Program-made: the position numbers and the translations under genes
Shown: positions 1 through 34,302 of the stretch, in pieces
How positions within the stretch are numbered: the first letter of the stretch is position 1
Layout of the letters: every line of letters begins with the position of its first letter
Notes under the pieces: generated by a model
Databases searched by the model: none
Seen by the model: only the letters and a program-made list of their open reading frames with translations
Told to the model about the DNA's origin: nothing
Assembly (NCBI GenBank): GCA_017432075.1
Contig: JAFRJV010000066.1
Location: 1 to 34,302, forward strand
DNA length: 34,302 bases
Direction: 5' to 3'
Origin: Mogibacterium sp.
GTDB taxonomy: Bacteria; Bacillota; Clostridia; Peptostreptococcales; Anaerovoracaceae

Positions 1-155
1 GTGTCATCCTCTATCTTGATTCCGGGATTGTGGACATCCATTCCAATGACTTTCTGGATGTTTTCACTTAGCCCCGGATCCGAGAACCTGCTGACACCGT
101 CAAAGGCGATGATATTTTTTTCGATCATACCGATCAGATCAATATCATCATTCAT
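1..155 (-). CDS. Partial hypothetical protein (N-terminal 51 residues)
   Basis: This is the 5' part of a gene that runs off the left edge. The ATG at 155-153 is preceded by a good ribosome-binding site (GGGAGG, about 8 bases upstream) and the frame stays open to base 1. The visible residues start MNDDIDLIGMIEK and continue with a mixed acidic/hydrophobic sequence without a signal peptide or membrane segment. The start overlaps the end of the upstream CNNM/CorC gene by 8 bases, so the two are probably translationally coupled and it is the last visible member of the long minus-strand gene run. I do not recognise the family from 51 residues and assign no function. Confidence 0.7.
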   Translation of the reverse strand, partial: MNDDIDLIGMIEKNIIAFDGVSRFSDPGLSENIQKVIGMDVHNPGIKIEDD

Positions 156-1497
156 CGGAGCTTTCCTCCCTCTCTGCTTTCTCTATACGTATCTTTTCGA
201 TCCTGCGGTCTTTGACTGACAGGATGGTAAAGTCATAATCTTCGTAAGAAATCGGTTTATATCTGACGTTTTCCCGCGGGATCTCTCCCATAAGGTCGAT
301 AATGAATCCGCCTACGGTCTCGCTTGTCTCCGATTCGAGCTCAACTCCCGTTTCTTCTTCGAGATCATCAAGATAAACATTGCCATCGACGATAAATGTA
401 GTATCGTTAACTTGCTCTATTATGCGGTCTTCCTCGTCAAATTCATCGTCTATATCGCCTACGATCTGCTCGATGATATCCTCTACTGATACGATGCCGC
501 TGAATCCGCCATATTCATCGATCAGTATCGCGAGATGCTGCTTCTCTCTCTGAAGTTCTCTGAACAGAGAATCGATATTCTTTGTTTCAGGCACAAAGTA
601 TGCAGGTCTGAGCAGTTTCTTTATATCAACGTTATCAAATCCCTTCTTGGTGGCATTGTACAGATAATCCTTGATATGCAGTATTCCCACTATATTATCA
701 GGATCGCCTTTATAAACCGGGATCCTTGAGTGAGTCAGCTCCATAAGCTCTTCAAAATACTCACTCCTGTCATCATCGAGGTCGAACATGAACACATCGG
801 TACGCGGAGTCATGATCTCGTATGCAAGAAGATCGTCAAACTCAAAGATCGAGTCTATCATCTTGCGTCCTTCTTCCTTGATCTCACCGGATTCCTGACC
901 CCTGTCGAGCATGGACATGACCTTATCTTCCGAGAAGTAAGAATCATCAACATTAACGTCTTTGCCCATGATGCGCAGGATAAGGTTTGCGATCGCTTTG
1001 CAGATCCATACCAGCGGGAACGTTATTATATATACGAACTTCTGGAACCCGATCAGACCGACTCCGGCTGTTTCACTGGACTGTGCAGCAAGTTTCTTCG
1101 GCAGTATATCCGAAAGCGCAGTATAAACTATATAGAACCCGAGGTTGCACAGTATGAGTATGAAAAATCCGAATCCGTCCCTGTAAAATCCGAAGTCATC
1201 CGACATGCTGCCTGAAAGATCGATGATCAGCATCAGACAGTTGAACAGTATGAAGCATACTATTATGCTGATAAAGCTTGCCGCATGATCGGCGTAGTGA
1301 TACTTTGACGGTTTAGCCAGGAATTCAGTAACTGTCTGAAGCTTTCTGTCTTCCGGTTTGTCCTCAAGCCTGTCTTTGATGACGTTGCGGTCTATGTAAT
1401 CCAGCGCACGCTTGCACGCTACTACCAGGCCGTTGAAGACCATGATCAGGATGATCAGTACAATAAACAAATAAGAGGGTAAACTGCCATCTTCCAT
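148..1497 (-). CDS. CNNM/CorC-family membrane protein with CBS pair (hemolysin-like)
   Basis: The protein has 449 residues. The order is a DUF21/CNNM membrane domain with several hydrophobic segments (about residues 8-180), a cytoplasmic CBS pair (about 226-345, with EIMTPRTDV near 227 and IDEYGGFSGIVSVEDI near 326-341) and a C-terminal CorC/HlyC domain (about 360-440). Family members are linked to Mg2+ or other divalent cation efflux; the older 'hemolysin' label is not well founded. A longer frame reaches 1554, but the ATG at 1497 has AAGGAG six bases upstream, begins directly before the first membrane segment, and avoids overlap with the preceding U32 gene, whose stop codon lies within this ribosome-binding site. 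The transported ion cannot be read from sequence. Confidence 0.9.
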   Translation of the reverse strand: MEDGSLPSYLFIVLIILIMVFNGLVVACKRALDYIDRNVIKDRLEDKPEDRKLQTVTEFLAKPSKYHYADHAASFISIIVCFILFNCLMLIIDLSGSMSDDFGFYRDGFGFFILILCNLGFYIVYTALSDILPKKLAAQSSETAGVGLIGFQKFVYIITFPLVWICKAIANLILRIMGKDVNVDDSYFSEDKVMSMLDRGQESGEIKEEGRKMIDSIFEFDDLLAYEIMTPRTDVFMFDLDDDRSEYFEELMELTHSRIPVYKGDPDNIVGILHIKDYLYNATKKGFDNVDIKKLLRPAYFVPETKNIDSLFRELQREKQHLAILIDEYGGFSGIVSVEDIIEQIVGDIDDEFDEEDRIIEQVNDTTFIVDGNVYLDDLEEETGVELESETSETVGGFIIDLMGEIPRENVRYKPISYEDYDFTILSVKDRRIEKIRIEKAEREESSDE

Positions 1498-1507
1498 TTT
1501 CTGCTCC

Positions 1508-2749
1508 TTACTTCTTTTTGCGTAAAATGAAACCTTCTTCAGGTCTGCGTTCAAACCTTATACGCAGTATCTGCTGAGGATGAGGTGCGCTTTCTATCGC
1601 GTTACCCTCCTCGTCGTACATCTCGCGTATCGTTTCCTCATAGTATGGTGTATACGGACCGAACACCTCGACCGTATCCCCTATCGAGAATTTGTTTCTC
1701 TGCTCAACAGTAGTGAGACCTGTAGACTCGTCGGTCTCTCTGACGAGGCCAACGAATGAATAGTCTCTTATATAATCGCTTGTTATATAATTCTGGTCCT
1801 TATCGGTCGGCTTGTTGTAATAGAATCCGTGTGTAAATTCCCTGTGGCTCGCCTTGCAGAGCTCATCGTAGTACTTTGTGTCAAACACGTAGTTTTCCGG
1901 ATCGCTCAGATAAGCGTCTATTGCAGCCCTGTATGCTGTTACCACTGTTGCTACGTAATACATGGATTTCATGCGGCCTTCTATTTTAAGCGAATATACG
2001 CCTGCTTCGGCAAGGTCCGGGATCCGGTCTATCATGCACAGATCACGTGAATTCAGTATGTAACTTCCGTACTGATCCTCTTCGATCGGGTAATACTGTC
2101 CCGGTCTCTGTTCTTCCACCAATGCGTATTTCCATCTGCATGGATGAGTGCACGCTCCGCGGTTTGCATCCCTTCCTGCCATGAAATTGCTCAGGAGGCA
2201 TCTTCCGGAATATGAGATGCACATTGCCCCGTGAACGAATGATTCGATCTCTATATCCCCCGGAAGTTCAGCTCTCATCATCCTGATCTCTTCAAGACTC
2301 ATCTCACGTGCACACACTATTCTTTTTACTCCCTGCGAAGCCCAGAATCGTGCAGTCAGGTAATTCGTGGTATTAGCCTGTGTGGAAAGATGTATCTCTG
2401 CATCAGGGATCTGATCTTTTATCAGGCCCATAACGCCCGGATCCGACACGAGAAATGCATCAACGGGAATATGCCTGATTTTGCCGATATAGTCCCGCAG
2501 AGGTGAAATATCGCCGTTGTGCGGGTATATGTTGATAGTCATATAACCCTTGGCATTGTTAGCGTGCAGCCAGTCCATAGCCTCTTCGATCTCAGGCACA
2601 GTAAAATTGCCGGCACCGGCTCTGAGGCTGAACAATTCTCCGCCGAAATAGACGGCGTCAGCTCCGAACCTGACGGCTGTTTTCAGTTTTTCCATGTCGC
2701 CTGCCGGAGCAAGCAACTCGAGTTTTGGTTTATTTTCGTTAGTTTTCAT
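1508..2749 (-). CDS. trhP: U32-family protein, probable tRNA 5-hydroxyuridine synthesis protein TrhP
   Basis: The 413-residue protein starts with the typical U32 opening LELLAPAGDMEKLKTAVRFG and contains the family signature around residues 166-205, with the cysteine-bearing segments GAMCISYSGRCLLS and GACTHPCRW expected to hold an Fe-S cluster. In Bacillus the neighbouring genes yrrL-yrrM-yrrN-yrrO correspond to mltG, trmR and two U32 genes; here mltG-trmR-U32 has the same order with a single U32 gene. Known TrhP proteins use prephenate to hydroxylate uridine 34 of certain tRNAs. The role is inferred from family and synteny, and the old 'peptidase' name is likely misleading. It overlaps trmR by 11 bases, with no strong ribosome-binding site of its own, which suggests translational coupling. 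Confidence 0.85.
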   Translation of the reverse strand: MKTNENKPKLELLAPAGDMEKLKTAVRFGADAVYFGGELFSLRAGAGNFTVPEIEEAMDWLHANNAKGYMTINIYPHNGDISPLRDYIGKIRHIPVDAFLVSDPGVMGLIKDQIPDAEIHLSTQANTTNYLTARFWASQGVKRIVCAREMSLEEIRMMRAELPGDIEIESFVHGAMCISYSGRCLLSNFMAGRDANRGACTHPCRWKYALVEEQRPGQYYPIEEDQYGSYILNSRDLCMIDRIPDLAEAGVYSLKIEGRMKSMYYVATVVTAYRAAIDAYLSDPENYVFDTKYYDELCKASHREFTHGFYYNKPTDKDQNYITSDYIRDYSFVGLVRETDESTGLTTVEQRNKFSIGDTVEVFGPYTPYYEETIREMYDEEGNAIESAPHPQQILRIRFERRPEEGFILRKKK

Positions 2750-3419
2750 TTATAAATCTTATGATTGCCAGACCGTCAGCGCCGGTAAGGATCGATACTT
2801 CAAGATCGTCACGCTGACGCAGGTATTCAAGAAACTTTTTCATGTATTTGATGCTGGTTCTATGACGCTTTGCGTCCTTCCCTTCAGCCTCGAGTATCCA
2901 TCCGTTCAGGAGAATGTTGTCACATACTATCAGTGCATCCTTAGTGCAGATCTTCTCTGCAGCTTCAAAGAATTCCATGTAATGGCTCTTGGCTGCATCA
3001 ATAAATACGAAATCAAACTTCTCTGATACATCTGCATCTGCGAGTTTACAAACCAGTTCCTGCAGTATCTCCGACGCGTCACCTGTACGGAAATCTATGC
3101 GCTCTCCTTCCTTACGGGAAGAGAATTCAGCCCTGGCAGCTTCTACCATGACAGGATTGCGTTCAATAGTAGTAATGCGGGCATCCGGGAGTTTTTTGGC
3201 AAAAAACAGAGATGAATATCCGTGGGCAGTACCTATCTCAAGTATTCTTGAAGGATGTGTAAGGCCGATCAGAAGCCCCAGTATTTCCTCAGTTTCCGTA
3301 AAAATCAGAGGAACACTTCCGGCTTCATTTGAATGCCTGAGATTTGCAAGATCCTCATCAACGGCTTTGTGATGGCTGTCGACAAATTCCTTGAAAGGAA
3401 TATCCCTTATGTATTTCAT
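2739..3419 (-). CDS. trmR: SAM-dependent O-methyltransferase, probable tRNA ho5U methyltransferase TrmR
   Basis: The 226-residue class I methyltransferase belongs to the catechol-O-methyltransferase-like family. The SAM-binding motif I is ILEIGTAHGYSS (about residues 60-71) and the later acidic motif is FDFVFIDAAKSHY (about 135-147). Bacillus TrmR (YrrM) methylates 5-hydroxyuridine at tRNA wobble position 34 to 5-methoxyuridine. The position between mltG and a U32/TrhP gene matches the Bacillus arrangement, and this context is the reason for preferring TrmR over a small-molecule methyltransferase. Its ATG overlaps the mltG stop by 4 bases (ATGA), a classic coupling signal. Confidence 0.85.
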   Translation of the reverse strand: MKYIRDIPFKEFVDSHHKAVDEDLANLRHSNEAGSVPLIFTETEEILGLLIGLTHPSRILEIGTAHGYSSLFFAKKLPDARITTIERNPVMVEAARAEFSSRKEGERIDFRTGDASEILQELVCKLADADVSEKFDFVFIDAAKSHYMEFFEAAEKICTKDALIVCDNILLNGWILEAEGKDAKRHRTSIKYMKKFLEYLRQRDDLEVSILTGADGLAIIRFINEN

Positions 3420-4450
3420 TCGCCTTCGCCTTCGCTTTCAGCCCCGTCTTCTGATGTTTCAGTCTCTTCGGTCTCTTCCGACTCTTCAGAAGCGGCCTTT
3501 ACGGCATTTTCATACTCTTCGAGCCAGGTATTATATTCTTCCTCATCAGCCGTGAACCTGTGAGTTCCGTCAAGACTACTGTTCATTACGTAATATGTAT
3601 ACTCGTGATCTTCGGGATACAGGGCAGCCAGTATCGATTCTTCTGATGGTGAGCAAAGCGGCTTTTCCGGAAGTTCATCGATACTTGTAAGTTCCATGTT
3701 GATCCTGTTGTGGATAACGCCGGAAACAGTCGCCCTTTCCTTGTCAACGTTTGTCTCTTTCTCGATCATTGAGGCAAGGACCAGAACCTGTCTGGTAGTG
3801 ATCCCCAGCTCATCAGCCCTTGCTTTATAATCGTCGTTATAAAAGTTGTTGAAAGCATCAAGGATCATGATTATCATCATGGATTCATCTGCATCAGCAG
3901 AAAGAGTGTACTCGCCCGGAAGCATGAATCCTTCGATAAGATCCGCACCTTTTAACCCTTCCGGGTTTTCACCGAGAACATCAAGCTGTGCAAGATCAGG
4001 GGAAGCAGCTGCTTCAAGGAATTTGTCTTTCTCTGCAAGTCCGTCCCTTTCAAGTGCCGTCGCAAGCTGTACTACAGTATATCCTGCAGGAACAGTGAAT
4101 CCTTTGGAAGTAGTAAGCCCGCTCTGAAGTGTCTGCAGTATGCTTATAGAATCCATTGACGGAGACAGGTAATATGTACCTGGTTTGAAGTTCTTTGCCA
4201 ATGTAAGTTTGCCAAGCATCTCAAAACTTGACGCACTCTTTATGAATTTTTCCTCATCAAGGCGTTCCGCGATAACACTCAGTCCGTCACCTTCTTCTAC
4301 GACAAAATCCGCGTAGGTCGTACGCGTTCTGTCGTAAGGCTTTGACATCATATAAACAGACCAGAGGCCCAGTGCTGCCAGTATTATGAGCACCGTTATG
4401 ATCCTCAGCGGTCTGCGGAAACGCCTGATGCTCTTCTGATCTTCTTTCAA
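3416..4450 (-). CDS. mltG: Endolytic murein transglycosylase MltG-like (shortened catalytic domain)
   Basis: The protein has 344 residues: a basic cytoplasmic start, one membrane anchor (about residues 16-35), a LysM-like stretch (about 45-110), a YceG/MltG catalytic domain (about 120-315) and a very acidic Glu/Ser/Thr tail (about 318-344). The catalytic glutamate is probably E230 in ASMIEKET. MltG cleaves nascent glycan strands and sets their length. The usual segment after the NRL-type motif (LQSDPTV and the following roughly 40 residues up to the GLPPGPI region) is missing: NRINMELTS passes almost directly into PLCSPSEESILAALYP. Whether the enzyme is fully active is therefore uncertain. 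It lies 9 bases after efp and overlaps trmR by 4. Confidence 0.87.
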   Translation of the reverse strand: MKEDQKSIRRFRRPLRIITVLIILAALGLWSVYMMSKPYDRTRTTYADFVVEEGDGLSVIAERLDEEKFIKSASSFEMLGKLTLAKNFKPGTYYLSPSMDSISILQTLQSGLTTSKGFTVPAGYTVVQLATALERDGLAEKDKFLEAAASPDLAQLDVLGENPEGLKGADLIEGFMLPGEYTLSADADESMMIIMILDAFNNFYNDDYKARADELGITTRQVLVLASMIEKETNVDKERATVSGVIHNRINMELTSIDELPEKPLCSPSEESILAALYPEDHEYTYYVMNSSLDGTHRFTADEEEYNTWLEEYENAVKAASEESEETEETETSEDGAESEGEGE

Positions 4451-4459
4451 ATGAGTCTC

Positions 4460-5020
4460 CTACTTGGATCTTCCGAGATACTCGCCTGATCTTGTGTCGA
4501 TTTGGATCCTTTCGCCTTCATTGATGAAGATAGGAACCTGGATCACAGCGCCTGTCTCAACAGTAGCAGCCTTTGTAACGTTGGTTGCTGTATCACCCTT
4601 TACGCCAGGCTCTGTCTCGACTACCTCGAGGTCTACGAAGTTAGGAGCTTCAACAGTGAATGCATTGTCCTTGTAGAATTTGACTGTAGCGACATCATTC
4701 TCACGGATATACTTGATGGCATCCTCAACCAGTTCATAAGTCAGAGGAACCTGATCATAAGTTTCCTGATCCATGAAGTAGTAGAGCTCTCCGTCGTTAT
4801 AGAGATACTGCATCTGCTTCGTCTCGATATGAGCTTTAGGGAACTTGTCGTTAGGGTTGAAAGCTTCCTCACGTGTAGCCCCTGTAAGGATGTTTCTGTA
4901 CTTTGTTCTTACGAAAGCAGCTCCCTTGCCCGGCTTTACATGCTGGAAATCGAGTACAACATGAGGTTCGCCGTTCATCTCGAAAGTAATACCTTTTCTG
5001 AAGTCACTTGCATATACCAT
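4460..5020 (-). CDS. efp: Translation elongation factor P
   Basis: The 186-residue protein shows the three-domain EF-P length and sequence throughout. EF-P binds between the ribosomal P and E sites and relieves stalling at polyproline stretches. The tip loop reads [13 protein letters not shown] with lysine 32 at the modifiable position; the KPGKG context resembles the Bacillus type (5-aminopentanol modification) rather than the EpmA/lysyl type, although no modification gene is visible here. The C-terminal domain ends with the conserved [13 protein letters not shown]. The start at 5020 has AAAGGAG about 8 bases upstream. A 48-base AT-rich gap to the preceding ylbF-like gene is the largest gap in this gene run, and I see no convincing promoter in it. 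Confidence 0.97.
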
Positions 5021-5068
5021 TGGTGTTTCTCCTTTATATTGAAATTTAATTAATAGACCGATTTAATT

Positions 5069-5392
5069 TTACCTGATAGCTTCGCCTACAATACCGAACA
5101 CGTCATTCATCATTGTTGCTATTGCCATCTGAGCCTGCATGTACTGTGCAGCAAGCGGTTTTGTCATCACCATTGTGCTCAGGCTCTGGAAACGTGCAAA
5201 CATGTCCTTGTCAGGCTGCTGGCCGGCAAGCTGAGCTGTCTGAAGCTGGACCTGAAGCTCAGTAAGCTCCTTGAGCATATCAGAGCATTCCTTATCGTTG
5301 TCAACTTCCTTTCTGATCCTGTCGAACTCCTTGAATTCGTTGGATTCTTTTATAGCTTTCGCAAGGCTGTGAGCCTCGTCATATACATTCAT
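5069..5392 (-). CDS. YlbF/YmcA-family protein
   Basis: The 107-residue all-helical protein matches the YlbF/YmcA (DUF964) family, as in NVYDEAHSLAKAIKESNEF at the N-terminus and a Gln-rich middle. In Bacillus, YlbF, YmcA and YaaT form an Fe-S complex that works with RNase Y in mRNA maturation. Here the gene sits 14 bases after an RNase J gene, and its ribosome-binding site (GAGGAGG) overlaps the rnj stop, so the two are almost certainly co-expressed. A role in RNA processing is inferred from family and neighbour. No cysteine is present in this protein, so it would not itself hold an Fe-S cluster. YlbF and YmcA types cannot be told apart by eye. Confidence 0.85.
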   Translation of the reverse strand: MNVYDEAHSLAKAIKESNEFKEFDRIRKEVDNDKECSDMLKELTELQVQLQTAQLAGQQPDKDMFARFQSLSTMVMTKPLAAQYMQAQMAIATMMNDVFGIVGEAIR

Positions 5393-5406
5393 AGCTGTTA
5401 CCTCCT

Positions 5407-7140
5407 CTAAACGTAAAGTATTACAGGTATTATCATAGGACTTTTCTTTGTCGTGTTATATATGAAAGTTTTCATATCGGACTTGATAGCCCTTGAAAGC
5501 GAAGCTTCATCAAGAGCGCCTTTCGATGTGCTCTTTCCGATCGTATTATATACGACGTTGATCGCCTCACGGATAAGATCCATGTGCTCTTCCACGAATA
5601 TAAAGCCTCTTGTGTTGAAGGTAGGCTCTGCCATAAGTGAACCTGTCGCAGAATCCAGCGCTACGGATATCGTGATAAGTCCGGCCTGTGAAAGCTTTTT
5701 TCTGTCCTTCAGGACTACGCTTCCTACATCACCTACTCCGTATCCGTCTACCATCACATCCTCACCTGAAGTGAATTCTCTTATAAGATGTGTGTTTTTA
5801 CCATCTATCTCAAGAGCGTCACCGTTGCCGAGGATGAAGATATTGTCCTTGGAATGGCCCAGAGCCTGAGAGAGCTTTGAATGCTCCACCAGGTGCCTGT
5901 ATTCACCGTGTGCCGGTATGAAATACTTCGGTCTTATAAGCGTGTGTATGAGTTTGAGTTCTTCCGAAGACGCGTGGCCCGATACATGTACATCCATGGC
6001 GGATGCGAGTACAACCTCCACTTCCTTTTCGTACAGTCTGTTGACTATCTGCGATATCACCTTTTCGTTGCCCGGGATCGGTGACGATGAGAATACGACT
6101 ACATCGTTTTTCCTGAGCTTGATCGACTTGTGGTTGTCGTAAGCCATACGTGTCAGGGCGCTCATCGGCTCCCCCTGGCTTCCCGTGGTGATTATCGTGA
6201 TCTTGTCATCAGCATGGTTCTTTGCTTCGTTTACATTCACGAATACGGAATCCGGGATATCATCCAGATAACCCAGGCTCTTTGAAAGAGCCAGCACGTT
6301 CTCCATGGAACGTCCCGACACAGCGATCCTTCTGTGATGCTTCATTGAAGCCTCGATGAAGTATTTGATCCTGTGTACGTTCGAAGCAAATGTAGCGATG
6401 ATTATTCGCTTGTTTGTATTGTCGAATATCTCGTCGATCGAGCGCCTGACGACAGCTTCCGAAGGAGTATATCCCTTTCTCATCACGTTTGTGCTGTCGC
6501 ATAACAGTACGTCAACGCCCTGGTCGCCGAGCTGCGAGAATCTGTTGAGGTCTATCACTCTGCCGTCGAGAGGCGAATAGTCGATCTTGAAGTCTCCGGT
6601 GTGGACCACGTGGCCTCCCGGAAATTTGATCGAATACGCCAGAGAATCGGCAATGCTGTGATTGGTCTGTATCGCTTCGACATTAAAGCATCCGATATTG
6701 AATCTGTCGCCCGGCTTAATGACATGTCTCTCGCATGTGAGATAATACTCTTCCAGTTTGTGGTCTATCAGACCCATCGCAAGCGGTGAAGCATATACCG
6801 GCACGCTGAGTTCCTGGAGAAGATAAGGTACTCCTCCTATATGGTCCTCGTGTCCGTGCGTAATGATAAGTCCCTTTACCTTTTCCATGTTTTCCTTGAG
6901 ATATGTGAAATCCGGTATCACGACATCGATGCCGAACATCTCATACTCAGGAAAGGCAAAACCGCAGTCAATGATGAGTATCTCATCGTTGCACTCTATG
7001 AGCGTGCAGTTTTTTCCGATTTCCTTCATTCCGCCAAGAGGAATGATCCTGAAAGGCGGCCTTACTTTTTCTTTATTCTTTTGTATCGCTTTAGCGGGGG
7101 CTTTCGCCCTCCTCTTATTATTATTCTTATACCTTGTCAT
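5407..7140 (-). CDS. rnj: Ribonuclease J
   Basis: The 577-residue metallo-beta-lactamase/beta-CASP nuclease has the metal-binding motif THGHEDHIGG (H95, H97, D99, H100), further ligands in VVHTGDFKID and the C-terminal PAHGEYRH motif. RNase J combines 5'-3' exonuclease and endonuclease activity in mRNA decay and rRNA maturation in Firmicutes. A lysine/arginine-rich extension of about 28 residues precedes the conserved FRIIPLGGMKEIGKN and could contact RNA. The gene follows leuS by 14 bases without a strong ribosome-binding site and precedes the ylbF-like gene. Only one RNase J is in the window, so RnjA and RnjB types are not separated here. Confidence 0.96.
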   Translation of the reverse strand: MTRYKNNNKRRAKAPAKAIQKNKEKVRPPFRIIPLGGMKEIGKNCTLIECNDEILIIDCGFAFPEYEMFGIDVVIPDFTYLKENMEKVKGLIITHGHEDHIGGVPYLLQELSVPVYASPLAMGLIDHKLEEYYLTCERHVIKPGDRFNIGCFNVEAIQTNHSIADSLAYSIKFPGGHVVHTGDFKIDYSPLDGRVIDLNRFSQLGDQGVDVLLCDSTNVMRKGYTPSEAVVRRSIDEIFDNTNKRIIIATFASNVHRIKYFIEASMKHHRRIAVSGRSMENVLALSKSLGYLDDIPDSVFVNVNEAKNHADDKITIITTGSQGEPMSALTRMAYDNHKSIKLRKNDVVVFSSSPIPGNEKVISQIVNRLYEKEVEVVLASAMDVHVSGHASSEELKLIHTLIRPKYFIPAHGEYRHLVEHSKLSQALGHSKDNIFILGNGDALEIDGKNTHLIREFTSGEDVMVDGYGVGDVGSVVLKDRKKLSQAGLITISVALDSATGSLMAEPTFNTRGFIFVEEHMDLIREAINVVYNTIGKSTSKGALDEASLSRAIKSDMKTFIYNTTKKSPMIIPVILYV

Positions 7141-7154
7141 ATATTGCGAAGCCG

Positions 7155-9635
7155 CTATCTGACAACGAAGTTTATGATCTTGTTCGGTACATAGATCACC
7201 TTGATCACTTCACGTCCTTCCGTAGCTTCCTTGAATCTTTCCGAAGCTCTTGCGGCTCCTTCTACTACCTCCTTGTCTGAATTGTTCGGCAGCATAAGTT
7301 TATCTTTTAATTTGCCGTTGATCTGAAGGATGATCTGCATCTCGTCTTTAACCAGTGCTGATTCATCACATACCGGCCATGCTCTGTTGTAGAGCCTGTC
7401 CTCATGGCCGAGCTGACTCCAAAGTTCCTCCGTGATATGCGGAGAGAACGGATTGAGAAGCGTCAGCAGCGTCTCGATCGCTTTATTGAACAGCGGCAGA
7501 TTGATGTCGCCGTTCTTGTATTTGTACATTTCGTTTACGAGCTCCATGATCGATGCGATAGCAGTGTTGAAGTTGAATCTTCCGCCTGCATCTTCCGTTA
7601 CCTTCTTTATGGAGGTATTCATCATGAAGTCGAGGGACTTATCTGCCGCGTTTGCAGCCTTGTATTCTGCAGGAACTGCAGCATCTCCCCTTATATCATT
7701 TATGTATTCATATACCAGTCTGTATACACGATTGAGGAATCTGTAGCTTCCCTCAACGCCCTCATCAGACCAGTCGAGTTCCTTTTCCGGCGGAGCTGCA
7801 AAGAGGATGAACAGTCTTGCAGTATCCGAGCCGTATTTTGCCTGGATCTCAGCAGGGCTGACAACGTTGCCGAGAGACTTGCTCATCTTGGCTCCATCCT
7901 TGATGACCATTCCCTGGGTAAGCAGGTTTTTGAACGGCTCTTCTTCCTTGCTGAGTCCTATGTCGTGCAGGAACATCTGGAAGAATCTCGCGTACATGAG
8001 GTGGAGTATCGCATGCTCAACTCCTCCGATATACTGATCGACGTTCATCCAGTAATCTGCCTTTTCCCTGCTGAACGGAGCTTTATCGTTGTGAGGATCA
8101 CAGTATCTGAGGAAGTACCACGATGAGTCAACGAATGTATCCATCGTGTCGACTTCTCTCCTTGCCGGTCTGCCGCAGCATGGGCATACCGTGTCTACGA
8201 AAGTCTTGCTCGTAGTTATAGGAGATTCTCCCTTTCCTGTGAACTCAACGTCTGTAGGGAGCAGTACAGGCAGGTTCTCTTCTTTTTCAGGGACCCATCC
8301 GCACTCATCGCACCAGATCATAGGTATCGGAGCTCCCCAGTATCTCTGTCTGGAAATCAGCCAGTCTCTCAGTCTGAAGTTGACTGTCTTGTCACCTATT
8401 CCCTTCTCGTTGAGCCATTCGATCATTGCCGGGATGGCTTCCCTGTTGTTCATTCCGTCAAACTTTCCGGAATTGATCATCTTTCCTTCTGCAACGAAGG
8501 CTTCCTTGAGATCGTAGAGATCGATAGATGGATCTTCAGGATCAACTACCGGGATGATCTCAAGGCCGAAAGCCTTTGCGAAGTCAAAGTCTCTCTGGTC
8601 ATGAGCAGGAACAGCCATGATCGCTCCGGTACCGTATCCCATGAGTACATAGTCTGAAATGTAGATTGGGATCTCTTTGCCATTGACCGGATTGACAGCA
8701 TATCTTCCGAGGAAGACACCTGTCTTCTCATTGCTTGTGGATGTCCTCTCGATATCGCTCATACGGCGTGCTTTCTCCTGATAAGCCTCTACAGCTGCTT
8801 CCTCAGGACGTCCGGCTACCAGTTCATTTACGAACGGATGCTCAGGCGACATTACCATGTATGTAGCGCCAAAGAGTGTATCTGCTCTTGTTGTGAAAAC
8901 TTCAAGAGTCTTATCGGAATCTTTGATCTGGAAGTTGATGTTTGCGCCGTAGCTCTTTCCGATCCAGTTGCGCTGCATGGTCTTGACCTTATCAGGCCAG
9001 CCTTCGAGCTTATCGAGGTTATCGAGAAGCCTGTCAGCGTAGTCAGTGATCTTAAGATACCACTGGGACAGATTTTTCTTTGTTACTTCGGTCTTGCATC
9101 TCTCGCACTTTCCGTCAACTACCTGCTCATTTGCAAGTACTGTCTGGCAGCTTGGGCACCAGTTGACCGGGTTGTCTTTCTTATATGCAAGACCTTTTTT
9201 ATAGAACTGAATGAAGAGCCACTGAGTCCACTTGTAATACTCAGGTGTGCATGTGGCGACCCTGCGGTTCCAGTCATATGAAAGGCCCATGCTTGCCAGC
9301 TGTTTGTCCATCTCGTCCATATTGTCGTATGTCCATTTTGCAGGCTCGGCATTGTGCTGTATAGCAGCGTTTTCTGCAGGAAGTCCGAACGAGTCATAGC
9401 CCATAGGATGAAGGACGTTATATCCTGCCATCTTTTTATATCTGGCAATTACATCACCGATCGAATAATTCCTGACATGGCCCATGTGAAGCTTTCCGGA
9501 AGGATACGGGAACATCTCAAGTACATAGTACTTTTCCTTTGAATCGTCCTCTTCTGTTCTGAAAGCATCTTCTTCAGCCCAGATTTTCTGCCACTTTGAC
9601 TCTATTGCTGTGAAATCATATCTGTCGTTGCGCAT
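7155..9635 (-). CDS. leuS: Leucyl-tRNA synthetase
   Basis: The 826-residue class I synthetase has the HIGH-type motif HMGH at residues 50-53 in [16 protein letters not shown], the KMSKS motif in [11 protein letters not shown] near residue 583, a zinc-binding pair of CxxC motifs (CPSC...CERC, near 155-180), and a CP1 editing domain (about 220-410) with the Thr-rich stretch [13 protein letters not shown]. It charges tRNA-Leu in the cytoplasm. Two of its substrate tRNAs are encoded at 21261-21456. AAGGAG lies 8 bases before the ATG. Length and motifs are as expected for a bacterial enzyme. Confidence 0.98.
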
Positions 9636-9651
9636 TACATAAACTCCTTGA

Positions 9652-9993
9652 TCAGTCTACCAGTATTGATTCGCAATCGCTCCAGATCTTTTCGAGCGTA
9701 TACTTGTCTCTGGTATCATTTGTGAATATATTTACAATAACATCTCCTCCGTCAACAAGTATCCATCCTGTGTCCGGTCTGCCATCCTTGCTCTTAGGGT
9801 CGATGCCGAGTTCTGCGAATTTGTCTTCAACGTCGTCTGCAAGGGCTCCGAGCTGTCTGTCGGATGTACCTGTTGCAATTACAAAGAAATCTGCAAACGA
9901 TGATTTCTCAGCGATATCGATCATGACGACGTCTTTTGCTTTTTTTCTGCTCAGCAGTTCAGCTATTGCCTGAGCTACTTCTTTACTTTCCAT
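9652..9993 (-). CDS. rsfS: Ribosomal silencing factor RsfS
   Basis: The 113-residue protein matches RsfS/Iojap throughout, including [20 protein letters not shown], the conserved [20 protein letters not shown] region and a C-terminal YTLEKIW. RsfS binds ribosomal protein uL14 and blocks subunit joining when nutrients are scarce. It lies in the conserved nadD-yqeK-rsfS block, overlaps yqeK by 11 bases and has AAAGGAG 8 bases before its ATG. With rel further upstream in the same gene run, two starvation-response functions could share transcripts (inference). Confidence 0.96.
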
Positions 9994-10576
9994 TCTCTGT
10001 CTCCTTTATTTTGTTTAAGACCCAATCCCTTGCTTCAAGTGTGTCCTTATCGATTTCCTTTCCCTTTGTGGTAAGGGATCTTATTGTATATTCGAGTATC
10101 TCGAGACACGCCTGATCGAGATCTCTGTATGCCAGCTGCTGATAATAATCCAGATCGCTGTATGTTCTGTTGTCTTCTACCACATCTGCGACGAATATAG
10201 TCTCCTCAAGAATGCTCATATCCTTGCGTGCTGTAGTGTGATAGCGCACCGCATTGAGAACATCTTCATCATCAACACCGAATTCGTTCTCGAGTATCGC
10301 AGCAGCTACCTTGGAATGTGCCAGCGCATTGTTTCCCAGAAGGTATTCCGGAAGATCATACTTTCTGATATACGCGTCCATTGTTTCGTTATCGAAATTC
10401 TTTGCCAGATCGTGATACCTTCCGGCGAACGCAGCTTTATCAGTGTCTGCTCCGTGCATTTCCGCAAGCCTTACAGCCATTTCTTCTACTCCGAGCGAAT
10501 GTATATAACGGCTTTCTTTCAGGTTGTTCTTGATAAATTCATCAAGCGGTTCTCTATTTATACAATCTATGCTCAA
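9983..10576 (-). CDS. yqeK: HD-domain hydrolase YqeK
   Basis: The 197-residue HD-domain protein carries the metal-binding motif GRYHDLAKN (H55, D56) plus the HSKVAAAILE and YHTTAR histidines typical of YqeK. Characterised members cleave diadenosine tetraphosphate symmetrically to ADP. The chosen start is TTG at 10576, with AGAGGA about 8 bases upstream; no ATG fits the family N-terminus. It overlaps nadD by 23 bases and rsfS by 11, so all three are probably coupled. NadD and YqeK both act on adenylated nucleotides. Confidence 0.92.
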   Translation of the reverse strand: MSIDCINREPLDEFIKNNLKESRYIHSLGVEEMAVRLAEMHGADTDKAAFAGRYHDLAKNFDNETMDAYIRKYDLPEYLLGNNALAHSKVAAAILENEFGVDDEDVLNAVRYHTTARKDMSILEETIFVADVVEDNRTYSDLDYYQQLAYRDLDQACLEILEYTIRSLTTKGKEIDKDTLEARDWVLNKIKETENGK

Positions 10577-11162
10577 TTATATATTCCTCTACTCCCGGCG
10601 GTACCAGTCCTGTTATAGGCTTTCCTTCTTTCACCAGATTTCTTACCTGTGTCGATGAATCATCGACCGGGGCCATCTCAAGTACGGTAATATTCGCGCC
10701 GTATTTCCTGCGGAAAGACTCTATTATCTTAATTCCGTTCACATAGTCCGTATCCGGACGTCTGGCTGTGATCAGAGGGTAGTTCGAAAGTATCTCTTCG
10801 CCCTTATACCATGTATCTATCTGTACTGCCGAATCAAAGCCGAGTACGAAGTACAGTTCTCCGTCAAGCAGATGATCCCAGTGCCTCAAAGTCTCGATAG
10901 TATAGGACGTTCCTCCTTTATTCAGCTCATACCTGGAAAGACAGAACGCGCTGTTTTTGCCCAGCACGGCCTCTATCATGGCGCATCTGTCCCTGCCGTC
11001 CGTCACATGTCTGTCCTGCTTGAACGGAGAGATATATGCGGGCATGAATATCAGTTTATCAAGTCCGCATTCTCTGACCGCACTTTCGGCAAGAGCGACA
11101 TGTCCTGTATGTATGGGGTCAAAACTGCCGCCGTATATACCGTACTTCTTTCCTTTGTCCAT
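10554..11162 (-). CDS. nadD: Nicotinate-nucleotide adenylyltransferase
   Basis: The 202-residue nucleotidyltransferase has the N-terminal GGSFDPIHTGH motif (residues 11-21) and the C-terminal SSTQVRNLV motif (the ISxTxxR-like site), with the typical GDLYFVLG-like segment GELYFVLGFDS. It joins ATP and nicotinate mononucleotide to deamido-NAD in NAD synthesis. The ATG shares one base with the aspS stop codon (TAATG), so translation is probably coupled. Length and motifs are normal. Confidence 0.96.
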   Translation of the reverse strand: MDKGKKYGIYGGSFDPIHTGHVALAESAVRECGLDKLIFMPAYISPFKQDRHVTDGRDRCAMIEAVLGKNSAFCLSRYELNKGGTSYTIETLRHWDHLLDGELYFVLGFDSAVQIDTWYKGEEILSNYPLITARRPDTDYVNGIKIIESFRRKYGANITVLEMAPVDDSSTQVRNLVKEGKPITGLVPPGVEEYIIEHRLYK

Positions 11163-12922
11163 TATTCTTCGATGAGCTCTATACCGAGTTCTTCAAGCTG
11201 TCCTGCGCCTGCAGGAGCCGGTGCTTCGCATACCGGGCACTCTGCGTTCTGGTTCTTAGGGAACGCAATTACCTCTCTGATGCTCTTCTCGCCGAGGAGA
11301 AGCATTACGAGTCTGTCCAGTCCGTAAGCGAGTCCTGCATGCGGTGGTGCTCCGTACTTGAATGCTTCGATAAGGAAGCCGAACTTCTCCTGACATTCTT
11401 CGTCTGTTAGTCCGAGAGCCTTGAACATGCGGGCCTGGAGATCCTTGTCGTGGATTCTTACGCTTCCGCCACCGAGTTCTACACCGTTGAGTACGATGTC
11501 ATATGCGTTTGCCTTGAGTCCGAGTATATCTGTATCGAGCTTGTCGAGTTCTTCGAGCTTAGGCTGTGTGAACGGATGATGCATGGCCTTAAGATTGCCG
11601 TCTTCGTCCTGTTCGAACATCGGGAAGTCCACTACCCAAAGGAAGTTGAACTGATTGTCATCGAGCAGTCCCATAAGTCCGGCTATCCTGCGTCTGAGGA
11701 ATCCGAGTGAATCATACGTGACCTTCGGAGTGCCGCTTACGATGAATACGGCGTCACCGCTGCCTGCACCGCACCTTTCAAGTACTGCCTTCAGCTCATC
11801 TTCACTGAAGTACTTGCCGATCGACGAGGAGATCGCAGATCCCTCATTCTTGATCCAGATAAGGCCGTGTGCACCATAATGCTTGACCTCGTTGGTAAGT
11901 TTGTCGATCTTCTTGCGTGAAAACTCAGCTGCTCCGCCCGGTACACAGATACCTCTGATGTCTCCTCCTTCTGCGAGATTCTTCGTGAACAGTTCGAATC
12001 CGCAGCCTTCAAATACATCGTTGAGCTTTATGAGTTCGATGTCGAATCTTGTGTCAGGCTTATCAGAGCCATATCTTTCCATTGCCTCATCGTAAGTAAG
12101 TCTTGGGAACGGAGTCGTAACGTCAACACCCTTGACCTCCTTCATTACTCTCTTGATGAAACCTTCCTGGACTTCGATCACATCATCTACGCCAGCAAAC
12201 GACATCTCAAGGTCGATCTGTGTGAATTCAGGCTGTCTGTCAGCTCGGAGGTCCTCGTCTCTGAAGCATTTTGCGATCTGTATGTATCTGTCAGTACCGC
12301 CTACCATCAGAAGCTGCTTGAACATCTGAGGCGACTGAGGCAGTGCGTAGAAATATCCGTTGTGGACTCTGCTCGGTACGATGTAGTCTCTTGCACCTTC
12401 CGGTGTAGGCTTGATGAGTACCGGTGTCTCGACTTCAGTGAAACCCTGCTCGTCAAAGTAATCACGTGTGCACTTTACGATCTTGTGTCTGAAAGTCAGG
12501 TTTCTCTGCATCTTGTTCTTTCTCAGATCAAGATATCTATACTTCAGTCTCAGGTCATCGTTGACATTGTCATCGTCTTTGATATAGATCGGTGGTGTTT
12601 CTGATGTTGAGTAGACTGTCAGATCGTTTGCGAATACTTCGATATCTCCTGTAGGGATATTAGGGTTCTTGGAGCTTCTTTCTTTTACGACCCCCTTTAC
12701 TCCTATGCAGTATTCACGGCTCAGACCTTTTGCAGCTTCAATTACTTCAGCCGGAGCATCTTCGTTGAAAGTGATCTGTGTGATGCCGGTCTTGTCCCTG
12801 ATATCTACAAAAACGAGACTGCCGAGGCTCCTTGCCTTGGCTACCCAGCCGTTAAGCACTACGTTCTTTCCTTCATCGGCGAGTCTGAGCTCACCGCACA
12901 TATGCGTTCTTTTATAAAGCAT
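11162..12922 (-). CDS. aspS: Aspartyl-tRNA synthetase
   Basis: The 586-residue class II synthetase has an N-terminal OB anticodon-binding domain (about 1-105), motif 2 in [18 protein letters not shown], a bacterial GAD insertion (about 285-410) and motif 3 in [13 protein letters not shown]. It charges tRNA-Asp. Whether it also charges tRNA-Asn cannot be read here. A TTG two codons upstream (12928) is in frame, but the ATG at 12922 has a G-rich ribosome-binding site at better spacing and gives the family start [13 protein letters not shown]. It overlaps the end of hisS by 11 bases. The C-terminus carries a short [14 protein letters not shown] stretch of unknown meaning. Confidence 0.97.
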
Positions 12923-14159
12923 TTGCAAGATCCCCCCTACTGACTTTTGTTTGTTCTGATGTTGACATGTTTTTGAGAGTTATCTCTCCGCTTGCGACTT
13001 CATCGCCGCCTATGACAGCCGTGTATTCGGCTCCCAGTTTATTTGCATATTTCATCTGGCCTTTGAGATTTCGCTCTCTTGTATCCATATCAGCTCGTAT
13101 ACCCTGTCCCCTGAGTTCGTGGAGCAGGTTCAGAGCATACAGTTTGGCTTCGTCTCCTATCCAGGCCAGGAATATCTGCGGTGCCGGAGGTGCTCCGAAA
13201 TCGTGGCCACATGCTTCCATGAGCATAAGCAGTCTTTCTTTTCCGAGACCGAAGCCTACGCCCGGCATGTCAGGTCCGCCGACCTCTTCTATGAGGTGAT
13301 CGTATCTGCCGCCTCCGCATACGGTACCCTGTGCACCGATTTTCGTTGTGATGAACTCAAATGCTGTCTTGGTGTAATAATCGAGACCTCTGACTATCGA
13401 AGGGTCCACGACGTATTCGATTCCCATTGCGTCAAGATATGACTTGAGGTCCTCAAAATCCTTACGGCAGTCATCGCACAGGTAGTCGATCATCTTAGGA
13501 GCATCCTTTACCGCCTCTTTGTCTTCTGCGGACTTGCAGTCGAGTATCCTCATAGGATTCTTGTCGAATCTGGATTTGCATGTTTCACAAAGGCAGTCGT
13601 ACTTCGGTCTGAGAAAATCCTGCAGAACCTTTCTGTATACAGGTCTGCATTTTCTGCATCCGACGCTGGAGATGTGAAGAACTACGTCTTCGATGCCCAT
13701 GCGCTTAAGGAAGTCGTGTCCGAGAGCTATTATCTCGGCATCTGCCATCATGGACGGCGTGCCGAAGTTCTCTATTCCGAACTGGTGAAATTCCCTGAGC
13801 CTTCCGGCCTGAGGTTTCTCATACCTGTAGCATGGAGTGTCATAAAAGATCTTTGTCGGCTGTGTCTCTGCGTAGAGATTGCTTTCGATAAAAGCTCTGA
13901 CAGCCGGGGATGTTCCTTCAGGCTTTAGAGTGATACTGCGGCCGCCCATATCTTCGAAGGTATACATCTCCTTCTGTACGATATCTGTCGTATCTCCTAC
14001 TCCCCTGTTAAACAGATCGGTAGACTCGAAGACCGGTGTCCTTATCTCTCTGAAGCCGTATTCAGAGCATATCTTTGCCCACTCTTCTTCTATGTACTGC
14101 CATTTGTATGCATCCTGCGGCAGCATGTCCTTAGTGCCCTTAGGCGCTTTCATTGCCAT
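12912..14159 (-). CDS. hisS: Histidyl-tRNA synthetase
   Basis: The 415-residue class II synthetase shows motif 1 with FGFREIRTP-like [14 protein letters not shown], motif 2 with [17 protein letters not shown], the histidine-specific motif RGLDYYT and motif 3 in [14 protein letters not shown]. It charges tRNA-His. The insertion domain (about 165-240) is cysteine-rich (CRKC, CLCETC, LCDDC), a known feature of many clostridial enzymes and possibly zinc binding. AAAGGA precedes the ATG at 14159 by 9 bases. The C-terminal anticodon-binding domain is complete. Confidence 0.97.
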
Positions 14160-14180
14160 ATCTTTGTCCTTTCGTACGGA

Positions 14181-15554
14181 TCATTTATAGTAATCGTTTT
14201 TGCGGGAGATCATTTCGTCGAATCTCTCGCTGTATATTTTATAATTGCTGACGTTGGCTATTCGCTCAAGTCTGTCTGCATCAGGATGGTATACCTTCCC
14301 GACTGCTCCAGCTCCGAGTCCGATCACCGTCTGCTTGTCTTCCATGATACGTATGTTGTATATGGAATGTTTTCCCGGCAGACACCAGCCTACGTTCTCC
14401 AGAGCGCCTATCTGATGTTTCTGCCTGTATATGTAGTATGGCCTGTATCCGGCAGAGCAGAGCATCTCTCTTGAAAGATCAAGCATTGCACTTACCGTTT
14501 CGGCATTATGTCTGTAATAACCCGGGTCATTGTCCCTGAGTCTGGATCCTCTCTTCACCGAAAGCGTATGAATGGTGATGTTCTCTGCACCGAGATCGAT
14601 GATCTCTCTGAGGCTGGCCTCAAAATCATGCAGATCTTCTTCAGGTAAGCCTGCGATAAGATCAGCATTTATAACGTCGAAGCCTGTCCTTCGCGCTATG
14701 CGGAATCCCTCGCGTATATCATCTGCATTGTGATCACGTCCGATCAGCCGCAGAGTTTCATCTTTCATTGACTGAGGATTTATGCTTATGCGCGAGATGC
14801 CGAGTTCTTTCAGAGTTTCCAGTTTTTCCTTTGTAATGGTATCGGGCCTGCCTGCTTCTACTGTGAATTCAATTCCGTAAGGATCCACGTGATATGCTTC
14901 CGAAACTCTTCTTATAAGTCTCTCAAGCTGTTCACTGCTGAGCGTGGTAGGAGTTCCTCCGCCAATATATATGCTTTCGAGCTCTGTTCCGTGTACTTCA
15001 GCCAGATCACCTGCGTACAACACCTCTCTGAGAAGATTCTCCAGATATGCTTCGCGGTCCTCAGCAGGAGCCACATTGGAAGCGAAACTGCAATATGCAC
15101 ATCGGGTCGGACAAAACGGTATGCCGATATACATGGAAGCCTTTTCCCAAGGTATGCCTGTTACATTACCGAGCTGATAGTCCGCAATATCTGCAAGAAG
15201 CGAAGCCTTGGAATCACTCAGGAGATATCTGTTCCTGAGGATCTGTTCCATCTCCGATACAGAACTCTCCCTGCATATATCCAGAGCGGGCTTCAAAGGC
15301 CTTACGCCGGTAAGAGTACCCCATGGAGGTCTCATTCCGGTAATATCTGAAAGAAGTCTGTAAAACTCTCTTTTTATCTCTTCGCGGTCATCGCTTCCCT
15401 TTTCATTGACAAAGAAGCTGTTGCTTCCAAGAAGATGAGCTACGGGTCTGCCTCTGTAAGCTATGGTCTCAAAGCCGTCATCCGGCAGGAATACCCTGGC
15501 CAGCTCCATATAGTGATAGTCATCATCGATGTTATTTATATAGAACCTATACAA
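14181..15554 (-). CDS. hemZ: Radical SAM coproporphyrinogen III dehydrogenase HemZ-like
   Basis: This radical SAM protein carries the cluster motif CPTRCAYCSF (CxxxCxxC), the GGGTPT SAM-binding motif and HemZ-specific stretches such as YYIYRQKHQIGALENVG. HemZ is annotated as oxygen-independent coproporphyrinogen oxidase, but related HemN-like proteins can be heme chaperones, so the activity is not certain. The frame can start at TTG 15581 (466 residues) or TTG 15554 (457 residues). I prefer 15554 because AGAGGG lies 9 bases upstream, the overlap with the MBL gene shrinks to 8 bases, and homologous N-termini begin close to YRFYINNIDDD. No other heme genes are visible here. Confidence 0.85.
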   Translation of the reverse strand: MYRFYINNIDDDYHYMELARVFLPDDGFETIAYRGRPVAHLLGSNSFFVNEKGSDDREEIKREFYRLLSDITGMRPPWGTLTGVRPLKPALDICRESSVSEMEQILRNRYLLSDSKASLLADIADYQLGNVTGIPWEKASMYIGIPFCPTRCAYCSFASNVAPAEDREAYLENLLREVLYAGDLAEVHGTELESIYIGGGTPTTLSSEQLERLIRRVSEAYHVDPYGIEFTVEAGRPDTITKEKLETLKELGISRISINPQSMKDETLRLIGRDHNADDIREGFRIARRTGFDVINADLIAGLPEEDLHDFEASLREIIDLGAENITIHTLSVKRGSRLRDNDPGYYRHNAETVSAMLDLSREMLCSAGYRPYYIYRQKHQIGALENVGWCLPGKHSIYNIRIMEDKQTVIGLGAGAVGKVYHPDADRLERIANVSNYKIYSERFDEMISRKNDYYK

Positions 15555-16140
15555 ACGGATTTGCCCTCTTTTCGTATCCAATAGTTGTAGGAGCTCCGTG
15601 TCCCGGATAAACGATCATTTCATCGTCCAGCGTATAAAGCTTGTTTTTTATGGAATCAACAAGAGTGTACCAGTCGCCTGTAGGGAGGTCTGTTCTTCCT
15701 ACACTGAGCCTGAACAGCGTGTCTCCCGTAAAAATCTCTTTGTCTGTAGCGAAGCATACTCCGCCTCCGGTATGTCCCGGTGTCTCAATGACACGAAGCT
15801 CTGTTTCGCCGAGAGTGATCACGTCACCTTCCTTGATAAGCATGGTCGGTTCCGGACATGCGTATGGTTGTCCGTGGATCAGTGCGATCTCTTTTTCCGG
15901 TGCTGCGAATCTGACAGCGCTGTACTCATCGAGATACTCCTTGGCTTCGAGGAAGTGATCATGATGACCGTGTGTAAGGAGAACGTATTTCAGATATGCG
16001 TTGTTCTGTATATCCATTCTTACATCTACCCCGTAATAACCCGGGTCGATGACTGCTCTGAAGCCAGTTGCTTCATCAGTGATGAGATACGTATTCTCTC
16101 CGTACATTCCGTCCGGATAACATTTGATATCAAGTCCCAT
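15547..16140 (-). CDS. Metallo-beta-lactamase-fold hydrolase (glyoxalase II-like)
   Basis: The 197-residue protein has the dinuclear metal motif THGHHDHFLE, followed by ETPGHTGGG, FTGDTLF and a final YPGHGAPTT, the set of ligands of the glyoxalase II-like MBL family. Members hydrolyse thioesters or related substrates; the substrate here is not known. A longer frame reaches 16272, but the ATG at 16140 has a perfect AAGGAGG ribosome-binding site and the extra N-terminus would overlap the rel coding sequence. The position between rel and hemZ is common in Clostridia. Confidence 0.92.
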   Translation of the reverse strand: MGLDIKCYPDGMYGENTYLITDEATGFRAVIDPGYYGVDVRMDIQNNAYLKYVLLTHGHHDHFLEAKEYLDEYSAVRFAAPEKEIALIHGQPYACPEPTMLIKEGDVITLGETELRVIETPGHTGGGVCFATDKEIFTGDTLFRLSVGRTDLPTGDWYTLVDSIKNKLYTLDDEMIVYPGHGAPTTIGYEKRANPFV

Positions 16141-16150
16141 GAAGTCCTCC

Positions 16151-18352
16151 TTATCTTGGTCTGAAGACCTTGATAACTCCGTCCACCTGTCTGAGAGCTG
16201 TAAGCAGCCTTTGTATCTGATGCATGTCTGTGATCTCGACTGTAAGCAGCGTGTTGGTGGTTCCGGGCTCACCCGGCGTGAGGTTAAGACCTACTACTTC
16301 AAGATCGTAGTCGTCGCAAACCTTTGATATATCTTTGAACAGGCCTTTTCTTTCTTCTGAAACGACCTGGATGTCTGCGTAATACTTTCTGTTTTCATTA
16401 GGTGAATCCCAGTTCACCTCGATGAGCCTCCCGCGGTCCGCTTCTCTTATATTGCGGATATTGGCACAGTCTGTTCTGTGTACGGTTATACCCTTACCTT
16501 TAGAGATGTATCCGATGATCGCATCACCCGGAACAGGATTGCAGCAGGTAGCACGCCGTATCAGAAGATTATCTGCGCCCTTTACGACAATGCCGTTTTC
16601 CGAATTGGCTGACTGTCTTGTGACAGGCTTCTTCTTGACCTCGATGCGTTCTTCTTCTTTCTCCTTTACCTGATTGTCTGCTTCGTAATATTCGATCAGC
16701 TTCTGACCAAGCTTGGATACTGTGCTTCCGCCTCTTGATATCTGCAGGAAGAGCTCATTTACATTGGAGCAGTTGAAATCCTTTACTGCCTTGAGAATGT
16801 ATGCGTTCTTGGTGACAAGTGCAGGATCATAGCCCTTCTTTTTTATGTAATTGTTGATGTTTATGCGGCCTTTGCTTACATCGGAATCCTTGTCGGCTTT
16901 GCGGAGCCAGTTGCGGATCTTATTCTTGGCTCCTGAAGTTTTGCACTTCTTGAGCCATTCAACGCTCGGACCGGATGAGTTAGCAGATGTGACGATCTCA
17001 ACGATATCTCCGTTCTGCAGAGGATGGTCTATGGTGACCATCTTTCCGTTTACCTTTGCTCCGACACATCTGATACCTACGTCAGTATGGATCTTGAATG
17101 CAAAGTCGAGAGGAGTGCTCTCAGCAGGAAGCTCAATTACGTCTCCTCCAGGAGTGAATACGAACACCTGATTGTCGAACAGGTCTACCTTTACAGTGTT
17201 CAGGAATTCCACGGAATCATCGGCTTCCTTCTGCCACTCAAGAGCCTGTCTGAGCCAGGCCAGCTTCTGTTCGCTGTCATCTACTGTACCGGATACCTTG
17301 CCCTCTTTGTATTTCCAGTGTGCTGCGATACCGTACTCAGCTATGCGGTGCATCTCGTAGGTCCTTATCTGGATCTCAAAAGGCTCTCCGTTATCACCGA
17401 GTACCGTCGTATGTATCGACTGATACATGTTCGGCTTAGGCATCGCTATATAATCCTTGAATCTGCCGGGGATAGGCTTCCATCTGTTGTGGACCAGCCC
17501 GAGTGCCGCATAGCAGTCCTTTACGCTGGACACAAGTATCCTGACAGCGAGGATATCGAAAATCTCATCGATCTGCTTCTGCTGCATTATCATCTTGCGA
17601 TAGATGCTGTATAGATGTTTCGATCTTCCCTTAACATCGTGCTGGATGCCCGCTTCGTCAAGCAGGTTGGAGATGGTTCCGGTAAGAACCTTGAGGTTCC
17701 TGGCATACTCAGACTTCCTGCGGTCTACAGCTGCAACGAGTTTCTTATACTCGAGCGGATGCAGATATTTAAGAGAAAGATCTTCGAGCTCGAACTTGAT
17801 GTTGAATATTCCGAGTCTTCCTGCCAGCGGAGCATAAATCTCAAGCGTCTCCATCGCCTTTGTTATGCGTTTTTCCGTAGGCATGTACTCGAGCGTACGC
17901 ATGTTGTGAAGCCTGTCTGCTAACTTGACAATAAGTACTCTTATGTCTTTTGACATGGCCAGAAACATCTTTCTAAAGTTTTCAGCCTGTGCAGCTTCAC
18001 TGGAATCGTAGCTAATGTTTGTGAGCTTCGTAACACCTTCTACCAGATCTGCAATCTTATCATCGAAGTCTTCTGCAAGCTGTTCCCTGGTATAGCGCGT
18101 ATCTTCAACTACGTCGTGCAGAAGACCGGCAATGACCGTTTCGTTGTCCATGCCAAACTGAGCCAGTATCTTTGCTACAGCTACCGGATGGATGATATAA
18201 GGTTCTCCGCTCTTGCGAAATTGCCCGTCGTGTAATTTACGGGCAATTTCGTATGCTTTGATAATGACAGAGTCATCGTATTTTGGATTGATCTCAGTCA
18301 TATCCCTTATGAACTTTTCAGTTGACAGGTCAATTACTGCTGGTGCGGCCAT
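16151..18352 (-). CDS. rel: Bifunctional (p)ppGpp synthetase/hydrolase (RSH family)
   Basis: The 733-residue protein has an HD hydrolase domain with GLLHDVVEDT (H79, D80), a synthetase domain with the RFKD form of the RxKD motif and YQSIHTTV, a TGS domain (about 395-455) and a C-terminal ACT domain. Intact HD residues plus RxKD indicate a bifunctional Rel enzyme that makes and degrades (p)ppGpp. It controls growth under amino acid starvation. AGGAG lies 6 bases before the ATG. It follows secDF by 28 bases with no visible terminator, and precedes tRNA synthetase genes whose substrate shortage would trigger it. Confidence 0.97.
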   Translation of the reverse strand: MAAPAVIDLSTEKFIRDMTEINPKYDDSVIIKAYEIARKLHDGQFRKSGEPYIIHPVAVAKILAQFGMDNETVIAGLLHDVVEDTRYTREQLAEDFDDKIADLVEGVTKLTNISYDSSEAAQAENFRKMFLAMSKDIRVLIVKLADRLHNMRTLEYMPTEKRITKAMETLEIYAPLAGRLGIFNIKFELEDLSLKYLHPLEYKKLVAAVDRRKSEYARNLKVLTGTISNLLDEAGIQHDVKGRSKHLYSIYRKMIMQQKQIDEIFDILAVRILVSSVKDCYAALGLVHNRWKPIPGRFKDYIAMPKPNMYQSIHTTVLGDNGEPFEIQIRTYEMHRIAEYGIAAHWKYKEGKVSGTVDDSEQKLAWLRQALEWQKEADDSVEFLNTVKVDLFDNQVFVFTPGGDVIELPAESTPLDFAFKIHTDVGIRCVGAKVNGKMVTIDHPLQNGDIVEIVTSANSSGPSVEWLKKCKTSGAKNKIRNWLRKADKDSDVSKGRININNYIKKKGYDPALVTKNAYILKAVKDFNCSNVNELFLQISRGGSTVSKLGQKLIEYYEADNQVKEKEEERIEVKKKPVTRQSANSENGIVVKGADNLLIRRATCCNPVPGDAIIGYISKGKGITVHRTDCANIRNIREADRGRLIEVNWDSPNENRKYYADIQVVSEERKGLFKDISKVCDDYDLEVVGLNLTPGEPGTTNTLLTVEITDMHQIQRLLTALRQVDGVIKVFRPR

Positions 18353-18380
18353 TCCGTCTCCTGATCTGCGATAAGAGAGA

Positions 18381-20663
18381 CTACAGTCTTATTCCTTCGT
18401 CGTCTCTTCTCTTTGCTGATTTCTTTCTCTGCTTGTCAGCTTTTGCCTTATTGTCTTCGTACTTGGATATTCCCTCTTTCTTTGTCAGCTCATAGAATAC
18501 CGGGCTGCAGAGGAATATCGATGAATATGTACCTGTGAACACACCGATCATCAGCGGGATGAGGAACGATCTGAGTTCCGATGATGCCATGATGAACAGC
18601 GGGATCATTACGAGCAGTGTAGTGAGCGATGTCATAAGAGATCTTGACAGCGTCTGGTTGATGCTCGTATCGATGAGCTGTATGCCCTGCTTACGCTTGA
18701 AGAACTTTGAGTTCTCTCTGATACGGTCGAATACTACGATAGTGTCGTTGATCGAGTAACCTACTACAGTAAGGATACCTGCGATGAACGGGTTGTTGAT
18801 CGTAATGCGGAATATAGCGTAAAACGCAAGTGCTACGAGTACGTCGTGAGCAAGTCCGGCTACTGCGGCAAGACCGTACTGCCAGTTCTTGAATCTGAAT
18901 CTGATATAGATAAGCATGCACAGTGCCGCGAGCAGGATCGACTTGGTAGCATTTGTCCTGAGGTCCTTTCCTACTGTAGGCCCGAACTCTTCAGAAGCGA
19001 GTACGTTATCGTCCGTTATTCCGTATTTTTCAGCAATTTTGTCGATTACTTCCGAACGTTCAGCAGACTTGAGGTCCTTGATGGTTCTGATCACGATCTG
19101 AGTATTACCTTCACCCGCATATACGATAGTTGGATTAAGGTCAAAGTCAGCTATTGTTTCCTTAACTTCGTCGATGTCGACCTTATCACCCATCTCGATC
19201 TGCATCATGGTACCGCCTGTAAAGTCAATACCGTAGTTGAAGCCCTTGAATGCAAATGCTGCAACTCCGATGAGAATGACTGCAAGGCTGAGTGCATAGA
19301 ACTTCTTTCTGTTCTCAATGAATTTGATGTTGACGTTCCAGCTGAACTTCGGAGTTCCGTCTTCCTTGACACCGAACATTGCATTCGTCCCGAACTTTTC
19401 GCTCTCTGCAAGCAGATTTACGAAGAGCTGTGTAATGAATACTGCAGTGATGACGGATACTACAGTACCGATCATCAGTGTAAGTGCGAAGCCCTTGACG
19501 GATGTTGTACCGAACATGTAGAGCACGAACGCAGCAACGAGTGTAGTTGTCTGTGAGTCGACTACTGTTGAAAGTGCTGCGCGGTAACCCATGTCTACAG
19601 CAACTCTGACAGATTTACCCTTCTGTATCTCTTCTCTGATTCTTGTGAAGATGATGACGTTGGAGTCAACTGCCATACCTATGGACAGGATGATACCTGC
19701 GATTCCAGGGAGTGTGAGTACGGAACCCATACCTACCATGATCCAGAGCACAAGCTGTATGTAAAGCAGGAGTGCGAGGTCAGCAATTACTCCGAGCATT
19801 CCGTATGCAATTACCATCAGGATGAGCACGAGTCCGAGTCCGATAGCTCCGGCCTTTACAGAGAGCGTAAGAGCATTTGCTCCGATGGTTGCAGTCTGTA
19901 CGGATGAATTTATCTCCTCGAGGTTAGCCGGAAGAGCACCGCCTCTGATGAGTGCGGAAAGCTGTGAAGCTTCTGTCTCACTGAAGCCGCCGGCTCTGGT
20001 GATTTCGCATGTTCTTGAATTGATCTTTTCATGAACAAGCGGTGCCGATATAACTTCGTCATCGAGGGCGATGACGATAGAAGTAGGATCTACAGTATTG
20101 CCTTCTTCATCTGTCATCTTGGCTTCAACCTGACCCTGATAAGCTTTTTCCGTAGCTTCGGCAAAGGCATTGCTTCCGTCTGCCGTGAAGTCTATGGTGA
20201 TCTTATAACCGCCGTTCTGCGTATCGTTTGCCATCTGGGAATCACTTACACCTTCACCTGTAAGGGCGAGAGTTCCGTCAGCAAGGAAAAACTGCAGCTG
20301 AGCAGTACGGCCGATCTGTGAGATAGCTTCTTCTGCATCTTCGACGCCCGGCATCTCGACTCTGATTCGTCTGTCACCTTCGATCGAAACCTGGGCTTCA
20401 CTGATACCCATGGCGTTAACTCTGTTCTCGAGCACGCTCTTTGTCTGATTCATGATCCCCGCAAGCTCTGTGCCGGTCTCAGGGGTATCAGCTTCAAGTA
20501 ATACATAGACACCGCCGTTGATGTCGAGTCCGTACTTGAGCTGCTTTCCGAGGTTACCGAAATTCTCACCGAGGCCGAAAAATGATATCAGCCAGGATGC
20601 TACGAGCAGCACGACGATCAGTACCGCAAATACTTTTCTTCTACCTGTTTTCTTTGATTTCAT
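18381..20663 (-). CDS. secDF: Protein-export membrane protein SecDF (fused SecD and SecF)
   Basis: The 760-residue protein fuses SecD (about 1-430, with LKYGLDINGGVYVLLE) and SecF (about 440-745, with GIDFTGGTMMQIE), each with a large extracellular part and about six membrane segments. SecDF uses the proton gradient to pull proteins through SecYEG. The frame also opens at TTG 20702 and ATG 20696, but those lie in a strong 5' stem-loop without a ribosome-binding site; ATG 20663 has AGGAG two bases upstream (short spacing) and gives a usual basic start before the first membrane segment. The C-terminal tail is lysine/arginine-rich. It is the first gene after a promoter at 20741-20769. Confidence 0.93.
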   Translation of the reverse strand: MKSKKTGRRKVFAVLIVVLLVASWLISFFGLGENFGNLGKQLKYGLDINGGVYVLLEADTPETGTELAGIMNQTKSVLENRVNAMGISEAQVSIEGDRRIRVEMPGVEDAEEAISQIGRTAQLQFFLADGTLALTGEGVSDSQMANDTQNGGYKITIDFTADGSNAFAEATEKAYQGQVEAKMTDEEGNTVDPTSIVIALDDEVISAPLVHEKINSRTCEITRAGGFSETEASQLSALIRGGALPANLEEINSSVQTATIGANALTLSVKAGAIGLGLVLILMVIAYGMLGVIADLALLLYIQLVLWIMVGMGSVLTLPGIAGIILSIGMAVDSNVIIFTRIREEIQKGKSVRVAVDMGYRAALSTVVDSQTTTLVAAFVLYMFGTTSVKGFALTLMIGTVVSVITAVFITQLFVNLLAESEKFGTNAMFGVKEDGTPKFSWNVNIKFIENRKKFYALSLAVILIGVAAFAFKGFNYGIDFTGGTMMQIEMGDKVDIDEVKETIADFDLNPTIVYAGEGNTQIVIRTIKDLKSAERSEVIDKIAEKYGITDDNVLASEEFGPTVGKDLRTNATKSILLAALCMLIYIRFRFKNWQYGLAAVAGLAHDVLVALAFYAIFRITINNPFIAGILTVVGYSINDTIVVFDRIRENSKFFKRKQGIQLIDTSINQTLSRSLMTSLTTLLVMIPLFIMASSELRSFLIPLMIGVFTGTYSSIFLCSPVFYELTKKEGISKYEDNKAKADKQRKKSAKRRDDEGIRL

Positions 20664-20681
20664 AACTCCTAAATACCTTTC

Positions 20682-20731
20682 AATTATTTGTCGCATTTTC
20701 AAAAAAGCGCAAAATACGACATTAAATAATT
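20682..20731 (-). promoter_or_regulatory. Long stem-loop at the predicted 5' end of the secDF transcript
   Basis: The arms 20682-20699 and 20711-20731 are complementary over 18 pairs, with one 3-base bulge and an 11-base loop. The predicted transcription start (near 20734) falls at the base of the stem, so the mRNA would begin with this hairpin. It could protect the transcript from 5'-end decay or affect translation. The stem also hides the alternative secDF starts at 20696 and 20702. Confidence 0.6.
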
Positions 20732-20740
20732 ATTCAATCT

Positions 20741-20769
20741 ATTTTACTCGTTTAAGCTTTATTTTTCAA
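20741..20769 (-). promoter_or_regulatory. Sigma-A-type promoter for secDF
   Basis: On the minus strand TTGAAA (20769-20764) is followed after 17 bases by TAAAAT (20746-20741). It lies just behind the yajC terminator and about 80 bases before the secDF start, so it most likely starts the long leftward transcription unit. Confidence 0.7.
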
Positions 20770-20770
20770 T

Positions 20771-20802
20771 GAAAAAAGCACATCCGAAGCGCTTTCGGAT
20801 GT
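20771..20802 (-). terminator. Intrinsic terminator after yajC
   Basis: A 9-base-pair perfect stem (20794-20802 with 20780-20788), a 5-base loop and a following run of six T on the minus strand (20777-20772). It lies about 30 bases after the yajC stop and separates the tRNA-yajC unit from secDF. Confidence 0.85.
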
Positions 20803-20830
20803 ACTTATTTCAGTTCTTTTTTGACGTTTT

Positions 20831-21229
20831 TTATTCAGCGTCGTCGCTTTTTCTGCTGAGCTTCTTAGGAGTGACCTTTTTGTCTCTGGATGGAGCTTTC
20901 TCCTCCTCTGCTTCCTTTGCAGCTTCCTTTGCGGCAGGCTTTGCTGCTGCGTTAGGATCCTTAGAGCTGACGCTTGCGATCGCGGACTTGAGGAACTCGA
21001 TCTTGTTCTTGCCGGCAGATGTCGAGATGATGATTGATTTCTCGTTGATCTTCTCTACCTTGCCGATAACGCCGCCGATTGTGATGACTTCATCTCCGAC
21101 TCTGAGAGCGTCTCTCATCTCTTTGTCGGCTTTTTCTTTCTTTCTCTGCGGTCTGATCATCATAAAATAGATCATGGCGATCAGAAGTACCATCAGCACT
21201 AAACTGAATGCAGGACTGCTTGGATTCAT
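20831..21229 (-). CDS. yajC: Preprotein translocase subunit YajC
   Basis: The 132-residue protein has one N-terminal membrane segment (about 7-25), the family motif FMMIRPQRKKEK and the conserved core LRVGDEVITIGGVIGKV. YajC associates with SecDF and SecYEG in the membrane. The last 45 residues are a charged Ala/Lys/Glu-rich tail. AGGAGGG precedes the ATG at good spacing. Only 31 bases separate it from the upstream tRNA-Leu(CAA) and there is no separate promoter, so it is probably read from the tRNA promoter and freed by tRNA processing. A terminator follows it. Confidence 0.95.
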   Translation of the reverse strand: MNPSSPAFSLVLMVLLIAMIYFMMIRPQRKKEKADKEMRDALRVGDEVITIGGVIGKVEKINEKSIIISTSAGKNKIEFLKSAIASVSSKDPNAAAKPAAKEAAKEAEEEKAPSRDKKVTPKKLSRKSDDAE

Positions 21230-21260
21230 AATACCCTCCTAATAAACATGAACTTTTAAT

Positions 21261-21347
21261 TGGTGCCGGCGGTGGGGGTCGAACCCACACGATATCACTA
21301 TCACGGGATTTTGAATCCCGCGCGTCTGCCAATTCCGCCACGCCGGC
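21261..21347 (-). tRNA. tRNA-Leu (anticodon CAA)
   Basis: The 87-base sequence folds as a class II tRNA. The acceptor stem GCCGGCG pairs with CGCCGGC, followed by discriminator A and an encoded CCA. The D region GCGGAATTGGCAGACGC is typical of tRNA-Leu, the anticodon loop TTCAAAA gives CAA (codon UUG), a long variable arm follows, and the T loop is GTTCGAC. Confidence 0.97.
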
Positions 21348-21371
21348 ACATGGTAATTTTGGCTAAAAAAA

Positions 21372-21456
21372 TGGTGTGGATGACTGGACTCGAACCAGCA
21401 CGGTTTCACCCACATGGCCCTCAACCATGCGCGTCTACCAATTCCGCCACATCCAC
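21372..21456 (-). tRNA. tRNA-Leu (anticodon GAG)
   Basis: The 85-base class II tRNA has acceptor stem GTGGATG/CATCCAC with encoded CCA, D region GCGGAATTGGTAGACGC, anticodon loop TTGAGGG giving GAG (codons CUU/CUC), a variable arm and the T loop GTTCGAG. It is the first gene of the tRNA-tRNA-yajC unit, 24 bases before the second tRNA-Leu. Confidence 0.97.
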
Positions 21457-21469
21457 ACGGCACTTATGG

Positions 21470-21498
21470 ATTATAACCATCTTCAAATCATTTTGCAA
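21470..21498 (-). promoter_or_regulatory. Strong sigma-A-type promoter for the tRNA-Leu pair and yajC
   Basis: TTGCAA (21498-21493) and a perfect TATAAT (21475-21470) are separated by 17 bases on the minus strand. The predicted start lies about 7 bases before the first tRNA, a usual arrangement for stable RNA genes. Confidence 0.85.
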
Positions 21499-21536
21499 GG
21501 CCATAATCAAAGTTTTTTTAAAAAATGATAAAGAAA

Positions 21537-22133
21537 TTATATCAATCCATAAGATTTAAGTGTTTTGTCTACCGATTCTCTGAGTTCTTCAAGGGTACCG
21601 TTGTTGTATATTACCTGATCGGCAAGCTGTACTTTCTTTTCCTCTCCGTCCTGCGAATCCATAATGAGGTCTATAATTGACGGATCGATCCCATCTCTGG
21701 CCATTACTCTGTTTTTACGCACTTCATAATCAGCAGTAACGACCCATACGGCATCATAGTCATCTTCACTGCCCGTCTCAAAAAGAAGCGGTATATCAAA
21801 GAACAGCGCTTTGTCATCGCTTGCCGCCCTCTCCTTTTTTATGGCTTCTATGTCTTCAAGCACGACTTTCGTGGTTCCTTCCTCAAGGACCTTTTTCATT
21901 TCCGGGTTCCTGAAAACAAGATCTCTCATGGCTGCGCGATCCAGGCTTCCGTCTTCGAGTATGAACGACGGGCCGAAATGTTCGCGGATATATGGAATGG
22001 CTTTTCCTCCTGCCGAAGTCATTTCACGCGACATTTTGTCGGCATCGACAACCGTAAAGCCTTTGCTTATAAGATAATTGGTTACCTGTGTTTTGCCGGA
22101 ACCTATACCGCCGGTCACTGCAATAGTTATCAT
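21537..22133 (-). CDS. coaE: Dephospho-CoA kinase
   Basis: The 198-residue P-loop kinase has the Walker A motif GGIGSGKT near the N-terminus, the DADKMSREM segment and the family motif FDIPLLFETG. It phosphorylates dephospho-CoA in the last step of CoA synthesis. A longer frame reaches 22217, but the ATG at 22133 is the family start with GGAG nine bases upstream. It follows polA by 13 bases, a conserved pairing in Firmicutes. I see no convincing terminator after it; the AT-rich stretch at 21500-21536 has only weak pairing. Confidence 0.96.
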   Translation of the reverse strand: MITIAVTGGIGSGKTQVTNYLISKGFTVVDADKMSREMTSAGGKAIPYIREHFGPSFILEDGSLDRAAMRDLVFRNPEMKKVLEEGTTKVVLEDIEAIKKERAASDDKALFFDIPLLFETGSEDDYDAVWVVTADYEVRKNRVMARDGIDPSIIDLIMDSQDGEEKKVQLADQVIYNNGTLEELRESVDKTLKSYGLI

Positions 22134-22146
22134 ACTCTGTTCTCCG

Positions 22147-24810
22147 TTATTTGAGTTCGTACCACGTTTTTCCAATATGTATGTCACAGATGAGATCCAC
22201 TGCAAGATCAGCTGCACTCATCATGCATCTCTCCAGTATCTCTCTGACTTCATCAGCCTCTTTGTCAGGTCCCTCAACTATCAGTTCGTCGTGTATCTGA
22301 AGTATAAGTCTTGATTCCAGACCCTTTCTGCGAAGTTCAGAAGATACAGAATTCATGGCTATCTTTATTATATCAGCAGCTGTGCCCTGAATAGGAGTAT
22401 TCATGGCCAGACGTTTTGCAAGTTCGCGTTCCATGAATTTACGCGAAGCGAATTCCGGAAGCTTACGTACCCTTCCGAAAAATGTCCTTACCTCGCGAAG
22501 CTGTTCTCCCATCTCGATCTGCCTGTCCAGGTACTCCTTTACCGCTGAATGCTTGGCGAAATACTCATTGATATATCTCTGGGCATCGCTTCTGGTGATG
22601 TTAAGGCTTTCACCGAGACCGAAGCCGCTCATGCCGTATACCACTCCGAAATTAACGGCCTTGGCTCTGGTTCTGTCGAGCGGAGTCACTTCATCTTCAG
22701 GTATGTCAAACACTCTGGAAGCAGTAGCCCTATGGATGTCCTTTCCTGCGCGGAAATCAGCGATAAGCGATTCATCACCACTGAGTGCTGCAAGTATGCG
22801 CAGCTCGATCTGGGAATAATCTGAGCCTGTGAACATCTTCCCGTTTTCAGCGACAAAAGCCTTCCTGATCAGTCTGCCGTAATCATCACGTATAGGTATG
22901 TTCTGCAGATTAGGTTCAGTACAGCTCAGTCTGCCTGTTGCAGCAACAGTCTGCATGAAATGAGGTCTTACCCTGCCATCTGGACCTATCAACGGAAGCA
23001 GACCGTCAACGTATGTGCTCTTAAGCTTGGCAAGTTTCCGGTATCCGAGCACATCGGCGACTATCTTATGATCGTCCTTCAGCTTGTCCAGTATGTCGGC
23101 CGCTGTCGAGTATGATCCGCTCTTGCTTTTTCCGCTTTTCGGGTAAGGTATATTCAGGTTTTCGAACAGAACGACACCAAGCTGTTTAGGCGAATTTATA
23201 TTGAACGTGCTGCCTGCTTCTGCATATATCTCTTTTTCGAGCTTATCGATGTTTTCAGCAAGTTCATCACCTATGCCGGTAAGGATTGCCGGTTCGCACT
23301 TTATTCCTTCGAGCTCCATACGTGCAAGCGTCATGACCAGAGGCATTTCACACTCATCAAAGAGCTTTTTGAGGCTGCCCTCCTCCAATGCTTTCTGCTG
23401 CCCTTTTCTTACTTTTGAAACGTAAAAGGCTCTCTTTAAGAGGTCATCAGAAGGCAAATCGAGTGAGTCGTTTGAAACATCATCCGACATTATCGCGGAT
23501 TCAGTCTCCCTGACTGCATATCCTGCATACCTCAGAAGCATCTTGTCGAGCGTATATTTCTGCCTGTTTGCGTCAAGAAGATACTCGGCGATCATTGCAT
23601 CGTAATGTGGTATAAGATCGGCATCTGAACCTGCCAGCATTGAATATAGAATGCGTTTAAGTCCGCACCCGCACAGTTTATACGACTTTTCTGCGATCTG
23701 ATCAGTAACAATGGAACGATCCATCGGAGTAAGCTCTTTTATGCATGCAAGCTTTTCATCTTCACTGTAAAGACAGATAGATGTTATCTCCGGCTCATTG
23801 ATATGACCTGCATCAGCAGCTGCTTCGATATACACTTCGCTTCCCGGTTTGACTTCTTTCAGAAAGCTTTCAAGGTCGGTTCTCTTTAAAGCAAGGAATT
23901 CATCTTCATAGTCAGCAGTACCGGACACCTCAGACGCACCATCACCGGTCATTCCGGACTGCAGCTTTTTGATGAATGAATTGAATTCAAGTTCGGTATA
24001 TATTGCAATAAGTTTCTCAATATCAGGACCTGTCAGTTCTAAATCTTTCCATTCAAATTCGACCGGAGCCTGGGTATTGATGGTAGCAAGCCATTTTGAC
24101 ATGCGCGCAAGTTCTATATTATTGCGCAGGTTCTCTCCCATCTTTCCCTTTACTTCATCAGCATGATCTATGAGATTTTCGATGGACCCATACTGTTCAA
24201 GGAGAGCTATTCCTTTCTTTTCACCGATACCCGGAACTCCCGGTATGTTGTCAGAGCTGTCACCCATAAGCCCTTTCAGGTCAATGAACTGCTCAGGCGT
24301 GAGATTATACCTCTCCCGCATCGCTTCGATATCGTAAAGATCGAATTCACTCATTCCGCGCCTGTTGATCAGCACGTTGACATGCGGACCGATGAGCTGG
24401 AGCTCGTCTTTATCACCGGAGATCACAAGTGTATCGATCCCGTCTTTCTCAGCTCTTGCAGCTACCGTTCCGATAATATCGTCTGCTTCATACTGCGGCA
24501 CCTCAAGAACAGCTATATTCATGGCATCAAGCACATCATGAAGTACCGGGATCTGTGCCAGGAGTTCAGGCGGAGTTTTAAGCCGTCCTGCCTTGTAGTC
24601 CTTGTAAACATCATGTCTGAACGTACCGCCCTTCAGATCGAAAGCTACAGCCATGTGTGTAGGCTCGTAGTCATTAAGTATCTTTCCGAGCATATTAACA
24701 AAGGCAAACACACCCTGAGTGTGCATGCCTTTGGAAGTTACCATTGGTCTCATCGCAAAGTATGCTCTGAACAGCAGACTGTTGCCGTCAATGAGAATGA
24801 GTTTTTTCAT
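22147..24810 (-). CDS. polA: DNA polymerase I
   Basis: The 887-residue protein has a 5'-3' exonuclease domain (about 1-290, LILIDGNSLLFRAYFA and later DKDELQL), a middle 3'-5' exonuclease-like domain (about 320-500) and a polymerase domain with motif A (GSDYSQIELRILA), motif B (RTRAKAVNFGVVYGMSGF) and motif C (LQIHDELIVE). In the middle domain the proofreading DxE motif is replaced (VYIEAAAD), so proofreading is probably lost, as in several Gram-positive enzymes. It acts in repair and Okazaki fragment processing. A longer frame reaches 24885, but the ATG at 24810 has GGAG upstream and the family N-terminus. Confidence 0.97.
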   Translation of the reverse strand: MKKLILIDGNSLLFRAYFAMRPMVTSKGMHTQGVFAFVNMLGKILNDYEPTHMAVAFDLKGGTFRHDVYKDYKAGRLKTPPELLAQIPVLHDVLDAMNIAVLEVPQYEADDIIGTVAARAEKDGIDTLVISGDKDELQLIGPHVNVLINRRGMSEFDLYDIEAMRERYNLTPEQFIDLKGLMGDSSDNIPGVPGIGEKKGIALLEQYGSIENLIDHADEVKGKMGENLRNNIELARMSKWLATINTQAPVEFEWKDLELTGPDIEKLIAIYTELEFNSFIKKLQSGMTGDGASEVSGTADYEDEFLALKRTDLESFLKEVKPGSEVYIEAAADAGHINEPEITSICLYSEDEKLACIKELTPMDRSIVTDQIAEKSYKLCGCGLKRILYSMLAGSDADLIPHYDAMIAEYLLDANRQKYTLDKMLLRYAGYAVRETESAIMSDDVSNDSLDLPSDDLLKRAFYVSKVRKGQQKALEEGSLKKLFDECEMPLVMTLARMELEGIKCEPAILTGIGDELAENIDKLEKEIYAEAGSTFNINSPKQLGVVLFENLNIPYPKSGKSKSGSYSTAADILDKLKDDHKIVADVLGYRKLAKLKSTYVDGLLPLIGPDGRVRPHFMQTVAATGRLSCTEPNLQNIPIRDDYGRLIRKAFVAENGKMFTGSDYSQIELRILAALSGDESLIADFRAGKDIHRATASRVFDIPEDEVTPLDRTRAKAVNFGVVYGMSGFGLGESLNITRSDAQRYINEYFAKHSAVKEYLDRQIEMGEQLREVRTFFGRVRKLPEFASRKFMERELAKRLAMNTPIQGTAADIIKIAMNSVSSELRRKGLESRLILQIHDELIVEGPDKEADEVREILERCMMSAADLAVDLICDIHIGKTWYELK

Positions 24811-24826
24811 GTTATTATTCTCCGGT

Positions 24827-26605
24827 TTATTGCATATCCTTAGCTGCAGGCAGACCGAACGCTCCTTCTGCAGACAATGCGCCATCTATCACAGCGTATT
24901 GCATCACATCTGTTGCCAGTGCAGCAAAAGCGTCAAAGTTGACCTGCTGTTTTCCGGTTGCGAGAACGAATACAGTGTCACCGTCCAGAGTTCCGTGAAC
25001 AGGCTTGATAGCCCTTGCGTAAGCATCATGCAGGATAGATGCAAGCTTATTGGCCTGTGACTTGGTCAGAGCGGCATTTGTAATCAGGCATGAGATGGTA
25101 GTGTTGAAAACAATGTCATATCCCATCTCTTCGCGCGTAAGAACAGCGGGCTCTTCTTCCTCTGTTATTTCTTCTGCAGTCTCTTCGACCGTTTCTTCTA
25201 TTACTGAAGGCTGTTCTTCTTCGGAAACCAATGCAGGCTCCTCTGAAGGGACTACTTCAGGTTCAGGCTCTTCAAAGAACTCTTCTGCAGGTTCTTCAGG
25301 TTCCTCTTCTGCCTCAGGTTCTTCTTCTATTTCAGGGTCTTCTGCGAGCTCTAAAGGTTCTGCTTCTGTCTCAGGCTCTTCAGCAAACTCTTCCGCAGGT
25401 TCTACAACTGCCTCAGGTTCCTCAATAGGCTCTTCTGCAGGTTCTTCTGCTGAAATTTCTTCCGGTTCAGCTGATACTGCAGGGATAGAAACTTCATCAT
25501 TAGCCAGTGAGGTCTCTTCTGTAACAGTCACAGCAGGAGTTTCAGGTATGAACTCCTCTTCAGGTTCCGCTTCTGCCTCAGGTTCTTCTATTTCAGGCTC
25601 TTCAGCGAGTTCTTCGCCAGGCTCCTCTGCAGAAGCTTCTTCCGGTTCTTCAAAGTGCTCTTCTGAAGATACTCTTTCCGGTTCCTCAGCCGGGACTTCA
25701 TCAAATATCTCTGCAGGTTCCTGAGAAGATATTTCTTCCGATTCCTGCTCTTCGAAAACTTCCTCAGCCGTTTCAACAGCAGGTTCATCAATGGCTTCCG
25801 GTACTTTTTCAATGACTTCAGGCGCCTGCCCGTTAGCAGCTCTCTCTTCCTCGAACTGTCTTGCAACAGCGGCAAGGGCTTCCTCTATATCAGTTTTATC
25901 AATGAACGCTGTGCTTTCATCGACAAGTCTGACACTGTCATGCACCATACTCTTCAGAGTTTTGATAGTACCGTATATAGACTGTCCGTCTTCGGATCTC
26001 AGGCCGGCAATGATATTTCCGGCACCGTTATAAATGTCTCCGACGGCGTTTACAGCTGCTATCGCTCCGACTTCAATCACTCCGTCGCCGCAAGCAAAGG
26101 TTCCGAGTCCTGTTTTCATGGCCCTTTCATAACCTTTAAGTTTACCGACGGTAGCTCCTGTTCCTGCGCCATGATTGCCGTTTGAAAAGACACCTTCATA
26201 TGCATTCTGAACAGCCCGGATACCCATCTGTACATCCGGAAACGCTTTATGGTCTCCTACCGGCAGATCGTAAAGAGATGCTCCGCAGACGATCGGGACT
26301 ATGATGTCATCTCCGACATCAAATCCTATCTTCATCTCTGCAAGCTCCCGCATTACACCGGAAGCAGCTTCAAGGCCGAATGCGGATCCTCCGCTGAGAA
26401 CAACAGCATTTACAGCATTCACTGTGTTTTCACTTTTCAGTAGATCTGTCTCTCTGGTTGCCGGACCTCCGCCTCTGACATCAACGCCTCCCACAGCGCC
26501 TTTTTCGCATATGATGACGGTGCAGCCTGTACCCTTTTCCCTGTCCTCCGCGTTACCGAGTTTAAAGTCCCCTATATCGGCAACGCTGATGATTTTCATA
26601 GCCAT
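24827..26605 (-). CDS. P1-family (DmpA/NylC-like) self-processing hydrolase with Glu/Pro-rich insert
   Basis: The 592-residue protein is an N-terminal-nucleophile hydrolase of the P1/S58 family: residues 1-250 hold GCTVIICEKGAVGGVDVRGG and GGSAFGLEAASG, residues 495-592 hold the second subunit. The predicted self-cleavage site is N501-T502 in FNTTISCLITNAALTK, with T502 becoming the nucleophile. Relatives cleave peptides or amide oligomers; the substrate here is unknown. Between the halves lie about 240 residues (251-488) of Glu/Pro/Ala/Ser-rich repeats, absent from typical members of about 340 residues. There is no signal peptide, so it is probably cytoplasmic. AAAGGA lies 7 bases before the ATG. 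PolA and coaE follow. Confidence 0.88.
   Translation of the reverse strand: MAMKIISVADIGDFKLGNAEDREKGTGCTVIICEKGAVGGVDVRGGGPATRETDLLKSENTVNAVNAVVLSGGSAFGLEAASGVMRELAEMKIGFDVGDDIIVPIVCGASLYDLPVGDHKAFPDVQMGIRAVQNAYEGVFSNGNHGAGTGATVGKLKGYERAMKTGLGTFACGDGVIEVGAIAAVNAVGDIYNGAGNIIAGLRSEDGQSIYGTIKTLKSMVHDSVRLVDESTAFIDKTDIEEALAAVARQFEEERAANGQAPEVIEKVPEAIDEPAVETAEEVFEEQESEEISSQEPAEIFDEVPAEEPERVSSEEHFEEPEEASAEEPGEELAEEPEIEEPEAEAEPEEEFIPETPAVTVTEETSLANDEVSIPAVSAEPEEISAEEPAEEPIEEPEAVVEPAEEFAEEPETEAEPLELAEDPEIEEEPEAEEEPEEPAEEFFEEPEPEVVPSEEPALVSEEEQPSVIEETVEETAEEITEEEEPAVLTREEMGYDIVFNTTISCLITNAALTKSQANKLASILHDAYARAIKPVHGTLDGDTVFVLATGKQQVNFDAFAALATDVMQYAVIDGALSAEGAFGLPAAKDMQ
25142..25855 (-). repeat. Glu/Pro-rich low-complexity repeat region inside the P1 hydrolase
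   Basis: This stretch encodes residues 251-488 as imperfect repeats based on EEP, EEPE and EAEPEE. Two longer similar copies are EELAEEPEIEEPEAEAEP (from residue 331) and ELAEDPEIEEEPEAEEEP (from 419). At the DNA level, variants of TCTTCAGGTTC recur on the plus strand, so length may vary by slippage. It is predicted to be disordered and strongly acidic. Confidence 0.85.
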
Positions 26606-26644
26606 ATGTTATCCTTTTGTTCTTTACAACGGCTTATTTTGTTA

Positions 26645-26673
26645 ACTATACCATAATCAGAAGCATTTTTTAA
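26645..26673 (-). promoter_or_regulatory. Possible promoter for the P1 hydrolase-polA-coaE unit
   Basis: TTAAAA (26673-26668) is followed after 17 bases by TATAGT (26650-26645) on the minus strand, across the panF stop, about 40 bases before the P1 hydrolase start. The -35 matches only partly. It would give this unit its own start. Confidence 0.45.
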
Positions 26674-28186
26674 TCATTTCGGCATCAGGCTCCTCTTTGC
26701 AGAGCGAGCCGACAACAAAATATGCTATTCCGCTTACGATAAGTCCCGCAATGATCTCATGGATACCTAAAGGCAGTATCTTGACTCTGTTGAAGAATAT
26801 GAATACTGCAAGGCCGCATATCACTGATGCAAGACATGCCTTGCTGTTTCCTTTTTTCCAGTACAGTCCACCGATCACAGGCCAGAAGAATGTGGCTTCG
26901 AGGCCGCCGAATGCAAACAGGTTGATCCAGACGATAACATCCGGAGGATTGAGTGCCAGAAGGCAGGCTATTATTCCTATGCCTGCTGTCAGAGCAAAAC
27001 TGTATTGAGGGACTTTTTTGTATGAATCCTCATACTCCGGCTTCGCTGCTTCTTCAGCATCAAAAGGAACCTTCTTTATGTAATGGACATAAATGTCTTT
27101 GATGATTGTAGCCGATGCGAGTATCAGTAATGAATCGATAGTTGACATCACGGCAGCAAGCGGCGCAGCCAGGAAGAATCCCGCAGCCCATGCAGGCATA
27201 TACTGCATAACAACATAAGGAATGACCTGGTCAGTAGTTGCGAGACCTTCCTCAGGAAGAAGCGGGTAAGAGAAAGTACCGGCAAGATGCATTCCGATCA
27301 TAAGAATACCTATGACTACTGTTCCGTAGATCATGGCCTTATGCATTGATTCCGTATCTTTGAATCCCATGCACCTTACGGCAGTCTGCGGAAGTCCGAG
27401 AACAGCGATGCCGACAAGTACCCAGAACGAGATCAGGGCACCCGGTCTCAGTGCAGCTATCTCAGCTCCGTACTCGCCTTTTCCCATCAGATCCCATCCG
27501 GGATTTGAGGCATCAAGGGTGCTGATGATATTGTCCATACCGCCTGCTTCTTTTATTACAAAGAAAAGCAGCAGGAATGTGCCGATAGTCATCACTATTC
27601 CCTGAATAGTATCTGTAGTAACTACAGCTTTGAATCCTCCCACGGAAGTATAGATTATGACGACTGCTCCGAAAAGAAGCAGACCTGCCCAGTACGGCAA
27701 TCCGGTAACGGTCTGAAGAAGCGTAGCTCCTCCGATGAACTGAGCTATCATCTGGGTTATAAAGAACACGACCATTGCGATACCACATACTATGACTACA
27801 GCCGGTGAATCATACCGGGCACGCAGATAATCGTTTACAGTTACAGAATTCGTTCTTCTGGCGATCATGGCGAACTTTTTACCAAGTACTCCAAGGGTAA
27901 GAAAAGCAGCACCTATCTGCACGCCTGCTACCCATGACCATGACATACCGAAGCTTGATGCGAGTCCAGGACCTCCGAGGAACGAACTTGCGCTTGTATA
28001 TGTTGCGACAAGTGTCATTGCAAGAACAACACCGCCCATGCTTCGTGATCCTGCAAAATAATTTGAAAGAAATCCTTTATCGGCGTTTTCCTTTGCCGAT
28101 TTTCTGCTTGTCCGTATTCCCAGCCAAAGGTTGATAAGCAGATACAGAATGAGGATGATCAGTACAGCAGCTTTTTTACTGAGCAT
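26657..28186 (-). CDS. panF: Sodium/pantothenate symporter PanF
   Basis: The 509-residue protein is a sodium:solute symporter family member with about 13 membrane segments. LVATYTSASSFLGGPGLASS and LPQTAVRCMGFKDT match PanF closely. It imports pantothenate, the precursor of CoA, with sodium. The longer frame to 28258 is rejected because the ATG at 28186 has a G-rich ribosome-binding site (AAGGGGG), begins just before the first membrane segment, and overlaps the preceding YhdT-like gene by 11 bases, the usual coupled arrangement. CoaE, the last CoA enzyme, is encoded about 5 kb downstream. Confidence 0.95.
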   Translation of the reverse strand: MLSKKAAVLIILILYLLINLWLGIRTSRKSAKENADKGFLSNYFAGSRSMGGVVLAMTLVATYTSASSFLGGPGLASSFGMSWSWVAGVQIGAAFLTLGVLGKKFAMIARRTNSVTVNDYLRARYDSPAVVIVCGIAMVVFFITQMIAQFIGGATLLQTVTGLPYWAGLLLFGAVVIIYTSVGGFKAVVTTDTIQGIVMTIGTFLLLFFVIKEAGGMDNIISTLDASNPGWDLMGKGEYGAEIAALRPGALISFWVLVGIAVLGLPQTAVRCMGFKDTESMHKAMIYGTVVIGILMIGMHLAGTFSYPLLPEEGLATTDQVIPYVVMQYMPAWAAGFFLAAPLAAVMSTIDSLLILASATIIKDIYVHYIKKVPFDAEEAAKPEYEDSYKKVPQYSFALTAGIGIIACLLALNPPDVIVWINLFAFGGLEATFFWPVIGGLYWKKGNSKACLASVICGLAVFIFFNRVKILPLGIHEIIAGLIVSGIAYFVVGSLCKEEPDAEMIKKCF

Positions 28187-28457
28187 CGAGATCGCCCCCT
28201 TCCTCATTATCTTCAAGGTCAAAGTTGACGAATACTTTCTTGAGCAGAACGACGACACCTGCTACGGCAATAATAAACATTCCAGGTGTGCTGATCAGCC
28301 ACCATACCGGCAGCCCGAATAATCTCGCACCCGTTCCGGACAGGCCATAAGCAAAGCCGACGTTCCAGACGAAGCAGATCAGGAACAGTATCAGTGTGGC
28401 TTTCGCCTCCCTTCTGATCTGTTTTTCCTTTTGCTCCCTTGTCATTAACGATTTCAT
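28176..28457 (-). CDS. YhdT-like (DUF997) small membrane protein
   Basis: The 93-residue protein has a charged N-terminus (MKSLMTREQKEKQIRREAKA), two membrane segments (about 20-40 and 52-73) and an acidic C-terminus. The family (DUF997/YhdT) is commonly encoded directly before panF and may be an accessory subunit of the symporter; this role is inferred from gene pairing. The ATG at 28457 has AAAGGAG ten bases upstream; a longer frame to 28487 would run into the leader structure. It opens the panF operon. Confidence 0.88.
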   Translation of the reverse strand: MKSLMTREQKEKQIRREAKATLILFLICFVWNVGFAYGLSGTGARLFGLPVWWLISTPGMFIIAVAGVVVLLKKVFVNFDLEDNEEGGDLDAQ

Positions 28458-28480
28458 TTTTTTATTTCTCCTTTCTTTGC

Positions 28481-28575
28481 GGCACAAGTCCCAAAAACTG
28501 AGAAAACCACCCGAAAACGGGTGGCGTGGTTATCATTATCGGGTTGTGCCCGGTATAGTTTCCATGCGGAATACC
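28481..28575 (-). promoter_or_regulatory. Structured leader of the panF operon with terminator-like hairpin
   Basis: In transcript order the leader has a hairpin with GGTAT/ATACC ends (28575-28552), a small CGGG/CCCG hairpin (28552-28540), then a perfect 7-pair hairpin CCACCCG-TTTT-CGGGTGG (28524-28507) followed by TTTT and a second T run (28497-28493). GGCACAA (28550-28544) can instead pair with TTGTGCC (28487-28481) just before the ribosome-binding site. Mutually exclusive pairings around a terminator-like stem suggest attenuation or a riboswitch. I do not recognise a known class. Confidence 0.5.
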
Positions 28576-28600
28576 ATCCGTCACATGTAATGTAACACAA

Positions 28601-28606
28601 ATTATA
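28601..28606 (-). promoter_or_regulatory. Probable -10 element of the panF operon promoter
   Basis: A perfect TATAAT on the minus strand directly behind the T-rich end of the 6S-like RNA. No good -35 is seen at 17 bases (T-rich). The start would be near 28594, giving a leader of about 137 bases. Confidence 0.45.
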
Positions 28607-28620
28607 CAAAAACAAAACAA

Positions 28621-28801
28621 ATAAAAACCCGGAATACCGTTAAGCCTTTAATTGACGCCCTATCGTTCAATGATAAGGTGGGTACTCCCTGAGCCTGGCT
28701 TCTGTAGTCCACTCTTAGGAGGCTTTACATAATGCTTCCGCATCGGAATCCCTTTAAGTATGTGTAGGTTCAATTATGAAGACTTTAACGCATATTCCAG
28801 G
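28621..28801 (-). ncRNA. ssrS: Probable 6S RNA
   Basis: This roughly 180-base non-coding segment folds into one long rod. The outer stem pairs CCTGGAATA...CGTTAA (5', from 28801) with TTAACG.GTATTCCGGG (3', to 28628), continued by AAGTCTT/AAGGCTT and AATTGA/TCAATT. An open central region follows, with a 7-pair hairpin CCTTATC/GATAGGG on its 3' side and a terminal arm with GTGGACT/AGTACCCAC. Size, closing stem, central bubble and 3' bubble hairpin fit 6S RNA, which binds sigma-A RNA polymerase. The T-rich stretch after the closing stem can terminate transcription. Identification rests on folding by eye. Confidence 0.7.
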
Positions 28802-28804
28802 AAT

Positions 28805-28834
28805 TTGATATTCGTAATTAAACTATTTATTCAA
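28805..28834 (-). promoter_or_regulatory. Possible promoter of the 6S-like RNA
   Basis: TTGAAT (28834-28829) and TATCAA (28810-28805) lie 18 bases apart on the minus strand, overlapping the yebC stop codon. The predicted start (about 28798) coincides with the base of the RNA's closing stem. Confidence 0.5.
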
Positions 28835-29546
28835 GATCAAGGTCGCAGTTGAAATAGACCTTCTGAACGTCATCGTTGTCCTCAAGAGACGTGATGAGCT
28901 TGGTGAGAGATTTGATCGCACTCTCATCTGTAACATTGGCTTCCATCGAAGGGATCTGCTCGATTTCAGCTTCGAAGATCTCGTATCCGGCTTCTTTTAT
29001 AGCCTGATGTACATCATTGAATGCTGCAGGATCTGTCATGATCTGGAAGTTATCTTCATTGACGATCATGTCATCTGCGCCTGCATCGAGTGCTACCATC
29101 ATGACTTCATCCTCATCAAGGTCTTCTGAATCGATGATGACAACGCCTTTGCGGCTGAACATGTATGAAACGCATCCCGGTGTACCAAGATTTCCTCCGT
29201 TTTTATCAAATACGGATCTTACGAATGACGCTGTTCTGTTTTTATTATCTGTCAGAGCTTCAACGATGATAGCAACACCGCTTGGACCATAACCTTCAAA
29301 CTGCAGCTCTTCGTACTGCTCGCCCCCGAGCTCTCCTGTGCCCTTTTTGATCGCTCTGTTGATGTTGTCGTTAGGCATTCCGATCGCTTTTGCCTTATCG
29401 ATCGCTACTCTGAGTGATGGATTGAAATCAGGATCTCCTCCTGCCTTTGCAGCAACGATGATCTGTCTGGAATACTTTGTGAACATTGCAGAACGCTTTG
29501 AGTCCTGTGCTGATTTTCTGTTTGCTATTGTCCCGTGTCTACCCAT
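28827..29546 (-). CDS. yebC: YebC/PmpR-family protein
   Basis: The 239-residue protein matches YebC (TACO1 in mitochondria) over its full length, from MGRHGTIANRKSAQDSKRS through GYGPSGVAIIVEALTDN to the acidic C-terminus. It was long annotated as a transcriptional regulator; recent reports support a role in translation of difficult, proline-containing stretches. It has its own promoter (29590-29618) and a strong AAGGAGG site 9 bases before the ATG. The 6S-like RNA begins right after the stop codon. Confidence 0.96.
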   Translation of the reverse strand: MGRHGTIANRKSAQDSKRSAMFTKYSRQIIVAAKAGGDPDFNPSLRVAIDKAKAIGMPNDNINRAIKKGTGELGGEQYEELQFEGYGPSGVAIIVEALTDNKNRTASFVRSVFDKNGGNLGTPGCVSYMFSRKGVVIIDSEDLDEDEVMMVALDAGADDMIVNEDNFQIMTDPAAFNDVHQAIKEAGYEIFEAEIEQIPSMEANVTDESAIKSLTKLITSLEDNDDVQKVYFNCDLDLE

Positions 29547-29589
29547 AGGTAGTCGCCTCCTTATTCAATGATTATTCTTTTCTGCCTTT

Positions 29590-29618
29590 ATTATACGCTC
29601 AGGCCTTTTCATCTTCAA
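29590..29618 (-). promoter_or_regulatory. Sigma-A-type promoter for yebC
   Basis: TTGAAG (29618-29613) and a perfect TATAAT (29595-29590) are separated by 17 bases on the minus strand. The -35 lies inside the last codons of the upstream activase gene. The predicted start is about 37 bases before the yebC ATG. Confidence 0.75.
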
Positions 29619-32600
29619 GATTCTTGAATGCTGTTGACATCATGAGCTTGATGCGGTTCAGCTGATTTACTGTTGAAGCACCCGGATCATAGTCGATGGC
29701 AACGATATTTGCTTTCTCATCATACTGTCTGAGTGCCTTCAGCATTCCCTTGCCGGCTACATGATTCGGCAGACATGCGAACGGCTGCAGGCATAGAATG
29801 TTCTTTACCCCGCTGTCGATCAGGTCGACCATCTCTCCTGTCAGCAGCCAGCCTTCTCCGCACTGATTTCCGATCGAAATAAATCTTTCGGCATTTTTAG
29901 CAGTGTCCTCGATGCGGCAGTCAGGTTCAAAACGCTTGCTCTTTCTGCAGGCTTCTCTGGCGTATTTCCTGTAGGATTCGATAAAAGTGAGCAATGCTTT
30001 ATTTATCGCCATGTCCTTCCAGGTTCCGGAAAGATTATTATAGTTGAACACCTTGTTGATGAATCCGTACTCGAAGAAGTCGATAAACGATGGTACGACT
30101 GCTTCGCCGCCCTCTGCTTCTATAGTCTCTACGAGGTTGTTGTTTGCGTTAGGATGATACTTTACAAGTATTTCTCCTACTATGCCCACCTTAGGCTTTA
30201 CCATATCCTCGTGGATCGGTATGCTGTCAAAGTCTTTTACGATAAGTTCAAGATTCTTCCTGAATGTCTTTTTGTTAAGATCCATGCAGTTTTTGTTTAT
30301 CTTGTCAAACCAAGAATCCATTACCGCTTCAGCAGAACCCTTTTCGATCTCATAAGGCCTTATCCTGTAAACACATTTCATCATAAGGTCTCCGTAAAGA
30401 GCTCCGTAAACGAGTGAAAGTGCGAGTCTCGGAGTTATCGAGAATCCGGGATTCCTTTCCAGTCCGACCATGTTGAAAGATATGACAGGGATCTGCTCCA
30501 TACCAAGGTCCTTCAGTGCTTTTCTGAGCAGCGCAACGTAGTTGCTTGCTCTGCATCCTCCTCCGGTCTGTGACATGAATACGCCTGTTTTACTGAGATC
30601 ATAGTCTCCGGACTTAAGAGCATATATTATCTGCCCTAGTGTAACTATTGTCGGATAGCATGCATCATTATTGACGTATCTGAGGCCTTCTTCTTCGGAT
30701 TCCTTTGTTACTGCAGGCAGCAGGACCGCGTTGTATCCGGCAGCTCTCAGAACAGGTTCGAAGTACTGGAAATGCATAGGTGACATCTGAGGCACGAGAA
30801 GTGTATATCCGTCATTTCTCATCTCTTTTGTAAAGAGCTTGCGCTTATACGGATCGTTGCGTCTGCGGGCTTTTGTTCCGAGCTTCTCCCTCTCGTCGAG
30901 TGCGGCTTTAAGGGATCTGATCCTGATCCTTGCTGCGCCGAGATTGGCGCCTTCATCTATCTTCAGTACTGTATACAGTTTGTTATTCTGCTGGAGCAGC
31001 TCATCCACCTCATCGGTCGTGACAGCATCAAGACCGCAGCCGAACGAGTTGAGCTGGATTATCTCGATATCATCGTTCTGTCCTGCAAAGATGGCAGCCT
31101 TGTAAAGTCTTGAATGATATACCCACTGATCGAGTATGCGTACCGGTCTGGCAGCTTTTACCTTCCAGCTTACGGAGTCTTCAGAAAGCACGACCATATC
31201 CTGCTGGGTGACGAGCTCATCGATGCCATGATTGATCTCCGGATCGATATGATAAGGCCGGCCTGAAAGAATGATCCCCTTCTTGCCATGTTCTCTCATG
31301 TACTCGATCGCAGCGGCACCTGCTTCGGCTACCCTTCTTTTGTAAGCTCTTTGTGCAGTTCTGCCCGCATGCAGTGCATGCTCTATCTCCAGGATATCGG
31401 TGTTGATCCCGTACAGTGAATACTCTCGCTTATCCTTGCCGAGTCCGTAACTCTTTACGATGTTTTCACTTGCTTCGGTATCAACGCTTCTGCTGCCCGA
31501 AAAGAAACCGGTCATCTCGCGGATAAACCTGAGGTCATCATCATACGGAACGAACGGATGATAGAACTCCACATCATTGTCGAAGAAATAATCGGCCATG
31601 TTTTTGTCGATGACTTCCGGGTATGTTGCTACTACCGGGCAATTGAAGTGGTTCGGTGCAGTCCTGTCTTCAACAGCTTCATAGTTGATCGAAGGATAGA
31701 AGATCCGCTTTACACCGTTCTCCACGAGCCACTTGATATGACCGTGCACCACTTTGGCAGGGTAGCATGCAGTATCCGAAGATATTGTATCCATACCGCT
31801 CTGATACATTTCTTTATTTGTTGATGGGCTGAGTACGACCCTGAATCCCAGTTTCGTAAAGAATGCATGCCAGAACGGATAGTTCTCATACATGTTGAGT
31901 ACTCTTGGGATGCCTATCACGCCTCTCTTGGCATCTTTTTCTTCAAGTACCGGACGGTCGAAGAGCAGCTTGCTCTTGATCTTATACAGGTTAGGAAGCT
32001 CTGATTTCCTGTTGCCGCCTCCTGCCCCCTTTTCGCAGCGGTTGCCGGTTATGTACCTGCTTCCGTCGGCAAATTTTGAAATGGTGAGAAGACAGTTATT
32101 GCCGCATCCTCCGCATCTCGCATTTGATGTTTTGACGCTGAAGCTGTCAACTTCCTCAAGAGGAAGTACTCCGGAGCGCTCGCCTTCGACATAATGATCG
32201 CTCGCGATTATTGCACATCCGTATGCTCCCATGAGTCCGGAGATGTCAGGTCTTACTACGTCCTTTTCAAGAATGATCTCAAGACTTCTGAGGACTGCCT
32301 CATTGAGGAATGTGCCTCCCTGGACAACGACGTGATCGCCGGTATCCGATGTGTTTCTGAGCTTGATGACTTTGTAAAGAGCGTTCTTTATGACCGAATA
32401 TGAAAGGCCTGCGGAAATATCCGCTATCGAAGAGCCTTCCTTCTGGGCCTGTTTTACTTTGGAGTTCATGAAAACAGTGCATCTCGTGCCGAGATCCACC
32501 GGCCTGCGGCTTTTCAGCGCTTCAGCAGCAAACTCAGGCACACTCATGCTTACGGACTTGGCGTAGGTCTCAATAAACGATCCGCATCCTGAAGAGCATG

Positions 32601-33921
32601 CTTCATTCAGCATGATGCTGCTTATGGCGCCATCGTGTATCTGCATGCACTTCATATCCTGTCCGCCGATATCCAGTATGAAGCTCACCTCAGGAAGGAA
32701 CTGCCTCGCAGCCTTATAGTGAGCCATTGTTTCTATCTCTCCGGCGTCTATTTTATATGCAGCCTGTATGAGGCCCTCACCGTAACCGGTAACTACCGAT
32801 CTTCCGATGAATGCCTTCTCCGGCAGAGAAGCATACACTTCAGTAAGCACCTGCTTGACGACTGCAAGCGGATCCCCCTCATTGTTGCTGTAATGCTCAT
32901 AAAGAAGCTCCTTATCCTTATTGATCACAGCAGCCTTTGTTGTGGTTGATCCGGCATCTATACCGAGAAAAACAGCTCCCTCGGCTCTGGAAAGGTCTCC
33001 TCTTTTTATAGTGTCTTTCGCGTGGCGGGACCTGAATTCAGCAAGCTCTTCATCGTTATTGAAAAGAGGTCTCAGATACTTTGTGTCAGATATGTCATCA
33101 GGCGAAGCATTCTCAAGCTTTGAGATCAGCGTGTCAAGTTCAACAGCTTCCTCATTGTCAGCAAGATATGCAGCACCGATGGCAACAAAGAATTTTGCGT
33201 TGTCAGGAAAGACAACGTCATCATCTTTAAGATCCAGAGTCTCAATGAACCTCTTTCTGAGTTCTGAGAGATATTCAAGAGGTCCGCCAAGAAATGCTAC
33301 TTTGCCCTTTATCGGATGTCCGCATGCCAGGCCTGAGATCATCTGGTTAACTACAGCCTGGAAGATGGAAGCTGCTATATCTGCAGTCTTGGCACCGTCA
33401 TTGATGAGTGGCTGTATATCAGTTTTTGCGAAAACTCCGCATCTCGACGCGATCGGATAGATGATCTTATGGTCTTTTGAAGCCTCGTTGAGTCCCGATG
33501 CATCGGTATTCAGGAGCACGGCCATCTGATCGATGAATGCTCCGGTACCGCCTGCGCATGTGCCGTTCATTCTCTGCTCAACAGTAGAACCGTAGAATGT
33601 GATCTTCGCATCCTCACCGCCCAGCTCTATCGCTACGTCAGTCTCCGGTATCAGTTCTTCAACTGCCTTGCTGCACGCTATTACTTCCTGTTCAAACCTT
33701 ATGCCGAAAAGATCGGCAAGCGAAAGACCGCCGGATCCGGTGATCACCGGTCTGACGGAGATATTGCCTTTGAGTCCCCTGAGTTCTCTGATAAGCTCTC
33801 CGGCCTTTTCAAAGACGTTTGACATATGACGCTCATACTTTGAGTAAACGATCCTGTTATCGTCATCAAGCAGTACGAGCTTCACTGTTGTGGATCCTAC
33901 ATCGATTCCCAGTCTTAACAT
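29599..33921 (-). CDS. Giant CoA-enzyme activase: two BadF/HgdC-type domains fused to DUF2229-like region
   Basis: The 1440-residue cytoplasmic protein starts with two ASKHA ATPase domains of the HgdC/BadF type: residues 1-255 (GIDVGSTTVK, C122 in GTCAGGTGAF, C161 in SRCGVFAKTD) and 317-575 (GIDAGSTTTK, C442, C481 in TRCTVFMNS). In both, the cysteine pair is 39 residues apart, the spacing of the Fe-S ligands in HgdC (C127/C166). A knuckle C603-C606-C610-C629 follows, then about 800 residues related to DUF2229/COG3580/COG3581, with two similar segments DTACYPAK (about 716-723) and NDACYPTI (about 1085-1092) and further cysteines. HgdC donates electrons, driven by ATP, to 2-hydroxyacyl-CoA dehydratases; the partner or substrate of this large type is not known to me. 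The ATG at 33921 (AAGGG upstream) replaces a longer frame to 33972. Confidence 0.9.
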   Translation of the reverse strand: MLRLGIDVGSTTVKLVLLDDDNRIVYSKYERHMSNVFEKAGELIRELRGLKGNISVRPVITGSGGLSLADLFGIRFEQEVIACSKAVEELIPETDVAIELGGEDAKITFYGSTVEQRMNGTCAGGTGAFIDQMAVLLNTDASGLNEASKDHKIIYPIASRCGVFAKTDIQPLINDGAKTADIAASIFQAVVNQMISGLACGHPIKGKVAFLGGPLEYLSELRKRFIETLDLKDDDVVFPDNAKFFVAIGAAYLADNEEAVELDTLISKLENASPDDISDTKYLRPLFNNDEELAEFRSRHAKDTIKRGDLSRAEGAVFLGIDAGSTTTKAAVINKDKELLYEHYSNNEGDPLAVVKQVLTEVYASLPEKAFIGRSVVTGYGEGLIQAAYKIDAGEIETMAHYKAARQFLPEVSFILDIGGQDMKCMQIHDGAISSIMLNEACSSGCGSFIETYAKSVSMSVPEFAAEALKSRRPVDLGTRCTVFMNSKVKQAQKEGSSIADISAGLSYSVIKNALYKVIKLRNTSDTGDHVVVQGGTFLNEAVLRSLEIILEKDVVRPDISGLMGAYGCAIIASDHYVEGERSGVLPLEEVDSFSVKTSNARCGGCGNNCLLTISKFADGSRYITGNRCEKGAGGGNRKSELPNLYKIKSKLLFDRPVLEEKDAKRGVIGIPRVLNMYENYPFWHAFFTKLGFRVVLSPSTNKEMYQSGMDTISSDTACYPAKVVHGHIKWLVENGVKRIFYPSINYEAVEDRTAPNHFNCPVVATYPEVIDKNMADYFFDNDVEFYHPFVPYDDDLRFIREMTGFFSGSRSVDTEASENIVKSYGLGKDKREYSLYGINTDILEIEHALHAGRTAQRAYKRRVAEAGAAAIEYMREHGKKGIILSGRPYHIDPEINHGIDELVTQQDMVVLSEDSVSWKVKAARPVRILDQWVYHSRLYKAAIFAGQNDDIEIIQLNSFGCGLDAVTTDEVDELLQQNNKLYTVLKIDEGANLGAARIRIRSLKAALDEREKLGTKARRRNDPYKRKLFTKEMRNDGYTLLVPQMSPMHFQYFEPVLRAAGYNAVLLPAVTKESEEEGLRYVNNDACYPTIVTLGQIIYALKSGDYDLSKTGVFMSQTGGGCRASNYVALLRKALKDLGMEQIPVISFNMVGLERNPGFSITPRLALSLVYGALYGDLMMKCVYRIRPYEIEKGSAEAVMDSWFDKINKNCMDLNKKTFRKNLELIVKDFDSIPIHEDMVKPKVGIVGEILVKYHPNANNNLVETIEAEGGEAVVPSFIDFFEYGFINKVFNYNNLSGTWKDMAINKALLTFIESYRKYAREACRKSKRFEPDCRIEDTAKNAERFISIGNQCGEGWLLTGEMVDLIDSGVKNILCLQPFACLPNHVAGKGMLKALRQYDEKANIVAIDYDPGASTVNQLNRIKLMMSTAFKNLEDEKA

Positions 33922-33935
33922 TTTCCCTTTTTTAC

Positions 33936-33964
33936 GGCTGCATGCCGGAATGTCCGTGCCAGCC
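33936..33964 (-). other. Hairpin between rnpB and the activase gene
   Basis: GGCTG (33964-33960) pairs with CAGCC (33940-33936), with an inner CGGA/TCCG stem and a CAT loop. On the minus strand it is followed by an A-run, not a T-run, so it is not a normal intrinsic terminator for rnpB. It may mark mRNA processing or a leader fold just before the ribosome-binding site. Confidence 0.45.
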
Positions 33965-33984
33965 TTAAACAATTAGATGCAGAA

Positions 33985-34302
33985 ATAAGATAATTCGGGC
34001 AGACCGTAAGCCGGGTTCTGTATCTGACGATCATCCATCTAGGACTGCAGTTGCCTGCAGCCTCATGCGACATACCTCTGGGCGGGTACGGGCCGCACCA
34101 CTTTATGCCCATTTTGTCTTGCTCCGGATGGGGTTTACACGGCAGCTGTGTCTCCACAGCCCCGGTGAGCTCTTACCTCACCATTTCAACCTTACCACGG
34201 CATTACCCGTTTCGGCGGAATGTTTCTGTTGCACTTTCCCTACAGTTACCTGCGGCGGACGTTATCCGTCATCCTTGCCCTGCGGAGCCCGGACTTTCCT
34301 CA
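33985..34302 (-). ncRNA. rnpB: RNase P RNA, type A (5' end beyond the window)
   Basis: The minus strand from the right edge reads GAGGAAAGTCCGGGCT, the conserved P4-side segment, then GCCGTGGTAAGGTTGAAA-like core sequence, a GGTGAGGTAAGAGCTCACC arm and the closing CCTAGATGGATGATCG and CAGAACCCGGCTTACGG. The GGTAAGAG arm indicates the ancestral type A rather than the Bacillus type B. It is the catalytic part of RNase P, which trims tRNA 5' ends, including the two tRNA-Leu here. Roughly the first 60 bases are outside the window; the 3' end is approximate. Confidence 0.95.

Follow-up and report, generated by a model that had tools for sequence, protein, structure and literature searches.

A predicted self-cleaving hydrolase of the S58/P1 family from Mogibacterium sp. 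carries a hypervariable, probably disordered linker immediately before its cleavage site. The gene lies in a window of 34,302 nucleotides (contig JAFRJV010000066.1 of assembly GCA_017432075.1), and we found the linker to be a trait of one clade, in which its length varies from 37 to 434 residues while a short motif between the linker and the scissile bond remains largely constant. Self-cleaving Ntn hydrolases are generally regarded as depending on tight geometry around the scissile bond, and such a range of probably disordered residues right before the cut constitutes a natural length series for studying what autocleavage requires. The explanation we favour, at a probability of roughly 0.55 on comparative sequence evidence, is that of a disordered spacer. 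Its length would have become free to vary because positioning of the scissile bond falls to the tip motif and not to the tether, and its acidity is probably not specific to the enzyme. The features of the gene and its surroundings are collected in Table 1.

Table 1. Features of the S58 gene and its neighbours in the window (positions are those of the whole window)
Feature	Position	Strand	Remarks
S58/P1-family Ntn hydrolase ORF	24827..26605	-	592 aa, precursor 63.0 kDa, no internal stop
N-terminal part of catalytic fold, residues 1-209	25979..26605	-	holds invariant K155 and N186
Upstream bracket, residues 210-222	25940..25978	-	conserved; I-x-G-[TS]-[IV]-[KR]-x-L-K-x-x-[VI]-H
Hypervariable Glu/Pro/Ala-rich linker, residues 223-492	25130..25939	-	net charge -102
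Imperfect 42-nt tandem repeat within linker	25355..25452	.
Imperfect 18-nt tandem repeat within linker	25294..25343	.
EMGYDIVFN, residues 493-501	25103..25129	-	conserved P9-P2 and P1 Asn; predicted alpha-subunit C-terminus
Predicted beta subunit, residues 502-592	24830..25102	-	9.4 kDa, from nucleophile T502, with D541 and D543
PanF, sodium/pantothenate symporter	26657..28258	-	TIGR02119, 539.6 bits, cut-off 328.05; 51 nt upstream of S58 gene
polA, DNA polymerase I	22147..24810	-	directly downstream; start at ATG of MKKLILIDG; profile search used 22147-24813
coaE, dephospho-CoA kinase	21537..22217	-	TIGR00152; ORF as listed; match begins at residue 32, so true start probably inside it

The 592-residue ORF matched the Pfam profile Peptidase_S58 (PF03576; MEROPS P1) at 102.6 bits against a cut-off of 23.9. 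The match fell into two stretches, the best covering residues 8-190 and the second positions 24,863-25,150 in genome coordinates, in agreement with the first-pass annotation, which had described intact S58 halves on either side of an acidic insert. No NCBIfam profile gave a name to the protein. Of 52 distinct S58 ORFs, alignment A1 omitted a copy of the window ORF (L064), three ORFs that were cut off or in pieces (L081, L014 and L004) and three lipoprotein-like paralogues (L008-L010). N501 and T502 were invariant in all 46 aligned S58 rows, as were K155, N186, D541 and D543, and N501 lies 13 residues after the insert as first marked, bearing out the Asn-Thr pair predicted just past it. Thr or Ser is described as the nucleophile of the S58/P1 family (PMC3964991). 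K155 and N186 are 31 residues apart, compared with 30 for the catalytic Lys189 and Asn219 of NylC, a possible equivalence judged by spacing. Self-cleavage at N501-T502 would yield an alpha subunit of 53.6 kDa and the small beta subunit. Other S58 genes were present as well: a second one in the source genome (L001, L004; G000:C63:24432-25369) is broken into two frames that overlap, of 283 and 172 aa, and is a pseudogene or a draft error, and the paralogues L008, L009 and L010 have ordinary linkers and a lipoprotein-like signal by eye, and are perhaps exported.

The insert first noted at 25,142-25,855 (residues 251-488) is indeed an acidic Glu/Pro stretch, with 97 Glu, 31 Pro and 29 Ala in 238 residues (42% D+E, 1% K+R, net charge -98), and its natural limits are wider: residues 223-492 form a 270-residue linker with 40% D+E and 3% K+R. 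An antisense ORF at 25,050-25,724 on the forward strand probably just mirrors the Glu/Pro codons. The linker is probably intrinsically disordered, since it plots as such by charge and hydropathy (H 0.40 against a boundary of 0.55). It is bounded by two conserved brackets. The downstream one, P9-P2, reads [DE][ML]GY[DN][IV]xF in the clade and is followed by the P1 Asn; among the 38 clade rows, P7 Gly was conserved in 36, P6 Tyr in 34 and P2 Phe in 36. This motif was not common to the eight rows outside the clade, and inside it L078 (200-aa linker) and L089 (130 aa) are exceptions without the full motif. The members with the shortest linkers, L011 (37 aa) and L084 (42 aa), already show a form of both brackets. 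The flanks are near constant in length over the 46 rows, at 202-210 aa before the linker and 77-104 aa from the Asn onward.

Solved relatives place the linker at a loop that precedes the nucleophile. NylC, a 6-aminohexanoate-oligomer endohydrolase (PDB 3axg, 5xyg and others), belongs to the same family, with the Asn-Thr autocleavage pair and a two-stretch sequence match. Within its loop 5 (258-269), residues 261-266 before Thr267 are reported as invisible in crystals (PMC6021441). The S58 linker sits at the corresponding loop, so the insert would enlarge a loop that is mobile in NylC. NylC itself is a 355-residue chain with a loop 5 of 12 residues; if N186 corresponds to its Asn219, the distance from that Asn to the nucleophile is 268 residues greater in the window protein, by residue numbering only. 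The best solved match was PDB 9cxr, a poly(hexamethylene adipamide) hydrolase (E 4.1e-52, query P0001; residues 9-209 and 500-560 of the window protein). It has 305 aa and no long linker, its matched parts (203 and 225) being separated by only about 21 residues. In ThnT, a pantetheinyl hydrolase of the same family (PDB 3s3u, 3tm1; 419 aa), the matched parts lie about 34 residues apart (255 and 290), and the Thr nucleophile is described as exposed through auto-activation (PMC3964991). The clade offers a hint as to where nylon hydrolases accept added sequence. Among the titles and abstract openings of open-licence papers, a literature search found neither such a linker nor a bacterial S58 pantetheinase described.

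The first-pass annotation had treated the stretch as a peculiarity of one protein. Instead, we found an intact S58 ORF of 434-735 aa in 32 of 47 genomes of the genus, so that a lone strain peculiarity can be rejected. In the remaining genomes, three had pieces at contig ends (G016, G017 and G030), one an orthologue with a 37-aa linker (G003) and one only a paralogue (G040), while S58 was not found in ten, several genomes being incomplete. Named relatives (14 loci, 12 at 71-85% identity) comprised goat and horse MAGs of Mogibacterium sp. together with 'RUG' MAGs of uncultured Clostridiales, the latter being, we take it, rumen genomes. Orthologues in the same-family genera g33, g61, g66, g77 and g91 had 360-511 aa among the matches listed. 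In a tree built from core columns only, one clade (support 100/99) held all 38 rows with linkers of at least 37 aa. The nearest orthologues outside it (L090-L093) have 21-aa linkers, and no clade row has reverted to about 20 aa. polA lies directly downstream at every clade locus whose DNA reached that side and also at the 21-aa orthologues L090, L091 and L093, indicating one gene in one place.

We compared more distant genomes in order and phylum samples. Complete match lists for 108 order-level and 249 phylum-level genomes contained no S58 ORF split at profile positions 186-206 besides that of the source genome. Linkers of moderate length may match in one piece, as did one of 111 aa (G020), so we also compared match span with profile span. 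The largest excess among 84 order rows was 49 residues, in a clade member (G078), followed by 29; among 109 phylum rows it was 70. Sixteen long or odd rows were fetched, and the ten in which both halves were found had linkers of 19-63 aa with 0-15 acidic residues. The linkers measured in that set are those of the ten rows, as 55 further loci (L005, L006, L034-L063 and L108-L130, mostly of the other S58 subfamily) yielded no match to both halves. S58 proteins measured outside the clade had linkers of 19-63 aa, in line with the statement of the first-pass annotation that family members of about 340 residues lack the stretch; together with the order and phylum samples, this rejects a widespread S58 feature. 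The variable linker is a clade-wide trait within the known S58 family, not a new kind of system. Two phylum loci have S58 ORFs of 495 and 531 aa that are split elsewhere, near profile positions 140-150 (L182 and L183; G463:C31:62064-63344 and G502:C2:237500-238780), and a phylum fragment (G562:C111) covers profile positions 203-262 in a 424-aa frame.

The growth of the linker by slippage of imperfect repeats, suggested at first reading, stands in part. The window DNA has repeats of 18 to 76 nt, further families of 41, 56 and 76 nt among them, all weaker than the copies in relatives, and they point to growth by repetition. Relatives show more than simple slippage, with in-frame tandem copies of 249 nt at 96% identity (L101), 174 nt at 85% (L105) and 300 nt at 87%, spaced 432 nt apart (L099). 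An origin of the stretch by copying from a different gene within its genome was set aside, as a search to E 1 returned only the stretch itself, a weak test since low-complexity sequence scores poorly. For the core, dN/dS was 0.02-0.04 in 12 pairs; for the linker it was 0.11-0.58 in the nine of these pairs with finite dS, three being saturated. Values below 1 allow some selection on composition, bearing in mind that low-complexity alignments bias dN downward. Single-step changes from Glu to Lys numbered 7 of 129 in the linker and 3 of 29 in the core, in a depletion test without a null model.

The acidity is probably not specific to the S58 enzyme. A DNA pattern for EEP[ADE]EE gave 200 matches in 40 of the 47 genus genomes compared with 13 for a backward control, so single matches are near background, yet the excess is clear. 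Many matches fall in unrelated proteins; ten regions picked for them included a zinc-ribbon protein, an M23/G5 peptidase, IF-2 (by eye) and others. Linker net charge correlated with the number of matches in the rest of the genome (Spearman -0.58, p 0.0015, n=27), as did linker length (0.47, p 0.013, n=27), neither being corrected for kinship. Of the 32 genomes in which the long ORF is intact, 27 entered the charge comparison, those missing being G006, G011, G013, G019 and G041 (cut off). Genome G032, without any EEP[ADE]EE match, encodes a 264-aa linker (L079) that is almost neutral at net -11. G022 has no match outside S58, yet its linker has a net charge of -35. The enzyme thus tends to set place and length and the genome largely to set composition, with exceptions, which separates linker length, an enzyme trait, from linker acidity, largely a genome habit. 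The other Glu/Pro-rich tracts of the genus (zinc-ribbon protein, M23 peptidase, IF-2) resemble the linker in residue make-up and in their EEPxEE units, but, judged by eye, those tracts precede recognisable parts or separate them, whereas the S58 linker is inserted into a catalytic fold, at the self-cleavage loop. One recurrent protein of the genus (L163:1409-4879, L166, L167, L170 and L171; open frames of 984-1,294 aa) has a huge Glu/Pro-rich region, an N-terminal zinc ribbon (Pfam, L163 only) and one C-terminal membrane segment by eye; in the M23/G5 peptidase (L162:5365-7893), about 300 N-terminal residues are rich in Glu/Pro and precede a membrane segment, lengths again by eye.

In the mechanism we propose, the spacer would enlarge a surface loop, that of NylC loop 5, ahead of the self-cleavage site of an S58/P1 Ntn hydrolase. 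A short motif, [DE][ML]GY[DN][IV]xF-N before the scissile Asn-Thr, would have become fixed in one clade of gut Bacillota. Our proposal is that P9-P2 alone suffices to dock the scissile bond at the active site, which would make the length of the upstream chain irrelevant to cleavage. The chain would then be free to lengthen by in-frame tandem duplication, its residues following the low-complexity habit of the genome, Glu/Pro in most of these genomes. After self-cleavage it would form a tail of about 290 residues on the 53.6-kDa alpha subunit beside the 9.4-kDa beta subunit, with an effect that is at most generic (solubility, spacing). Weighing against this reading are the long linkers of L078 and L089, which are without the full motif, the acidic linker of G022, the scaling of net charge with linker length, linker dN/dS values below 1 and the lack of any clade row with a linker back near 20 aa. 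The P9-P2 motif could also serve the tip of the tail after cleavage instead of docking before it.

The strongest alternative, though unlikely in our judgement, is that the acidic tail is selected and acts after cleavage: a polyanionic chain with the aromatic tip GYDIxFN-COOH near its own or a neighbouring active site would gate it or gather cationic ligands. The tip motif is conserved at the end of a hypervariable chain, the C-terminus of the NylC alpha subunit is described as flipping toward the adjacent monomer (PMC6021441), and an autoregulating acidic disordered tail has been reported in Hfq (PMC5606850). Linker net charge scales with length (r -0.91; 37 rows with linkers >40 aa), as a selected acidic tail would give, and the G022 linker is acidic without other EEP[ADE]EE matches in its genome. 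Against this, linker charge tends to track the Glu/Pro habit of the genome as a whole, which speaks against a role needing acid, and the long L079 linker is nearly neutral. The core itself is net acidic, at -6 to -12 in the eight rows computed, so no basic partner surface is evident. The gate, cation-binding and anchoring roles suggested by the first-pass annotation thus receive no support as acid-specific functions, and we infer that the tail probably has no specific acidic role.

Somewhat more doubtful is a removable linker, in which a second cut, by the enzyme or a host protease, trims the tail after the Asn-Thr cut and leaves a mature enzyme resembling an ordinary S58 protein. A probably exposed low-complexity chain that evolves fast between a constant core and constant brackets would suit such trimming, but among the first 60 and last 16 linker positions no second conserved site stood out, the middle not being reliably alignable. 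That self-cleavage has been lost and the linker merely joins the two halves as one chain is very improbable given the six invariant residues, the cleavage pair among them, and the low dN/dS of the core. An assembly artefact or two-gene fusion, a concern raised by the first-pass annotation and by a draft source genome of 160 contigs at 83% completeness, can be excluded, as the long ORF is intact in 32 of the genus genomes and the same gene neighbours recur.

Apart from the docked spacer, which remains our preferred account of the linker, the gene neighbours of the S58 gene suggest a role in CoA/pantothenate salvage. They thereby supply a substrate candidate open to testing for a widespread 'P1 family peptidase' without an established role. 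Among the 36 genus genomes that have an orthologue, whole or in part, PanF is the immediate upstream gene in 13. CoaX (type III pantothenate kinase) was nearby in 18 of 40 order- and phylum-level loci of this S58 subfamily and in 0 of 20 of the other subfamily (Fisher p 0.0002); CoaX, an ECF S component or PanF was nearby in 25 of 40 and 0 of 20, respectively (Fisher p 8e-7). Kinship among the genomes means that the observations in both tests are not independent, and L207 is a 100% match to the query record. The association concerns positions 21,537-28,258 of the window and loci L188, L189 and L194-L232. The PanF count excludes two weak symporter matches of 25-26% identity (L219 and L231), L196 matches PanF over a short piece and the ECF S component of L195 is about 3 kb off. 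Searches gave no specific name for the ECF S components near S58 loci. A biotin ligase was a neighbour in 10 of the 40 loci, making biocytin a possible substrate. Plasmid relatives (28 records) were used for neighbours only.

The gene content of the genus is consistent with such a role. Across its 47 genomes, panC was found in two, PanF over the cut-off in 41 and CoaX in 46; a CoaA-type kinase reached the cut-off in none, with weak sub-cut-off matches in 31. The genus thus seems to rely on pantothenate from outside and solely on CoaX. Pantetheine is reported to be phosphorylated in bacteria with coaA, a process absent in those with coaX (PMC12570885), so a pantothenate-freeing hydrolase would make sense. 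The pantetheinyl substrate of ThnT fits the gene neighbours. Three points call for caution: ThnT is described as removing its pantetheinyl group only when that group is already joined to the carbapenem (PMC6097109), S58 was not found in ten genus genomes, and the ECF S components have no specific name. A wider proposal, tentative and with the odds somewhat against it, is that this S58/P1 subfamily is an unrecognised cytoplasmic CoA-salvage amidohydrolase, acting on pantetheine or a derivative (alternatively biocytin) and recovering pantothenate in bacteria with CoaX, a kinase that does not phosphorylate pantetheine, as their only pantothenate kinase; the Mogibacterium-type clade would in addition have evolved a docking motif that uncouples self-cleavage from linker length, giving a disordered tail of up to 434 residues inside the fold. 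Only some members of the genus have PanF placed between yebC and the S58 gene; elsewhere yebC is directly upstream.
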